From assembly GCA_035530615.1 (NCBI GenBank), contig DATKUL010000002.1:620001-684000 (forward strand): a stretch of DNA of 64,000 nucleotides, in the 5' to 3' direction. This stretch comes from Candidatus Paceibacterota bacterium. Lineage in GTDB: Bacteria > Actinomycetota > Actinomycetes > Nanopelagicales > Nanopelagicaceae. The notes under the pieces were generated by a model. The model searched no databases. It saw only the letters and a program-made list of their open reading frames with translations, and was not told where the DNA came from. The translations under genes and the position numbers were made by a program. Shown in pieces: positions 1 through 64,000 of this stretch; position 1 is the first letter of the stretch, and every line of letters begins with the position of its first letter.

Positions 1-250
1 TTGCCAGTTGAGCAGCAAGAGTTTTGTTTGGGGCGATCACCAATGTCGGGCGTTGCAATTTCTCAATCAGCCAGGCGGTCGTTGCAGACTTTCCTGTGCC
101 GGTGGCTCCGAGAAGTACCACATCCTGGTCACCACGCTCGATACGACGAACTATTTCCGCGATCGCCTCCGGTTGATCCCCAGCTGGAACATAATCACTT
201 TCTACACGGAATGGTTCAACGCGCCGCTGAATCTCTGATTTTGGACGCAC
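1..250 (-). CDS. uvrB: UvrB, excinuclease ABC subunit B (N-terminal part, runs off the window)
   Basis: Only the first 83 codons are present. The start is taken as GTG at 250, because the frame upstream meets a TGA at 254-256. The peptide begins [13 protein letters not shown] and continues through AGDQPEAI to a Walker A loop GATGTGKS and then [10 protein letters not shown], the standard start of UvrB. UvrB is the DNA-loading helicase-like subunit of nucleotide excision repair: it receives DNA from UvrA and positions UvrC for incision. It lies 19 nt after coaE on the same strand. There is no Shine-Dalgarno, but TAGAGT lies 6 nt before the GTG. Identification is secure; the exact start is likely. 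Confidence 0.95.
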
Positions 251-256
251 CAGTCA

Positions 257-262
257 ACTCTA
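257..262 (-). promoter_or_regulatory. -10 box candidate for leaderless uvrB
   Basis: On the minus strand TAGAGT is followed by 6 nt and then the uvrB GTG start. The spacing puts the transcription start at or next to the start codon. The box lies in the gap after the coaE stop. No convincing -35 was found. Confidence 0.4.
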
Positions 263-269
263 GTCTTGG

Positions 270-872
270 TCAGCTTTTCTCGCGCTGCCATTTTGGAAGA
301 ACATCTTCCCAGAGATGCTCAACCTCCCGCAGGAGGAAATCTTCCGTAGAATTGTTGAGAATGACATAGTTTGCCACCGCCGTACGAGCCTGCGAGCTTG
401 CTTGCGCTTGCATCCGTGCGTCAATCTCTGATGCCAGCATTCCTCGTTTCCGCAGCCGCTCTCTTCGCGATTCAATGTCGGATTCAACGGTTATTACAAA
501 ATCAAATATTCCAGCTGCACCCGTCTCTACTAAGAGAGGGATTTCATAGATCAGTATCTCGTCCCCTTTCAGTTTGTTAACGCTCTCTTCGAGTGCATGT
601 CGTACTCGAGGATGGATGATCCCCTCAAGCTTGCGCTTTGCATTCTCGTCTGCAAAGACAATCTCGGCGAGAGCGCGACGATCCAAATCGCCATTTCGCA
701 AGACTGAATCTCCAAAAGTGGAAACGACCTCATCAAATCCATCAGTACCGCGTTCGACGACATCGCGCGCTAACTGATCGGCATCAATCACACGTGCCCC
801 TAGGTCAGCGAAATAGCCGGCAACGTGGGATTTGCCAGAGCCGATTCCACCTGTCAATCCAACGACTAGCAC
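270..872 (-). CDS. coaE: Dephospho-CoA kinase
   Basis: This enzyme phosphorylates the 3'-hydroxyl of dephospho-CoA with ATP, the last step of coenzyme A synthesis, in the cytosol. The 200-aa product has the family P-loop GGIGSGKS at residues 8-15, the IDAD motif at 29-32 and the NKLKGDEILIYEIPLLVETG region that lines the substrate site. Length is normal for the short bacterial form; the C-terminal GrpB-like domain found in some actinobacteria is absent. The start is GTG at 872. There is no Shine-Dalgarno, but TAAGGT lies 6 nt upstream, so the message may be leaderless. It sits between rpsA and uvrB, as is common in actinobacteria. Confidence 0.95.
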   Translation of the reverse strand: MLVVGLTGGIGSGKSHVAGYFADLGARVIDADQLARDVVERGTDGFDEVVSTFGDSVLRNGDLDRRALAEIVFADENAKRKLEGIIHPRVRHALEESVNKLKGDEILIYEIPLLVETGAAGIFDFVITVESDIESRRERLRKRGMLASEIDARMQAQASSQARTAVANYVILNNSTEDFLLREVEHLWEDVLPKWQREKS

Positions 873-878
873 AGAGTG

Positions 879-884
879 ACCTTA
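879..884 (-). promoter_or_regulatory. -10 box candidate for leaderless coaE
   Basis: TAAGGT on the minus strand lies 6 nt before the coaE GTG, and no ribosome binding site is visible. It is located after the rpsA terminator, so coaE and uvrB probably have their own promoter. Confidence 0.45.
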
Positions 885-908
885 GCCTTTCTTTTACAAG
901 GAATAAAG

Positions 909-940
909 AAACCGACTCCGAAAAGTATCGGAGTCGGTTT
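909..940 (-). terminator. Intrinsic terminator after rpsA
   Basis: A perfect 12-bp inverted repeat, AAACCGACTCCG with an 8-nt loop, lies 22 bp past the rpsA stop codon. On the minus strand it is followed by TTTCTTTATT, a U-rich tail. The stem could also act on the plus strand, but no gene there needs it. Confidence 0.85.
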
Positions 941-962
941 CACTACTAGTGGTACGCGGAAC

Positions 963-2333
963 TTACTCAGCAGACTCCACTGGGGTTTCTACTGGAACCT
1001 CGTCAGTTGCGGCGGCAGCATCGGCTGCTTGGGCCATTTCCTTCTGCTTCTTATGCGCAATAAAGCGAGCTTGGGCTTCAGCGTACTGACGCTCCCACTC
1101 TTCACGTTGGGTTTCATATCCTGGTTTCCACTCTTGCGAATCAGCGTCGAAACCTTCCGGGTAAATGAAGTTTCCTTCTGCGTCATAACGAGCAGCCATG
1201 CCGTATTGAGTTGGATCGAATGCTTCAATCTCAACTTCATGTCCTTCATTGGCCTGCTTAAGAGAGAGTGAGATACGTCGTCTTTCAAGATCGATATCAA
1301 TGATCTTTACGAAAAGCTCGTCATCGACCTGAACGACCTGTTCTGGAATCTCGACGTGACGCTCCGCCAATTCGGAGATATGGACCAAACCTTCAATTCC
1401 TTCGTGGACGCGGATGAACGCACCGAATGGAACCAGTTTTGTCACAACACCAGGAACAACCTGGTTGATTGTGTGGGTACGGGCAAAGGCCTGCCAAGGA
1501 TCCTCTTGTGTTGCCTTGAGTGAAAGTGAAACACGCTCGCGCTCGAAGTCAACTTCAAGAACTTCAACCGTCACTTCATCGCCCACTTCAACAACTTCAC
1601 CAGGATGGTCAATGTGCTTCCAGGAAAGTTCGGAAACGTGTACCAAGCCATCCACTCCACCAAGATCAACGAAAGCACCGAAGTTAACGATGGATGAAAC
1701 AACACCCGTGCGAACTTGGCCCTTTTGAAGTTGATTGAGGAAAGTTGTACGTGATTCAGATTGTGTCTGCTCGAGGTAGGCACGGCGTGAAAGAACTACG
1801 TTGTTTCGGTTCTTATCAAGTTCGATGATGCGAGCTTCAACCTGCTTGCCAATGTATGGAGTGAGGTCACGGACACGGCGCATTTCAACGAGAGATGCAG
1901 GCAAGAATCCGCGAAGTCCGATGTCAACAATAAGACCGCCCTTAACAACTTCAATGACGGTTCCGACAACGACTTCGTCGCGTTCCTTCTTGCCTTCGAT
2001 ATCGCCCCAGGCGCGTTCGTACTGTGCACGCTTCTTGGAGAGAATGAGACGGCCTTCTTTATCTTCCTTTTGAAGAACGAGTGCCTCAATTTTTTCGCCG
2101 ACCTTAACGATTTCACTTGGATCTACATCGTGACGAATGGAAAGCTCACGGGAAGGAATAACTCCTTCGGTCTTGTATCCAATATCTACGAGGACTTCGT
2201 CGCGATCGACCTGGACGACGATGCCTTCTACGAGATCTCCATCATTGAAGTTTCGGATGGTTCCTTCGATGGCGGCCATAAAGTCCGCTGCTGTTCCAAT
2301 ATCATTTAATGCAATTACTGGTGAAGTACTCAA
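963..2333 (-). CDS. rpsA: 30S ribosomal protein S1
   Basis: S1 binds mRNA on the small ribosomal subunit and helps initiation. The 456-aa product has four S1 OB-fold repeats at about residues 31-103, 120-185, 203-273 and 288-358, each with the G-V-V...FGAFV/GLVHISEL pattern, followed by an acidic, Ala/Glu-rich tail. Four repeats are usual for actinobacteria. The start is TTG at 2333, giving STSPVIALNDIG, which matches the family N-terminus; GGAG lies 4 nt before it. The gene ends at a strong terminator and diverges from the MFS gene. Four-domain S1 proteins with acidic tails are known in genomes where leaderless messages are frequent. Confidence 0.97.
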   Translation of the reverse strand: MSTSPVIALNDIGTAADFMAAIEGTIRNFNDGDLVEGIVVQVDRDEVLVDIGYKTEGVIPSRELSIRHDVDPSEIVKVGEKIEALVLQKEDKEGRLILSKKRAQYERAWGDIEGKKERDEVVVGTVIEVVKGGLIVDIGLRGFLPASLVEMRRVRDLTPYIGKQVEARIIELDKNRNNVVLSRRAYLEQTQSESRTTFLNQLQKGQVRTGVVSSIVNFGAFVDLGGVDGLVHVSELSWKHIDHPGEVVEVGDEVTVEVLEVDFERERVSLSLKATQEDPWQAFARTHTINQVVPGVVTKLVPFGAFIRVHEGIEGLVHISELAERHVEIPEQVVQVDDELFVKIIDIDLERRRISLSLKQANEGHEVEIEAFDPTQYGMAARYDAEGNFIYPEGFDADSQEWKPGYETQREEWERQYAEAQARFIAHKKQKEMAQAADAAAATDEVPVETPVESAE

Positions 2334-2439
2334 GTTGCTCCGTAGGGATAGAAAATAGTAGGGATAGGGCGGCTAAGGGTACGGTTTGGGCATGATTGGG
2401 GTCAATTTCGCTACCCCTCAAGCCTGAATCTCTCCCCAC

Positions 2440-2445
2440 TAGACT
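2440..2445 (+). promoter_or_regulatory. -10 box candidate for the MFS gene
   Basis: TAGACT lies 9 nt before the ATG at 2455, in a leader without a Shine-Dalgarno. The rest of the divergent gap 2334-2454 holds the rpsA promoter and shows no other gene. A -35 is not clear. Confidence 0.4.
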
Positions 2446-2454
2446 TTCTCTCCT

Positions 2455-3681
2455 ATGAATCGGTATCAGGAACTCCTAGGCGTACCACAGGTCAAAATTC
2501 TGGTTATGAGTGCATTACCCGCGCGGATCGCATATGGGATGGTCTCGCTTTCCATTTTTTTTAAGGCAAACCTTGAGACCAACTCCATCCCTCTGGCCGG
2601 ACTGGCCATCGGGCTCAACTCCCTGGCTGGGGCAGTTACCGCTGGGGTGCGGGGCTCGGTCATGGACACATACGGACAGAAATGGCCACTTCGGATCCAA
2701 GTGCCGGCCTATTCGGCGATGCTCATCTTGCTCAATCTCATGCATGGTCGGCAGTCCATCCTCCTCATCGCATTTCTTCTCGGAATGACTGCGCCGCCGA
2801 TCAACCTCTCCGTCCGGCCTCTATGGAGGTCGATCATCGATGATCGTCTCCTGCGAACTGCATATGCCCTCGATACCTCATTTATCAATGCAGCTGGTGT
2901 ACTTGGACCAATCTTCGCAACGATGCTCTCACTCTCTTCCCACCCTGGAGCCGCACTCTTAGTCTGTTCTGCACTGATGCTCATTGGCGGAGGCTCTCTC
3001 GCACTCACGACAGTGTCGAAAAGTTGGATACCAGAGGTGAAAGAGGAAGGAAGTCGACCACTCTGGCGCAATCCCGCCATGCAACTTTTGATGTTGGAAG
3101 GATGCTTTATTGGTTTCGGCTGGGGTGCTTTTAATGTTGGGGTGCCGGCATTTTCAACTTTAGAACATGTCCCTCATCGAACTGCATGGATTCTTGGAAC
3201 GATGGGCGTCTTCAATATTATCGGTGGACTACTTGGCGGATTGGTTTCAAAGAAATCATCATCCTTGAATTCACTGCTAAAGGCTTATGCGTTCTGGTTT
3301 GTATTCTCTCTTCCCCTGGCTTTCACGTACCCGGGATGGTCGCTTGCAATTACGGGTGCCTTTCTTGGCCTCTGCGGCGGCGCCATCCAAGTGTTCTATT
3401 GGGAAGTCATGGAGGCGGTTCGCCCGCTCGGTAGTGCGACATCTGCCATGGGATGGCTCTGGACGGTTGAAGGATCGCTCATGGCTTTCGGATCTGCAGT
3501 TGGAGGCTGGATCGCTAAAGAAATATCTCCACGAATGTGTTTCGGAATTACCACAGTTTCAGTCGGATTCGGATTGTTAATTCTGACAATCGGACGGAAA
3601 CGATTGAGTGCAGCAAATCGGATTCCTACCGAAGACGAAGATCTTCAAGCAATGGAAGACAACGCTTCGCCGGCACAATAA
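2455..3681 (+). CDS. MFS transporter of unknown substrate
   Basis: This 408-aa integral membrane protein has about twelve hydrophobic segments arranged as two six-helix halves with a charged loop in the middle (around residues 180-200), the layout of the major facilitator superfamily. Motif-like GSVMDTYGQKWPLR at about residues 67-80 fits the loop between helices 2 and 3, where the family carries its signature. Nothing in the sequence or neighbours tells the substrate; drug or metabolite efflux is typical of such proteins. It diverges from rpsA. Its TAA is directly followed by the polA stop codon on the other strand with no space for a terminator. Confidence 0.8.
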   Translation: MNRYQELLGVPQVKILVMSALPARIAYGMVSLSIFFKANLETNSIPLAGLAIGLNSLAGAVTAGVRGSVMDTYGQKWPLRIQVPAYSAMLILLNLMHGRQSILLIAFLLGMTAPPINLSVRPLWRSIIDDRLLRTAYALDTSFINAAGVLGPIFATMLSLSSHPGAALLVCSALMLIGGGSLALTTVSKSWIPEVKEEGSRPLWRNPAMQLLMLEGCFIGFGWGAFNVGVPAFSTLEHVPHRTAWILGTMGVFNIIGGLLGGLVSKKSSSLNSLLKAYAFWFVFSLPLAFTYPGWSLAITGAFLGLCGGAIQVFYWEVMEAVRPLGSATSAMGWLWTVEGSLMAFGSAVGGWIAKEISPRMCFGITTVSVGFGLLILTIGRKRLSAANRIPTEDEDLQAMEDNASPAQ

Positions 3682-6273
3682 CTAATGAGCAGCCTGGTTC
3701 CAACTCTTACCCAGTCCAATACTTACTTCGAGCGGTGCTTTTAGCGGGTACGCAGCGCCCATTTCCTTGCGAACGAGTTCGCTCAAAGTTTCTGTCTCGC
3801 CAGCAACGACTTCGAAAATGAGTTCGTCGTGAACTTGCAGGAGTAAACGAGATTTCAACTTCTTCGCCGTGATCGCACTTTCAACATTAAGCATTGCCTG
3901 CTTGATTATGTCTGCAGCAGATCCCTGTATCGGGGCGTTGAGAGCCATCCGTTCGGCAACTTCACGCCTCTGTCGATTCTCATTCGTAAGATCTGGAAGA
4001 TAGCGACGCCGGCCCAAGATCGTTTCGGTATATCCGACTTTGCGAGCTTCATCGACGACGGTCTTTAGGTAGTCACGAATGCCACCGAAGCGCTCAAAAT
4101 ACTTATCCATCAACCCTTGGGCTTCAGGTGGTGATATGCCGAGTTGTGCCGAGAGACCAAAAGAGGAAAGTCCATAGGCCAGACCATAAGACATTGCCTT
4201 GATCTGGCGACGCATTTCAGGAGTAGTTTCTGAAGGCGCGGTGCCAAAAACTTCACTTGCAACACTCGAGTGCAAATCCTCTCCGGATTCAAAGGCCGCG
4301 AGCAGATGCTCGTCATTTGAGAGATGAGCCATGATCCGCATTTCAATTTGGCTGTAATCAGCCGTCAGAAAAGTTTCATAACCATCCGCGGCAATAAAAC
4401 AGTCACGGATTTTGCGACCTTCTTCGGTACGAACCGGAATATTTTGAAGATTTGGCCCGGTCGAGGAGAGTCGTCCGGTAGCGGCGACAGTCTGTTGGAA
4501 ATGTGTGTGGATTCTTCCATCCGCCGATATTTCAGCGAGCAGTCCCTCAATAGTTGTTCGCAACTTATTTGTCTCTCTGATTCGAAGAAGTTGTGTCAGC
4601 ACGGGATGGTTAGTGGTTTGGGAAAGCCATTCAAGAGATTCGGCATCGGTTGTATAGCCAGTTTTGATTTTCTTGGTCTTTGGTAATTTCAATTCGTCGA
4701 ATAGAACTACCTGAAGTTGCTTAGGCGATGCAATATTGAATTCATGACCCACAACTTTAAAAGCCGCGGCAGTCTCCCGCTCGACCTCTCCAGCAAAGAA
4801 GAGTTGGAGTGATTCAAGTTTTTTACGATCGACGGCTATACCGATTCTCTCCATTTTGGCGAGAAGTTTTGCAATGGGTAATTCGAGATCTGTAAATAGC
4901 CCCAGAACACCGCGCTGGGACATCTCGGTCGTAAGTGATTTTTTCAATCCGAAGAGAGCGCGTGCTCCCTTGAGAAAACCCTCTTCTGACGTGGTCTCGT
5001 CCAGAGACTCGCCATCACCCCAACGTTGCACCAGATCCGGGAGTTCTTGCGCCCGACTTCCAGGATTCACCAGGTAGGCAGCAAGGGAGGTGTCGAATTC
5101 AATTCCCTCAATCGGAACGATTCGGGCAAAAGCCTTGGCATCATGGAGAATCTTGGGGATCTTTGGATTTGAAATCCAATTTCCCAACTTCGAGGAGTGA
5201 ACCAGAAAAGACTCAGTTGGTGAAAGAGCGACTGCATATCGGTGCAACTTTTCTTCTCTTATTTCATAAGTTATTCCCAGCGATCCACTGTGGCCATCAA
5301 TTCTTCTACTGGCTTCATCAGGAGAAATGACATCGAGATGCTCATCAAATCCAAGCATCATGAGTGGCTCGATCGTTTCCTTCACCGGTGTCTCACGCTT
5401 GGGGAGCAGACTCTTCATGCGCTCTTTCAGGGTGCGGAATTCAAGTTCATCAAAGAGGGCGGATAGTTTGCTTTCATCCAACCCTCTCCACGCGAGATCC
5501 TCGATTTCAACTCCAAGGGGGACGTCGTGGACTAACTGCGTGAGCTCTCTATTTCGCAGCGCGACATCAATATTACTCCGTAGCGAATCACCCACCTTGC
5601 CGGTGATTTTCTCTACATTAGCAATGAGATTGGAAAGTGTTCCGTATTCGACGACCCACCTTGCAGCGGTCTTCTCACCAACTCCAGGAATCGAAGGAAG
5701 ATTATCGCTCGGATCACCACGAAGGGCAGCAAACTCAGGATAACTCTGCGGCTCCATACCGTATTTCTCAAAGACTGCCTCTGGAGTCATTCGGGCGAGA
5801 TCGCTGACGCCCTTCTTTGGGTATAGAACGGTGATCTTCTCGGTAACTAGTTGAAAGGTATCTCTGTCCCCCGAACAAAGAAGGACGTCCATCCCTTCTC
5901 GCTCCGCGTGAGTGGCCAACGTGGCGAGAATGTCATCGGCTTCAAACCCTTCCTGTTCAAACTGTGCCAGGCCAAATGCGCTTACCAATTCATGTAAGTA
6001 AGACATTTGTGACCGAAATTCATCTGGCGTGGCGGCACGGTTGGCTTTGTACTCCGGAAAAATCTGCGCCCTAAAGGTTTTTCTGGAAACATCAAAAGCA
6101 ACGGCAATATGTGTCGGCTTTTCCTCCTTCAAAAGGGAGATCAGCATCGTGGCAAATCCATATATGGCATTGGTGTGCTGCCCATTTGCCGTGGTGAAAT
6201 TCTCGGCGGGTAAAGCAAAAAATGCTCTATATGCCATGGAATGTCCGTCAATAAGCAATAACCGCGAACTCAT
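3682..6273 (-). CDS. polA: DNA polymerase I
   Basis: Pol I fills gaps and removes RNA primers during lagging-strand synthesis and repair. An N-terminal 5'-3' exonuclease (FEN-like) domain covers about residues 1-290 with acidic motifs such as GFEADDILATLA and CSGDRD. The middle domain resembles a 3'-5' exonuclease but lacks the acidic DxE motif (the segment reads LGITYEI), so proofreading is probably lost, as in other actinobacteria. The polymerase domain has motif A DYSQIEMR near 638, motif B RRQIKAMSYGLAYG and motif C VHDELIFE near 813. I chose ATG 6273 over ATG 6282 because AGGA lies 8 nt before it. This gives 863 aa. Confidence 0.96.
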   Translation of the reverse strand: MSSRLLLIDGHSMAYRAFFALPAENFTTANGQHTNAIYGFATMLISLLKEEKPTHIAVAFDVSRKTFRAQIFPEYKANRAATPDEFRSQMSYLHELVSAFGLAQFEQEGFEADDILATLATHAEREGMDVLLCSGDRDTFQLVTEKITVLYPKKGVSDLARMTPEAVFEKYGMEPQSYPEFAALRGDPSDNLPSIPGVGEKTAARWVVEYGTLSNLIANVEKITGKVGDSLRSNIDVALRNRELTQLVHDVPLGVEIEDLAWRGLDESKLSALFDELEFRTLKERMKSLLPKRETPVKETIEPLMMLGFDEHLDVISPDEASRRIDGHSGSLGITYEIREEKLHRYAVALSPTESFLVHSSKLGNWISNPKIPKILHDAKAFARIVPIEGIEFDTSLAAYLVNPGSRAQELPDLVQRWGDGESLDETTSEEGFLKGARALFGLKKSLTTEMSQRGVLGLFTDLELPIAKLLAKMERIGIAVDRKKLESLQLFFAGEVERETAAAFKVVGHEFNIASPKQLQVVLFDELKLPKTKKIKTGYTTDAESLEWLSQTTNHPVLTQLLRIRETNKLRTTIEGLLAEISADGRIHTHFQQTVAATGRLSSTGPNLQNIPVRTEEGRKIRDCFIAADGYETFLTADYSQIEMRIMAHLSNDEHLLAAFESGEDLHSSVASEVFGTAPSETTPEMRRQIKAMSYGLAYGLSSFGLSAQLGISPPEAQGLMDKYFERFGGIRDYLKTVVDEARKVGYTETILGRRRYLPDLTNENRQRREVAERMALNAPIQGSAADIIKQAMLNVESAITAKKLKSRLLLQVHDELIFEVVAGETETLSELVRKEMGAAYPLKAPLEVSIGLGKSWNQAAH

Positions 6274-6293
6274 GTTGGGCATCCTACGGCAGT

Positions 6294-6299
6294 TATACT
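6294..6299 (+). promoter_or_regulatory. -10 box for the thioesterase gene
   Basis: TATACT ends 8 nt before the ATG at 6308, with no Shine-Dalgarno between. It is the clearest -10 box in the window. The divergent polA start lies 20 nt away. Confidence 0.55.
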
Positions 6300-6307
6300 C
6301 TGTGGTT

Positions 6308-6727
6308 ATGAGCGATGAATCAAAAATTGATTACTTGGAGCAACTGCAGATTCGCGGTACGGGAGCGCTAGATAAGAAGATGGGCATTGTGATCCTTGAA
6401 GCCTCTCCCCAGCGATTGGTAGCGACCATGCCGGTGGAGGGAAATACCCAAGCGGTCGGACTGCTTCACGGTGGGGCAAGTGTTGTCTTGGCTGAGAGTT
6501 TGGGATCCATCGGAACTGCGCTTCACGCCGGGCTTGACCGACGGATCGTTGGAGTAGACATCAACGCGACTCATCACCGTTCTGCCACTTCCGGAATTGT
6601 GAAGGGAGTTGCGACCGCGATCTCATTGGGTAAAACCATGTGCAGTTACGAGATCATCATTACCAATGAAGAGGGCCAGCGCATATGCACAGCTCGCATT
6701 ACTTGCTTGATCTTGGCTCAACGTTAG
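6308..6727 (+). CDS. Hotdog-fold acyl-CoA thioesterase (PaaI/MenI-like)
   Basis: The 139-aa protein has the single hotdog domain of the PaaI/YdiI group, which hydrolyses aromatic or other acyl-CoA thioesters in the cytosol. The motif LLHGGASVVLAESLGS at about residues 51-66 contains the HGG turn and the catalytic glutamate on the central helix; VGVDINATHHRSA follows as the next conserved strand. Menaquinone (1,4-dihydroxy-2-naphthoyl-CoA) hydrolysis or phenylacetate side reactions are both possible, and the neighbours do not decide. The frame is open further upstream into polA antisense, but ATG 6308 gives the family length and lies behind a TATACT box. Confidence 0.85.
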   Translation: MSDESKIDYLEQLQIRGTGALDKKMGIVILEASPQRLVATMPVEGNTQAVGLLHGGASVVLAESLGSIGTALHAGLDRRIVGVDINATHHRSATSGIVKGVATAISLGKTMCSYEIIITNEEGQRICTARITCLILAQR

Positions 6728-6746
6728 ACAGAGTTGTAATGCGGTC

Positions 6747-7355
6747 TTAACGCTCAGGCACAGCGCTTGGTGAAATGACGGCCAGGGCCACTTCCTTCAT
6801 GCTCATCCGCCGATCCATGGCGGCCCGTTGAATCCAAGAGAAAGCTTCCGGTTCGCTCAGGTTAAGTGCTGCCATCAGAATTCCCTTTGCCCGATCAATG
6901 AGTTTGCGCGTTTCCAAGCGCTCCTGTAAATCTGCCACTTCACTTGCCAGCGACGTCATCTGCTTATGCCGACTCATCGCAATTTCCATCGCCGGTATGA
7001 GGTCTGTGACTGAAAATGGTTTCACGACATAGGCCATGACACCAGCATCGCGAGCGCGCTCCACCAACTCCTTCTGACTAAAGGCGGTGAGCATCAGAAC
7101 TGGCGCGATGGCGATGATCTCTTCTGCAGCCGAGATTCCATCCAGCACCGGCATTTTCACGTCCAGGATGGCCAGGTCAGGTCGGTTCTCCTTGACCAGG
7201 TCAATTGCCTCTTGACCGTTACATGCTTGACCAACAACCTGGTAACCCGCTTCGGTGAGCATTTCGACAAGATCCATTCGGATAATGGCCTCGTCTTCAG
7301 CGACGACAATGCGTGCACCCTTAACTTCTGAAGATGTGGCCTGCGAAAATGTCAT
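6747..7355 (-). CDS. pdtaR: ANTAR-domain response regulator (PdtaR-like)
   Basis: The 202-aa protein joins a receiver domain (about residues 14-125, phosphoacceptor Asp65 in AILDVKMP, Thr90, Lys112 in VVKPFS) to an RNA-binding ANTAR domain (about 130-192: helices with DRAKGILMAALNLSEPEAF and WIQRAAMDRRMSM). Such regulators bind paired hairpins in nascent RNA and prevent termination when phosphorylated. The domain order and the place beside pyk match mycobacterial PdtaR; its kinase PdtaS is not in this window. The start codon lies one base after a tRNA gene, so no ribosome binding site can exist on a processed message. No alternative ATG, GTG or TTG occurs before the receiver domain. Confidence 0.9.
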   Translation of the reverse strand: MTFSQATSSEVKGARIVVAEDEAIIRMDLVEMLTEAGYQVVGQACNGQEAIDLVKENRPDLAILDVKMPVLDGISAAEEIIAIAPVLMLTAFSQKELVERARDAGVMAYVVKPFSVTDLIPAMEIAMSRHKQMTSLASEVADLQERLETRKLIDRAKGILMAALNLSEPEAFSWIQRAAMDRRMSMKEVALAVISPSAVPER

Positions 7356-7356
7356 G

Positions 7357-7429
7357 TGCCCCGAGTCGGATTCGAACCGACACTATGCAGTGTTTGAGAC
7401 TGCCCTCTCTACCGTTGGAGTACCGAGGC
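7357..7429 (-). tRNA. tRNA with anticodon CAA (Leu codon UUG) but class I shape
   Basis: The 73-nt sequence folds as a standard cloverleaf: acceptor GCCTCGG/TCGGGGC (two G-U pairs), U8, D-stem CTC/GAG with a C-A mismatch at 13-22, anticodon stem GCAGT/ACTGC with loop CTCAAAC (U33, anticodon CAA), T-stem GTCGG/CCGAC with loop TTCGAAT, and discriminator A73. The variable region is only five bases (ATAGT), whereas bacterial tRNA-Leu normally carries a long variable arm. CCA is not encoded. D-loop bases AACGGTAG keep the GG pair. The tRNA identity is therefore uncertain although the anticodon reads a leucine codon. It is transcribed towards the ANTAR gene. Confidence 0.85.
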
Positions 7430-7438
7430 GCGCCCCAT

Positions 7439-7444
7439 AGTCTA
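7439..7444 (-). promoter_or_regulatory. -10 box for the tRNA/ANTAR unit
   Basis: TAGACT on the minus strand ends 9 nt before the first base of the tRNA, so transcription should begin almost at its 5' end. It is located in the 48-bp gap after pyk. Confidence 0.45.
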
Positions 7445-7477
7445 GCGAAAAGTGCGATTACTACGAATCAATAAGAA

Positions 7478-8917
7478 TTAGCGATATGCCGGGGCAATTC
7501 CACCAACCGCATCGCCTACGCGGTGTACGCGCATCGCATTAGTGGATCCCGGAATTCCCGGCGGTGCTCCTGCCACAATCATGACAAACTCTCCGGATTG
7601 GGCTCGTCCAGAATCAAGCAATACTGCGTCAATCTGCTTCACCATTTCATCGGTCGTGCTGACGATTGGGGCAAGGAGCGACTCAACACCCCACGTGAGA
7701 GCCATGCGATTATAAGTACCGATATCTGGTGTTACAGCCAAAATCGGAATTCGAGACCGCAGTCTCGCCATACGTCGTGCCGAATCGCCGCTCTTGGTAA
7801 AAGCCACTAAGAATTTTGCGTTCAGAGTTTCGCCCACTTCGGCCGCTGCGCGAGTGATCGCTCCGCCCTTTGTCTTTGGAGAATGAAGGAGTCCGTGAAT
7901 CCGGTCAAGACCGCCTTCCTCAGTCCTTTCAATAATGCGTGCCATTGTTTGAACTGCCTCAATGGGAAATTCCCCCACACTTGTCTCACCAGAGAGCATG
8001 AGCGCATCAGCACCGTCTAAAACTGCGTTAGCGCAATCGGTGGCTTCGGCGCGCGTCGGACGGGAATTGGAAATCATAGAATCGAGCATCTGGGTAGCAA
8101 CGATGACCGGCTTGGCTGATTCGCGGGCAAGTTCGACACAGCGCTTCTGAACGAGTGGTACATCCTCGATTGGAAGTTCGACTCCCAAATCGCCACGTGC
8201 AACCATAATTCCATCGAAGGCGTCAATAATGGCCTCAAGATTTGCAACCGCTTGTGGCTTTTCAATTTTTGCGATGACCGGAACGCGTATCCCAACTTCG
8301 TCCATGATCTTGTGGACTCCGACAATGTCGTCGGCACTTCGAACAAATGAGAGAGCAATGAAATCTGCTCCAGCCTTCAATCCCCAGCGCAGGTCATCCT
8401 TGTCTTTCTCGGAAAGCGCAGGCACGGAGACCGCCACACCAGGCAGATTGATACCTTTATTATTACTCACCATCCCCGGTTCGATGACTCTGGTCACAAC
8501 GTCATTGCCTTTTACTTCCACAACCTCCACAGTGACTTTCCCGTCATCAATGAGAATCCGGTCTCCCGGCTTGCAATCTCCTGAAAGGCCCTTATAGGTC
8601 GTACCGACTCGCTCCTTTGTCCCATCAACTTCATCCGTTGTAATCGTAAAGAGGTCTCCCCGGGAAAGTTCGTGTGGTCCGTCTAAAAAGCGAGCCAGGC
8701 GAATTTTCGGTCCCTGCAAGTCCACCAATATGGCCACGGCTTCGCCATGCTCCAACGCGGCCATTCTGACCATGTCAAGGCGGGCTTGGTGCTCCTCATA
8801 ACTACCGTGAGAAAGATTGAGCCGCGCCATGTTCATTCCGGCGGAGATTAATGCACGAACTTTCTCCGGAGACTCAACAGCAGGACCCATCGTGCAAACT
8901 ATCTTTGCTCTACGCAT
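7478..8917 (-). CDS. pyk: Pyruvate kinase
   Basis: Pyruvate kinase converts phosphoenolpyruvate and ADP to pyruvate and ATP, the last step of glycolysis. The 479-aa product has the usual (beta/alpha)8 barrel with inserted B domain: substrate loop MNMARLNLSHG near residues 28-38, the signature KIEKPQAVANLEAI, GIMVARGDLGVE and VIVATQMLDSMI. The C-terminal domain is present and of normal size. ATG 8917 has AAGG 7 nt upstream, and the gene starts 9 nt after gltD, so it can be read from the glutamate synthase message. Confidence 0.97.
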   Translation of the reverse strand: MRRAKIVCTMGPAVESPEKVRALISAGMNMARLNLSHGSYEEHQARLDMVRMAALEHGEAVAILVDLQGPKIRLARFLDGPHELSRGDLFTITTDEVDGTKERVGTTYKGLSGDCKPGDRILIDDGKVTVEVVEVKGNDVVTRVIEPGMVSNNKGINLPGVAVSVPALSEKDKDDLRWGLKAGADFIALSFVRSADDIVGVHKIMDEVGIRVPVIAKIEKPQAVANLEAIIDAFDGIMVARGDLGVELPIEDVPLVQKRCVELARESAKPVIVATQMLDSMISNSRPTRAEATDCANAVLDGADALMLSGETSVGEFPIEAVQTMARIIERTEEGGLDRIHGLLHSPKTKGGAITRAAAEVGETLNAKFLVAFTKSGDSARRMARLRSRIPILAVTPDIGTYNRMALTWGVESLLAPIVSTTDEMVKQIDAVLLDSGRAQSGEFVMIVAGAPPGIPGSTNAMRVHRVGDAVGGIAPAYR

Positions 8918-8926
8918 ATATCTACC

Positions 8927-10375
8927 TTAAACCATCATGGGGCGTACAGTTGGAAGTATTGGCGAAAGAAGTTGAGTTCGACCTACGAGAAATGCATCTA
9001 CCGATGCGGCTGCGCTTCGCCCTTCAGCGATCGCCCAGACAATCAGGGATTGACCCCGACCCGCATCACCGCAAACAAAAACTCCCTCAGTGGCCGTTTG
9101 ATAGTCATCACTGCGTTCTACATTCCCACGTTCGTCAAAGGTCACTTCAAGTTGAGTGAGCAATTCGTTCTTCTCGGGTCCTACAAATCCCATAGCGAGG
9201 AAGGCAAAATCTGCATGTAATTCCCACTCAGTCCCTGCTATCGGCTGGAACTTCCCATCGATAAATTCTGTCTCTACAAGAGAGAGTGCACGGAGATTCC
9301 CATCCTCGTCACCTAGAAATTTCTGTGTCAACACAGAGAAAACTCGATTATCGAGCTCTTCGTGCGCACTCGAAACTCTAAAAATCATGGGGTAGGTCGG
9401 CCAGGGTTGGGAGCTTGGACGCTCAGTTGTTGGTCGAGGCATGATTTCCAATTGAGTAATGCTGGCCGCGCCTTGGCGGATAGCAGTTCCGAGACAGTCG
9501 GCCCCTGTATCTCCTCCCCCGAGAATAACCACGTGTTTACCATGAACATTGATTGCGGGTTCGACATCTTGCGATTGCAAATTTCCCCACGGTAGGTACT
9601 CCATGGCTTGGAATATCCCGGTAAGTTCGCGACCCTCGATCGGAAGATCGCGGGCCTGAGTTGCGCCAACGGCAAGTACGACTGCGTCATAGCGAGTGCG
9701 CAACTGCTGGCCACTTATTTCTTTTCCAACATCCACACCGGGGCGAAAGCGAGTACCTTCTGCTTCCATTTGAGCCAGTCGTCGATCAAGAACTGATTTC
9801 TCCATCTTGAACTCAGGAATTCCAAAACGAAGTAGTCCGCCAATCTTTGGAGCGCGCTCATATACAGCCACCGTATGACCAGCACGTGTGAGTTGTTGAG
9901 CTGCCGCAAGGCCAGCAGGCCCAGAGCCAATGACTGCAATTGTCTTACCCGTGAGCCGATCAGGTGGAAGTGGCTGGACCTCTCCTGCTTCGAATGCCTC
10001 TTCAATAGTTCGAAGTTCCACCTGCTTTATCGTGACTGCAGTTGAATTTATTGCGACAACACAGGCAGTTTCGCAGGGAGCCGGACAAAGCCTGCCGGTA
10101 AATTCTGGGAAATTATTCGTTGCATGCAAGCGGGCGAGCGCTTCCCTCTTATCGCCGCGCCAGATCAGATCGTTCCATTCCGGAATTAAATTTCCTAGTG
10201 GGCAGCCCTGGTGGCAGAACGGAATTCCACAATCCATGCATCGCCCGGCTTGCTTCTGCAACTGATCGAAAGGTTGAGGCTCATACACCTCTTTCCAATC
10301 TTGAATGCGCACATCCACTGGACGCCGGGTAGGCAACTCTCGTGGTGTAGTCATAAAACCCTTGGGATCAGCCAT
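8927..10375 (-). CDS. gltD: Glutamate synthase (NADPH) small subunit
   Basis: GltD takes electrons from NADPH through FAD and passes them over iron-sulfur clusters to GltB. The 482-aa protein has N-terminal cluster cysteines in [14 protein letters not shown] and CPAPCETAC, an FAD-binding [10 protein letters not shown] motif near residue 150 and an NADPH-binding GGGDTGADC motif near 285. I chose ATG 10375 rather than the upstream TTG because GGAGG lies exactly 6 nt before it. The gene overlaps the gltB stop codon by 8 nt, which implies coupled translation and a fixed subunit ratio. Confidence 0.97.
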
Positions 10376-13300
10376 GTGCAACCTCCATTACATATTTGTC
10401 GGATGGAGCACCTTCTTCAAAGGCTCTCTTCATTGCCTCCAGGACGCGCGCATAATCTCGGGGCATAACCATCGAAATTCGAGGCAGCGTGGATTCCCAG
10501 TCTGCAAGCAATTCAGAAGCAACTTGAGAACCAGTTTCAGCGTAGAAATTGGAGACTATTAAGTAGAGCAAATCACGTTGGTCGTGTGGCACTGAGACGA
10601 TATCTACCATCTCGGTATTGACCAGGGCGTGATCCAAGTCGAGGGCGAATGCCCTTCCCCCTGACATGCCAGCGGCAAAGTTACGCCCGATCTGTCCGAG
10701 TATGACGACGAGCCCGCCCGTCATGTATTCGCACCCGTGGTCACCGATACCTTCAACCACGGCCGTTGCGCCTGAATTGCGCACACAGAACCTCTCCCCG
10801 ACAACACCGCGGATAAAGATCTCACCCGATGTTGCGCCATAACCAATCACGTTTCCTGCAATCACGTTTTCGTGCGATGCGAAATTGGCATCTGCGCTCG
10901 GAGAAAGAATGACGCGCCCACCCGAGATTCCCTTTGCAACATAGTCATTGGAATCGCCGACTAGCCGCAATGTAAGTCCTTGCGGAATAAAAGCGCCTAA
11001 GGATTGTCCCGCCGAACCGCGCAGGGTGATGTCAATGCAATCCGCGGGCAATCCCGCACTCCCAAATCGTCGAGTGATCTCTGAACCAAGCATGGTTCCC
11101 ACCGTTCGGTTGACATTGCGGACAGGAAGATCAATCTTCACCTGTTCGCGATTATCGAGCGCGGGTTGCGATAGTTCGATGAGTTGATTGTCCAAGGCGG
11201 CATCTAAACCGTGATCTTGGTTAATAGTCTGATGAAACGGGCCATCTCCTGCCGGGCGAGTGAGCAGTGGAGAAAGATCCAACCCGCTCGCCTTCCAATA
11301 ATTGACTGCATCTTGAGTTTCCAGCATCTCAATGTGTCCAACCGCTTCTTCCAGGGTACGAAAGCCAAGTTGCGCCAAGTACTCGCGCACTTCTTGGGCG
11401 ATGTATTGGAAGAATGTTTCAACAAACTCAGGCTTGCCAGAGAACCGCTTACGAAGTTCTGGATTCTGAGTGGCGACTCCCACTGGGCATGTGTCCAAGT
11501 GGCACACCCGCATCATGATGCAACCCGAAACAACGAGCGGAGCAGTCGCAAAGCCAAATTCTTCAGCACCCAACAGGGCAGCGATCATGACATCTCGACC
11601 AGTTTTCAGTTGACCATCCGTTTGAACGACAATTCGGTCTCGTAGACCGTTGAGAAGGAGAGTTTGCTGGGTCTCGGCCAAACCGAGTTCCCACGGCGCG
11701 CCCGCATGTTTCAAGGATGTGAGCGGCGATGCACCAGTTCCACCATCATGGCCGGAAATGAGCACTACGTCAGCATGCGCTTTACTCACCCCTGCTGCGA
11801 CAGTTCCGACTCCCACTTCGGCAACCAACTTGACGTGGATTCGAGCATTCCTATTTGCGTTCTTAAGATCATGAATCAACTGAGCAAGATCTTCAATGGA
11901 ATAAATATCATGGTGAGGAGGCGGTGAAATTAATCCAACCCCGGGTGTCGAATATCGCACCTTTGCAATCCATGGGTAGACCTTGCCGCCAGGCAATTGT
12001 CCGCCCTCGCCCGGCTTTGCTCCTTGGGCAATCTTTATCTGAATGTCATCAGCATTAACCAAGTACTCACTCGTTACACCAAACCGACCACTAGCAACTT
12101 GCTTGATTGCGGAACGCTTGGAATCGCCGTTAGGCATTGTGATATAGCGTTCAGGATCTTCGCCACCTTCACCTGTATTCGACTTTCCACCTAACCGGTT
12201 CATCGCGATAGCCATGGTTTCGTGCGCTTCTTGTGAAATTGAACCGTAGGACATGGCACCGGTAGAGAATCGCTTCACAATGCTTTCGATAGGTTCCACG
12301 TCATCAATTGAAATCGGCGAACGAACGTCCTCTTTAAAATCGAAAAGCCCTCGCAAGGTCATCAGAGCCTTGCTCTGATCATCTACCTGACGTGTATAAC
12401 GTTTGAAAACATCAAATCTCTTATTGCGCGTCGAATGCTGGAGGGTGAAAACTGTTTCGGGATTGAAAAGATGCGGTTCTCCTTCCCGCCGCCACTGATA
12501 CTCCCCGCCGATTGGCAATCGCTTCGTTCCCGGAACTTCCCCCCCGGGTGGATAGGCAATGTGATGGCGTGCAATCGTTTCTTCTGCAATCACATTAAGT
12601 CCAACTCCGCCGAGGCGCGAGGTCGTACCAACAAAATACTCATCTACCAATTCATGAGAAAGTCCAATTGCTTCGAATACTTGGGCACCCGTATACGAGG
12701 CAATAGTAGAGATCCCCATCTTAGACATTACTTTAAGGACGCCTTTTCCTAAGGCCTTAATGAGATTGCGTACCGCCTTCTCTGGCGTAATTCCAGTGAT
12801 CACTCCCTGGATGACTAAATCTTCCGCACTCTCCATCGCAAGATATGGATTAATGGCGGCCGCGCCATAGCCCACCAACACGGCAGCATGGTGAACTTCA
12901 CGGACATCACCCGCTTCAACAATTAAACCGACTTTGGTACGAGTCTTCTCGCGAATCAAATGGTGATGGACCGCGGCGGTCAGTAGAAGTGAGGGAATGG
13001 GTGCGTTGTCGGCATCTCCATCTCGATCTGACAGAATGATGAGGTGCGCACCTTCGGCGATAGCCTGGGAGACTTCGGCGCGAATCTCATCGAGTCTCTT
13101 TCGAAGCGATTCTCCATCACCTGCAATAGGGAAGAGACCACGCACGATGTGCGCTGCAAATCCGGGATGATCTCCGTCCGCGTTCACATGAATGATCTTT
13201 GCCAATTCGTCATTGTCAATAATCGGGAAGTCCAATGCAATCTGTCGACAGGAGGCAGGGCCAGGATCAAGAAGGTTGTGTTCTGGGCCGATCGCACCAC

Positions 13301-14882
13301 CCAGGGAAGTGACCAACTCTTCTCGAATCGCATCAAGTGGTGGATTGGTCACTTGCGCAAATAATTGCGAAAAGTAGTCAAAGAGAAGCCGAGGACGCTC
13401 AGAGAGGGCAGCAATTGGAGAGTCTGTACCCATGGATCCGAGTGGTTCAGCGCCATTTCTTGCCATGGGTGAAATGAGGATGCGAAGTTCTTCTTCGGTG
13501 TACCCAAATGCACGTTGGCGACGGATGACGGAGGAATGTGGATAGACAATGTGCTCGCGCGCAGGCAGGTCAACAAGTCGAACCATGCCCGCGTGCAACC
13601 ACTCACTATATGGCGCAGCGGTTGCCAATTCCTCTTTAATCTCTTCATCTTCGATAATTCGGCCCGCTTCAATATCTACCAAGAACATTTTGCCAGGTTG
13701 TAGTCGACCCTTACGGACGATTCGCTCGGTTGCGATATCAAGAACTCCGACTTCGCTAGCAAGAACTACTAGACCGTCTTCTGTCACCCAGAAGCGAGAT
13801 GGACGCAATCCATTTCGATCAAGTACCGCACCAACCTGATTACCATCCGTAAACGTCACACAGGCAGGGCCATCCCAGGCCTCCATCAGTGAGGCATGAA
13901 AAGCATAGAAATCTTTCCTGCTTTCCGACATGGATGCATGATTCTCCCATGCTTCCGGAATCATCATCAAAATAGAGTGCGGGAGTGAGCGTCCGCCCAG
14001 ATAGAGGAGTTCGAGAACTTCATCAAATGAGGCTGAATCACTTCCATGCATATCGACAATGGGGAAAATTCTTGAAATATCACCTTTAAAGAGATCGCTC
14101 GCGAGCAAGGCTTCGCGTGCGCGCATCCAATTTCTGTTTCCCTTGACGGTATTAATTTCACCGTTATGCGCAATGAAGCGGTATGGGTGGGCCAATGGCC
14201 ACGATGGAAAAGTGTTTGTCGAAAAACGAGAGTGGACCACGGCGAGCGGAGAAACCACCCGTTGGTCAGAAAGATCTGGGAAAAATACTTCAAGTTGACC
14301 CGTGGTCAGCATGCCTTTGTAAACGATTGTCTGAGAGGACAGCGACGGAAAATAAATTTTGAGAGAGTGTTCGGCCCTTTTGCGAAAACAAAATGCCAGT
14401 CGGTCAAGTTTGATCCCCGACTCTCCTGCTTTTCCAGCAAGAAAAAGTTGACGAAAGGTCGGCATCACAGAAAGCGCAGTCTTGCCAAGCGTTGAAGAAT
14501 CAATGGGAAGATCACGCCACCCTAAAATATCGAGTTGTTCTTCGGAGGCTATTTGCGCGATCTCTTTGTCTATATTGGAATCATCGGAGATGAAGGCAAT
14601 TCCCGCCGCATACGAACCGGACTCGGGAAGTTGAAAGGGAAGAATCTCGCGAAAGAAATTGTCAGGAATGCGAATCAATATGCCCGCGCCATCTCCACTA
14701 TCCGGTTCGGCTCCTGACGCCCCTCGATGCTCGAGATTGCGAAGGGCGGTGAGTGCTTTCACAACAATCTCATGAGTGGCAACTTTGTTCAATGTTGCAA
14801 CCATCGCCACGCCACATGCATCGTGCTCAAAGGCAGGATCGTACAGACCCTGCGCTTTAGGAAAACCCGATAGACCTAGCAT
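10368..14882 (-). CDS. gltB: Glutamate synthase large subunit
   Basis: GltB makes two glutamates from glutamine and 2-oxoglutarate, the main nitrogen assimilation step with glutamine synthetase. The 1504-aa protein has an N-terminal amidotransferase domain whose nucleophile is Cys23 in HDACGVAMV, exposed after removal of a 22-residue propeptide. The central and FMN-binding synthase domains follow, with 3Fe-4S ligands in [15 protein letters not shown] near residue 1130, then a C-terminal beta-helix domain. ATG 14882 is preferred to a TTG 13 codons upstream because AGGAG stands 9 nt before it. A hairpin covers the leader just before this site. Confidence 0.97.
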
Positions 14883-14895
14883 GAAATATCGCTCC

Positions 14896-14920
14896 TGTTG
14901 TCCGGAAGGAAGGGACAACA
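14896..14920 (-). promoter_or_regulatory. Hairpin next to the gltB ribosome binding site
   Basis: On the minus strand TGTTGTCC and GGACAACA form a perfect 8-bp stem with a 9-nt pyrimidine loop CTTCCTTCC. The last stem base runs directly into the AGGAG that precedes gltB. The loop contains TTCCT, which could pair with AGGAG. No U-run follows, so this is not a terminator. A role in translation control is inference. Confidence 0.45.
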
Positions 14921-14996
14921 ATGGCCCGAGAAAGACTCTTACATCGCCTGACCTGGCACGCTGTAGAGGAGAAATCCTACCAGTGGCCTAGATTCG

Positions 14997-15704
14997 CTAG
15001 ATCCCGGTGAGATGGACCAGTTGGCCAATTCCTGCGGTGATGGCCATACCCAGGGTTCCACCAAAAAGAACTCTCATAGTGGGAACAAGGACCGCGCTTC
15101 CGGAGGATTTTGCACTCATTACGCCGGTGGTCGCAAGGCCAACCAAAGCGAAACTGACAATGCTCCATACCTGAGTTCCTGGGGTCGGGGCAAAAGCACC
15201 CGCAAATGGGATGAGGCCGCCAAGCACGAAACTCGAAGCCGAAGCAATGGCTGCTTGGACGGGTCTGGCTCTCGTATGCGGGTGCTGCCCCAACTCATCG
15301 CGCAAATGAGCGGCCAGAGGATCCTTCTCATGCATTGCTACGGCCACCTGGTGAGCTAATTCCGGATTGAGTCCGCGGTCAATGTAAATGTGGGTAAGTT
15401 CGAGCAATTCTAATTCTGGAGAAGCGGCTAGATGCTCAATCTCGAGTAGGCGATCCGATTCTTCAATATCGTTCTGTGAACGCACCGAAATGTACTCACC
15501 TACCGCCATAGACATTGCGCCGGCAACTATCCCGGCAACGCCTGCGGTAATGAGAAAATCATTTGCATTCGCGGCAGATACGCCAATCATAAGACTCGCG
15601 GTTGAAACCAAACCATCATTTGCGCCAAGAACCGCAGCTCGTAACCATCCCGCCCGATGGGTTCGATGTTGCATATTTCGTTTGTAGACCTCTTCTAAAC
15701 TCAT
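14997..15704 (-). CDS. VIT1/CCC1-family membrane protein (iron/manganese transporter)
   Basis: The 235-aa protein belongs to the VIT1/CCC1 family, whose members move Fe2+ or Mn2+ across membranes; bacterial ones are probably exporters. Near the N-terminus it has WLRAAVLGANDGLVSTASLM, the family signature with the metal-site Asp, followed by GAMSMAVGEYISVRSQND. Two helices come first, then a cytosolic helical part (about residues 75-145) with His/Glu residues, then three C-terminal helices. It starts 14 nt after lgt with only a weak ribosome binding site, so it is likely read from the lgt message. Confidence 0.88.
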   Translation of the reverse strand: MSLEEVYKRNMQHRTHRAGWLRAAVLGANDGLVSTASLMIGVSAANANDFLITAGVAGIVAGAMSMAVGEYISVRSQNDIEESDRLLEIEHLAASPELELLELTHIYIDRGLNPELAHQVAVAMHEKDPLAAHLRDELGQHPHTRARPVQAAIASASSFVLGGLIPFAGAFAPTPGTQVWSIVSFALVGLATTGVMSAKSSGSAVLVPTMRVLFGGTLGMAITAGIGQLVHLTGI

Positions 15705-15718
15705 GAAATAACTCTATA

Positions 15719-16555
15719 TCACCAGTCGCTTGAAACCGTTGGGCGTTTTCCATCCAAACGGCCGCGACGCCAAAAGAGATATGCCGCACCGAGAGCTACA
15801 ACAACGCTCACCCAAACATTGACTCGCAGGCCAGCGATTGTGTGGGCATTATCAATGCGCATAGACTCGATAAAAAAACGTCCTACGCAATAGGCAGAAA
15901 TATAAAATAGAAAACTCTGTCCCGGTTTGAACTTGTGCTCTAACGTGATAATCAAGAACGCTACAAAAAGGCACCAAAGAGCTTCGTAGAGAAAAGTCGG
16001 TTGAAAAGTTTGGAAAGATTCATATCCGACAGGTCTAGAAAGCACTGGTATTTCAAGGCCCCACGGTAGCGTTGTTGGCTTTCCAAAAAGTTCTCCATTG
16101 AACCAATTACCGAATCTACCGATTGCCTGAGCAAGCAAGACTCCAGGTGCCAATGCATCAGCAAATTGTGCAAAAGAGAGCACTCCCGGCCGGCCCTGGC
16201 GCTTCAATCTCTCGTGCTGTATCCAAGCCACGAATGTCCCCAATGCGATTGCACCCCAAATCCCCAAACCGCCCTGCCAAATCTTGAATGCATCGAGCGG
16301 GTGCCCGTTAGAACCGAAATAGGCGTCCGGGGAGGTGATGAGGTGGTAAAGACGACCACCGATAATTCCGGCAGGGACTGCAGCGATGGCGACGTCAGAG
16401 ACAATATTTTTCCCTCCGCCGGCACGTTGATAGCGTCGATCACCCAGGTAAATTGCCAGACCAATCCCGGTAACTATGCACAAGGCATAGAAGTGAATCG
16501 TTAATGGTCCCAGGCCAATTTCAGAGATGCTGGGCGTAGGGATTGAGCGAAACAT
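15719..16555 (-). CDS. lgt: Prolipoprotein diacylglyceryl transferase
   Basis: Lgt attaches diacylglycerol from phosphatidylglycerol to the lipobox cysteine of prolipoproteins at the membrane, the step before signal peptidase II (lspA, at 32 kb here). The 278-aa protein has about seven membrane helices and the family signature AIGRFGNWFNGELFG near residues 143-157, with the earlier GGRLYHL. The long basic C-terminal tail of some actinobacterial Lgt proteins is missing. It starts 9 nt after the DsbA-like gene, and its position after trpA is the usual actinobacterial one. Confidence 0.96.
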   Translation of the reverse strand: MFRSIPTPSISEIGLGPLTIHFYALCIVTGIGLAIYLGDRRYQRAGGGKNIVSDVAIAAVPAGIIGGRLYHLITSPDAYFGSNGHPLDAFKIWQGGLGIWGAIALGTFVAWIQHERLKRQGRPGVLSFAQFADALAPGVLLAQAIGRFGNWFNGELFGKPTTLPWGLEIPVLSRPVGYESFQTFQPTFLYEALWCLFVAFLIITLEHKFKPGQSFLFYISAYCVGRFFIESMRIDNAHTIAGLRVNVWVSVVVALGAAYLFWRRGRLDGKRPTVSSDW

Positions 16556-16564
16556 TAGAAATTA

Positions 16565-17230
16565 CTATTTAGCTTCGACCGCGGCGGCGAATCCAGCGGC
16601 ATCAAAGTATTGAGTATTTCGATCGAGAGATTTCCCATTCACAAAAACAGTCGGAGTAGAATTTATGTTCTTGGCCGCGCCGTCATTTGCTACGTCATTG
16701 ACCCAACTTGTATATGTTCCGTCATTGATGCAACTCTTAAATTTGCCGGATGAAAGTCCCGCTTCCGCCCCGGCAGTAATAAGCCCTGCGTTGGACCATG
16801 CACCGGAGTTCTCAGTCCCTTGCGTCTTATAAAGGTACGAGTGGAATTGAAGAAATTTTCCTTCATCTGCTGAACATGCAACTGCATTGGCTGCCAGGAT
16901 TGACTCTGGTCCAAGGAACGAGAGGATGTGGAAGACAACTTTTGCTTTCTTTTCAGTGATTACCTTTTTAAGGTAGTCACCGTTTGTCGCCTCAAACTGT
17001 TTGCAAACCGGGCACTGAAGATCTTCCCAGAGATCAATCTTCGGGACGCCCGTCAACTCTGCATTAAAGACAATTCCATATCCATCAGCCTTGGAAACAC
17101 TCGAAGGAACTGCGCTATTTGACGCCTTGTTTCCCATCACCGAAAAAATGACGCCCACAGCTAGAACGAACACAACCATGCCGATCACGATGTATTGCGT
17201 GATCTTGTCTCCCCCAGATTGCTTAGCCAT
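16565..17230 (-). CDS. Membrane-anchored DsbA-like thiol oxidoreductase
   Basis: The 221-aa protein has one N-terminal membrane helix (about residues 14-32) and an extracytoplasmic thioredoxin fold of the DsbA/Thioredoxin_4 type. The active site is CPVC at residues 73-76 in DLWEDLQCPVCKQFE; a cis-Pro loop STPTVFVNG follows near residue 193. Such proteins form or isomerise disulfides in exported proteins. Another cysteine pair (about residues 118 and 163) may form a structural disulfide. The start ATG 17230 has GAGG 7 nt before it. No VKOR or DsbB partner is present in the window. Confidence 0.88.
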   Translation of the reverse strand: MAKQSGGDKITQYIVIGMVVFVLAVGVIFSVMGNKASNSAVPSSVSKADGYGIVFNAELTGVPKIDLWEDLQCPVCKQFEATNGDYLKKVITEKKAKVVFHILSFLGPESILAANAVACSADEGKFLQFHSYLYKTQGTENSGAWSNAGLITAGAEAGLSSGKFKSCINDGTYTSWVNDVANDGAAKNINSTPTVFVNGKSLDRNTQYFDAAGFAAAVEAK

Positions 17231-17353
17231 TGGCCATCCTCTTTCCTATTCGTATCCTTCATTAGGACTTTTAAGTATGCGAGCAGCAAGTCGAAGGGTA
17301 TCGAAATAATTGGAATAAGAAGAGAATCTCAGCAAAAACCCAGGCAAATGTGA

Positions 17354-17382
17354 CGCGAACCGCACTCTTAGCGGCCTTCGCG
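17354..17382 (-). terminator. Weak terminator-like hairpin at the end of trpA
   Basis: CGCGAA-CCGC and GCGG-TTCGCG pair across the trpA stop codon, with a two-base bulge and a 7-nt loop. The following bases are not U-rich, so it may only slow or protect the message. The gap up to the DsbA-like gene (17231-17367) shows nothing else apart from a CATACT box near 17274 that could serve dsbA. Confidence 0.3.
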
Positions 17383-18171
17383 AACCCCCATTGCGAGTTC
17401 CTTGGCCAATTCGCCAATCGCTACCAATCCGTCTTCATGACTCTTTGCTTCCAATAGAGCTTTGATGAAAGCTGATCCCACAATCACTCCATCGGCAAAG
17501 CCCGCTACGTATCGCGCCTGCTCACGAGTCGACACTCCCAGACCCACCGCCACTGGCAGATCAGTTGTACTTCGAATACGCGAAACAAGATCTTGGGCAC
17601 CTGATGACATCGTGGTTCGTGCGCCAGTCACTCCCATCAAACTAGCCGCATAAACAAACCCTGAACATTTCCCCGTCACCGCCGCAATTCGCTCCTGTGT
17701 CGAGCTGGGCGCAAGTACATAAATGGTATTGACGCCGGCTGCGGAAGTAGCCGCCTGCCACGTTTCAGATTCTTCAATTGTTAAATCCGGGGTGATGACT
17801 CCAGAGCCTCCGTTGCTCGCGATGGCTTTGGCAAATGCATCCACTCCATAACGCTCTATCGGATTCCAATACGTCATGACAACAGCAGGTAGTCCAGCAT
17901 CATGGGCGAACTTTAAAGTAGAGAGAACTTCGGCCGCCCCGGTACCACCCCTGAGAGAGATATCGGCTGCTTCTTGAATTGTTGGACCGTCCATCACTGG
18001 GTCGCTATAAGGGAAGCCGATCTCGATAGCGTCCACTCCCGCACGTGCCAAGGCGGAGATCGCATCCTTACATTTTTGGGCAGATGGAAATCCTGCAGGC
18101 AAATACGCAATAAGAGCAGCGCGATTTTCCCCACGAACCTTCGCTAAGAGCTCCTCGAGAGGCGTTGTCAT
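17368..18171 (-). CDS. trpA: Tryptophan synthase alpha subunit
   Basis: TrpA cleaves indole-3-glycerol phosphate to indole and glyceraldehyde 3-phosphate, and indole is channelled to TrpB. The 267-aa TIM barrel has the catalytic Glu50 and Asp57 in AIEIGFPYSDPVMDGPT. Later phosphate-binding loops GVTGAR and VAVGLGVST are also present. I chose ATG 18171, which forms TGATG with the trpB stop, over GTG 18174. This is the last gene of the his/trp run. Confidence 0.97.
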   Translation of the reverse strand: MTTPLEELLAKVRGENRAALIAYLPAGFPSAQKCKDAISALARAGVDAIEIGFPYSDPVMDGPTIQEAADISLRGGTGAAEVLSTLKFAHDAGLPAVVMTYWNPIERYGVDAFAKAIASNGGSGVITPDLTIEESETWQAATSAAGVNTIYVLAPSSTQERIAAVTGKCSGFVYAASLMGVTGARTTMSSGAQDLVSRIRSTTDLPVAVGLGVSTREQARYVAGFADGVIVGSAFIKALLEAKSHEDGLVAIGELAKELAMGVREGR

Positions 18172-19361
18172 CACAACTCGATCTTAAAATAATCGGCAGC
18201 AGTAGCGACGTCTTTATCTCCGCGACCAGAGAGATTTACCAGCAATACTGCTTCAGAGCCAAGTTCCTTGCCAACCTGCATGGCACCGGCCAGCGCGTGT
18301 GCGCTTTCAATTGCAGGGATGATTCCCTCCGTACGCGAGAGAAGACTAAATGCTTCCATTGCTTGATCGTCATTGATCGCACGATATTCGGCTCTGCCTG
18401 TGTCGTAAAGGTAAGCATGCTCGGGTCCGACACCTGGATAATCAAGTCCGGCAGAGATCGAATGCGATTCGATGGTCTGGCCATTCGAATCCTGCAAAAC
18501 ATACGAACGCGTGCCATGCAAGACGCCTACTGAACCACCCGTGATGGTCGCTGCATGACGACCCGTCTCGATCCCATCGCCACCGGCTTCGAGTCCGATG
18601 AGTCGTACCGATGAATCTGGGATGAAGGCGTGAAAAATTCCAATTGCGTTTGATCCGCCGCCAACGCAAGCAAGAACCGCATCGGGCAAACGGCCAATCA
18701 ATTCTAAGACTTGTCCACGGGCTTCTTCGCCGATGATTTTTTGGAAATCTCGCACAAGCGTCGGGAAAGGATGTGGTCCGGCAACAGTTCCAAGCAGGTA
18801 ATGAGTGGAATCAACGTTTGTAACCCAGTCTCGCATTGCCTCATTGATGGCATCTTTAAGTGTTCGGGAGCCAGTTGTCACCGGTATGACTTCAGCTCCT
18901 AATAATTTCATTCGTGCGACGTTAAGCGCTTGACGGCGAATATCCTCTTCACCCATATACACAACGCATTCAAAACCAAAAAGTGCAGCGGCGGTTGCCG
19001 ATGCAACTCCATGTTGCCCCGCGCCCGTCTCGGCGATAATCCTCTTCTTTCCCATCCGCTTGGTGAGTAGCGCTTGCCCCAGGACGTTGTTGATTTTGTG
19101 ACTACCCGTGTGATTCAAATCCTCGCGTTTGAGAAGAATGCGTGCACCACCTGCATGCTCAGCAAATCTTTTTACTTCGGTGATTATGCTCGGGCGACCC
19201 GTATACGTGAGGTGAAGATTCTTTAATTCACTTTGAAAATCTAGATCATTGATTGCAGAATTGTGTGCTTGCTCGAGTTCATCCAAGGCGCCAATGAGAG
19301 CCTCCGGCACGAATCGCCCGCCGTAAGGACCAAAGTGCCCGATCACTTCTACATCGCTCAT
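18171..19361 (-). CDS. trpB: Tryptophan synthase beta subunit
   Basis: TrpB condenses indole with serine using pyridoxal phosphate. The 396-aa protein has the PLP lysine Lys89 in HTGSHKINN, the GAGQHGVA loop and the phosphate-binding GGGSNAIG motif. It begins [10 protein letters not shown], the form of the TrpB1 type that pairs with TrpA. Length is normal. It starts 13 nt after trpC and overlaps trpA by one base. Confidence 0.98.
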
Positions 19362-19374
19362 AAGGACGCTAACC

Positions 19375-20157
19375 CTACTCTCGACCTAAGAGTGCGCGAA
19401 GCGCGGCGCCTGGATTGGATCCGCGGACCAATGCTTCACCCACAAGGATCGCATCGGCGCCATGTTCCTGAGCAAAAATCACATCGCCGCGCGACGCTAT
19501 CCCGGACTCGGCTATGCGTACGATTTTCTGCGGTATTAAGGGAAGCAGTTGGGCAAAGATCGCGGGGTCAACTTCGAGTGTTTTAAGATTTCGGGAATTT
19601 ATCCCAATGATCTGCGGCGAAATCTGTAGAGCACGTTCTAATTCCTCTGGAGTATGAACTTCGACTAGAGCGTGCATTCCCAGAGCAGACGTGAGTTCCA
19701 TAAATTCTTCTAGTTCAGATTGCGACAATGCCGCAACAATTAGGAGAACTAAATCTGCCCCAAAGGCACGAGCCTCGTAGAACTGGTATTCATCGACCAT
19801 AAAATCCTTGCGAAGTACCGGAATTGTCACAGATTCGCGAACAGCAGAAAGATCTTCAAGTGACCCACCAAAACGACGCCCTTCGGTTAGCACGCTCACA
19901 ACTACGGCGCCCGCTTCTTGATAGGTTTTGGCCAGTCCGGCAGGATCAGAAATTGTCGCCAACGAACCCTTGCTTGGAGAAGCGCGTTTTACTTCGGCAA
20001 TAATCGAAATTCCCCCAACTTTGCGACCCTCAAGCGAAGGAATTGGATTGAGGGCGGAAGGAATCATTGCAATTCGCTCCGCAAGTTCGGCTCGCGTGGT
20101 TTTGCGAGAACGCAGATCTTCTCGGACGCCGCTAATAATCTCTTTCAAAATGCTCAC
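19375..20157 (-). CDS. trpC: Indole-3-glycerol phosphate synthase
   Basis: TrpC closes the indole ring from carboxyphenylamino-deoxyribulose phosphate. The 260-aa TIM barrel has Glu55 and Lys57 in [13 protein letters not shown] and the second catalytic lysine in [12 protein letters not shown]. The frame is open upstream, but GTG 20157 gives the family N-terminus [14 protein letters not shown] and has GGAG 8 nt before it. The GTGA start overlaps the stop of a 56-codon gene for a membrane peptide. It is a single-function TrpC without a fused TrpF domain, which fits PriA doing the TrpF step. Confidence 0.96.
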
Positions 20158-20324
20158 TCGTCGGACTCCGATGGAAGAGTGGGATCTATACCTTGGTCGA
20201 GCGAATTCCAAGGAGATAACTTTCTTGAATTTCGATCGTAACGAGATGGAAGTTTGGTTATTCGTCGAAACACATAAAAGGCGAGTACGACAACAACTAG
20301 GAGAATGACACTGGCCTGCGTCAT
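20154..20324 (-). CDS. Small single-helix membrane protein between trpE and trpC
   Basis: A 56-codon frame fills the gap between trpE and trpC exactly: its ATG overlaps the trpE TGA (TGATG) and its TGA overlaps the trpC GTG (GTGA). The peptide starts [19 protein letters not shown], one membrane helix of about 17 residues, followed by a basic FRRITK stop-transfer stretch and a polar, acidic-ended tail of about 30 residues. Other actinobacteria often have a larger tryptophan-associated membrane protein or short peptide genes at this place. I do not recognise a family, and the function is unknown. The double overlap is the main evidence that it is real. Confidence 0.75.
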   Translation of the reverse strand: MTQASVILLVVVVLAFYVFRRITKLPSRYDRNSRKLSPWNSLDQGIDPTLPSESDE

Positions 20325-21808
20325 CAGAGGAATCGCAATTCATTAGCTGCAGCAATTGCTCCAAGAACAGCCGCCGCCTTATTTATCGTCTCCTGGTTTT
20401 CCGTTTCAGGATCAGAATCAGCGACAATGCCCCCACCAGCTTGGACATATGCCTTCCCTCCAAAAAGAACAGCGGTGCGAATCGCAATGCACATGTCGAC
20501 GTTTCCAGTGAAGTCGATGTAACCAATTGCCCCCCCGTACAAACCTCGCCTGGTCTTCTCAAGTGACTCAATAATTTCCATAGCTCGAGGTTTCGGCGCA
20601 CCGGAAAGAGTTCCAGCGGGGAAAGTCGAAAAAAGGGCGTCAATCGGTGTTGACGTCTTTGCCAACTTTCCGGTGACAGTAGAAACAATATGCATGACGT
20701 GCGAAAAACGCTCGACCTGCATAAATTCAACAACTTCGACACTTCCGGGAGTGCACACTCTCCCCAAGTCATTGCGACCTAAATCCACCAGCATTAAGTG
20801 CTCTGCGCGTTCCTTGGGATCGCTTAGGAGCTCCTCTCCGAGACGGTGATCTTCTTCTGGGGAGGATGAACGCGGTCGCGTGCCAGCAATTGGATGGATC
20901 ATGACTTCGCCATCCGTGACCTTTACGAGTGCTTCCGGACTGGAGCCAACCACATCAATTCCGTCCCTGAGACGGAGCAAGTACATATAAGGACTTGGAT
21001 TATGAAGTCTCAGCATGCGATAGACGTCCAGCGCATCAGCCTTGCAGTCCATGGAGAATCGCTGTGAAAGGACAATTTGAAATGCCTCGCCAGCGACAAT
21101 TTCCTTCTTTGCTCGCTCCACATTTGCTCGATGATTATCCGCAGTCGTATGCCGGGCATAAACAGGAGTCGCATATGACTCAAGGTTCGCTAAGAAGCCT
21201 GGCAATGGCGCGAGTAGATCCGCTTGCATCTTGTCGAGATGTTCTTGCGCTCGATGCCATGCCTCGTCAACACGTTCGGCGCTTCCATCCCAGTTGATTG
21301 CATTAGATATGAGTGTGATGGTGCCGTCATTATGATCCAAAACCGCAAGATCGCCAGTCAGCATAAAAGTCAGATCGGGAAGCGGCAAGTCCTTCTCGGT
21401 CAAATTTGGCAGTTTCTCCAATGCGCGGACACAGTCATAACCCATATATCCGACAAGCCCACCCGTTAGTGGCGGAAGGGATGCAATACGCGGAGATCGA
21501 AGGTGGGATGCAGAAATCCGGAGGGCATCAAGTGGCGGCATATCAGTCGGTGCACCCGCTGGCACGTTACCTTCCCAAAATGCCTTCCCATCCCTCTCGG
21601 TGAGAGTTGCCTCGCTATTCACCCCAATAAAGGAGTACCGAGACCACACGCCACCATGTTCGGCAGATTCCAATAGGAATGTTCCAACACTGTTCTTGGT
21701 TAGTTTTCGATATACGCCTAGCGGTGTTTCGCTATCTGCGAGAAGTTTCCGAAAGACCGGGATTACATTGTAGTTCTTAGCGTACTCACGGAAATCTTCA
21801 ATCTTCAT
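20324..21808 (-). CDS. trpE: Anthranilate synthase component I
   Basis: TrpE converts chorismate to anthranilate using ammonia from the glutaminase TrpG, which is not in this window. The 494-aa protein has the LLES motif at residues 45-48, part of the tryptophan feedback site, and the catalytic chorismate-binding region with [28 protein letters not shown] and [16 protein letters not shown] 21808 overlaps the hisI stop as ATGA, which ties trp expression to the his genes before it. Confidence 0.97.
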
Positions 21809-22158
21809 GAGTTTCCCAACTCGACATTGTTGTGAAAACAACTCTTTGCGCCTGTGTGACATGCCGCCCCAACTTGAGTAACGCGCAGGAGAAGGGCATC
21901 GCCATCACAATCCACGTCGATTGAATGAACTGTTTGCGTATGCCCGGATGTTGCCCCCTTTGTCCAAAGTTCGTTTCGACTTCGACTCCAATACGTCGCT
22001 CTTCCCGTCGCGATGGTAGTGGTTAGAGCTTCTCGATTCATCCAGGCGAGCATCAGAACTTCACCCGTTGAAAAGTCCTGAGCGATCGCCGCGACAAGTT
22101 CATTCGAGTCTTTCAGCAACTTTTCGACCCTCGCTGGGAGTCTTGCGATATCGGACAT
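21805..22158 (-). CDS. hisI: Phosphoribosyl-AMP cyclohydrolase
   Basis: HisI opens the adenine ring of phosphoribosyl-AMP in step three of histidine synthesis. The 117-aa protein is the single HisI domain without a HisE fusion. Metal and active-site motifs are seen in [28 protein letters not shown] and [11 protein letters not shown]. It starts 14 nt after hisF. HisE and HisG must be encoded elsewhere. Confidence 0.96.
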
Positions 22159-22172
22159 GTAGTTATTCTGCC

Positions 22173-22946
22173 TTATTGATCATGAGTCATGCGAATGGAA
22201 TAACCTCGCTGGCTCAAGAATTGCTTCACATCACCAATTCGATGTATTCCGAAGTGAAAAACACTGGCTGCCAGAAGAGCATTTGCTCCAGCATCAAGTG
22301 CGGCGGCAAAGTCTTCCAAACGTCCGGCTCCGCCACTTGCGATCAGAGGAACCTTGGAAACTGCCCGAACCGCCGCAATCATTTCAATGTCATAACCAGT
22401 TCTAGTTCCATCGGCATCCATCGAATTGAGCAATATCTCTCCCACACCCAATTGGCATGCCTTCTCCACCCATTCAATGGCATCGATACCTGTTCCTTCA
22501 CGTCCGCCATGTGTTGTTACTTCAAAACCAGAGTTTGTTGAAGCTCGGCGCGCATCAACAGAGAGCACAAGAACTTGAGACCCAAAAGCATCTGAAATTT
22601 CCGCAATCAACTCTGGGCGCGCAATGGCAGCGGTATTAATCGAAATTTTGTCGGCACCTGCCCGCAATAATTGATTGACATCATTCACGGACCGGATCCC
22701 GCCACCAACGGTTAGAGGAATGAAAACCTGATCCGCCGTCTTTTCGACAACATCCAAGGTGGTTTCTCTGCCCGAACTACTTGCAGATATATCAAGGAAG
22801 GTGAGTTCGTCGGCTCCTTCCGCATCGTAGAGAGAAGCCATTTCAACCGGATCACCAGCATCAACCAAGTTTGTGAAATTAATTCCTTTAACGACACGAC
22901 CTTCGGTTACGTCGAGGCAGGGAATGATCCGTACGGAGAGTGTCAT
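22173..22946 (-). CDS. hisF: Imidazole glycerol phosphate synthase, cyclase subunit
   Basis: HisF joins ammonia from HisH with PRFAR to give imidazole glycerol phosphate and AICAR. The 257-aa TIM barrel has the catalytic Asp12 in [15 protein letters not shown] and the second catalytic aspartate in VLSVDARRA near residue 131. Phosphate loops VGGGIRS and ASGGAG are present. It overlaps priA by 4 nt (ATGA). Confidence 0.97.
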
Positions 22947-23674
22947 CGCCTGGAAACTTCCAATGCTTCCTTGAAAGTGAACGCACCTGCATATAGTGCT
23001 TTGCCAACAATCGCACCTTCAACCCCAATCGAAATGAGATCTACAAGAGCAGCAATATCCGCAAGTGATGAGATACCTCCACTTGCGACAACAGGGCGAT
23101 CCGTTGCGGCGCATACAGACTTCAGTAATTCTAAATTGGGGCCCGTCAAAGTTCCGTCACGTTCTACGTCAGTAACGATATATCGAGCACAGCCGTCGCG
23201 ATCTAGACGCTCGAGTGCTTCATAAAGATCTCCACCTTCCTTCGTCCATCCACGAGCGGCAAGGGTTCGACCGCGCACGTCAAGACCGACTGCGATTCGG
23301 TCGCCGTACTTTGCAACAACTCGGGAAGTCCAGTCTGGATCCTCCATCGCAGCGGTACCGAGATTCACTCTTCTACAACCAGTCGCGAGGGCCCTGGTGA
23401 GAGTCTCGTCATCGCGAATCCCGCCAGACAATTCGACATCGATATCCAATGCACCAACAACTCTGGCGAGTAGTTCTGCATTACTGCCCCGCCCAAATGC
23501 GGCATCCAGATCCACCAGATGAAGCCACTGCGCGCCAACGTTTTGAAAATCTAAAGCGACCTCGAGTGGATCACCGTAAATAGTTTCCCGAGCAAGCTCA
23601 CCCTGGACAAGTCGAACGGCGTGACCGTCCTTCACGTCCACGGCAGGAAGTAACTCAAGCGGCAATTTACTCAT
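22943..23674 (-). CDS. priA: PriA, bifunctional HisA/TrpF isomerase
   Basis: This (beta/alpha)8 isomerase catalyses the ProFAR isomerase step of histidine synthesis and, in actinobacteria, also the phosphoribosyl-anthranilate isomerase step of tryptophan synthesis. The 243-aa protein has Asp13 in [10 protein letters not shown], loop 1 [10 protein letters not shown] typical of Pri[10 protein letters not shown] and [13 protein letters not shown] with the second catalytic aspartate. No trpF is present although trpE, trpC, trpB and trpA are, which supports the double role. ATG 23674 overlaps the hisH stop (ATGA); a TTG 15 nt upstream is less likely. Confidence 0.93.
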
Positions 23675-24279
23675 AGTGAACGAGTCCAATTCTTAATCAA
23701 AGCCAATCCAGCTTTTCCGGATTTCTCGGGGTGAAACTGCGTAGCACTGAACGTGCCGTCCTCGACTGCGCTTACAAATCTCTCTCCATATTCTGACCAG
23801 CTGGTGAACTTTCCGACATCCGCTTTTGCAGCATAGGAGTGAACGAAATAGAAAGCCTCTCCTTCTACTCCTTTAAAAAGCTCAGAATCCTCCGCAACCA
23901 TGACCGTATTCCAACCCATGTGTGGAAGGACGGGTGACTCAATTTGACTCACCGAACCGGGCCAGATTCCCACGCCTTTGGCAGCACCCGCGTGATCTCG
24001 TGAGGGTTCGAGGCCTTCTGAAAAAAATATTTGCATGCCAATGCAGATTCCCAGAGTTGGACGGTCCTTATCTTTACGTTCGCGGATGATCTCATCGCCA
24101 CCAACGTTTAAAAGTCCATTCATGCACGATTGAAACGCGCCGACGCCTGGAACTACCAGCCCCTCGGCCTCTAAACAGATTTCCCGGTCAGCGGTAACGA
24201 GAACATCTCGACCGCTCGTCGAAAATGCACGCAGCGCAGAACGCAAATTTCCGGATCCATAGTCAAGAATTGCGATCAA
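23671..24279 (-). CDS. hisH: Imidazole glycerol phosphate synthase, glutaminase subunit
   Basis: HisH releases ammonia from glutamine and feeds it into the HisF barrel. The 202-aa class I amidotransferase has the nucleophile Cys79 in TLGICIGMQ and the His183/Glu185 pair in TQFHPEKSG. The start is TTG 24279, overlapping the hisB stop (TTGA), with AAGGG 6 nt upstream. Confidence 0.96.
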
Positions 24280-24860
24280 AGAGAACCCTTTGTTGAAGGT
24301 ATGCCCGCAACTCGGCTATCCACAGCAACTGCATCCCGCAGGGCTCTGGCTACCGCCTTAAACTGCGCCTCAAAGACGTGATGGGCATTTCTGCCCTCCA
24401 GTACTCGAATATGCAGTGCGATGTGCGCTTCGGCAACAATCGACTCCCAGATGTGCCTTCCCAATGTTGTGTCAAAGGTGCCGATGAGTTCGACAATTTC
24501 AGGCTGGCGATGTACCAAATACGGTCTGCCCGAAAGATCTACTGCGGCTTGAACAAGAACCTCGTCCAACGGAACCATTGCATCGCCAAATCTACGGATC
24601 CCAGCCTTATCTCCCAATGCTTCTCGCAGTGCCTGGCCAAAAGCCAAGGAAGTGTCTTCGACGCTGTGATGTGAATCGACATCAACATCGCCTTGTGTTT
24701 TCACACGTAGATTAAATCCTGAGTGCTTACCTAATTGAGACAACATATGGTCGAAGAAGGGAACCCCTGTAGCAATATCTATGTTTCCCACCCCGTCTAA
24801 ATTAAGTTCGACGAGGACTTGGGATTCTTTAGTATTTCTTTCGACGCGGGCTGTTCTCAC
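24276..24860 (-). CDS. hisB: Imidazoleglycerol-phosphate dehydratase
   Basis: HisB removes water from imidazole glycerol phosphate, using two manganese ions in a 24-subunit shell. The 194-aa protein is the dehydratase alone, without the phosphatase domain of enterobacteria. Metal-binding signatures are FFDHMLSQLGKH, DVDSHHSVEDTSLAFG and the later HIALHIRVLEGRNAHH. The start is GTG 24860, overlapping the hisC stop (GTGA). Confidence 0.97.
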   Translation of the reverse strand: MRTARVERNTKESQVLVELNLDGVGNIDIATGVPFFDHMLSQLGKHSGFNLRVKTQGDVDVDSHHSVEDTSLAFGQALREALGDKAGIRRFGDAMVPLDEVLVQAAVDLSGRPYLVHRQPEIVELIGTFDTTLGRHIWESIVAEAHIALHIRVLEGRNAHHVFEAQFKAVARALRDAVAVDSRVAGIPSTKGSL

Positions 24861-25954
24861 TTGCTACCTCCTAGGGATTTTCTAAATGCATTAAGGAATC
24901 GCTCATTCTCTTGATCAGTGCCAATTGTCACACGTAAATAACCTGCCAGGCCGACATCTCGGACCAACACTCCTTGATCTAATAGTGACTGCCACACTTC
25001 GTGAGACGAGGGAACGGTAAAGAGTAGGAAATTTGCGCTACTTGGAATGACATCTGCGCCCAATTTCTTCAATTCGGTAACCAACTTCTCGCGAGCCTTG
25101 ATCAACGTCTGCACAGATTCAAGCAATTCGACTCGAAAATCAAGGGCCACTAACGCAACTGCCTGGGTAAGGGCGCTCAAGTGGTATGGCAATCGGACAA
25201 GTTGCATGGCATCTACTACAACTGGGTTGGCAGCCATGTATCCCAGTCGGACTCCAGCAAATGCGAAAGCCTTGCTCATGGTTCTAATCACAACGAGGTT
25301 CGGATATGAAGCGAGCAAAGTAACTGCCGAGGGTTCAGTTGAAAATTCTGCATATGCCTCATCAATGACAAGCAATCCACCAACACCTTCTGCCGCCTGG
25401 GCTAAAGTCTTAATTTCTAGAAGTGAAATAGAAGTGCCAGTAGGATTATTAGGCGTGGTAAGGAAAATTAATCCTGGTTTCTCGTTGGCTATTTGCTCGC
25501 AAGCCAGTTCGATATCGATGGAAAAGTCATCTCGTCGCAATCCCGATACCCACGGAGTTCCTGTCACCTTGGCAATCAGTGGATGCATGGAATATGAAGG
25601 TGTAAAACCCAATGCTTTTTGCCCACCGAAGGCTAGGAATAGCGATTGAATAATCTCATTGCTCCCGTTTGCCGCCCAAATTTGTTCTGCCTTCAAAGAT
25701 TGACCTGAACGCTCGTTTAAGAACCCCGCCAGTCCAGTGCGAAGTTGCAGGGCATCACGATCTGGATAGCGATTGAGCGAACCCGAAACCTCTTCAACCC
25801 GTCTGGTAATCGCCACAATCAGAGCAGGAGATGGCGGGTATGGATTCTCGTTTGTGTTCAGGCGCGCCTGCGAGTCAACTTGAGGCGCTCCATAAGGCGA
25901 AAGGGAGCGAAGATCCTCTCGAAGAGGCAGCCACTTTGGCCAAATCCGACTCAT
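24857..25954 (-). CDS. hisC: Histidinol-phosphate aminotransferase
   Basis: HisC is a PLP enzyme that transfers the amino group from glutamate to imidazole acetol phosphate. The 365-aa fold-type I protein starts with the substrate arm around [13 protein letters not shown], has TPNNPTGT and the PLP lysine in [16 protein letters not shown] near residue 232. It overlaps hisD by 4 nt (ATGA). Confidence 0.96.
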
Positions 25955-27258
25955 TTCTCTTCCAGCCGAGCAGACATCGCTTCCCCATGCGCAGGTAAGT
26001 CCTCTGAGTTTGCCAGTGTGATGACAGTAGGAGTGATATCCCTGAAGGCTGACTCGCTGTACTCAATGAAGTGGAGACCACGCAAGAAGGACTGAACAGA
26101 AAGCCCACTCGAATGGCAGGCGCAGCCACCAGTCGGAAGAACGTGATTGGAACCCGCGGAATAATCACCAAGGGAGACTGGAGAAAATCTTCCAATGAAG
26201 ACCGCCCCCGCATTTCGGATTTTCAAGGCATCTTGTTGGGCATGAGCGGTGTGAATTTCCAAATGTTCCGCTGCATAAGAGTTAACGACGTCTAAACCCT
26301 GCTCTATGGAATCAACCAGAACGATTGCCGACTGAATGCCGGCCAATGCTTCTGAAATTCGTTGAGAGTGCTTTGTTTTGGGGACACGAATGCGAAGTTC
26401 CCAAGCAACACTCTCTGCTAATTCAGTCGAAGTCGTGACGAGAACAGCGGCGGCAATAATGTCGTGTTCAGCCTGGCTCATCATGTCAGCTGCGACTTCG
26501 GAAGCGAAGGCGGTGTCATCTGCCAGAATCGCGATTTCAGTCGGCCCTGCCTCGGCATCAATACCCACGACTCCACGAAGCGCACGCTTTGCTGCAGCTA
26601 CATAAATATTCCCTGGGCCTGTGACCATGTCGACACTTTCACAAAGATCTTCCATACCGTATGCAAAGAGCGCGATCGCTTGCGCGCCGCCGATTGCATA
26701 TATCTCAGTAATGCCGAGGAGAGCGCATGTGGCAAGAATTGTGGGGTGAGGCATCCCACCAAAATCACGTTGAGGCGGTGAGGCAACCGCAATGCTCTTT
26801 ACTTCCGCGATCTGCGCAGGAACCACGTTCATAATGACGCTGCTGGGATAGACGGCACGCCCACCGGGTACATATAAGCCCACACGATCAACCGGTATCC
26901 ATCGCTCTGTCACGACTCCACCGTCAACAACTACTGTTTCGGTCTCATCGCGTCTCTGGCTTTCATGGACTATTCGTATCCGCGCGATTGAAAGTTCGAG
27001 AGCCGTACGTACTTCTGGATCCAAATTCACCAATGCCTGGTCAATCACATCCTGCGGAACCCGGATCCATGTGGGACGAATCCCGTCAAACTCTTGACAC
27101 AGATCAAGTAAGTCTGACTCTGAACCCGTTGAAACTCGCTGCAAAATGGGGGCAATCAGAGTCATCGCCGCGGCAACATCTAATGCCGCACGAGGGAGTT
27201 CGTCTCTGTATTGCGCTTTCGTCAGAGAACGACCGCGAAAATCAACGGTACGCACCAT
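25951..27258 (-). CDS. hisD: Histidinol dehydrogenase
   Basis: HisD oxidises histidinol twice with NAD to histidine, the last pathway step. The 435-aa zinc enzyme shows [32 protein letters not shown] and [10 protein letters not shown], the family signatures including zinc and catalytic His/Glu residues. It is the first gene of the 12-gene his/trp run. ATG 27258 has no strong ribosome binding site; a GTG is the second codon. A palindrome and a TAGACT box lie upstream. Confidence 0.97.
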
Positions 27259-27310
27259 TAACTCTGCCCATTTCTATCTCGGCTCACTTCACCTTTGAAG
27301 GAACCCTTTT

Positions 27311-27325
27311 AACGTCTAGGACGTT
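27311..27325. promoter_or_regulatory. Palindrome in the hisD leader
   Basis: AACGTC-TAG-GACGTT is a 15-bp inverted repeat 12 bp downstream of a TAGACT box and about 53 bp before hisD. It could be an operator for the his/trp run. It does not match the LexA box seen at 59 kb. The remaining gap between hisD and dnaE (27259-27403) contains no gene. Confidence 0.35.
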
Positions 27326-27336
27326 TTCCTGGGGCA

Positions 27337-27342
27337 AGTCTA
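27337..27342 (-). promoter_or_regulatory. -10 box candidate for the his/trp operon
   Basis: TAGACT on the minus strand would give a leader of about 70 nt before hisD. The same hexamer precedes the MFS gene and the tRNA. A matching -35 is not obvious. Confidence 0.35.
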
Positions 27343-27403
27343 GAGGTTCATTTCGGTCGGCGACTCCGCATTTCTAGGCTCGCACTGGCTCAGTTAGTGA
27401 GAT

Positions 27404-30400
27404 TTAGACCAAACAATTCGGACCCAGAATCTCCTTCAGATCTGCGCTCAAACTAGGCGATGCCGTCACTCGGGCATCTAATTTCATCTCGGTACTTTTA
27501 CCTTGATCATCAAGTTGAAGATGCACGTCACGACTTCCTGGATGCGTTCTCAAAATTTCCCTGAGACGATCGACAATCGGAGGAGTGCACTGCGCTATTG
27601 GCATTTTGATGACGAGCGGACCGGCAGGTCCCTGGGTCACATCTGGAATTGTCATCTCAAGTGCCGTGAATCGAAGTTGGTCCTCGCGGCGATCTGCCTT
27701 GCCACGAATAATGACCACACGATCCTCCGTCAATGTCAACGCATACTGCGTATAGGTGTTTGAGAAGAAGAGGGCTTCAATCGAGCCTTCCAAATCCTCA
27801 ATCGTGACAATTGCCCAGGATGCTCCCTGACGAGTCACTTTCCTTTGTATTCCGGTGATGAGGCCACCGATAGTGACCATCTGTTCGTGAGAGCCACCTT
27901 CATCCAACAATTGACTGATCGAAACATCTGTCGCAGTCTTGAGTAGATGTTCAATCCCAAGAAGTGGGTGGTCTGAAACGTAAAGTCCCAGCATTTCGCG
28001 TTCGAAACTGAGCAACTGCGACTTTTCCCATTCACCGGTCGGAATAACCAAATCCAATGTGGAAATCTCTTCGATGGACTCTCCCCCGAAGAGATCGAAC
28101 TGTCCAATAGATTCGGCGCGCTTTGACTCAAGAATTGAATCAATGGCTTGCAGGTGGATCGCAAGCAGACCTTTTCTGGAAACATCAAACGAGTCGAATG
28201 CGCCTGCCTTGATCAGAGATTCAATGGTTTTCTTATTGCACACTTGTACATCCACTTTCGCCAAGAAATCTCCGAACGAAGTGAATCGACCCTTTGTCTC
28301 TCTCGACCTCTTTATCGAGGCAACAACGCCTTCACCCACGTTGCGAATGGCTACCAAGCCGAAGCGGATATCGGTGCCACGTGGAGTGTATTCCGCGTTT
28401 GACTCATTGACATCTGGCGGAAGTACTCGAATACCCATACGACGACACTCACTTAAGTAGAGTGCCGATTTATCTTTGTCATCTCGCACACTTGTGAGAA
28501 GGGCTGCCATATATTCAGTTGGATAGTTGGACTTCAAGTAGGCCGTCCAATAGGAGACGGTTCCGTAACCAGCACTATGTGCGCGGTTAAACGCATAATC
28601 CGAAAATGGAATCAGCGTCTGCCAAAGTTTCTCTATCGCCACATTGCTAAAGCCGTTTGCCTTCATTCCCGCTTCAAAGTGAACGTACTCTTTATCAAGG
28701 ATGAGACGATCTTTCTTACCCATCGCTTTGCGCAGTAAATCCGCGCGCCCCAAAGAGAACCCAGCCACCTTCTGTGCAATCGCCATGACCTGCTCTTGAT
28801 AGACGATGAGCCCATAGGTATCGCCCAGAATCTCCTGGAGTGGCTCTGAAAGTTCTGGATGGATCGGCTCGACCAGTTTTCTGCCATTCTTGCGATCGGC
28901 ATAGTTGTTATGCGCGTTTTCCCCCATTGGCCCAGGCCGATAGAGCGCGATAACGGCGCATATATCTTCAAAGGAATCCGGTGCCATGGAGCGGAGTAGG
29001 GCACGCATTGGCCCGCCGTCCAATTGGAAGACTCCCAATGTATCTCCGCGACCCAGTAATGCAAAGGTTTGAGGATCATCAAGGGTGAGTGATTCCAGAA
29101 CGACATCTTCATTTCGATTTGCTTTAATATTCAGTAGGCAGTCATCCAGGACGGAGAGATTTCTCAAGCCTAAGAAATCCATTTTTAAAAGCCCAATTGC
29201 CTCGCAAGCGCCCATATCAAATTGCGTGATAATTGCACCGTCAGCTTCGCGGCGGTGAATTGGAATCACTTCTAGTAGTGGCTCGCGTGAAAGTATGACG
29301 CCAGCCGCGTGCACACCCCATTGACGTTTGAGTCCCTCAAGACCAAGGGCGGTATCTACAACTCTCTTTGAATCTGGATCTGACTCATACAAGCTTCGAA
29401 ATTCGCTCGCCTCTACATATCGATCATTCTTTGGATCAAAAACTCCTGCGAGTGAAATATCTTTCCCCATAATCGCCGGCGGCAGAGCTTTCGTAAGTCG
29501 CTCGCCAATTGCGTATGGGTATCCTAAAACGCGACTCGAATCCTTAATCGCCTGCTTTGACTTGATCGTGCCATAGGTAATGATCTGAGCAACCCGGTCT
29601 TCACCATACTTTTGGGTTGCGTATCGGATCATTTCGCTTCGACGTCGCTCGTCGAAATCCAAATCGATATCAGGCATCGAGATACGTTCTGGGTTGAGGA
29701 ACCGCTCAAATAAAAGACCGTGTTTGATGGGATCCAGCGCGGTGATTCCCAAAGCGTAGGAGACCAATGAACCAGCCGCCGATCCGCGTCCCGGACCTAC
29801 TCGTATGCCCTCTTTCTTTGCATGCGCGACCAGATCCGCCACAACGAGGAAGTACCCCGGAAACCCCATCTTGATCATGACACCAAGTTCGTACTGCAAT
29901 CTCTCATAGTGAAGCGGCGGAATCTCTCCTCCCATTTTTTGAACAAGACCGTGTTCGGATTCCTTCCGTAGCCAGGAATCCTCAGTTTCGCCTTCAGGTA
30001 CTGTGAACTTGGGGAGCAAGTTCTCACCTTCGCGAAGAGACACGTTGCAGCGCTCGGCAATCAGTAATGTGTTATCGCAACTCTCGGGAATATCCTTAAA
30101 TAGTTCACGCATCTGCTCTGCTGTCTTGAGATAAAACTCTTGGTTTTCAAATTTAAATCTCTTTGGGTCGGCCAGCGTCGAGCCAGACTGGACGCAGAGT
30201 AAAACCTCGTGGGCTGATGCATCTTTGCGACGGGTGTAGTGAAGATCGTTGGTAGCCAGGAGTGGCAAATTCAGATCGCGTCCCAACTTGAGAAGGTCAG
30301 CCTTGACTCTCGCCTCAATTTCAATGTCGTGATCCATTATCTCCAAGAAGAAATTCTCTGGGCCAAAAATGTCGCGTAGCTCGCTGGCCGCTCGCCGTGC

Positions 30401-30895
30401 TTCAGCGTAAGCTCCCATGCGCAATCGAGTTTGGATTTCGCCGCCAGGGCAGCCCGTTGTTGCAATCAAACCCTTGGAATACTTCGAGAGTAGTTCGCGA
30501 TCCATGCGTGGCTTGTAGTAATAACCCTCCAACGAAGCGAGCGAGGAGAGGCGGAAAAGGTTTCCAAGACCTTCATTGTTCTCAGCCAGAATTGTCATGT
30601 GCGTATACGCGCCGCCGCCAGAAACATCATCTTCGCCGCCATCTGCCCATTTGACCCGGCGTTTATCAAATCGGGATTCGGGCGCAACGTACGCTTCAAT
30701 ACCAATGATCGGCTTTACGCCGGCTCTCTTCGCTTGCTTGTAAAAATCGTAAGCACCAAAAACATTCCCATGGTCAGTCATTGCAATCGCCGGCATATTT
30801 TGTTGGGCGACTTCTCCTACAAGATCACCTACGCGCGCAGCACCATCGAGCATCGAATACTCGGTGTGAACATGAAGATGAACGAAGGAGGCCAC
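27404..30895 (-). CDS. dnaE: DNA polymerase III alpha subunit (replicative)
   Basis: This is the main replicative polymerase. The 1163-aa protein has an N-terminal PHP domain (HLHVHTEYSMLDG at residues 6-18), catalytic aspartates in MPDIDLDFDERRR near 407, GRGSAAGSLV, tandem helix-hairpin-helix motifs, a clamp-binding motif QFDLF near 930 and a C-terminal OB fold (GGLITGIQRKVTRQG). The PHP metal ligands look intact, so it may proofread as mycobacterial DnaE1 does. GTG 30895 has no ribosome binding site but a TAGTCT box 8 nt upstream. It lies 18 nt after rluD. Confidence 0.97.
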   Translation of the reverse strand: MASFVHLHVHTEYSMLDGAARVGDLVGEVAQQNMPAIAMTDHGNVFGAYDFYKQAKRAGVKPIIGIEAYVAPESRFDKRRVKWADGGEDDVSGGGAYTHMTILAENNEGLGNLFRLSSLASLEGYYYKPRMDRELLSKYSKGLIATTGCPGGEIQTRLRMGAYAEARRAASELRDIFGPENFFLEIMDHDIEIEARVKADLLKLGRDLNLPLLATNDLHYTRRKDASAHEVLLCVQSGSTLADPKRFKFENQEFYLKTAEQMRELFKDIPESCDNTLLIAERCNVSLREGENLLPKFTVPEGETEDSWLRKESEHGLVQKMGGEIPPLHYERLQYELGVMIKMGFPGYFLVVADLVAHAKKEGIRVGPGRGSAAGSLVSYALGITALDPIKHGLLFERFLNPERISMPDIDLDFDERRRSEMIRYATQKYGEDRVAQIITYGTIKSKQAIKDSSRVLGYPYAIGERLTKALPPAIMGKDISLAGVFDPKNDRYVEASEFRSLYESDPDSKRVVDTALGLEGLKRQWGVHAAGVILSREPLLEVIPIHRREADGAIITQFDMGACEAIGLLKMDFLGLRNLSVLDDCLLNIKANRNEDVVLESLTLDDPQTFALLGRGDTLGVFQLDGGPMRALLRSMAPDSFEDICAVIALYRPGPMGENAHNNYADRKNGRKLVEPIHPELSEPLQEILGDTYGLIVYQEQVMAIAQKVAGFSLGRADLLRKAMGKKDRLILDKEYVHFEAGMKANGFSNVAIEKLWQTLIPFSDYAFNRAHSAGYGTVSYWTAYLKSNYPTEYMAALLTSVRDDKDKSALYLSECRRMGIRVLPPDVNESNAEYTPRGTDIRFGLVAIRNVGEGVVASIKRSRETKGRFTSFGDFLAKVDVQVCNKKTIESLIKAGAFDSFDVSRKGLLAIHLQAIDSILESKRAESIGQFDLFGGESIEEISTLDLVIPTGEWEKSQLLSFEREMLGLYVSDHPLLGIEHLLKTATDVSISQLLDEGGSHEQMVTIGGLITGIQRKVTRQGASWAIVTIEDLEGSIEALFFSNTYTQYALTLTEDRVVIIRGKADRREDQLRFTALEMTIPDVTQGPAGPLVIKMPIAQCTPPIVDRLREILRTHPGSRDVHLQLDDQGKSTEMKLDARVTASPSLSADLKEILGPNCLV

Positions 30896-30903
30896 GATTG
30901 GTG

Positions 30904-30909
30904 AGACTA
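30904..30909 (-). promoter_or_regulatory. -10 box candidate for leaderless dnaE
   Basis: TAGTCT on the minus strand ends 8 nt before the dnaE GTG, within the 18-nt gap after rluD. No Shine-Dalgarno is present. Confidence 0.4.
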
Positions 30910-30913
30910 GCCC

Positions 30914-31852
30914 TTATGTGCGAGCAGATGATTCAAGCAACGCCAGGGCTCTCTTTAAATCCTCTGGGTATGGGGCACGCAAATCCAGCAGCACATTGGT
31001 GACTGGGTGATGAAAACGCAGCTCTAATGCATGTAGCCAAGGTCGCGACATCCCCAGGCGTGCGGCGAGAGTGGGATCTGCACCATAGGTGAGATCCCCC
31101 ACAAGCGGATGACGGAGCGCTGAGAAATGGACTCGAATCTGATGAGTCCGCCCAGTCTCAAGTTCAACCTTAACCAGAGAGACTGCACGAAAAAACTCCA
31201 TAACCTCATAATGGGTGATACTCGTCTTTCCGCCAGCAACAACTGCAAATCGATAGTCCTCTTTCGGATGTCTATCAATTGGTGCATCGATGGTTCCTGT
31301 CGACGGATCCATATGACCTTGAACCAGCGCATGGTAAATCTTTTCGACTTCGCGGTTCTTGAATGCCGCTTTTAGAAATGTATAGGCTTGATCGGTTTTG
31401 GCAACGACCATCAGCCCGCTTGTACCGACGTCCAAGCGGTGGACAATTCCTGCTCGCTCAGCTGCACCACTTGTGGAGACCGAGTAACCTGCCGCGGTCA
31501 GTGCTCCTACAACTGTTGGGCCCGTCCATCCCGGACTGGGGTGAGCCGCACAACCAACTGGTTTATTAATAACAACGATGGCATCATCATCGTAAACAAC
31601 GGAGAGGCCTTCCAGCGGAGTTAAAGGTATTGGCGCCCCTACCGCAGTATCTGGCATCAGAATCTCGATCATCTGACCGGCAACCACACGGTCGGACTTC
31701 TGCATCGATTTGCCGTTGGTCTGTATCTCATCATCTTCTAATAATCGCGCGATCACGGTTCTGGAAAGACCCAATACCCGCGTTAGGGCACTATCTACGC
31801 GATCGCCGTCAACGCCTTCGGGGAGAACCAAGGTGCGATGTTCACGTGCCAT
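30914..31852 (-). CDS. rluD: RluD-family 23S rRNA pseudouridine synthase
   Basis: Enzymes of this family isomerise uridines of 23S rRNA, for example in helix 69. The 312-aa protein has an N-terminal S4 RNA-binding domain (VDGDRVDSALTRVLGLSR) and the catalytic domain with HRLDVGTSGLMVVAKT (catalytic Asp) and ETGRTHQIRVH. I chose ATG 31852, which overlaps the lspA end by 11 nt; two ATGs slightly upstream are possible. The exact target site cannot be told from sequence. Confidence 0.92.
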   Translation of the reverse strand: MAREHRTLVLPEGVDGDRVDSALTRVLGLSRTVIARLLEDDEIQTNGKSMQKSDRVVAGQMIEILMPDTAVGAPIPLTPLEGLSVVYDDDAIVVINKPVGCAAHPSPGWTGPTVVGALTAAGYSVSTSGAAERAGIVHRLDVGTSGLMVVAKTDQAYTFLKAAFKNREVEKIYHALVQGHMDPSTGTIDAPIDRHPKEDYRFAVVAGGKTSITHYEVMEFFRAVSLVKVELETGRTHQIRVHFSALRHPLVGDLTYGADPTLAARLGMSRPWLHALELRFHHPVTNVLLDLRAPYPEDLKRALALLESSART

Positions 31853-32381
31853 AAGGACCATCATCTCTTCGTCCCTGATCACCTGGTGAGGAGGGCGAAA
31901 TTGGAGAAATGTTACGGATTGAGAGTATCGCCGATAGGACGGCTGCGATCACAATTGCCGAATCTGCCAGATTAAAAATGGGCCAATGCGGCAGTTCGAT
32001 CCAATCGATGACCTGACCTCGGAATGCGCCCGGTTGCGACGATCCGCGAAATATGCGATCCGAAAGATTTCCGAGAGAACCTCCAAGAACTAGGCCAAAT
32101 ACATAAGCCCACGGCCGAGAGGTCAGACGTCTTGCCCAATATCCGATCGCACAAATGACGAGAATCGAAAAGGATGCCAGAAGTACTGCGCCACTCGTGG
32201 CAAAGCTAAACGCTGCTCCGGAGTTCTTTGCCAAAGTGAGTTTGAGAAAGTTGCCGAGAATTTTACGAGGTTCTTGACTTTCAAGAGTCGCTAATGCCCA
32301 TGCCTTGCTTCCAACATCTAGCAGCCACACGAGCCACGCGACCAGTAGGACGCGAATCCAATTTGGTGAATCTCGGCGCAA
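31842..32381 (-). CDS. lspA: Lipoprotein signal peptidase (signal peptidase II)
   Basis: LspA cuts the signal peptide of diacylglyceryl-modified lipoproteins, following Lgt. The protein has four membrane helices and the two aspartate motifs of the family, GGSLGNLSDRIFRG and FNLADSAIVIAAV, plus LAKNSGAAFSF. The frame is open far into the upstream gene; TTG 32381, two bases after its stop, gives a normal 179 aa. This start is less certain than the identification. Confidence 0.93.
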   Translation of the reverse strand: MRRDSPNWIRVLLVAWLVWLLDVGSKAWALATLESQEPRKILGNFLKLTLAKNSGAAFSFATSGAVLLASFSILVICAIGYWARRLTSRPWAYVFGLVLGGSLGNLSDRIFRGSSQPGAFRGQVIDWIELPHWPIFNLADSAIVIAAVLSAILSIRNISPISPSSPGDQGRRDDGPYGT

Positions 32382-32383
32382 TA

Positions 32384-33124
32384 TCAGCGCCGCTCTTCCT
32401 TCTGCTTGCAGGACATACACAAAGTCGCACGAGGAAAGACTTGGAGACGAGCCTTTCCAATCGGATTGCCACATTCTTCACATCGACCGTAGGTACGGTT
32501 ATCGATTCTTTCGAGAGCCCGTTCGGTCTGCAGCACCATGTCACGGGCATTAATCACCAGGGACATTTCGTGCTCACGCTCAAAGGTCTTAGTACCAGCG
32601 TCGGCTTGGTCGTCCCCGGCGCCTTCACCAGATTCACGAATAAGTGCATCCATCTCCAACTCAACAGAGGCCAATTCAGTTGTCAATCGAACCAACTCTT
32701 TAGCCAGAGATGTGCGAATAGTTTTTAATTCTGTAGCGCTCCATGGTGCTTCATTTTCCGCAACCACGACAGGGGAGGGAGCAACCTTGATGGGTTTGAG
32801 AGGTGGGGATTTCTTGCCATTCTTGGTTGGACGGGGTGGAGGCGGCATTACCAAGCGGCGCTCCTCAACGACTGGTGTCGCAACTACAGGGGTCAGGGCA
32901 GGAACCTCAACCGGTGCGGTCTTGGTAGGAAATGGGCGACCCGGAGACTTCTTCGCGGGCTTAGTTGCAACTGATTTGGCCGGTGCCTTCTTGGCCGGTG
33001 CCTTCTTGGCCGGTGCCTTCTTGGCAGGTGCCTTCTTGGCCGGTGCCTTCTTGGCAGGTGCCTTCTTGGCCGGTGCCTTCTTGGCCACTGATTTGGATGC
33101 TGCGCTCTTTTTCTTCAATGCCAC
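32384..33124 (-). CDS. DksA/TraR-type zinc-finger protein with Lys/Ala/Pro-rich N-terminal tail
   Basis: The 246-aa protein has two parts. Residues 1-100 are basic and carry seven AKKAP repeats (about residues 15-49), like histone H1 or HU tails, and should be disordered and bind nucleic acid. The rest has a coiled-coil helix pair and a C4 zinc finger (CEECG...CMSC, residues 215-239) of the DksA/TraR family, some members of which bind in the RNA polymerase secondary channel. Its place before lspA and near ileS is the usual actinobacterial one. GTG 33124 lacks a ribosome binding site but has a TAGGGT box 7 nt upstream. Whether it acts on RNA polymerase is unknown. Confidence 0.85.
32978..33082 (-). 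repeat. Seven 15-bp tandem repeats inside the DksA-like gene
   Basis: The plus-strand unit GGCCGGTGCCTTCTT is repeated seven times without gaps; units four and six have GGCAGG instead of GGCCGG. Each unit codes for AKKAP on the minus strand. Near identity at the DNA level suggests recent expansion, and copy number may vary between strains. Confidence 0.9.
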
Positions 33125-33131
33125 GCCGGGA

Positions 33132-33137
33132 ACCCTA
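33132..33137 (-). promoter_or_regulatory. -10 box candidate for the DksA-like gene
   Basis: TAGGGT on the minus strand lies 7 nt before the GTG start, with no ribosome binding site. The divergent ileS leader begins about 50 bp away. Confidence 0.4.
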
Positions 33138-33189
33138 TGCTGATATCGGAAAGAATGCCACTCTACGCGCTATGCAATACACTAAAACC

Positions 33190-33437
33190 TTCGCGAAAGG
33201 GCAATGACGAGGCCATCACCTTCGAGCTAGCCAGAAGAGACGCAAAGTTGCGAGGTAGAACTGGTACGCGAAAACAAGTCTAGGAGCCCGTTCTCCGGAT
33301 GACAAAGAGGCACGATCCCCCAGGTCAGTTCGACTAGGCAGTTGAGGGTGATCTGCAAGGCGGGTGGTACCGCGAACTCGAGAAATCGAGTCCGTCCCTC
33401 CATGGATATCAGTTCCTGATAGAAATTGGAGAGCGCG
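33190..33437 (+). promoter_or_regulatory. Ile T-box riboswitch, translational type, before ileS
   Basis: The T-box sequence GGGTGGTACCGCG lies at 33362-33374. It is followed by a hairpin ACTCGA-GAAA-TCGAGT (33376-33391) and CCGTCCC, which together form the antisequestrator that binds the tRNA 3' end. CTCCA (33398-33402) can instead pair with TGGAG (33427-33431), the ileS ribosome binding site, so uncharged tRNA-Ile should open translation. No U-run is present, so control is at translation. ATC at 33215-33217, inside a small stem GGC/GCC, is a candidate specifier codon. The 5' end is approximate; TACACT at 33178-33183 could be the -10 box. Confidence 0.9.
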
Positions 33438-36400
33438 ATGAGTTCATACCGACCAATTGGTGCACACGTGGATTTACCTGCCATGGAGCACTCGATTTTG
33501 GACTTCTGGAAAGCCAATTCTATTTTCACCAAGACTGTTGACGCCCGTACAGGTGCGAAGCCGTGGACTTTCTATGAGGGCCCGCCGACCGCCAATGGCG
33601 CGCCCGGCACACACCACATTGAAGCACGCGTCTTCAAAGATGTCTTCCCTCGATACCAAACCATGAAGGGCAATTACGTCGTGCGAAAAGCGGGATGGGA
33701 TTGTCATGGACTTCCGGTTGAAATTGCGGTTGAGAAAGAACTTGGATTCACCGGAAAGGGCGATATCGAGAAATACGGAATCATCGAATTCAATGCCAAA
33801 TGTCGCGAATCTGTGCAACGCCATGTGGGCGCATTTACAGAAATGACCCACCGAATGGGCTTCTGGGTAGATTTTGAGGAGGCTTACTGGACAATGTCTC
33901 CCGAGTACGTCGAAAGCGTGTGGTGGAGTCTGAAAGAAATCTGGAACAAGGGCTTGCTCGTTGAGGATCACCGGGTCGCACCATATTGCCCGCGGTGTGG
34001 GACCGGACTTTCCGATCATGAATTGGCACAGGGATACGAAACTGTCGTCGATCCATCAGTCTACGTGCGGTTTCCCATTACATCTGGACCCCTCGCGCAC
34101 CTAGGCGCCTCTCTCCTGGTATGGACTACGACGCCTTGGACCCTCGTGTCCAATACTGCAATCGCCGTTCATCCAGATGTCACCTACGTAGTCGTCGAAG
34201 AAACTACCGGGAATGGTGATAGCGAAACTAAGGAAGTACTGGTCGTCGCGGAAAATCTCATAAGTGTTCTCTCGGGTGAATTAAATATTCTTTTACATCT
34301 CAAAGGCTCAGATCTTGAAAGAACAACTTATCAACGACCATTTAGTTACGTCGATATTCCTGAATCCCATTTTGTCGTTTTGGCGAATTACGTCACCACG
34401 GAGGACGGAACAGGACTAGTCCATCAATCGCCGGCTTTCGGTGCTGACGATTTGATCGTGTGCCGAAATTACGGGTTGCCGGTCGTAAATCCCATTCGCG
34501 GAGACGGTACTTTCCTGCCCGAACTCGAACTTGTCGGCGGAATCTTCTTCAAAGAAGCCGACAAATTACTCGTGAAAGAATTAAAAAGGATCGGCGCTCT
34601 CTACAAACATCTCCAATACGAGCATCAATACCCACATTGCTGGAGATGTCACACGGTGCTTATGTACTACGCACAGCCTTCTTGGTACATCAGAACAACA
34701 TCGATTAAATCCGAATTGTTACGAGAGAACGAGAAAACCAATTGGTATCCAGAAACCATCAAGACAGGTCGATATGGCGATTGGCTCAACAACAACATTG
34801 ACTGGGCCTTATCCCGCAACCGCTACTGGGGTACCCCTCTTCCAATCTGGCGTTGCGAATCTGGACATACGATCTGCATCGGCTCACTCCAAGAATTAGG
34901 TGAGTTTGCAGGGATGGAACTGAGTTCACTTGATCCACACCGCCCCTTTGTAGACGACATCACGTGGTCGTGTTCGGAATGCGATCGTCAGATGATACGT
35001 GTGACCGAAGTGATCGACTGCTGGTACGACTCCGGGGCGATGCCATTTGCCCAGTGGGGTTATCCGCATCGCGAGGGTTCTGTTGAAAAATTCAAGGAGT
35101 CTTACCCAGCAGATTTTATCTGCGAAGCAATCGATCAGACTCGCGGATGGTTTTACACACTTATGACAATTGGAACACTCGTCTTTGACGAGAGTCCATA
35201 CAAAACTGTTCTCTGCCTGGGCCATCTACTCGACAAGAATGGTCGAAAGATGAGCAAGCATCTGGGAAATACTCTCGAACCAATTCCGCTCATGGACCAA
35301 CACGGTGCCGACGCGGTGCGTTGGTACATGCTTGCCGCTGGCTCCCCTTGGTCCCCTCGCAGAGTCGGACACGAGGCGATCAGCGATGTGGTGCGCAAAA
35401 CGCTACTGACTTACTGGAACACCGTTTCGTTTCTATCCATGTATGCGCATGCATCTGATTTCGATATGAAGCAAGCGCCGGAGATTTCAACGCGTCCACT
35501 CATGGATCGTTGGATTCATTCAGATTTGCAACAACTCATCATTGAAGTAGATGATGCGTTAAGCAACTTCGATTCTCAACGCGCAGGTAAGGCCCTTGCA
35601 ACATTCATCGATGACTTATCGAATTGGTACGTTCGTCGATCGAGAAGGAGATTCTGGGCCGGAGATGTTTCCGCCCTTGCCACCCTGCAAGAATCCCTCC
35701 ATACCTTGACCCTGCTTCTATCACCGATGATCCCTTTTATTACTGAACACGTCTGGCAAGAACTCATCCGACCAGTCACTCCAGGGGTACCGGAGTCGGT
35801 TCATTTGGCAGATTTTCCTACCTCCGATACAGCGGCAATCGACCAGTCGCTTTCTGCGCAAGTCGCCCAAACGCGGCGAATTGTCGAACTGGGTCGAGCT
35901 GCCCGTGCCGAATCCTCTGTGAAGATTAGACAACCGCTCAGTCGTGCGCTCATCTCTGCTACAGGTTGGGTTGATCTTCCAGTCGAGATGAAAGAACAGA
36001 TCGCGGACGAACTCAATGTCTTGCAGTTAGAAGATATTGCGCAAGCCGATGGCGACCTTGTCGATGTAACAGTGAAAGCCAATTTCCGGTCGCTCGGGGC
36101 AAAATATGGCTCCGCCGTACAGGAAATAGCGCGCTCCATTTCAGAGAGTTCACCTGACCAGATGGTTCAAGAACTCAGGACTCATGGATCGGTTGAGGTC
36201 GCATCCGCGAATGGGAAGTGGCTCATCCATCCTGAAGATCTTGTGATCACCGAACAGCCGCGCAGCGGCTGGACCGTCGTGAGTCACGATGCGGAAAGCG
36301 TGGCTCTCGATCTGCAATTGACCGACGAGTTGCTGGCGAAAGGTCAAGTGCGTGAAGTCATCCGCTTCCTCCAGGACGCCAGGAAAACTGACGGATTCGA

Positions 36401-36578
36401 TATAAGCGATCGGATTCATGTTCGCTATAACGCAAATTCCGATGTAAAAAAAGCAATCCTTGCCGCCTCCTCCCACATTCAGGGAGAAGTGCTAGCGCTG
36501 ACACTCGTCCAAGACTCACAACTGAGTCTTGGATCAAACGAACTCGGTCTTGCTGTTGAACTTGAAAGGAATATTTAA
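33438..36578 (+). CDS. ileS: Isoleucyl-tRNA synthetase
   Basis: IleRS charges tRNA-Ile and edits valine. The 1046-aa class I synthetase has the HIGH-region PTANGAPGTHHIEA at residues 50-63 and a KMSKH signature near 603-607. The CP1 editing domain shows TTTPWTLVSNTAIAVHPD, and the C-terminal anticodon domain follows. The HIGH region is of the eukaryote-like type 2 IleRS, a group that tends to resist mupirocin. ATG 33438 is preferred to a TTG at 33426 because GGAG lies 6 nt before it. It is one of few plus-strand genes here and its stop codon overlaps that of yggT. Confidence 0.97.
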   Translation: MSSYRPIGAHVDLPAMEHSILDFWKANSIFTKTVDARTGAKPWTFYEGPPTANGAPGTHHIEARVFKDVFPRYQTMKGNYVVRKAGWDCHGLPVEIAVEKELGFTGKGDIEKYGIIEFNAKCRESVQRHVGAFTEMTHRMGFWVDFEEAYWTMSPEYVESVWWSLKEIWNKGLLVEDHRVAPYCPRCGTGLSDHELAQGYETVVDPSVYVRFPITSGPLAHLGASLLVWTTTPWTLVSNTAIAVHPDVTYVVVEETTGNGDSETKEVLVVAENLISVLSGELNILLHLKGSDLERTTYQRPFSYVDIPESHFVVLANYVTTEDGTGLVHQSPAFGADDLIVCRNYGLPVVNPIRGDGTFLPELELVGGIFFKEADKLLVKELKRIGALYKHLQYEHQYPHCWRCHTVLMYYAQPSWYIRTTSIKSELLRENEKTNWYPETIKTGRYGDWLNNNIDWALSRNRYWGTPLPIWRCESGHTICIGSLQELGEFAGMELSSLDPHRPFVDDITWSCSECDRQMIRVTEVIDCWYDSGAMPFAQWGYPHREGSVEKFKESYPADFICEAIDQTRGWFYTLMTIGTLVFDESPYKTVLCLGHLLDKNGRKMSKHLGNTLEPIPLMDQHGADAVRWYMLAAGSPWSPRRVGHEAISDVVRKTLLTYWNTVSFLSMYAHASDFDMKQAPEISTRPLMDRWIHSDLQQLIIEVDDALSNFDSQRAGKALATFIDDLSNWYVRRSRRRFWAGDVSALATLQESLHTLTLLLSPMIPFITEHVWQELIRPVTPGVPESVHLADFPTSDTAAIDQSLSAQVAQTRRIVELGRAARAESSVKIRQPLSRALISATGWVDLPVEMKEQIADELNVLQLEDIAQADGDLVDVTVKANFRSLGAKYGSAVQEIARSISESSPDQMVQELRTHGSVEVASANGKWLIHPEDLVITEQPRSGWTVVSHDAESVALDLQLTDELLAKGQVREVIRFLQDARKTDGFDISDRIHVRYNANSDVKKAILAASSHIQGEVLALTLVQDSQLSLGSNELGLAVELERNI

Positions 36579-36859
36579 AGTTGAGAAACCACTGGTATCA
36601 GTAACTGCACGGCAAAAAAGAGAACCAAAAATGAGAGATCGAGGCTGACCGAACCCAGCCGTAACGGTGGAATGAACTTACGCACGAGGGCTGTCGGCTT
36701 GTCGGTGATTGCGTAGATAGCCTCAGCCAAATACAGAACCATGCCTTTCGGGCGCCACGAACGGGAAAATAAGCGGATGTAATCCAAAATTAAACGCCCA
36801 AGCAGAGCCAGCAAGAAAATCCGAAGTACCAGAACTAAATATGTACCTATATGAACCAT
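36575..36859 (-). CDS. yggT: YggT-family membrane protein
   Basis: The 94-aa protein has two YggT-type membrane segments (residues 7-27 and 72-92) joined by a loop containing RLILDYIRLFSRSWRP and the ITDKPTALVRKFIPP motif of the family. The function is unknown; it is linked to division and osmotic stress by its constant place after sepF. It starts 2 nt after the sepF stop. Its stop codon overlaps that of ileS. In most actinobacteria divIVA follows; here it does not. Confidence 0.92.
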   Translation of the reverse strand: MVHIGTYLVLVLRIFLLALLGRLILDYIRLFSRSWRPKGMVLYLAEAIYAITDKPTALVRKFIPPLRLGSVSLDLSFLVLFFAVQLLIPVVSQL

Positions 36860-36861
36860 CT

Positions 36862-37335
36862 TTAACTCTGATTGAAGAAGCTTGCTTCTGCAGCCGCAGT
36901 CTTATCTTCACTGCTCACACGCACATTTGCTGGTGAAAGAAGAAATACTTTCGAAGTCACTCGCTCAATGGTCCCGTGATGTCCAAAGACAAGACCGCTT
37001 GCAAAATCCACAAGTCGCTTTCGCTCAGATTCATCCATGTCGGTGAGATTGATGATGACGGGATTTCCTTCTCGATACTGCTCACCGATTGTTCGTGCTT
37101 CGTTGTAGAACCGAGGATGCAAGGTGACGATGCGATCAAGAACTGGAAGATCTAATTGCATGACATTTGCGGTTGGCGCGGGTGCAACCGCCAATGTCGT
37201 TGGACGAAGATTAGTCTTGACTCTCTCTTGAGTTTTGGGTTGAGAAAAAGCTTTATCATTTTCCTGCTCCCCACCTAGTTCTGGATCGTCCATCAGTCCC
37301 AGGTAATTCGCCATCTTTCGCAGTGCGTTAGCCAT
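36862..37335 (-). CDS. sepF: SepF, cell division protein anchoring the Z ring
   Basis: SepF polymerises on FtsZ and ties it to the membrane, replacing FtsA, which this cluster lacks. The 157-aa protein begins with a short amphipathic stretch (ANALRKMANYLGLMDDPE), has a variable acidic linker and ends with the SepF core: NPVIINLTDMDESERKRLVDFASGLVFG-type sequence and VFLLSPANV. The frame is open through the end of yggS, but ATG 37335 matches the family N-terminus. There is no Shine-Dalgarno; TAGCCT lies 7 nt upstream. Confidence 0.94.
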   Translation of the reverse strand: MANALRKMANYLGLMDDPELGGEQENDKAFSQPKTQERVKTNLRPTTLAVAPAPTANVMQLDLPVLDRIVTLHPRFYNEARTIGEQYREGNPVIINLTDMDESERKRLVDFASGLVFGHHGTIERVTSKVFLLSPANVRVSSEDKTAAAEASFFNQS

Positions 37336-37342
37336 GAACAAA

Positions 37343-37348
37343 AGGCTA
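37343..37348 (-). promoter_or_regulatory. -10 box candidate for leaderless sepF
   Basis: TAGCCT on the minus strand ends 7 nt before the sepF ATG and overlaps the yggS stop codon. It would give sepF and yggT a message separate from ftsZ. Confidence 0.35.
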
Positions 37349-38029
37349 CCCGTGGTGAGAACGAGAACCGAGGATTGAGCTACCGATGCGTAAATGTGTC
37401 GCGCCGTGGGAGATTGCAACCTCAAAATCACCACTCATTCCAGCAGAGAGCGAAGGTGAATCTGGAAATTGTTGGCGGAAATCACTGTGAATTTGGGCTA
37501 GGCGGGAAAAGGCGCTCTCAGGATTCTCTCCTAATGGAGCCACAGTCATAAGTCCCTCAAGCTTGAGCGAAGGGCATTGGGACACGATCTCGGCAAGAGG
37601 GGCAATAAAGTTAGGTAGGACGCCTCCTCTTCCTAGCGCAGGATCGAGGCAGACTTGAATAAAGACCGACATCCGCTTTGATACAGGAACTGCCTTTGCA
37701 AGCAGCGCCACGTGGCGCGAATCATCCAATGAGTGAACTACATGTGCCCATTTGGCAATCGAAGATATCTTGTTGCTCTGAACCTGCCCCTGAAAATGCC
37801 ATCTTCCATCCACTTGTGCGGATTTCTCTCGTCCTTCATGATCACGATTCTCGGCGAAGTCTCGAACTCCAAGATCATGCAGAATTTTTACGTCACTCGC
37901 CGGATAGGTCTTTGTGACTGCAATGAGAGTTACTTCCGAAGGCTCTCGATGGGATGCCCTAACCGCCGCCTGTATTCGCGCCCTGACTTCACCGAGTGCG
38001 CTGGCGACTTCGTCGCGACGTTCGTTCAT
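37346..38029 (-). CDS. yggS: YggS/PROSC-family PLP homeostasis protein
   Basis: Proteins of this family hold pyridoxal phosphate and balance its free pool; no enzyme reaction is established. The 227-aa barrel protein has the PLP lysine in LIAVTKTYPASDV near residue 39, FAENRDHEGREK, WHFQGQVQSNK and SHGATHLRIGSSILG, the phosphate-binding end. It overlaps pgeF by 4 nt (ATGA) within the ftsZ-sepF segment. Confidence 0.95.
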   Translation of the reverse strand: MNERRDEVASALGEVRARIQAAVRASHREPSEVTLIAVTKTYPASDVKILHDLGVRDFAENRDHEGREKSAQVDGRWHFQGQVQSNKISSIAKWAHVVHSLDDSRHVALLAKAVPVSKRMSVFIQVCLDPALGRGGVLPNFIAPLAEIVSQCPSLKLEGLMTVAPLGENPESAFSRLAQIHSDFRQQFPDSPSLSAGMSGDFEVAISHGATHLRIGSSILGSRSHHG

Positions 38030-38697
38030 AGTCGAATAACTCCAGCTTGACGACCAGTGAGTCCATCGCGACGGTACGAATAGAAATCTGGATTCTCAAC
38101 TGTGCAAATAGTGGATGGCGTAACCAGGACACCGACCCCCGAGAGTCGGTTCTCGAGAGCTCTTGGCAAATCCAGTGCCAGGGAACCAGCAGGTGTTCTG
38201 GAATCCGCCAATGGATAAATGCCGGCAACTTCCGCATGAATATCCTGGCCCACTTCGTAGCACCGGCCACAAATGGAAGGGCCAAGAAGTGCGTGAATAT
38301 CTGCGGCTCCCATGATCCGCATAATTCCAATGGTTCGCAATGCGACTCCATTGACCAGTCCCCTGCGCCCCACGTGAACCGCCGCAACGCAACTATGCGC
38401 TTCGTCCCAAAGGAGCAAAGGAATGCAGTCCGCAACGAGAACAGCCAGGGCAATATCTCGTTCTTGAGTGACAAGCGCATCAGCGTTGGCTTCATAACTC
38501 GAAATTCCATCGACCACCACAACCCGATCACCATGAGATTGATTCATGTAGACAACGGGACCAAACGTGGATGTTAGTAACTCACGATTTGCCTGAACTG
38601 CCATCTGGTCATCGCCAACATGCAATGCAAGGTTGTTCGTCGCATATGGTGGCGAACTAACACCACCATATCGATTGGTGAAAAGAGTGGAAAGCAA
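38026..38697 (-). CDS. pgeF: PgeF/YfiH-type peptidoglycan editing factor (laccase domain)
   Basis: The 223-aa protein belongs to the DUF152/YfiH family, shown in other bacteria to act on purine nucleosides and to prevent serine misincorporation into peptidoglycan. Metal-site residues are seen in NQSHGDRVV, VLVADCIPLLL and VHVGRRGLVNG; the last motif is usually HAGWRG, so Arg replaces Trp and Val replaces Ala. The start is TTG 38697, seven bases after ftsZ, giving LSTLFTNRYGGVS, which agrees with the family. No better start codon exists. Confidence 0.9.
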   Translation of the reverse strand: MLSTLFTNRYGGVSSPPYATNNLALHVGDDQMAVQANRELLTSTFGPVVYMNQSHGDRVVVVDGISSYEANADALVTQERDIALAVLVADCIPLLLWDEAHSCVAAVHVGRRGLVNGVALRTIGIMRIMGAADIHALLGPSICGRCYEVGQDIHAEVAGIYPLADSRTPAGSLALDLPRALENRLSGVGVLVTPSTICTVENPDFYSYRRDGLTGRQAGVIRL

Positions 38698-38703
38698 AAC
38701 CCG

Positions 38704-39837
38704 CTACTTCATGAAATCAGGAACGTCGATCTCATCTTCTGCAATTAGTTGTTCGAAAGTGACTCTTTGCCGCGAATTCAACGTATCCTCCAGTTCAAGT
38801 GCTACAGCCAATGGATCATTGGTCTCGATCGGATCTGCTTTACCGCTCAGGGCCGCGGCATCTATGACCGGCATAGAGACTTTCTTTGGCGCTCCCCCAT
38901 CAAACCCAGCAGCAATCACGGTAATTCGCACTTCATCGCCCAGGGCATCATCGATGGTAGTCCCGAAAATAATCTTGGCATCTCGATGCGCGGCCGATTG
39001 CACAAGTTCGCAGGCTTCATTGATTTCAAATAGACCAAGGTCAGACCCTCCAGCAACCGAGAGCAGCACTCCCATTGCCCCATCGATCGATGCCTCGAGC
39101 AGTGGACTGGATATCGCCAACTCGGCAGCGCGAACCGCACGGTTCTCACCGCGCGCCGAACCAATTCCCATCAGTGCCGATCCAGCGTCGGTCATAATGC
39201 TCTTCACATCTGCGAAATCAAGATTTATCAGACCTGGTTGAGTAATAATTTCAGTAATTCCCTGAACGCCAGAGAGAAGCACTTGATCTGCACTCTTAAA
39301 AGCCTCTACAGCAGTAATCGAACGATCTGAAATAGCCAGTAGCCGATCGTTTGGAATAACAATTAAGGTGTCCACTTCCGCGCGAAGTTCTTCAATTCCA
39401 TCGTCTGCCTGCTTCGATCGAACACGACCTTCAAAGGAGAATGGCCGGGTAACTACACCGATGGTAAGTGCTCCCAGTTCACGGGCAATCTTCGCAACTA
39501 TAGGCGCTCCACCGGTCCCGGTTCCGCCGCCCTCTCCTGCCGTTACGAAAACCATATCCGCCCCACGCAATGCTTCTTCAATATCGTCAACATGATCGAG
39601 AACTGCTTCACGTCCACGTTCCGGAGAAGCGCCTGCACCGAGACCGCGTGTCGATTTTCTGCCAATATCAAGTTTCACATCAGCATCACTCATCAATAAA
39701 TGCTGAGCGTCCGTATTGATTGCGATGAACTCGACACCTTTGAGTCCAACATCAATCATGCGATTGATCGCGTTGACTCCCCCACCGCCAATGCCAACAA
39801 CTTTAATAACAGCTAAATAGTTCTGCGGTGAAGCCAC
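38704..39837 (-). CDS. ftsZ: Cell division protein FtsZ
   Basis: FtsZ is the tubulin-like GTPase that forms the division ring. The 377-aa protein has the tubulin signature GGGTGTG at residues 103-109 and the T7 synergy loop [11 protein letters not shown] near 207. Its C-terminal peptide [10 protein letters not shown] binds SepF and other partners. The linker is short (about 45 residues) compared with Streptomyces. GTG 39837 has AAGGAGGA 6 nt upstream, the strongest ribosome binding site in the window, in line with high expression. Confidence 0.98.
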
Positions 39838-39998
39838 GATGTATCCTCCTTATGAACTATGAACCTCAAGTTGAGAATTATGGTTCTCTTTATGTACAAG
39901 GTGAAAGTAGAGCGCACAGCCGAAGTGTGCAAATACCGACACGTTTTCAGCGGAGTAATTCTAATGAACCAAGAAAACCGAAAGACTAATCTCCCAAA
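39838..39998 (-). promoter_or_regulatory. ftsQ-ftsZ gap with probable ftsZ promoter
   Basis: This 161-bp gap interrupts an otherwise packed cluster. Reading the minus strand, a TTTCAC/CATAAT pair with about 18 bp spacing lies near 39880-39905. An inverted repeat GAGAA-TTCTC overlaps the -10. A palindrome CTCAAGTTGAG (39865-39875) and a doubled TATGAAC (39851-39864) follow before the ribosome binding site. A separate ftsZ promoter is common in actinobacteria; the exact boxes are guesses. Confidence 0.45.
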
Positions 39999-40685
39999 TT
40001 ATTTAACGATGGGTGCATGTGGAGCAGAAACATTGATCGTTTGAACTTTCGCATTCTCTGGCAGCGATAGAAGAGCGTTAAATACTCGTATTTTCAAGTC
40101 TGTGTCGGTTAGGTCGCCCCAAATAACATTTACATTTCTAGATGGACTTAGAAGCGTTGTTCGGACAGTCAAAATTGCGGTATGACTGCCCTGCGCACGA
40201 ACATCTATTATCTCTGCTCGAAAATTGGTTGGAAAATCCAGAAGCAACTCAAGTGCGAACTTTGCAGGTGCAATTTTGGACGCCGTGATTTGCGGCAAGT
40301 GAGGGATCTGGTCATTGGGTAGATCGAAAAGAACTCCGTTGCTATCAATCAAGTGGTTTCGGAACACGGCCACTGGCGTTCGTGTCCACACGCGAATCGT
40401 CACGGACCCTTTTAGCCAGTCCCGACTAATTTGAGCATGGTCAAGCCACGTGTATTTTCTTAGTGAATTAGAAACTGCTCTAGTCTCGAGACGTGCCATC
40501 TTCTCACCGACCTTGATACTTTCCCTAATCAACAACGACTGGGAGGTGGTTGGTGCTCCTACCACCCGCACATGTTTTACTGTGAAGAGCGAAGTCCAAC
40601 CGAGCGCATACGCCAAAGTCACGACGAGCAATATGGTCAACGCAAGAATGAATCGACGTTTGATCTTTTGAGTTTTTCCAGTCAT
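39999..40685 (-). CDS. ftsQ: Cell division protein FtsQ/DivIB
   Basis: FtsQ is a bitopic division protein that binds FtsL and FtsB. The 228-aa product has a short basic cytosolic end, one membrane helix (residues 12-30) and an extracytoplasmic POTRA domain starting LFTVKHVRVVGAP, then a beta domain. The long Pro/Ala cytosolic tail found in mycobacteria is missing. It overlaps murC by 4 nt. Confidence 0.92.
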   Translation of the reverse strand: MTGKTQKIKRRFILALTILLVVTLAYALGWTSLFTVKHVRVVGAPTTSQSLLIRESIKVGEKMARLETRAVSNSLRKYTWLDHAQISRDWLKGSVTIRVWTRTPVAVFRNHLIDSNGVLFDLPNDQIPHLPQITASKIAPAKFALELLLDFPTNFRAEIIDVRAQGSHTAILTVRTTLLSPSRNVNVIWGDLTDTDLKIRVFNALLSLPENAKVQTINVSAPHAPIVK

Positions 40686-42076
40686 TTCTTTTCGGAGTAT
40701 TTCAACGATAATGCTTCAACGATGATAGGTCCAAGGGAGCTTACGTCTCCGGCACCAAGAGTGAGAATTACATCGCCAGGTTTCGCCGCTTCAACTACTT
40801 CGGAAATCGCGGACATGAAATTAGGCTCGAATGTTCCACTCTTCATTAATTTTGTAATTGACAATCCACTCACTCCTGGGATCGGTTTTTCGCTCGATGC
40901 ATATACTTCAAGTATCCATGCGTGATCCGCCTGATCCAATGCTTCCGCAAACTGAGGGGTGAAAGCTCGCGTGCGCGAGTAACGGTGTGGTTGAAAAATT
41001 ACCAGCAGTCGACCATCCGTTGCGTAACGCCTTGCTGTCTCCAAAGTGACTCGAATCTCAGTGGGATGATGTCCGTAATCATCGATGACTCGAATCCCAT
41101 GAACTTGTCCTTTTAGTTCGAATCTACGTCCCGTGCCATGAAAAGTCGCTAAACCGCCCATAAGTTGAGCCGCCGGAAGTCCAAGTGCGAGGCCGGCCGT
41201 CAAAGCTGCAGCGGCGTTTAGGAGATTGTGGTGACCTGGCGTTTGCAGTTCCAGAAATCCAATCGATCTACCCTGCCACACAGCACGAGCACGCGATGTT
41301 GCAGGAGAGAGCTGAATTTGATCAATATGCAAATCAGATTCTTGGCTCGCTCCGTAAGTGAATGTTTTGCAATGGGTCACGGTCTTTCCAATAGATGATG
41401 CACCACTATCGTCAGCACAATAAACAAGAAATCCATCTGATGAAATAGTCCTTACAAAATCGGCAAAGGCAACAAAAACAGACTCAGGTGTGTCAAAAAA
41501 ATCGACGTGGTCATGTTCGATATTTGTGATGATTGCACCGTAAGGATGGTACTCAACAAAGGATCCGTCGGATTCATCGGCCTCGGCCACAAAATATTGG
41601 CCAGTTCCTTTATGAGCGTTCGAACCAGATGCCTTTAATATGCCTCCGATTGCAAAAGATGGATCCTCACCGCATCCTTGAATTGCCACAGTTAACATGG
41701 AAGTAGTCGTTGTTTTGCCGTGCGTCCCTGCTACGGCGACACTCTTAGATTCTGACATAAGAATTGAGAGTGCTTGGGCGCGAGTCAGGCAGGGGATCTT
41801 CAATTCACGAGCACGAACAAGTTCGGGATTCTCGGACAGAATTGCGCTTGAGAAAACTACGAAGTCCGCTCCTTCAACGTTTTTACCTTCGTGTCCCTCT
41901 GTCGCACGGACACCGAGCGCGCGAAGTGCGGCAAGCACAGATGACTCTTTTAGATCGGATCCAGTAACGTGTACACCTTCAGATGCCATTATCCGTGCCA
42001 GCCCGCTCATGCCAGCTCCGCCAATTCCGACGAAATGGACACGCTTGCCTTGCAGATCCTTCAGTTGCATTTTCAT
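40682..42076 (-). CDS. murC: UDP-N-acetylmuramate-L-alanine ligase
   Basis: MurC adds the first amino acid, L-alanine, to UDP-MurNAc. The 464-aa Mur ligase has the N-terminal Rossmann motif VGIGGAGMSGLA, the ATP loop GTHGKTTTTSM near residue 118, the EADESDGSF segment and DDYGHHPTE near 328. ATG 42076 overlaps the murG stop (ATGA). MurB is not in this cluster, as usual in actinobacteria. Confidence 0.97.
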   Translation of the reverse strand: MKMQLKDLQGKRVHFVGIGGAGMSGLARIMASEGVHVTGSDLKESSVLAALRALGVRATEGHEGKNVEGADFVVFSSAILSENPELVRARELKIPCLTRAQALSILMSESKSVAVAGTHGKTTTTSMLTVAIQGCGEDPSFAIGGILKASGSNAHKGTGQYFVAEADESDGSFVEYHPYGAIITNIEHDHVDFFDTPESVFVAFADFVRTISSDGFLVYCADDSGASSIGKTVTHCKTFTYGASQESDLHIDQIQLSPATSRARAVWQGRSIGFLELQTPGHHNLLNAAAALTAGLALGLPAAQLMGGLATFHGTGRRFELKGQVHGIRVIDDYGHHPTEIRVTLETARRYATDGRLLVIFQPHRYSRTRAFTPQFAEALDQADHAWILEVYASSEKPIPGVSGLSITKLMKSGTFEPNFMSAISEVVEAAKPGDVILTLGAGDVSSLGPIIVEALSLKYSEKK

Positions 42077-43173
42077 TTACATTGACCGTCGATTGCGCGC
42101 TCCATAAGAGCCATAATTTTATCTTCAGCACCGAGATCATCATTCAATCCAGCCAGCGGTGTTCGCGCACTGGCTAGTAACAAATCATCCAGGTGTTCTA
42201 AGAGCCAAGTCGCGGAAAATGTCTTCTGATCTACAACCAGCGCCCGATTCGCCTGAACTAAAAAATCCGCATTACGAGCTTGTTCACCATTGCCAATTGG
42301 AAGTGGGATAAAGAGCGCTCTCCTCCCGAGTGCCCCTACTTCCGCGCACGTGACCGCCCCACTTCTGGCAATGATGAGATCCGCTGCCAAATAAGCAGTA
42401 GCCATGTCACGAATATAAGGAACCGCGCGATAAGACTGAGAGCTCGTAGGCAACTCATTCCTAGAGCCAACCGAGTGCAAAATTTGAATTCCCTTAGTCG
42501 CCAGACTCGGAAGAACTCGAGAAATTTCGGCATTAATGAACGTAGATCCTTGAGAGCCACCAAGAACGAGAATAAGGGGTTTACCTTGCTCCCACCCTAA
42601 TTCTCTCTTTGCCTGGATACGAGCACCTTTCCAATTTGAAGCGGATTCCCTCACTGCGGCTTTCACGTCTTCTCGCAACGGAAGCCCCGTGACTTTAGCG
42701 CGTGAAAAACGCCCGGATTTAATCGGATGAGCGATGGCAAGGCAGTTTGTAAAGAAGGATCCGAGGCGGTTGGCCCAGCCAACTTTCGCGTTTGCCTCAT
42801 GAATGACAATCGGAACTCTCGCCATTCGAGCCGCAATATACGCTGATGCTGACAAATACCCGCCAAAACCAACTAATAAGTCGGCGCCTTCGATGACCTT
42901 CTCTGCTTCTCGAACCGCACGCCACAGGGAAAAAGGCAATTTTATAAAATCAATACCGAATGAACGTGGCATAGCCACTTTAGGAATATTGGTCACAGTA
43001 AAACCAGCTGCTGGTACGAGTGAATTCTCCAGACCTGTAGAAGTTCCGAGAAAGAGTAAGGAATCATCGGCATACTTTGTTCGCCAGGCACGAGCAATGG
43101 CAAGAGCAGGCTCCACATGACCAGCAGTTCCGCCCCCAGCCAAGACAATTTCCCGTGGTTTGTCAGCATCCAT
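42073..43173 (-). CDS. murG: MurG, lipid II-forming GlcNAc transferase
   Basis: MurG transfers GlcNAc from UDP-GlcNAc to lipid I on the inner membrane face. The 366-aa GT-B protein has the first glycine loop GGGTAGHVEPALAIA, GGYLSASAYIAAR, HEANAKVGWANR and the nucleotide loop VLGGSQGSTFIN. It overlaps ftsW by one base (TAATG). Confidence 0.97.
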   Translation of the reverse strand: MDADKPREIVLAGGGTAGHVEPALAIARAWRTKYADDSLLFLGTSTGLENSLVPAAGFTVTNIPKVAMPRSFGIDFIKLPFSLWRAVREAEKVIEGADLLVGFGGYLSASAYIAARMARVPIVIHEANAKVGWANRLGSFFTNCLAIAHPIKSGRFSRAKVTGLPLREDVKAAVRESASNWKGARIQAKRELGWEQGKPLILVLGGSQGSTFINAEISRVLPSLATKGIQILHSVGSRNELPTSSQSYRAVPYIRDMATAYLAADLIIARSGAVTCAEVGALGRRALFIPLPIGNGEQARNADFLVQANRALVVDQKTFSATWLLEHLDDLLLASARTPLAGLNDDLGAEDKIMALMERAIDGQCK

Positions 43174-44330
43174 TACTTACGGACCTTTCTTCGCGCCAAC
43201 TTTGGCGAAAGGACAGGATCTCGCAATGCGGCTCCAATGACAAAACCAAGTGCCAAATACGTCGCGATAAGTGAGGATCCGCCATAAGAAAGAAGTGGGA
43301 GAGTCACCCCGACTACAGGGATAAGACTGGTTGCCGAACCGATATTTAGTACAACTTGCACCGCCAGCCAGCAACCAATACCTGCGCTCACGAAACGGAC
43401 AAAGGGATCTTTAGCGCAAATCGCGATCCGTAAAATAGCCAATATCAATATTGCAAACAACGCAAGCACAACGAGGGTTCCTACAAGTCCCAGTTCTTCG
43501 CCAATGACGGAGAAAATGAAATCCGTATGTGCCTCTGCTAAATTTCCCCACTTTTGGCGACTTGCACCAAGACCCACTCCGAATAGACCGCCACTTGCCA
43601 GTCCCATAATGCTGTGGGCGGGCTGCCAGCCCGAAAGTTTATAGTACTCCGGAGAGAACGGGTGAAGGACAACCAGGAGACGGCGCATTCGATTTGGAAC
43701 AGTAATAATCAAAGCAGCAACCATACTTAGGCCAAGCACGCCTGTGACCCCGATGAGTCGAAGTTGAATCCCCGAGACAAAAAGTAGGGCTACTAAGATT
43801 GCGGCGAAGATCACCGCATTGCCAAGATCGTTGCCTATCATCACCAACAACATTATGGCAAAGAAAGTTGGGACAAGTACCGCAATTACATTTGACCTCG
43901 ATTTTTTTGCCTCTTCCTGCTTAGCGAGCATGAATCCAGCCCACAGAATCATGAAGAACTTAGCAAATTCACTAGGCTGAAAGACAACTGGACCGAAGGC
44001 AATCCAGTTTCGGTTTCCATTGACGGAATTTCCCATTCCAGAAATCTGAAGCAGTAGGAGCATCAGTATCGATCCGAGGAAAGAATAACGAGCGACCAAT
44101 TTCCATGTTCTAATTGGAATGCGCGAGGAAAGTAAGCCAATCGGAATCGCAATAACTAAAAAAATGAGTTGGCGGAAGAATATGGAAAATGAAGAACCGC
44201 TTGTCTCTAAAGAATGGATGGATGACGCTGATAGGACCATAACCAGTCCCAAACCTGTCAAAGCCGCGGTGCTCACCAACAGGAGGTAATACGAGCTCGT
44301 CGGTTGGAAAAGGAAACTTTTGGATCTCAT
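43173..44330 (-). CDS. ftsW: FtsW, SEDS-family septal glycosyltransferase
   Basis: FtsW polymerises lipid II at the septum together with FtsI. The 385-aa protein has about ten membrane helices and SEDS signatures: GNRNWIAFGPVVFQPSEFAK, the loop with ASRQKWGNLAEAHTDFIFSVIGEELG and PVVGVTLPLLSYGGSSL. It overlaps murD by one base. Length and motifs are normal. Confidence 0.96.
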   Translation of the reverse strand: MRSKSFLFQPTSSYYLLLVSTAALTGLGLVMVLSASSIHSLETSGSSFSIFFRQLIFLVIAIPIGLLSSRIPIRTWKLVARYSFLGSILMLLLLQISGMGNSVNGNRNWIAFGPVVFQPSEFAKFFMILWAGFMLAKQEEAKKSRSNVIAVLVPTFFAIMLLVMIGNDLGNAVIFAAILVALLFVSGIQLRLIGVTGVLGLSMVAALIITVPNRMRRLLVVLHPFSPEYYKLSGWQPAHSIMGLASGGLFGVGLGASRQKWGNLAEAHTDFIFSVIGEELGLVGTLVVLALFAILILAILRIAICAKDPFVRFVSAGIGCWLAVQVVLNIGSATSLIPVVGVTLPLLSYGGSSLIATYLALGFVIGAALRDPVLSPKLARRKVRK

Positions 44331-45706
44331 TAGGACCCCACCAACTTCTTAACTGCGGCGGTGAATTGATCTCCCCGGTCAGCGTATGAAATAAATTGAT
44401 CCATAGAAGCGCAAGCGGGAGCGAGAAGCACCACATCCCCAGCTTGGGCAATTTGCTTAGCCTCGCGTACTACATGTTCCATTAGGGGCACTGCCCCCGT
44501 CAGGTCCTTATCCACCCTTATGCAAGGGATTTCAAGAGCTGCTTCTGACAATGCTCTGGCAACTAATTCACGATCCTGTCCAATTAAAATCACGGCCTTG
44601 AGGTGCCCTGCAGACCGCTTCACCAAATCGGTCATCGACGCACCTTTTGCCAACCCGCCAGCAATCCACACGATGGAAGGGTATGACGCCAGAGAAGCGG
44701 CCGCAGCGTGCGGGTTGGTTGCCTTGGAATCATTTACCCAAGTGATTCCGTCCAATTCCATAACGGTTTCAATTCGATGTCGTCCAGGACGGAAATTATG
44801 CACTGCTTGTCGGATAACTTGATGTGAGACGCCGACACTTCGAGCCAATCCGGCTGCAGCCAGGGTATTTGAAATGCTATGAGGTGCGTGCGGATGGACC
44901 TCATCAAGTTGAGCAATCAGCGCTGCTTCATCCGAATCCAATACGAATGATCGATCTACCAACAAGTCCTCCACTACGCCCAGTTCTCCTGGTTTAGGCG
45001 AATTCAACGAGAAAAAGACTTTTCGTCCTTCCCACTTTTCGACGGCTTCTACAGTTTTCGAATCATCAGCATTAAGAATTGCCAGATCAGTCCTGTTAAG
45101 TATCCGTATTTTTGCAGCCACATAATTTTCAAAACTGCCATGCCAATCGACATGGTCGTCTGCAATATTCAAAATGGCAACGGATTTGAATCCAGGTAAC
45201 TCGCTCCACTGCAACTGAAATGAGGAGAGTTCCAAAATCAGATAATCCAATCCGCCTCCGTCTATTACTGCTTCAATGACTGTTTCTCCAACATTTCCAC
45301 ATGCCTTGGCCTTGAGTCCCCCCGCCTGCAACATCGCTGTCGCCAATTCGACGGTCGTCGTCTTGCCATTCGTGCCAGTGACGGCGAGCCAGGTCTGCGA
45401 AGGTTGCAGCTCGCAACGAAGAAGCCAGGCCAAATCAACCTCGCTCATCACCCTTGTGCCTTGGCTCAACAAGTGGACGATGAGTGGATGATCCGGATGC
45501 CAGCCTGGAGAGACGATGGCGAAACTCCAAATACCTTTGAGGGCACCATCTAAAGAGATAAACCTCACGTCGGCATTGTCGATCTGATTGTCATCAAAAA
45601 TATGAATCTCTGAACCGAGGTCACGGAGGACTTGTGCGACTGAACTTCCCGTGACACCCGCTCCGATAATTAGCACCCGTGCCTGGGCTATATCGGCTTT
45701 CTTCAT
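44330..45706 (-). CDS. murD: UDP-N-acetylmuramoylalanine-D-glutamate ligase
   Basis: MurD adds D-glutamate to UDP-MurNAc-L-Ala. The 458-aa protein has the N-terminal GAGVTGSSVAQVL loop, the ATP loop VTGTNGKTTTVEL, ADDHVDWHG and NDSKATNPHA. The frame continues upstream into mraY, but ATG 45706, two bases after the mraY stop, gives the family N-terminus. Confidence 0.96.
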   Translation of the reverse strand: MKKADIAQARVLIIGAGVTGSSVAQVLRDLGSEIHIFDDNQIDNADVRFISLDGALKGIWSFAIVSPGWHPDHPLIVHLLSQGTRVMSEVDLAWLLRCELQPSQTWLAVTGTNGKTTTVELATAMLQAGGLKAKACGNVGETVIEAVIDGGGLDYLILELSSFQLQWSELPGFKSVAILNIADDHVDWHGSFENYVAAKIRILNRTDLAILNADDSKTVEAVEKWEGRKVFFSLNSPKPGELGVVEDLLVDRSFVLDSDEAALIAQLDEVHPHAPHSISNTLAAAGLARSVGVSHQVIRQAVHNFRPGRHRIETVMELDGITWVNDSKATNPHAAAASLASYPSIVWIAGGLAKGASMTDLVKRSAGHLKAVILIGQDRELVARALSEAALEIPCIRVDKDLTGAVPLMEHVVREAKQIAQAGDVVLLAPACASMDQFISYADRGDQFTAAVKKLVGS

Positions 45707-45708
45707 TT

Positions 45709-46767
45709 CTATTTCACAACCCACTGGGCATAAAAGAGTCCCAGCCCAAAAGCCACACAGAGTCCCGCAATAATCCAAAACCGAAGAACGATGGTCACTT
45801 CTCCCCAGCCACTCAATTCAAAATGATGCTGAAGAGGTGCCATTTTAAAGACTCGTTTGCCTCCGGAAATTTTGAAATAGAGTCTTTGAATGATTACGGA
45901 AGCCGTGATGATGACGAATAGCCCGCCCAGCGGAATGAGAAGCAATTGAGTACGCAATGTGGCGGCAAGTCCAGCGAGGGCGCCGCCCAGGGCAAGTGAT
46001 CCAGTATCCCCCATAAATATTTTGGCCGGCGATGCGTTCCACCAGAGAAAGCCCGTACACGCGCCAGCAAGTGAAGCAGAGAGCACCGCCAGATCAAGCG
46101 GATCGCGGACCTGATAGCAATTAAGTCCCGGAGTTACTGCACATCCCTCACCAAACTCCCACACGCCTATTAAAAGGAATGAAAGAAACGTCATAACGGA
46201 AGCTCCAGTTGCCAATCCGTCGAGGCCATCCGTGAGATTTACACCATTGCTTGTTGATGTAACCATTATGACAATCCAAATAACAACGAGAACAGCACCT
46301 AGCTTGATGGAGGTGTCGCGAACAGTTGAAAGATAGAGTGAGAGTGGAGTAAATCCATCTTTGTCAGCAAAATGAATTCCAAGTGCACCAAAGACGGCTG
46401 CAAAAATCGTCTGACCTAAAATCTTCTGTCGACCAGTAAGGCCAAGTGATTTCTGCCGCGAAACCTTCAACCAATCATCCATGAAACCGAGGATGCCTAG
46501 GGAGATGATGAGACCAATAACCAACAGTGCAGAGATACTCACGCTTACTCGAGTCACAATATGACTCAAGAAAAAACCTACCAGCGATGCGAAAATAATA
46601 ATGATTCCACCCATGGTGGGTGTCCCGCGTTTAGTGTGATGGCTACTTGGCCCATCGTCTCTTATTATTTGCCCATAACCTTTTTTCGCGAGGACCCGAA
46701 TGAGGACGGGGGTTCCAAAGAGGCTCACAAAAAGCGCGATAGCTCCCGCAATTAGGATTTCTCTCAC
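45709..46767 (-). CDS. mraY: Phospho-MurNAc-pentapeptide transferase
   Basis: MraY forms lipid I from undecaprenyl phosphate at the inner membrane. The 352-aa protein has about ten membrane helices with the catalytic and magnesium motifs GFMDDWLKVS, LTDGLDGLATG and FMGDTGSLALGG, and the HHFEL segment near the C-terminus. It starts 10 nt after murF. Confidence 0.97.
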   Translation of the reverse strand: MREILIAGAIALFVSLFGTPVLIRVLAKKGYGQIIRDDGPSSHHTKRGTPTMGGIIIIFASLVGFFLSHIVTRVSVSISALLVIGLIISLGILGFMDDWLKVSRQKSLGLTGRQKILGQTIFAAVFGALGIHFADKDGFTPLSLYLSTVRDTSIKLGAVLVVIWIVIMVTSTSNGVNLTDGLDGLATGASVMTFLSFLLIGVWEFGEGCAVTPGLNCYQVRDPLDLAVLSASLAGACTGFLWWNASPAKIFMGDTGSLALGGALAGLAATLRTQLLLIPLGGLFVIITASVIIQRLYFKISGGKRVFKMAPLQHHFELSGWGEVTIVLRFWIIAGLCVAFGLGLFYAQWVVK

Positions 46768-46777
46768 TCTTCGTCAC

Positions 46778-48172
46778 TCACCTTTCGGTCCCAGTTGTCC
46801 CCAGTTGCTCCCAGCGTTTCATCAAGTCTTCAGCCAATTCTTCCATTTGTTCTGCACGAGAGGCCTTAACTAAAACAACATCGCCAGGAGAAAAATGTTC
46901 CGCGACAAAGAGCGCATCGGACTTATTTTTAGGAAAGTGCACAACCATCTCCGCTCCGGTAGATGGAAGATCCTGCGCATAACCAGGCTCATTCACGCAC
47001 ACTAGATGGTCTATTCCCAAGGATTGCGCTAAGGCGCCTATCTTAGCGTGCTCATTTTTGGAGGACGCTCCCAACTCGTGCATCTTCCCAAGGAAAGCCC
47101 ATGATTGACCACCGCGCTCCTGCGCAAAAAGTGAGAGCGTTCGGAGAGCCGCTGCCGTGGATTCTGGATTCGCGTTGTACGCGTCATTGATAAGGAGCAG
47201 ATCATTCAACTCGTGCAGTTCCATTCGCCACTTATTTCGCATTTCTGCGGTAGATAAACCACCAGCAATTAAGTCCAGGGGGATATGAAGTGCGGTACAA
47301 ACACTCGCGGCAGCAAGAGCATTTGGGATCTGGTGTGCGCCTATGAGTCGAAGTGCTACCGCTGCCCTTCCATCGGGCGTCACTAAATCGAAATGTGCTC
47401 TTCCCTCTCGAATATCGATGTCCGTAGCGCGTACCTGCGCTTCATGTGTTTGACCAAAAGTTAGAACCTTCAAATCTAGTCCGTTTGCCATTTTTGGCGT
47501 GAGTTCATCATACCTACCCAGTATTGCCGTGCCACCTTCACGGAGATTATGGATAATTTCCGACTTTGCCTGCGCAATCGCCTCTCTCGACCCAAATTCA
47601 CCCGAATGCGCGCTTCCAATTTCAAGAATCACTCCGATATCAGGCTCCACAATCTCACAAAGGACTTGGATGTCACCTATGTGACGGGCTCCCATTTCCA
47701 CTACGCAGTATTTAGTCCTTTCAGTGCAATGCAAAAGCGTGATCGGAACGCCTAATTCATTATTGAAGCTACCTGATGACGCAACCGTCTCGCCGTGGAG
47801 GCTAAGTACCCAGGCGAGCAAATCTTTAGTTGTCGTTTTGCCTTGCGATCCAGTGATTCCTATAACTGTCATGGAGGTAAGTCTTTGTCGAACAAAATGG
47901 GCGAGGACGCCCAGGGCCACCAAAACATCATCCACAACAATGCATGCGACATCCAATTTTCTAGTAGAAAATACGAGTACTGCACCATTCTCAATTGCAT
48001 CGGGCGCAAAGATGTGACCATCAGCATATTCGCCTTTGAGGGCTAGAAAGATCGACCCAGGTTCCACTGCCCTCGAATCAAACGAAGGTGCTCGAGTCAC
48101 GAGTAGATCGTTCGGAGCGAAAAGCTCTCCGCCTACGATCGCGGAAATATCCCCGGCAGTTAACTCGATCAT
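46778..48172 (-). CDS. murF: UDP-MurNAc-tripeptide-D-alanyl-D-alanine ligase
   Basis: MurF adds the D-Ala-D-Ala dipeptide. The 464-aa protein has the ATP loop GITGSQGKTTTKDLL near residue 107, MGARHIGDI and NDAYNANPES. The ddl gene that makes its substrate is not in the window. ATG 48172 overlaps the murE stop. Confidence 0.96.
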   Translation of the reverse strand: MIELTAGDISAIVGGELFAPNDLLVTRAPSFDSRAVEPGSIFLALKGEYADGHIFAPDAIENGAVLVFSTRKLDVACIVVDDVLVALGVLAHFVRQRLTSMTVIGITGSQGKTTTKDLLAWVLSLHGETVASSGSFNNELGVPITLLHCTERTKYCVVEMGARHIGDIQVLCEIVEPDIGVILEIGSAHSGEFGSREAIAQAKSEIIHNLREGGTAILGRYDELTPKMANGLDLKVLTFGQTHEAQVRATDIDIREGRAHFDLVTPDGRAAVALRLIGAHQIPNALAAASVCTALHIPLDLIAGGLSTAEMRNKWRMELHELNDLLLINDAYNANPESTAAALRTLSLFAQERGGQSWAFLGKMHELGASSKNEHAKIGALAQSLGIDHLVCVNEPGYAQDLPSTGAEMVVHFPKNKSDALFVAEHFSPGDVVLVKASRAEQMEELAEDLMKRWEQLGTTGTER

Positions 48173-49653
48173 GATCGTCCCTCAATTGCAGCGGCCATAA
48201 CTAATTTGTCATCGAATGGAAAGACTGCCCCGGCAATTTCTTGACCAATTTCGTGGCCTTTTCCCAGCACGATCACTAAGTCATCTGAACCGGCAAGGGA
48301 TACTGCGTACTCGATCGCCCGTTGGCGATCAGTAATGACTCGACTTGGCTCACCAATACTCAGATTGCTAGTCATATCCTTTAAAATCTCATCCGGATCC
48401 TCCGACCGCGGGTTGTCACTCGTGAAAACGGCGACATGACTTCCATTCAAGAGAGCACGCCCCATGATGGGCCGCTTGCTCTTATCTCGGTCGCCACCAC
48501 AACCCAGGACGGCGATAACTCTTCCGGATGTCATTGTCTTACACGTTTGGAGAACGCGTTCTACTGAATCAGGCGAATGCGCATAATCGATGAACGCAGC
48601 AAATGGCTGTCCAACATTCACGCTTTCAAGCCTGCCTCGAGCACCAGTCAGCGTCGGCAAAAGTGTCGATATCACAATGGGATCGACTCCACTTTGGTAC
48701 GCAAGGGCTACCGCCATAAGTGCGTTATCTAGATTGAATTCCCCATGCAAGGCAAGCATTCCTTCAATCAGCACGCCACCCACTCCGCGAATCAGAACGT
48801 CAAACCCATCTTGTTGCGGGGACGCAGAGACATAATGCCAATCTGCGCTCACGTCATTACGTGAGACGCGAACGACTTGAATCTCGCAATCACTCGCCAA
48901 CCGGGCACCGTAGGGGTCATCGATGTTAATTATGGCGACGTCAGAATACTCAAATGTGAAAAGTGAGGCTTTAGCTTGAAAGTACTCCTCCATCGATTGA
49001 TGAAAGTCCAGATGGTCCTGGGACAAATTGGAAAATGCAACTGCAGAGAAATGCGATCCGCGAATTCGCTCAAGAACTAATGCATGACTCGAGACTTCCA
49101 TGGCAAGGCGGTTAATGTGCCTTTCGTGCATAATCGACATGAGCGATTGAATGTCGGGACTCTCAGGTGTCGTTCTCGTGCTCTTAATGACTTCAGCGCC
49201 GATTCTCGTCTCTACAGTTCCAATCAAACCAGCATCATGGCCAGTGCCCCGCCAAATTTGATGGAGCAAAGTGGTGGTTGTAGTTTTGCCGTTGGTTCCA
49301 GTAATCCCCACACAGAACATTTCGCGCATTGGTTCGCGGTAAAACCAAGCGCTCAAAATCCCGGCAATCCGACGAGGATTTTCCACAACGAGGACAGGCA
49401 ATTCCGAAGCAATTTCCGCCCCGACGCTATCGGTCAAGATTGCCTTTGCCCCACGATTCTTGGCATCTAGACTAAAAATCGCTCCGTGCGTCTTCGCACC
49501 CGGAAGTGCAATAAAGAGATCTCCTACAATAATTTCGTTGCTTGCGTGCGACAAACCGGTAATCGATACATCGTTGGTTGGAAGTGGCACACCCAAGAAT
49601 ATAGCGATCGAATTAAGAGACCGTGGAAGTGAGAGGATTGGTCTCTCCATCAC
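48169..49653 (-). CDS. murE: UDP-MurNAc-L-Ala-D-Glu:meso-diaminopimelate ligase
   Basis: MurE adds the third stem-peptide residue. The 494-aa protein has GITGTNGKTTTTTLLHQ near residue 115 and, near residue 411, the DNPRSEDP motif that marks enzymes selecting meso-diaminopimelate rather than lysine. This tells the peptidoglycan type of the organism. ATG 49653 overlaps the ftsI stop by 4 nt. Confidence 0.97.
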   Translation of the reverse strand: MMERPILSLPRSLNSIAIFLGVPLPTNDVSITGLSHASNEIIVGDLFIALPGAKTHGAIFSLDAKNRGAKAILTDSVGAEIASELPVLVVENPRRIAGILSAWFYREPMREMFCVGITGTNGKTTTTTLLHQIWRGTGHDAGLIGTVETRIGAEVIKSTRTTPESPDIQSLMSIMHERHINRLAMEVSSHALVLERIRGSHFSAVAFSNLSQDHLDFHQSMEEYFQAKASLFTFEYSDVAIINIDDPYGARLASDCEIQVVRVSRNDVSADWHYVSASPQQDGFDVLIRGVGGVLIEGMLALHGEFNLDNALMAVALAYQSGVDPIVISTLLPTLTGARGRLESVNVGQPFAAFIDYAHSPDSVERVLQTCKTMTSGRVIAVLGCGGDRDKSKRPIMGRALLNGSHVAVFTSDNPRSEDPDEILKDMTSNLSIGEPSRVITDRQRAIEYAVSLAGSDDLVIVLGKGHEIGQEIAGAVFPFDDKLVMAAAIEGRS

Positions 49654-51461
49654 TTTTTCACCTTTCTTGAATTGACCAGAAGAAGCTGAGATTTCTTTAC
49701 TTGAGATTCATTAAGTGGATAAGGAATGACTTTTGTTCCGGTCGGTGGGACATGTCGCGATTGCAAGACAAAGGACATCACTTTCTTAAACACTGGACCG
49801 CCAAGCGTTCCACCCCAGTGGATACCTTGGGGGGCTTGAATTGTAACGCTAATGACATATCGAGGTTTATCCGCAGGGGCAAAGCCAATGAATGAGGCAG
49901 TGTAACCACGGTAACAACCGCACGTTTCATCCACTCGCTGTGCGGTGCCGGTCTTGCCGGCGACACGGTACCCAGGGATAGCAGCCTCAGGAGCGGTGCC
50001 TCGAGTAGAAACAACGCTTTCCATCATCAGTCTCAAATCACTTGCGGTTGATGAACTAATTACTCGAACGCTATCGCGAGATTTAGCTGGTGTGAAATGC
50101 CCATCCGAATCACTTGTACCCGCAATAACGGTTGGAGAGACCCTAATGCCATCATTTGCAATGGTGGCAAAAATACTCGTTGCTTGCATCGCGGTCACGG
50201 AATAGCCTTGCCCAAAAGCAACAGTGGGAGCAGTGGTTCCGCTCCAATTCGCAACATCTGGCAAAACGCCTTGGGATTCCCCGGGAAGTCCAGAACCCGT
50301 ATTCGTACCCACTCCGAATTTCCTTAAATAAGAATATAGGACGCTATTATCAAGTTTTTCGCCAATTTTAATTGCACCAACGTTGCTGGATGCGGCAAGG
50401 ATTCCTGTCGCCGTCAATCTTTCCGTGGGATGCTTTTCATGATCGCGGAAAGTCCGATTGGAAACTTTGAAAGCGTATGGAATAGTGAAGACTGTAGATG
50501 GCGTAATTGCTCCTTCCTCAATCGCGGCAGAGAGGGTCATCACTTTTCCAGTCGAACCAGGTTCGTAGACATCCTGGACTGATGGATTTCGCATCAAACT
50601 GAGTGGAACATTTCGAGTGTCATTTGGGTCATACGTTGGTGCAGTCGCATGAGCAAGAATATTTCCCGTTTTTGGATCCATCACGATGACTGTTCCGCTT
50701 ATTGCCTGAGAGGTTTTCACAGCCTGCGAAATGGCTTGAGATGCGACCCATTGAACATCCCTATCGATCGTCAATCTCAAAGTCGTCCCGGTCTTCGCCG
50801 AGACTAATTCTTCTTGAGAACCTGGTATTTCAGCCCCGTATCCATTTGCATAACTGTACTTTCCTTCAGTTCCGGTGAGCTGGGAATTCATACTTGACTC
50901 TAAACCAGCCGCTCCTATACCAGCTTGGTTTACAAAGCCGATCAGCGAAGCAATGAGCGATCCCGAAGGATATTCACGGGTATATCCGCGTTCGGGGTAA
51001 AAGCCAAAAAGCCGCTTAGACAAATCTTTCCGACTTAATTTATCGTTATACGCGGCGAAAGCATCCTTGAGGGCAATCCACCTGGCTGGAGTCACGTTTC
51101 TCGCAACCAAACTCCAACGGCGCCTGCCTGTAACCTGTGCCGCGACATCGCTCACTCTCATTGACAATATTGGCGCTGCTATCTCGGAGAATTTCTTAGG
51201 ATCGGAAATAAGGGTCTGATCCACCACAACGTTTATGGCGGCGACGCTTCTGGCTAACTCCACCCCGTTGATATCTGTAATCGCGCCACGCGGAGCCGGC
51301 ATAATCGAAATGGTCGACATCTCATTCGCCGCTCGAAGTGCAAATGCGTCTGCCTGTACCGCTTGAATATCCACTAGCCGAAGTGTGAACAAAGCTAGAA
51401 ACATTAATGTAATAACAATGAGAATTCCGATTCGCGAACGGGACAAAGAGAAATTTCCCAT
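49650..51461 (-). CDS. ftsI: FtsI, septal class B penicillin-binding protein
   Basis: FtsI crosslinks peptidoglycan at the septum. The 603-aa protein has one N-terminal membrane helix (residues 10-28), a dimerisation domain and a transpeptidase domain with SxxK at STGK near residue 302, SxN at SSN near 359 and KTG at KTGTAQ near 503. No PASTA domains follow. A CGC segment (DETCGCYRGY) beyond KTG adds two close cysteines. It starts 2 nt after ftsL. Confidence 0.96.
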   Translation of the reverse strand: MGNFSLSRSRIGILIVITLMFLALFTLRLVDIQAVQADAFALRAANEMSTISIMPAPRGAITDINGVELARSVAAINVVVDQTLISDPKKFSEIAAPILSMRVSDVAAQVTGRRRWSLVARNVTPARWIALKDAFAAYNDKLSRKDLSKRLFGFYPERGYTREYPSGSLIASLIGFVNQAGIGAAGLESSMNSQLTGTEGKYSYANGYGAEIPGSQEELVSAKTGTTLRLTIDRDVQWVASQAISQAVKTSQAISGTVIVMDPKTGNILAHATAPTYDPNDTRNVPLSLMRNPSVQDVYEPGSTGKVMTLSAAIEEGAITPSTVFTIPYAFKVSNRTFRDHEKHPTERLTATGILAASSNVGAIKIGEKLDNSVLYSYLRKFGVGTNTGSGLPGESQGVLPDVANWSGTTAPTVAFGQGYSVTAMQATSIFATIANDGIRVSPTVIAGTSDSDGHFTPAKSRDSVRVISSSTASDLRLMMESVVSTRGTAPEAAIPGYRVAGKTGTAQRVDETCGCYRGYTASFIGFAPADKPRYVISVTIQAPQGIHWGGTLGGPVFKKVMSFVLQSRHVPPTGTKVIPYPLNESQVKKSQLLLVNSRKVKK

Positions 51462-51463
51462 AC

Positions 51464-51868
51464 TTAACCTTTGGCGCCTACTGAACTCAATCCCGTTGCT
51501 GTCAGAGAAAGGAAACGCGGACTTAGTGAGGGAACCATTCCTGCAGCAATAGCTCGTTGCGCAAGAACCTCGGGAGAGGAGGCATTGGCGATCTTCCTCA
51601 TGACGGCTTCGCGCTGATCGCTAAGCGTCGTAGCTTGGGCCTGCAAACGTCGTAACTCAAAAGCATCCTGGGCCAGCATCGTATTTATCCCCAACAGAAG
51701 AAGGAGACCCACTACACCAACCAAAGAAAGAAAGATAACAAAAGCCTTCCGGTCCACCTGCTCGCCGCTTGATAAGTCAGGAACAAGGCGTAATGCAGTC
51801 CTTGGCCTTCGATCCGCAATCGTTGGTCTTGGGTCTCTCGGACGAGGCGCGAGAACAGTAAGCGCCAC
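51464..51868 (-). CDS. ftsL: FtsL-like division protein
   Basis: The 134-aa protein has a basic cytosolic end, one membrane helix (about residues 43-65) and a short coiled coil (about 68-95, FELRRLQAQATTLSDQREAV), the layout of FtsL, which bridges FtsQ and FtsWI. Sequence is weakly conserved in this family, so position between rsmH and ftsI carries weight. GTG 51868 overlaps the rsmH stop by one base (TAGTG). Confidence 0.85.
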   Translation of the reverse strand: MALTVLAPRPRDPRPTIADRRPRTALRLVPDLSSGEQVDRKAFVIFLSLVGVVGLLLLLGINTMLAQDAFELRRLQAQATTLSDQREAVMRKIANASSPEVLAQRAIAAGMVPSLSPRFLSLTATGLSSVGAKG

Positions 51869-52812
51869 TACGCAGCCAGCCTTTCAATCGCACGGAGTCT
51901 GACGGATTGCGATCTGGAATTTTCTGTCAATTCGTTCGCCGAAGGAGTCTCGCTGCTCTTCACTACTAATTTGAATTTCGCTGCTAATTCAGGGATTTCG
52001 ACTGGCAACTCTCTTGGGGTAAGAGACTGCGTTGCGGCCGAAAAGAAGTTTTTAACGATTCGATCTTCCAAAGATTGAAATGACATGACTACCAATCGGC
52101 CGCCAACACTCAAGGCATTCATCGACGCAGGAATTGCACGCGTTAGTACTTCAAGTTCGTCGTTTACTGCGATTCTTAAAGCCTGAAAGGTTCGCTTTGC
52201 CGGATTGCCGCCAGTTCGACGTGTGGCCGCGGGGATGCTCTCTTTAACAATGGCTGCCAATTCAGCCGTTGAGTTGAGAGGTGAAATCGCCCTTCTGCGA
52301 AGAATTGAATCAACAATGCGGGGAGCAAATCTCTCTTCTCCGTACTTTCGCAAAATCAAGATTAATTCGTCTCTACTTGCATAATTGACTAAGTCTGCTG
52401 CAGTGCGGCCTTGTGATCGATCCATTCGCATGTCTAATGGTGCATCTTGCGAATATGAGAATCCTCGCGCAGCTTCATCCACCTGCATTGAGGAGATCCC
52501 AAGATCAAAAAGTATTCCGTTTACTTTTGAGTATCCAAAATATTCAATGCAATTTTGAATGTCGTCGTAGATTGCATGAATCGGCTTGAATCGGTCACCG
52601 AATGAATGAAGACGGGATTTTGCAAGTTCGATCGCTTCAGCGTCGCGATCGATTCCAATGACACTGAGGTTTGAGTACTTAGTTAGGAGTGCCTCTGTAT
52701 GCCCACCAAGGCCAAGAGTTGCATCAACAACTACAGGACTTTCACTCCGTTCTATCGCGGGAGCAAGTAGTTCAATGCAACGTTCCAGCATCACGGACAC
52801 ATGTTGTGCCAT
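51868..52812 (-). CDS. rsmH: 16S rRNA m4C1402 methyltransferase RsmH (MraW)
   Basis: RsmH methylates N4 of C1402 in 16S rRNA, in the decoding centre, with S-adenosylmethionine. The 314-aa protein begins HVSVMLERCIELL and has the SAM loop VVDATLGLGGHTEALL, the GILFDLGISSMQVDEAARGFSY motif and FQALRIAVNDEL. GGGGGGAG precedes ATG 52812. A structured RNA occupies the gap to mraZ. Confidence 0.97.
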   Translation of the reverse strand: MAQHVSVMLERCIELLAPAIERSESPVVVDATLGLGGHTEALLTKYSNLSVIGIDRDAEAIELAKSRLHSFGDRFKPIHAIYDDIQNCIEYFGYSKVNGILFDLGISSMQVDEAARGFSYSQDAPLDMRMDRSQGRTAADLVNYASRDELILILRKYGEERFAPRIVDSILRRRAISPLNSTAELAAIVKESIPAATRRTGGNPAKRTFQALRIAVNDELEVLTRAIPASMNALSVGGRLVVMSFQSLEDRIVKNFFSAATQSLTPRELPVEIPELAAKFKLVVKSSETPSANELTENSRSQSVRLRAIERLAA

Positions 52813-52889
52813 CGTCTCCCCCCGTTCTTTCCCTCATCTGCTACGCATTAATAATTCATTGGTGATACTTCGAAGCACTTCTCTCCTCT

Positions 52890-52964
52890 GGTCACCGCCG
52901 ACCGACGGAACTTTTAACATCGGCACCGGGGAAGGGGTGCCGATCTTTAAGGTCGGCGGTGGCC
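52890..52964 (-). ncRNA. Structured leader between mraZ and rsmH (mraW RNA motif candidate)
   Basis: A 14-bp outer stem pairs 52890-52903 with 52951-52964 (one G-U pair). It encloses a perfect 9-bp hairpin, ATCGGCACC/GGTGCCGAT at 52919-52927 and 52936-52944, with an 8-nt loop. The two internal loop strands hold TTAAAG and GTTAAAAGTTCCGTC. A conserved mraW RNA motif is known in the same operon position in actinobacteria; I match it by location and general shape, not by a covariance model. There is no U-run, so it is not a plain terminator. The gap 52813-52988 has no gene. Confidence 0.7.
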
Positions 52965-52988
52965 ACAAGAGAGATCCACTCGATTTAA

Positions 52989-53420
52989 TTAGAAGAGTCC
53001 TGGGAATACCTCCTCCGATACGTCGGCAAATCCCTTTTCACGGTCGGCAAGGTATTCACGCCATGAAGTCGCATCCCATATTTCGACTCGAGTATTTGCG
53101 CCGATAACAACGCACTCTTTTTCGAGTCCTGCATAAGTACGCAGGCCCTGCGGAATAGTGACCCGTCCTTGACGATCAGGAATTTCATCGTGAGCGCCGG
53201 CAAACATGACACGCATGTAGTCGCGCGCGGATTTAGATGTGACGGGAGCTTGTCGCAGATTCTCAGTGATTGTTACGAACTCGGCGGCTGGAAAAACATA
53301 GAGACAACGCTCTTGCCCTTTCGTGATGACAAGTCCACTGGCCAATTCATCGCGGAATTTGGCCGGCAAAATAAGGCGACCCTTCTCATCCAGGCGCGGT
53401 TCGTGAGTGCCGAGAAACAT
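52989..53420 (-). CDS. mraZ: MraZ, transcriptional regulator of the dcw cluster
   Basis: MraZ binds repeats in its own promoter and represses the division and cell-wall cluster. The 143-aa protein has two SpoVT-AbrB-like halves with the paired motifs [16 protein letters not shown] (residues 11-26) and [13 protein letters not shown] (about 82-94). The first residues [10 protein letters not shown] fit the family. It is the first gene of the cluster and lies just after a run of 10-bp operator repeats. Confidence 0.96.
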
Positions 53421-53458
53421 ACTTTCTGGCTCCCTTCCCCAGGCCCAGCGTGTGATTC

Positions 53459-53530
53459 CCCCACTTTACTCCATTTCTCTCCCTTTTCAACCACCCTCCC
53501 CCATTCCCTCCCGCTTTCGCCCACTTCCTC
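53459..53530 (-). promoter_or_regulatory. mraZ promoter with seven 10-bp MraZ operator repeats
   Basis: On the minus strand GTGGG, GCGGG, ATGGG, GTGGT, AGGGA, ATGGA and GTGGG recur every 10 bp, matching the TGGGN-N5 repeats bound by MraZ in other bacteria but with more copies. They overlap a promoter: TTGAAA (53485-53490), a 16-bp spacer and TAAAGT (53463-53468). Transcription would begin near 53456, 36 nt before mraZ. Repressor binding would block both boxes. Confidence 0.8.
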
Positions 53531-53579
53531 CACCCGTCTTACTTCATCTTTTTTTTGCCTCCATGGCAGAGCAGACATG

Positions 53580-53608
53580 AAAAAAGGGATCTCGCGGAGC
53601 GAGATCCC
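53580..53608 (-). terminator. Intrinsic terminator after the DUF3040 gene
   Basis: GGGATCTCG and CGAGATCCC form a perfect 9-bp stem with a 5-nt loop. On the minus strand it is followed by six T residues. It separates the DUF3040 gene from the mraZ promoter. The rest of 53421-53645 outside this and the operator holds nothing that I recognise. Confidence 0.9.
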
Positions 53609-53645
53609 TGCAGTACGCGAATTACTAGATTCTTTTATCAGCAAC

Positions 53646-54005
53646 CTACTGGTCGAAGTTACGCCTCTCCCAGCGGTCTTCCAAACGTGAATTGAGCCTA
53701 CCCTTCTTGGTGCGGCGGTTTTTAGGTACCCGCAGGGCGCTTACGCCGGAAAGAGCCGAAATCGCCAGAGTGACTCCTGCCAGGGAGATCAAGAAACCTA
53801 AAATTCCCAGCGGGGTCATCTTCGAGATCAAACCAGCGAATATTGTCAATATCCCTACGATTGCCAGGGTCGCCCCCAGAAGAATCCGGTTGCGACCTGG
53901 ATAAAGGCGTGTTCCGGTGAGCGCAGAGAGAAGATGCGGATCATCCGCGGAGAGCGCTTCCTCCATCTGGGCAAGGAGTTTGCGCTCGTGCTCTGATAGC
54001 GACAC
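53646..54005 (-). CDS. DUF3040 membrane protein
   Basis: The 119-aa protein starts SLSEHERKLLAQMEEALSADDP, the DUF3040 signature found in actinobacteria, followed by two membrane helices (about residues 37-57 and 62-82) and a basic tail rich in Arg and Lys. The function is unknown; the family often sits beside mraZ or dinB, as here. The frame is open 20 codons further, but GTG 54005 has AAGGGG 6 nt upstream and gives the family start. It ends at its own terminator. Confidence 0.85.
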   Translation of the reverse strand: MSLSEHERKLLAQMEEALSADDPHLLSALTGTRLYPGRNRILLGATLAIVGILTIFAGLISKMTPLGILGFLISLAGVTLAISALSGVSALRVPKNRRTKKGRLNSRLEDRWERRNFDQ

Positions 54006-54109
54006 GTGAGACCCCTTCCACTTCATTACAACTTCTAGATCTACCTGCCTAACTAGGATCCACAATAGAACATCGAGGCGTTCAATGCATACTGGAAAGT
54101 AAAAAAGCC

Positions 54110-55279
54110 TTATTTCTCACCTTCACCTTTGACTAACCTCCCAGGCTTCACGCTGCCTGGACCAAAACGAGCCTGAGCTCGGTCCACGGCCCCCTCGGCT
54201 TCGCGCCAACCACGCTCGCGGGAGCCCAGAATCAACTGTTCGGGAGCGCCATACTGAAGATTCTCTAGGCTCACTCCCACTAACCGAAGGCGAGCACGAT
54301 CGATTCGAAGTGCTCCGTACAGACCTTTCACAATCTCATAAATGTCATGGGAGCTATCAGTTGCAAGTGGCAATGTCCTGGATCGGTTGATCGTTGTGAA
54401 ATCGGCAAATCGGACTTTAATGGAAATAGTTTTAGCAAAGAGAGATCTCTCTCGCAAACGGGCGGACGCTTTCTCACTCAGCCGCAGGTACTCCTTCAAA
54501 ATAATTTCTGGATCATCAATATCGCGCGAGAAAGTCTCTGCTGCGCTAATACTTTTTTCCGGTTCATCCGAAACAACGTCTCGATAATCGCGTCCCCACG
54601 CCAACTCAAAAAGCGAAGCGCCATTCGCCTCACCCAACGCACGTATTAAAGTCTCACGTGGTGTTTTCGCAACATCTTCAACTGTCCTTAAGCCTAAACG
54701 CTGAAGAGCTTCTGACGTTTTTGGACCAACTCCCCAAATTGCGGAGACTGACAAAGGATGAAGAAAAGTAAGTATCCGATCTGGTTGGATTTCGAGCATT
54801 CCATTTGGTTTGCATCGACTTGATGCGAGTTTGGCAATGAATTTAGAAGGCGCTATTCCTACCGAACACGTAATGCCCTCATCTTTCTCAACCCTTGCCC
54901 GAATTTCTGTTGCAATCTGACGGCCTGTACCTAACAATCGACGTGACCCGGTTACGTCGAGAAATGCTTCGTCCAATGAGATTGGTTCAACGTGTGGCGT
55001 GTACGAACGAAAAATCTCCATAATGTGTTCTGATATTTCGCTGTACCGAGAATGGTCCGGGACAACAAAAATTGCCTGCGGAGCCAATCGCTGAGCTCTT
55101 CCGACTGGCATTGCTGCATGAATTCCAAATGTTCGAGCCAAGTAATTAGCGGACAGAACAACTCCACGCGTGCCCGCTCCAACGACTACTGCTTTACCTT
55201 TCAACGTCGGATCGTCTCTCTCGGCGACTGAAGCGTAGAAAGCATCCATATCGACATGCAGGATGGTGGCAGTACTCAC
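54110..55279 (-). CDS. dinB: DNA polymerase IV (Y family)
   Basis: Pol IV copies past DNA lesions with low fidelity. The 389-aa protein has the catalytic acids in HVDMDAFYASV (Asp10 region) and SLDEAFLDVTG, YSEISEHIM, a helix-hairpin-helix segment VWGVGPKTSEALQRLG, the little-finger domain and a possible clamp motif EQLIL near 356. Since the active site is complete it is a true polymerase, not the inactive ImuB type often paired with DnaE2. GTG 55279 overlaps the dnaE2 stop (GTGA), so both come from one SOS message. Confidence 0.94.
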   Translation of the reverse strand: MSTATILHVDMDAFYASVAERDDPTLKGKAVVVGAGTRGVVLSANYLARTFGIHAAMPVGRAQRLAPQAIFVVPDHSRYSEISEHIMEIFRSYTPHVEPISLDEAFLDVTGSRRLLGTGRQIATEIRARVEKDEGITCSVGIAPSKFIAKLASSRCKPNGMLEIQPDRILTFLHPLSVSAIWGVGPKTSEALQRLGLRTVEDVAKTPRETLIRALGEANGASLFELAWGRDYRDVVSDEPEKSISAAETFSRDIDDPEIILKEYLRLSEKASARLRERSLFAKTISIKVRFADFTTINRSRTLPLATDSSHDIYEIVKGLYGALRIDRARLRLVGVSLENLQYGAPEQLILGSRERGWREAEGAVDRAQARFGPGSVKPGRLVKGEGEK

Positions 55280-58200
55280 GTCACGAGCGTACTTCTACTT
55301 AATGAATGTTTTTCGTAGGCGGCACGGAGTTCCCATGCTCCAGTTGCGCGTAAAGAAACACCTCGAGGGCCAGTACGACGCACATCTCCCCGCACTAAAA
55401 AGAGCCAAGAATTAAAAAGCACATCGGCATAATCACGCTGGGCGTCATGAAAAAAAGTCGCGTCATTACAGCCATAACCATCGTCCAGAGTAAGAAAAAG
55501 AACACGTTTGCCAGAGCGTACTGGTGGGCTCTGCAAAGCGACTTTCACTCCGGCGACGAGAACGGATGCTCCCGACCGCTGGGCAAGGAGATCAGAGGAA
55601 CGCACTGCGCCAATCTGATTAAGGAAGTCAGCATAAAACTCAACGAGGTGATGCGACACATCCATACCTAAATGGGTAATTTCATTGCGAACAATCTCGC
55701 TCGCATCTAGATTCGGCAAGCCGCTAGGTATGAGTGTTGGTGGCGCAAAACCAAAATTAAGTTGCGTTCCCCCTAAAGAGCGCACTGGCGATCGGTGTAG
55801 GTCACTCAGGTATAAAAGTAGATCGCGGCGGTTGATTCCACTCCTACCTACTTGATGCACCTCATCAAAAGCTCCGACCAAAATGAGTTTCTCTGTTGTT
55901 GGATACGAAGCACCAGAACGCGAGTGAAAATCTGAAAGATCTAAATACGGCTGACCGTCAATAACTGATTCAATTTCTTCTGCACTAATTCCGGCAAGAT
56001 CACTCAGAGACATGCGTATCGCGTATCCACGCGCATCAGGCAAAGCAAGAGTCTCTCCAGTACTCATCCCATCAAAAACTCTTGCCGGTCTCCGCGCAGT
56101 TTCTGGATCGACTCGCTCGACTCGATATGTAGCATCCGAGTGATTGATATCAATAGGTGCGATCAACACACCTAACTGGCGTGCATCGTCAAGAATTAAA
56201 CGCTTTGGGTACATACCAGGGTCATGAGTCAGAACTCCAGCTAAAAATGGAGCAGGGTAATGGGCTTTAAGCCAGGCCGACTGATAAGTCGGTAGAGCGA
56301 AAGCAGCGGCATGCGCTTTGCAAAAGCCAAAAGATGCAAAAGCTCGCAGAACATTCCAAATTGCATCAATTGTCGCAACGTCGTACCCGCGTGCAGATGC
56401 CGCTGGATAAAACCAATCACAAACATCCTGTTGGCCTTGCCGATCCCCTAATGCACGCCTCTTCTCATCGGCCTCTGCAAGAGATATGCCCGCAATAATT
56501 GAAATGATCGAGATCACTTGTTCATGGAAAACAACGACCCCTTCTGTCTCACGGAGAGTCTCATAAAGGTCAGGATGAATGATCTGCGCAGCGCTCCACC
56601 CATGTCGTGCACGCAGAAATGGATTAATCATGTCGCTCTTAACAGGTCCTGGGCGAAAGAGCGAGATGTCGATAATAAGGTCACTAAATGTTCGAGGGGC
56701 GAGTTTGCCAACAAGTTCGCGCTGCCCCGGACTCTCCACTTGAAAAATACCCAGTGTCCGAGTCGATCGAATGAGATCAAAGGTGGCCTTGTCATCCAAC
56801 GCAATCGAATCAATATCAACGGCCTCCTCTCCCGACCCATCACTCAAGCGTCCGATCTCCTGAATCGCATAAGCAATGGTTGATTGCATACGCACACCTA
56901 GAATGTCGAGCTTAAGCAAGCCAACTGCTTCGACATCATCTTTGTCGAACTCCGCCATCGGATATCCCCCAGCATTTACTTGCAAAGGTGCACGATCAAG
57001 AAAAGCACCATCGGATAAAACAACAGCGCATGGGTGCATTGCTAAATGCCGAGGAAGGCCATCAAGGCGTTGGGCTAAAGAAATCATCATTGCCACTAGT
57101 GGGTTTTTAAGATTAAGAGCGCGCAATTCCGGAAGAGTTTCCAGCGCACGCGAAATATTGCGAGCACGGATATGAGGTAGAGATTTTGCTATCAAATCAA
57201 TTTCAACAAATGGGACTCCAAGGGCCATACCTGTATCACGAATTGCATGCCGGGCGCGATAAGTATCAATCATGGCAACTGTCGCACAGCGTGATGTATT
57301 GCCAGGGACACTCCAATTGGGATCGCCATAACGCTGGAAAACTAAATCGTAAATTTCCAATCGCCTCGCGGATTCAACATCGATATCGATATCTGGAAGT
57401 GCGCGTCGAAGAGGCGAACAGAAACGCTCCATCAGCAATCCATGTTGCAGCGGATCAACCCCAGAAATTCCCAACAGGTGACAAATGAGAGAACCTGCTC
57501 CACTGCCACGCGCCGCCACGCGGATGCCACGATCGCGTGCCATATCGGTAATGTCGGCCACGGTAAGGAAATACGACTCATACCCAAGAGTTGCAACTGT
57601 CGAGAGTTCGTCATCTAATCGTTGACGGGCCTTTTCGATTGTTGCATTATCGCTATACCGCCAATGCAGGCCAGCTTCACTTCGAGAGCGCAATAAAGAG
57701 CGCATCTGCAATGCTGAATCCGCACCCACGATATGCGGCTCAGGTAAGTGAATACCGCCCAAACCAATATCTAGCGTGGGCGAAAGTATCGCTCGCTCTG
57801 CCCACTCTCGCGTCGTTCTGAGAAGTTCGCGTGCTGTACGTTCGCCGGCGGCGCGGGCAATTTCCTCCGCCATTTCCGCCATCTCACTTGTCGATTTAAG
57901 GAAAGCTTCAGCATTTTTACGTTCGACATGACGAGTGTGCAGGGGAACCAATTGACGAGCAGAGTCCAAAATGTCTGCCACTGGTCCGTCATCACGTTCG
58001 AGCATCCGCACCGCGTTTGTGAGAACGGCAGGAATCTTCTGGTCGCGAGCAAAAATCAATGATCTTGCGGCATGGGCAGTGGAGCGAGGACCATCACCTG
58101 CCACTAAATGGGAGACGCATTCAATTGCATGATCAGCAAATAATTCTTTCATCTGCATAAAACGTTCGAGAGCAAGATCTGGACGCCGCAACGCAATTGC

Positions 58201-58677
58201 TGCTCCGATTGGTGACTCGGGACCGTGTAGAACCAGAAGGTTTCTGCTGTACTCATTGAAACGTTGGAGAAAGTCAATAGTAAGAACGGGGGTCATCCTC
58301 CGGATCAACGGTGCATCCGATGCTTTATATGTATGCAACGAAGTGAGTAGCCGGCAGAGCGAGCGCCATCCTCCATCACCGTGCGCCAGAAGGGTAACGC
58401 GGGGAAGTATTCCTTCATTCCCGCTAACCCTGCTTTTTCGAGGAAGAACCTGCTTGTTCTTTATATCAATTGCCAGATCAATTCCGATAATTGGAGCAAC
58501 TCCATACTCAACGCAACTTTGAACAAAACGAACTGCACCAACTAAACCATCACGATCGGTAAGTGCTATGGCGGGCATTTGATACTCACGTGCCCGAGCC
58601 ACTAAATCCGATGGTTGAGTAGTGCCATATTTGAGCGAATAAGCACTAGAGAGATGCAGATGCGTGAATGTCTTCAT
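55276..58677 (-). CDS. dnaE2: Error-prone DNA polymerase DnaE2 (ImuC)
   Basis: DnaE2 is the second C-family polymerase, used for mutagenic lesion bypass in the SOS response. The 1133-aa protein has a PHP domain whose motif reads HLHLSSAYSLKYG, catalytic aspartates in LPDIDIDVESARR near residue 427, GSGAGSLICHLLGI, SLFRPGPVK and an OB fold (VLVAGVKVALQSPPV). It is distinct from the replicative dnaE at 27-31 kb, and the PHP site looks changed (HLHLSSAYS against HLHVHTEYS). ATG 58677 overlaps the upstream TAA by one base (TAATG). Confidence 0.94.
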   Translation of the reverse strand: MKTFTHLHLSSAYSLKYGTTQPSDLVARAREYQMPAIALTDRDGLVGAVRFVQSCVEYGVAPIIGIDLAIDIKNKQVLPRKSRVSGNEGILPRVTLLAHGDGGWRSLCRLLTSLHTYKASDAPLIRRMTPVLTIDFLQRFNEYSRNLLVLHGPESPIGAAIALRRPDLALERFMQMKELFADHAIECVSHLVAGDGPRSTAHAARSLIFARDQKIPAVLTNAVRMLERDDGPVADILDSARQLVPLHTRHVERKNAEAFLKSTSEMAEMAEEIARAAGERTARELLRTTREWAERAILSPTLDIGLGGIHLPEPHIVGADSALQMRSLLRSRSEAGLHWRYSDNATIEKARQRLDDELSTVATLGYESYFLTVADITDMARDRGIRVAARGSGAGSLICHLLGISGVDPLQHGLLMERFCSPLRRALPDIDIDVESARRLEIYDLVFQRYGDPNWSVPGNTSRCATVAMIDTYRARHAIRDTGMALGVPFVEIDLIAKSLPHIRARNISRALETLPELRALNLKNPLVAMMISLAQRLDGLPRHLAMHPCAVVLSDGAFLDRAPLQVNAGGYPMAEFDKDDVEAVGLLKLDILGVRMQSTIAYAIQEIGRLSDGSGEEAVDIDSIALDDKATFDLIRSTRTLGIFQVESPGQRELVGKLAPRTFSDLIIDISLFRPGPVKSDMINPFLRARHGWSAAQIIHPDLYETLRETEGVVVFHEQVISIISIIAGISLAEADEKRRALGDRQGQQDVCDWFYPAASARGYDVATIDAIWNVLRAFASFGFCKAHAAAFALPTYQSAWLKAHYPAPFLAGVLTHDPGMYPKRLILDDARQLGVLIAPIDINHSDATYRVERVDPETARRPARVFDGMSTGETLALPDARGYAIRMSLSDLAGISAEEIESVIDGQPYLDLSDFHSRSGASYPTTEKLILVGAFDEVHQVGRSGINRRDLLLYLSDLHRSPVRSLGGTQLNFGFAPPTLIPSGLPNLDASEIVRNEITHLGMDVSHHLVEFYADFLNQIGAVRSSDLLAQRSGASVLVAGVKVALQSPPVRSGKRVLFLTLDDGYGCNDATFFHDAQRDYADVLFNSWLFLVRGDVRRTGPRGVSLRATGAWELRAAYEKHSLSRSTLVT

Positions 58678-58976
58678 TAGAGAACCGTCACGCGCCACAT
58701 GCCGGTGGCTTCGTCGCGCTCAATCTCAAAGGTAGTGAGCGCTCCTACGGGCGCAGCTTCCACCCTCCAGAGTGCACGTGCTCCATCATCAGGCCGGTAC
58801 ATGCCATCACTAATGCGATTCCACCAGCCTCCCGCCTCGCACCAGCGAGAAAGAACAGAGTGGATACGAAAGCGTCGCCCGCGAAAGGTGAATTCAACGG
58901 GAGTGAGCCCATCCACCAGAATTTCATGGGGTTCAATCTGACTTACCTGGGCGCGCTTAATAGAAGGGACTGCCAT
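58677..58976 (-). CDS. DUF6504-like small protein of the SOS cassette
   Basis: The 99-aa protein has a core VEFTFRGRRFRIHSVLSRWCE, GGWWNR and ALWRVEAAPVGALTTFEIERD, which I recognise as the pattern of the short proteins (DUF6504) encoded before dnaE2 and dinB in actinobacteria. The function is unknown; a role in the mutasome is inferred from context. I chose ATG 58976, which has AGGAG 9 nt upstream; an ATG at 59015 is also in frame but lies inside the LexA box. Confidence 0.75.
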   Translation of the reverse strand: MAVPSIKRAQVSQIEPHEILVDGLTPVEFTFRGRRFRIHSVLSRWCEAGGWWNRISDGMYRPDDGARALWRVEAAPVGALTTFEIERDEATGMWRVTVL

Positions 58977-59006
58977 ATTTGGCTGCTCCTGGGCGGGGTT
59001 GTGTAA

Positions 59007-59024
59007 TTCGAACATATGTTCGAA
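59007..59024. promoter_or_regulatory. LexA (SOS) box
   Basis: TTCGAACATATGTTCGAA is an 18-bp perfect palindrome and contains TCGAAC-N4-GTTCGA, the actinobacterial/Gram-positive LexA site. It lies 31 bp before the small gene that leads the dnaE2-dinB cassette. It could also affect arsC only if read in the other direction, which the gene order makes unlikely. Confidence 0.92.
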
Positions 59025-59058
59025 AAATAGCCCCCCGGGCTGACAAGGGCAAGTCCGG

Positions 59059-59460
59059 TTAAGCGGGGGCGATTTCCTTGATCAGAACACGGACGAGTTT
59101 CTCGATCTGGTCGCGGATGGGGCGGATTGCCGCAATGTTTGTGCCAGCCGGGTCGTCCAACTTCCAGTCTAGATAGCGCTTCCCAGGGAAGTAAGGGCAG
59201 ATGTCCCCACAGCCCATAGTGATAACCACATCGCTCTCTTCTACTGCCTCCACTGTCAAGACCTTAGGAGTCTGTCCGAGAAGATCAATCCCCTTCTCTT
59301 TCATCGCCTCAATCACCACAGGGTTTACCTGGTCGGCAGGTTGGGTGCCGGCCGAACGGACCTCAATTGCACCTTCGGCCAGGTGCGAGAGAAAGGCAGC
59401 TGCCATTTGAGAGCGACCGGCATTATGGATACAAACAAATAGAACGGATGGTTTAGTCAC
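59059..59460 (-). CDS. arsC: Arsenate reductase, low-molecular-weight phosphatase type
   Basis: The 133-aa protein has the P-loop CIHNAGRS (Cys10-Arg16) of LMW tyrosine phosphatases and the resolving cysteines Cys84 and Cys88 in MGCGDICPYFPG, then YLDWKLDDPAG. This set marks arsenate reductases coupled to thioredoxin or, in actinobacteria, mycothiol. No arsenite exporter or ArsR is beside it. I chose GTG 59460 over a TTG at 59481: neither has a ribosome binding site, but CATACT lies 7 nt before the GTG. Confidence 0.88.
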   Translation of the reverse strand: MTKPSVLFVCIHNAGRSQMAAAFLSHLAEGAIEVRSAGTQPADQVNPVVIEAMKEKGIDLLGQTPKVLTVEAVEESDVVITMGCGDICPYFPGKRYLDWKLDDPAGTNIAAIRPIRDQIEKLVRVLIKEIAPA

Positions 59461-59467
59461 GTCAGAG

Positions 59468-59473
59468 AGTATG
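59468..59473 (-). promoter_or_regulatory. -10 box candidate for leaderless arsC
   Basis: CATACT on the minus strand ends 7 nt before GTG 59460. The gap to the divergent gene (59474-59565) shows no gene. Confidence 0.35.
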
Positions 59474-59565
59474 GTCGACAAACTTTGGAGGGAGTGTTCA
59501 ATATGGCTGAAACCTGGATGAACTTCTCATTAACAAATAGACTTCCTATCAACAGGAGTTGAATC

Positions 59566-60840
59566 ATGATTTTCAATAACCGCATAGATGCAGGTCGCGC
59601 ACTTGGTGAGCGCCTCAAATATCTGCAAGGCCAAAATGTCATCGTTCTCGGACTTCCTCGAGGTGGAGTGCCCGTTGCGCACGAGGTTTCAAAAGCTATT
59701 CATGCCCCTCTAGACGTAATTGTTGTACGTAAACTTGGCGTTCCGACGCAGCCTGAGTTGGCAATGGGAGCCGTCGGTGAAGGTGGAGCGCTTTTCACAA
59801 ACGACGAAGTTCTTCGGATGATTCAAATATCTCCCGAAGAATTCGCCACGGTGCAAAAGAGAGAGGAGGAGGAAGTCAAGGTTCGCGCATTGAAATTTCG
59901 TGGCGGCAGACCATCCAAGTCCCTCAAAGGCCGGATCGCACTCATTGTCGATGATGGGATCGCCACCGGTTCAACGGCTCAAGCGGCATGCAAAGTTGCC
60001 AGAGCAATGGGGGCAGGGAAAATAATTCTGGCAGTTCCGGTGGGATCTAAAGAAGCGACTTCAGCCCTCAAAAAAGATGCTGACGAACTAGTCTGCCTTG
60101 AAACTCCGGAATATTTCTTCGCAGTCGGGGAATGGTATCGGGATTTCGCAAGTGTGAGCGATGAAGAGGTTATTGATTTACTTCGCACAGAACTTACGAA
60201 TGACGTGGCAACCAAAGAAGAGAGTGTTTCTATTGATCTGGGTGGACACGCTCTCCCGGGGCAATTGACCATTCCAGAACATGCAACAGGGTTAGTGATT
60301 TTCGCGCATGGAAGTGGAAGTAGTCGTTTGAGTCCTCGAAATCAATTTGTCGCAAAAGCGCTTAACTCGATTGGTTTAGCTACTCTCCTCTTCGATCTCC
60401 TCGACCCAAGTGAAGAATCCAACCGAGCAAATGTCTTCGATATTGAATTTCTTGCCGAACGACTAACTGGTGCCACTCTCTGGGCGAAAAGGGATTCAAG
60501 AGTAGGCGCACTCTCCATCGGCTATTTTGGAGCAAGCACTGGTGCGGCGGCGGCACTTTGGGCTGCGTCAGACCCTGAATTAGAAATTAAAGCAGTCGTT
60601 TTGCGAGGAGGCCGACCTGACCTGGCCGGACCGAAACTCTCCAAGGTTCACACCCCAACGCTCCTCATCGTCGGCGGCAATGATGTCGAAGTGATTCAAC
60701 TCAATCAAAGCGCGCAAGAAAAACTTCGATGCGAAAACCAACTTGTGATTGTTCCTGGTGCTACTCACCTATTCGAAGAACCTGAGACCCTTGAGCGAGT
60801 TGCGGAATTAACGGGTAATTGGTTTCTCGCTCGCCTATGA
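59566..60840 (+). CDS. Phosphoribosyltransferase fused to alpha/beta hydrolase (Rv0571c-like)
   Basis: The 424-aa protein joins two enzyme folds. Residues 1-210 form a type I phosphoribosyltransferase domain with the PRPP loop VDDGIATGSTA at 128-138 and an early GLPRGGVPVAHEV strand. Residues 220-424 form a dienelactone-hydrolase-like domain with nucleophile Ser in GYFGASTGAAA near 325, Asp in GGNDVE near 373 and His in GATHLFEE near 402. The same fusion is known in mycobacteria (Rv0571c, linked to the dormancy regulon), but its substrate is not known. AGGAG lies 7 nt before ATG 59566. The convergent sortase gene ends one base away. Confidence 0.88.
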   Translation: MIFNNRIDAGRALGERLKYLQGQNVIVLGLPRGGVPVAHEVSKAIHAPLDVIVVRKLGVPTQPELAMGAVGEGGALFTNDEVLRMIQISPEEFATVQKREEEEVKVRALKFRGGRPSKSLKGRIALIVDDGIATGSTAQAACKVARAMGAGKIILAVPVGSKEATSALKKDADELVCLETPEYFFAVGEWYRDFASVSDEEVIDLLRTELTNDVATKEESVSIDLGGHALPGQLTIPEHATGLVIFAHGSGSSRLSPRNQFVAKALNSIGLATLLFDLLDPSEESNRANVFDIEFLAERLTGATLWAKRDSRVGALSIGYFGASTGAAAALWAASDPELEIKAVVLRGGRPDLAGPKLSKVHTPTLLIVGGNDVEVIQLNQSAQEKLRCENQLVIVPGATHLFEEPETLERVAELTGNWFLARL

Positions 60841-60841
60841 G

Positions 60842-61474
60842 TCAGACCGTTGGCGCAGGTAGTTGGGTAGCGATTAATTTAGCGCTCACTATGTAGCGCT
60901 TGGGCGCATTTCCAATGTATCGAAATGGAAAACAAGTACTGAGGGTAAGCATTGCGGCGGGCGTAGGAACAATCACAGTCCGATCATCAGCATTTACGAT
61001 CCGAAACCTCACAACTTGATACGTAAACTCCCCCGCTTGAGTTCTAATAACAACCAGATCTCCAAGGATGAGTTTGCCTAACTGCGAGAAGACCGAATCT
61101 CTATGCCCCGCTAATACCGAATTATCATCTTCGCCAGGCAAAACACTTCCTATGAAGTGCCCGACACCCCTTTTAAGTTCTTTGTCACCGGTGCCTTCAA
61201 TAATCGGCAAAGTCGTCTTAAGCGCAGGCAAGGTAATTTTTCCAATGACATCGCCGGATTTTGGATACGGCCTATAAGAAACGGCACTCGACATTGAAGT
61301 TGTCGGAACCGAGGTTACATCTTTTACAAGCGGAGCAAACGCCGGCAACACTTGGCTGCCGACGTCCACCCTCGATTGATAAATCTGAACTCCAGCTACT
61401 GCCATCCCCGTCAGCCCACCCACAATCAGGAAGGCGGAGAAAGAGGCAACAACTCTCGTTCGTTTTTTTGACAC
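60842..61474 (-). CDS. Class D-like sortase
   Basis: Sortases cut LPxTG proteins and attach them to the cell wall. The 210-aa protein has one N-terminal membrane helix (about residues 10-30), a linker and the sortase barrel with catalytic His124 in LAGHRDSVF, Cys181 in LTLSTCFPF and Arg193 in PKRYIVSA. The TLSTC form and short length fit class D. It starts 3 nt after the gene for an LPATG protein, its likely substrate, and both are read from one message. Confidence 0.9.
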   Translation of the reverse strand: MSKKRTRVVASFSAFLIVGGLTGMAVAGVQIYQSRVDVGSQVLPAFAPLVKDVTSVPTTSMSSAVSYRPYPKSGDVIGKITLPALKTTLPIIEGTGDKELKRGVGHFIGSVLPGEDDNSVLAGHRDSVFSQLGKLILGDLVVIRTQAGEFTYQVVRFRIVNADDRTVIVPTPAAMLTLSTCFPFRYIGNAPKRYIVSAKLIATQLPAPTV

Positions 61475-61477
61475 GTC

Positions 61478-62083
61478 TTAGTTTAAGACCTTGCGAGTCC
61501 CAAACCCAACACCGCCAAGAAGTACGAGACCGAATCCGACGAGCAATATGTTGTACCAAGGAGTCCCTGTTGCGGGCAATGTACCGCCATCAACTGTTGT
61601 GGGAGTATCTGTTGGAGTGGATGGAACTGGACTTGGTGTGACAATGGGTACAGCAGGACCGGCTTGTGGCCAATCGTTATTCGTTCTAACAATGGTGACA
61701 TTGTCGCCAGCTTCAAGCGTGACATAGCCAAGGTCGATACCCGCTGGGCCAGCGAAAACGCTGGTGTACTGAGGGAAACCATCCACGTAAGGAAGGTCGT
61801 TTTCTGTAATCAGGTAACTGCCAGGGGGGAGAACGAAGGTCGTGCCTGCACCGCTTGCACCATTGAATGGACTCCCGACTACATCACCATTGAGGTCTCT
61901 GATTTGCAACACAAAATCAGCAGAGGTCATAGTCCCGCCGTTGTCATTGATAACTGTCTCAATGACCGTCAAGGTCGCAGTGGTCTCAACTGCACTAGCA
62001 GTAGATGGCACAGCAAATAACACGCTCAGTGAAATAACACCAAGCAACGCCAATTTTTTTGGGTATTTTAGGTTTCTCATCAT
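61478..62083 (-). CDS. LPATG cell-wall-anchored surface protein
   Basis: The 201-aa protein has a signal peptide ending TASA (cleavage after about residue 31), an extracellular part of about 105 residues with prealbumin/SpaA-like patterns (TVIETVINDNGG, GSYLITENDLP), and a Pro/Thr-rich stalk (about 145-165). It ends with a sorting signal: LPATG at 169-173, a hydrophobic segment and the tail TRKVLN. It is the only sortase substrate visible here. The start is one of two adjacent ATGs, 62083 or 62080; neither has a ribosome binding site. Its role on the surface is unknown. Confidence 0.87.
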   Translation of the reverse strand: MMRNLKYPKKLALLGVISLSVLFAVPSTASAVETTATLTVIETVINDNGGTMTSADFVLQIRDLNGDVVGSPFNGASGAGTTFVLPPGSYLITENDLPYVDGFPQYTSVFAGPAGIDLGYVTLEAGDNVTIVRTNNDWPQAGPAVPIVTPSPVPSTPTDTPTTVDGGTLPATGTPWYNILLVGFGLVLLGGVGFGTRKVLN

Positions 62084-62184
62084 AATTCGATTCTGTTGGT
62101 TGTTACAAAGGATGCTTACTACATCTCTCCGTTCACAACCATACTCACGCTTGGGCGCATAGCAATTTTAGATTCTGTGAAATT

Positions 62185-62199
62185 GGTAAGTTTCTTACC
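62185..62199. promoter_or_regulatory. Palindrome in the divergent gap before the antiporter
   Basis: GGTAAG-TTT-CTTACC is a 15-bp inverted repeat in the 197-bp gap between the LPATG protein and the antiporter (62084-62280). It may be an operator for one or both genes. No gene is seen in this gap. Confidence 0.3.
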
Positions 62200-62268
62200 C
62201 GAGCGAGAGAGCATTTATTCATTGAAATCAAGGTTCATATCCATGTACACGCTCAATATCTCAACTGC

Positions 62269-62274
62269 CATACT
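62269..62274 (+). promoter_or_regulatory. -10 box candidate for leaderless antiporter gene
   Basis: CATACT ends 6 nt before ATG 62281, and no ribosome binding site is present. Confidence 0.35.
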
Positions 62275-62280
62275 TAATTC

Positions 62281-63462
62281 ATGAGCGAACTCCTAGCGGC
62301 GAGCGTAGATCGAAGCGCAGGTCTTGTTCTCGGAGAGATCGGATTCGTTCTCATCGTTCTGGGCACAGTTGCATTTGTGACATCGAAGTTAAGAATTTCT
62401 GTTGTTCCGTTCTTTCTTCTTTCCGGATTGGTTCTCGGTACTGGTGGAATTCTCCGCCTGGAGTTGAGCGATAATTTTCTATCAATTGGCGCTCAAATTG
62501 GCGCAATTCTTCTTCTGTTGCTGATGGGTCTTGAATATTCCGCCAAGGAATTGTTGACCGGGTTCCGAGAACAACGAACTTTAGGTCTCTTTGACTTTCT
62601 AGTGAATTTCGTCCCTGGTTCTGGATGCGCACTTATTCTCGGTTGGGGTTGGACCGGCGCTCTCGCACTCGGTGGTATCTCGTACGTTTCCTCCTCTGGT
62701 ATCGCAATGCAATTCATCCGCGAATCACGCTGGCAAAGGCTCACGAGCACTAGACACGCAATAAATATCTTGGTTATGGAAGATCTTGCCCTGGCGCCCT
62801 TGCTTCCGATTCTAAGTGCCTTTGGTTCTGGAGTCGGTTTACTCACCGGCTTCATATCAATCTCAGTTGCTTTGATAGTTACCGGAGGCGCCGTCATTTA
62901 CAGCGCGCGTGGTGGTCACATCCCGTACGCCCCGATCATGCTTGGCGATTCCGCGACACTGCTTCTCGTTGTTTTCGGTTCTGCTCTTCTTGCGTCAGGG
63001 GTCGCCACGTACATTGGATTCTCTGGTGCAGTTGCTGCGTTCTTGGTCGGACTCCTCATGACTGAAGATCTAGCTATCGTGGCTCGCGTCAGATTGGCAC
63101 CATTGCGCGATCTCTTCTCCGCAATCTTTTTCCTGTTCTTCGGGTTGCGGATTGATCCAGCCAAGATTCCATCGATTCTGCTGCCAGCACTCGCTCTTAC
63201 TGCTGTCGGGATTGGTACGAAATTCCTGACGGCTTGGTGGGCCACTAGAAAGGCACAGGAGCCGGGCATCCGATTGCGAGTAACAGGACTGCTGGTGCCA
63301 CGAGGCGAATTCTCACTCGTTATTGCTGGTTTGACGGCCAGCACCTTTTTCGGAGAAAAGATCCAATTAATAACCATTACTTTCGTAATTCTCACAACTT
63401 TTGTTGGATCCATTCTGGTGCGGATTGCCTCGGCAGAGACCACGAAGAACGCGGAGTACTAG
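62281..63462 (+). CDS. Cation:proton antiporter, CPA2/KefB-like
   Basis: The 393-aa protein has about twelve membrane helices in the Na+/H+ exchanger fold of the CPA2 (KefB/GerN) family. Conserved parts include FFLLSGLVLGTGG, LLLLMGLEYSAKELL, the helix with SSSGIAMQF, VMEDLALAPLLPIL with the acidic pair ED, and FFLFFGLRIDPAKIP. No C-terminal TrkA-N or TrkA-C domain is present, so regulation would need a separate partner, which is not seen here. The ion (K+ or Na+) cannot be told. Confidence 0.88.
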   Translation: MSELLAASVDRSAGLVLGEIGFVLIVLGTVAFVTSKLRISVVPFFLLSGLVLGTGGILRLELSDNFLSIGAQIGAILLLLLMGLEYSAKELLTGFREQRTLGLFDFLVNFVPGSGCALILGWGWTGALALGGISYVSSSGIAMQFIRESRWQRLTSTRHAINILVMEDLALAPLLPILSAFGSGVGLLTGFISISVALIVTGGAVIYSARGGHIPYAPIMLGDSATLLLVVFGSALLASGVATYIGFSGAVAAFLVGLLMTEDLAIVARVRLAPLRDLFSAIFFLFFGLRIDPAKIPSILLPALALTAVGIGTKFLTAWWATRKAQEPGIRLRVTGLLVPRGEFSLVIAGLTASTFFGEKIQLITITFVILTTFVGSILVRIASAETTKNAEY

Positions 63463-63481
63463 ATGGAAGAGTCTATAGCCG

Positions 63482-63530
63482 CCTAGGTTTCCTAAGGTTT
63501 CCTAAGGTTTCCTAAGGTTTCCTAAGGTTC
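63482..63530 (+). repeat. Tandem 10-bp repeats CCTAAGGTTT between antiporter and toxin-antitoxin genes
   Basis: Five units follow directly: CCTAGGTTT (one base short), three of CCTAAGGTTT, then CCTAAGGTTC, ending in a T-run (TTCTTTTTT). Each CCTAAGG can pair with another copy except for the central A, so the array can also fold as a hairpin before the T-run, like a terminator for the antiporter. The period equals one helical turn, which also suits an operator for the antitoxin gene 42 bp downstream. TAACAT at 63541-63546 may be that gene's -10 box. Confidence 0.8.
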
Positions 63531-63572
63531 TTTTTTCTGCTAACATCCGGCTCTAGAAGAAACGAGGACACC

Positions 63573-63782
63573 ATGGCTACCACTGTGAAATTGGCCGATC
63601 ACTTAGTTGACGACGCCAAGAGAATGGCTGCTATTGAACATCGCTCTGTGCCCAAGCAAATTGAGTTTTACTACCAAATTGCTCGAACAGCTGAACAGAA
63701 TCCTGATCTGTCATTTCATTTGATTCGAGAATTACTCAAGTCGAAATCGGAAGAACCTAGCGGGGAATATCAGTTTGACTGA
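63573..63782 (+). CDS. ParD-like antitoxin
   Basis: The 69-aa protein starts MATTVKLADHLVDDAKRMA, then HRSVPKQIEFYYQIAR, the pattern of ParD-like antitoxins with a ribbon-helix-helix N-terminus that binds DNA as a dimer. The polar C-terminal part (about residues 45-69) should wrap the toxin. GAGG lies 5 nt before ATG 63573. The stop codon overlaps the toxin start (TGATG), which is usual for toxin-antitoxin pairs. Confidence 0.8.
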   Translation: MATTVKLADHLVDDAKRMAAIEHRSVPKQIEFYYQIARTAEQNPDLSFHLIRELLKSKSEEPSGEYQFD

Positions 63783-64000
63783 TGAAAGTCCGCACTTCTC
63801 CAACTTTTGATAGGTATGCGAAGAAGCTCCATCCGAATGAGAAAAGAACTCTAAACGAGGCAGTTTTGGCTGTTCGAGAAGATCCACTTCTAGGTGAACC
63901 CAAAAAAGGCGATCTGGAGGGCTTCTATATATACAAATACAAATTAAAAGCCCAATTGTGGTTGCTGGCTTACACGGTCGAGTCTGAAGAAGTAATGACC
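63782..64000 (+). CDS. RelE/ParE-family toxin (partial, runs off the window)
   Basis: The first 73 codons are present. The peptide starts MKVRTSPTFDRYAKKLHPNE, continues with EAVLAVREDPLLGEPKKGDL and EGFYIYKYKLKAQLWLLAYT, and matches the RelE/ParE fold: helix hairpin, then a beta sheet with basic residues. Members cut mRNA on the ribosome or poison gyrase; the catalytic end is outside the window, so the type is undecided. It overlaps the antitoxin by one base. Confidence 0.8.
   Translation, partial: MKVRTSPTFDRYAKKLHPNEKRTLNEAVLAVREDPLLGEPKKGDLEGFYIYKYKLKAQLWLLAYTVESEEVMT

Follow-up and report, generated by a model that had tools for sequence, protein, structure and literature searches.

Short-armed UUR leucine tRNAs in Actinomycetes and a one-base junction between tRNA-Leu(CAA) and pdtaR in Nanopelagicaceae

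The long variable arm of tRNA-Leu is described in tRNA identity reviews as universal except in animal mitochondria, and a review of 2023 states the opposite of a missing arm in this tRNA. For the E. coli leucyl-tRNA synthetase (LeuRS), leucine identity is carried by A73, A15-U48, G18G19 and A20a together with D/T-loop contacts and not by the long arm, and tRNA-Leu variants truncated to remove that arm remain active (PMC9976931). The premise of the preliminary description of this DNA, that in many species LeuRS recognition of tRNA-Leu depends on the long arm, thus fails for the best-studied enzyme. In Mycobacterium tuberculosis, leuV (CAA) and leuX (TAA) are tabulated at 74 bp each, the missing arm unremarked, and the CAA tRNA is transcribed and i6A-modified by MiaA in vitro (PMC9336784). 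Only Leu-2, -3 and -5 of this species are named as having long variable loops (PMC11541572), leaving by implication two leucine tRNAs without one. A search of the literature, with most subscription journals outside its reach, found no description of a short-armed bacterial tRNA-Leu. The missing arm is partly visible in existing annotation such as the 74-bp M. tuberculosis genes.

A second set of described systems concerns the 3' end of tRNAs. RNA maps of Propionibacterium acnes (PMC3848588) and Streptomyces coelicolor (PMC4681348) place a cut between C74 and C75 of CCA-encoding tRNAs, while the CCA-less tRNAs of S. coelicolor are cut a few nucleotides downstream (PMC4681348). Leaderless mRNAs starting with AUG or GUG are common in actinobacteria, and in animal mitochondria tRNAs abut coding genes and punctuate the transcript. 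In the window (the whole stretch of 64,000 nucleotides analysed here), it is very probable that a tRNA-Leu(CAA) lacking the long arm is a working decoder of UUG, charged by the single ordinary LeuRS of the genome; the tRNA gene was inverted within the family so that it abuts pdtaR.

A leucine tRNA with a five-base variable region

The tRNA-Leu(CAA) gene, of 73 nt and without encoded CCA, occupies positions 7357-7429 of the minus strand, a strand that the preliminary description did not name. ARAGORN called it at 7356-7429 on that strand, in agreement with the leucine anticodon first reported, and Rfam RF00005 covers 7357-7429 over the full model with 52.1 bits (cut-off 29, E 2.6e-8); U8, U33, the T-loop and A73 were borne out as previously described. 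The anticodon CAA (tRNA positions 34-36; 7394-7396, minus strand) lies in the loop CUCAAAC. The variable region AUAGU (tRNA positions 44-48; 7382-7386, minus strand) has five bases only, against the 10 nt or more of a class II variable arm, and its U48 faces A15. The D-arm core (7408-7420, minus strand) reads C10-C13, A14 A15, G18 G19, U20 A20a and A22, with a stem of three pairs (10-25 C-G, 11-24 U-A and 12-23 C-G), 13/22 (C/A) unpaired and A20a inserted. A D-arm of this build belongs to class II tRNA-Leu, and the genome's own class II tRNA-Leu have it. In spite of the five-base variable region the body is not a plain class I cloverleaf, which corrects the preliminary description. All elements reported for leucine identity in E. 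coli are present. Compared with class II bacterial tRNA-Leu, of E. coli type or from the CUN set of the same genome, A73, A15, G18G19, A20a and the three-pair D-stem are common to both, whereas the long stem-loop is replaced by the five bases. The plus strand, opposite to the tRNA, was folded as a single sequence and gave a z of -1.0; as this is no signal, the tRNA call rests on covariance score and conservation.

Conservation is strong. The tRNA was read in 20/20 loci of the genus, 19 of them identical and one (L013) with a single substitution, whereas the protein genes on either side have diverged. With BLASTN it was present in 46/60 relatives, spanning the family and reaching into the class, and all the relatives fetched gave a Leu(CAA) call and a short variable region. 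The first impression of a functional and not a decayed gene was therefore upheld, and of the two observations named at the outset as able to overturn it, a pseudogene-like covariance score and lack of conservation, neither was made.

In order to follow the short form further, one genome per species was searched with a pattern whose sole fixed elements are GGYAGA, the anticodon loop, U48 and the T-loop. The matches listed came mainly from actinomycetes (Mycobacterium, Nocardia, Streptomyces, Bifidobacterium, Corynebacterium, Micrococcales and Nanopelagicales), with a few from Planctomycetota, Chloroflexaceae, Christensenellaceae and others. A15, A73 and the leucine D-stem are not demanded by this pattern, and 119 short UUR tRNAs from genomes had A15 in 119/119, A73 in 119/119 and the three-pair D-stem in 118/119. 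The window's tRNA shares the marks of these actinomycete tRNAs, namely a leucine-type D-arm with A20a, a variable region some 5 nt long with U48 as its last base, and A73, together with the pdtaR neighbour expected of a CAA member. Short Leu(UUR) tRNAs also lie on at least 120 viral-contig stretches (loci L129-L208 among them); like the window's tRNA they have this D-arm, U48, a variable region mostly of the form NNAGU and A73 (119/119), but they are carried by phages and their acceptor stems differ from it.

A survey of the class, scored by match length and demanding C32, G52G53 and C61C62, by which some tRNAs are missed, covered both UUR tRNAs in 68 genomes. At least one short form occurred in 63/68: both tRNAs were short in 32, CAA was long and UAA short in 19, CAA was short and UAA long in 12, and both were long in the remaining 5. 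The 12 genomes with short CAA and long UAA include members of one family (f19) with genomes of 8-10 Mb, which we take to be Streptomyces, its UAA gene presumably being bldA. For the phylum's remaining classes, a hand count gave about 100 long CAA matches and about 10 short ones. UUR tRNA-Leu genes with a short arm are frequent throughout the class Actinomycetes, CAA and UAA being each long or short by lineage; what looks odd when one genome is read by itself is the normal condition among actinomycetes. For actinomycetes these data contradict the review's statement of a universal long arm, and these bacteria, M. tuberculosis included, appear to break the rule in their UUR tRNAs. The M. tuberculosis genes leuV and leuX have the anticodons and the short length seen in the window's genome, and the T1 fragment ACUCAAAACCCG (PMC9336784) agrees with the short CAA tRNA in one of the surveyed families. 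Long and short forms often occur within one family, a natural experiment on what LeuRS requires, and the short arm suggests why isotype-model annotation may flag such tRNAs.

Gene order and the one-base junction with pdtaR

Directly downstream of the tRNA on the minus strand lies a pdtaR-like gene (6747-7355; pdtaR in what follows), encoding a response regulator with a receiver (PF00072, 88.6 bits) and an ANTAR RNA-binding domain (PF03861, 80.7 bits). Its ATG (7355-7353) is preceded by a single C (7356, minus strand), which would be C74 of the tRNA, and no other in-frame ATG, GTG or TTG stands ahead of the RIVVAEDE motif. The upstream neighbour on the same strand is pyk, for pyruvate kinase (7478-8917; PF00224, 399 bits). 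A scan for sigma-70 consensus promoters upstream of the tRNA found no match; the comparison of relatives' upstream sequences, the only way in which it becomes visible, points to a probable -10 element, TAGACT (7439-7444, minus strand), 9 nt 5' of the tRNA and retained across most of the genus, from which the tRNA is probably transcribed.

The comparison of the pyk-adjacent tRNA across actinobacteria that had been proposed gave a conserved pyk/pdtaR neighbourhood. In nearly all actinomycete CAA loci pdtaR adjoins the tRNA; in most actinomycetes the two are divergent, the tRNA starting about 80-260 nt from pdtaR, and pyk, in the loci containing it, converges on the tRNA. Most of the Nanopelagicaceae-type family has the tRNA on the strand of pyk and pdtaR, which amounts to a local inversion, and two genera of the family (L056 and L058) retain the other orientation. 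In Nanopelagicaceae and kin, then, the tRNA gene was turned onto the strand of its neighbours so as to abut the pdtaR start.

Among the matches listed, 36 distinct loci with the new orientation and a readable pdtaR start region were fetched, and in 36/36 the start codon (35 ATG, 1 GTG) follows one base after A73, that base always being C, although the loci differ in how long the protein N-terminus is and in its sequence. No other in-frame start precedes the conserved receiver motif in 29/36, and a further in-frame start lies downstream in 7/36. One more same-strand locus (L319) has no C-ATG after A73; the rule is thus strong but, counted among the matches listed, may have exceptions. This junction, just outside the 73 nt to which the preliminary description was confined, is the more interesting part of the locus.

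Given such a layout, a cut after C74 of tRNA-Leu(CAA) would separate that base from the A of AUG, and maturation of the tRNA may by analogy release a leaderless pdtaR mRNA. The position would coincide with the mapped cuts of P. acnes and S. coelicolor; the extrapolation is uncertain because those cuts are on CCA-encoding tRNAs, whereas the window's tRNA is CCA-less and the CCA-less tRNAs of S. coelicolor are cut farther downstream.

The same arrangement occurs elsewhere in the genome. The tRNA-Pro(GGG) gene (C2:511361-511434; L072) ends one C before the GTG of a PgsA-like gene, and the tRNA-Ala(UGC) gene (C3:40533-40605; L022) ends one C before the ATG of a cyclophilin gene. Several further cases lie behind other tRNAs in the family.

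Across the family, among the matches listed, an ATG begins one base after position 73 in 34 cases, about half of them pdtaR, against a median near 9 at other offsets, making it about three to four times commoner there than at most others. For C-GTG after a tRNA end, 36 matches were found in 41 genomes, almost every one at a recognisable tRNA end, and 5 for the reversed control pattern. Since the matches share ancestry, the ATG counts come from the matches listed, and CCA-encoding tRNAs have C at base 74 on other grounds, this enrichment is suggestive but falls short of a formal test.

The chances are evenly balanced that, in actinobacteria of the Nanopelagicaceae type, several CCA-less tRNAs are each matured by one endonucleolytic cut after C74 that at once creates a leaderless mRNA starting exactly at AUG or GUG, namely those of pdtaR behind tRNA-Leu(CAA), of cyclophilin behind tRNA-Ala, of the PgsA-like gene behind tRNA-Pro and others. 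Less probable is an alternative that bears on the junction and not on the identity of the tRNA: a single inversion would have produced the junction by accident, and the start site or promoter of pdtaR would lie inside or downstream of the tRNA. One inversion would account for the shared junction, the 7 loci with a further start codon could begin there, and the GGGG or GAGG ending 3 bases before the ATG could serve as a weak Shine-Dalgarno site; the retention of the junction in all the fetched loci while the protein N-terminus varies, and its recurrence behind the tRNA-Ala, the tRNA-Pro and more tRNAs of the family, argue against an accident. If cleavage after C74 does operate, it would be a bacterial form of tRNA punctuation in which production of an ANTAR regulator is coupled to tRNA maturation. 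As in animal mitochondria, the tRNA lies directly beside a coding gene with no room for a leader; the present case differs in being bacterial and in the single C between the two. It offers a directly testable case in which tRNA maturation would yield a leaderless bacterial mRNA.

Decoding and charging of tRNA-Leu(CAA)

The genome is complete (100%; 2.16 Mb in three contigs), and its tRNAs were gathered by an Rfam family search, which returned 61 matches (60 above the cut-off), and by reading of the regions. Five leucine tRNAs were found: UAG, CAG and GAG for the CUN codons, of 82-85 nt and class II (L076, L090 and L092), and UAA and CAA, which measure 74-76 nt and have five bases each in the variable region. 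The CAA and UAA tRNAs are each the only one with their anticodon, so both UUR codons are served only by short-armed tRNAs; the class II tRNA-Leu(CAA) that it had been suggested to look for elsewhere in the genome, or a class II UAA counterpart, was not found among these matches. To establish what UUG means, gltB, pyk and pdtaR were set against homologs of less than 72% identity and the residues facing their UUG codons were counted. The commonest residue was leucine at 36/42 sites; leucine and made up 72% of 959 cells, UUG aligning with leucine as well as CUN codons do, and UUG accounts for 44/204 leucine codons in the three genes. The tRNA thus has both a leucine anticodon and a codon read as leucine, as an isoacceptor should.

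One LeuRS is encoded (L429:1492-3990). The protein has 832 aa, a catalytic, an editing and an anticodon-binding domain, and a C-terminal tail that aligns to T. thermophilus LeuRS up to its end. No duplicate was found; judged by their length and position, the other TIGR00396 matches are probably ValRS, IleRS and MetRS. Relative to T. thermophilus LeuRS, the enzyme is without about 38 residues before KMSKS, the site of the leucine-specific insert, and the LeuRS profile matches of several relatives are interrupted at the same place.

Because UUG is leucine, one LeuRS is encoded and the leucine elements known from E. coli are all kept, this LeuRS is predicted to charge tRNA-Leu(CAA), to which it would add leucine through the kept contacts at A73, A15-U48, G18G19, A20a and the corner of the D- and T-loops. 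On this reading it is an ordinary decoder of UUG from which the long arm was presumably lost. The best alignment score to another tRNA of the genome is that to Leu(UAA), 24.5, barely above the 24.0 of an odd "Val(AAC)" copy, and with this margin plain similarity is no proof of descent.

Three other identities were weighed. It is very improbable that the gene is only tRNA-like, with a non-translational role as decoy, amino acid donor or pdtaR regulator. The one-base junction to the gene of an RNA-binding ANTAR regulator would suit such a role; yet this is the sole CAA-anticodon tRNA of a genome in which UUG is common, and since most actinomycetes keep the tRNA beside pdtaR in opposite orientation, it is independent of the fusion. 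The non-translational role first envisaged is therefore unnecessary, although the tRNA may have a second role besides decoding. Still less credible is charging by another synthetase with UUG wholly or partly reassigned, for which one could invoke the class II form that tRNA-Leu has as a rule and, in the sequence, the missing arm and nothing else. The discriminator, A15-U48, G18G19 and A20a are all of tRNA-Leu kind, and reassignment was rejected on the prevalence of leucine at the UUG sites of gltB, pyk and pdtaR, on par with CUN; together with the lack of another CAA tRNA, this opposes the earlier suggestion of a different synthetase. A decaying pseudogene is the least plausible, for although 52.1 bits is below most tRNAs of the genome (best 75.3), the score lies well over the gathering cut-off, the gene is near-invariant in the genus and widely kept in relatives, there is no replacement gene in the genome, and thus neither low score nor loss of conservation nor a redundant copy marks it as decayed. 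Among the three readings initially offered, a special leucine tRNA fits best: tRNA-Leu(CAA) is almost certainly an ordinary decoder of unusual shape, a shape that is usual for its class.

Other tRNA-like genes of the genome

Among ordinary chromosomal genes the genome holds three dispersed families of tRNA-like genes, each copy within a repeated non-coding unit of about 100-430 nt with similar flanks (70-89% identity). The acceptor, D and T arms are conserved and the anticodon stem-loop varies between copies. Copies of V1 lie at C3:446174, C2:780552, C3:313489, C2:534123 and C2:533677, those of V2 at C3:444971, C3:455986 and C2:925048, and those of V3 at C3:456368, C2:204086, C3:306868 and C2:813469. 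An Rfam match at C1:500807-500875, unread by ARAGORN, resembles a shortened tRNA-Pro copy. A further tRNA-like match of 127 nt (C2:536684-536810; L098), with 26.8 bits below the cut-off and likewise unread by ARAGORN, has a normal-looking T-arm and CCA end and a long insertion around the anticodon loop.
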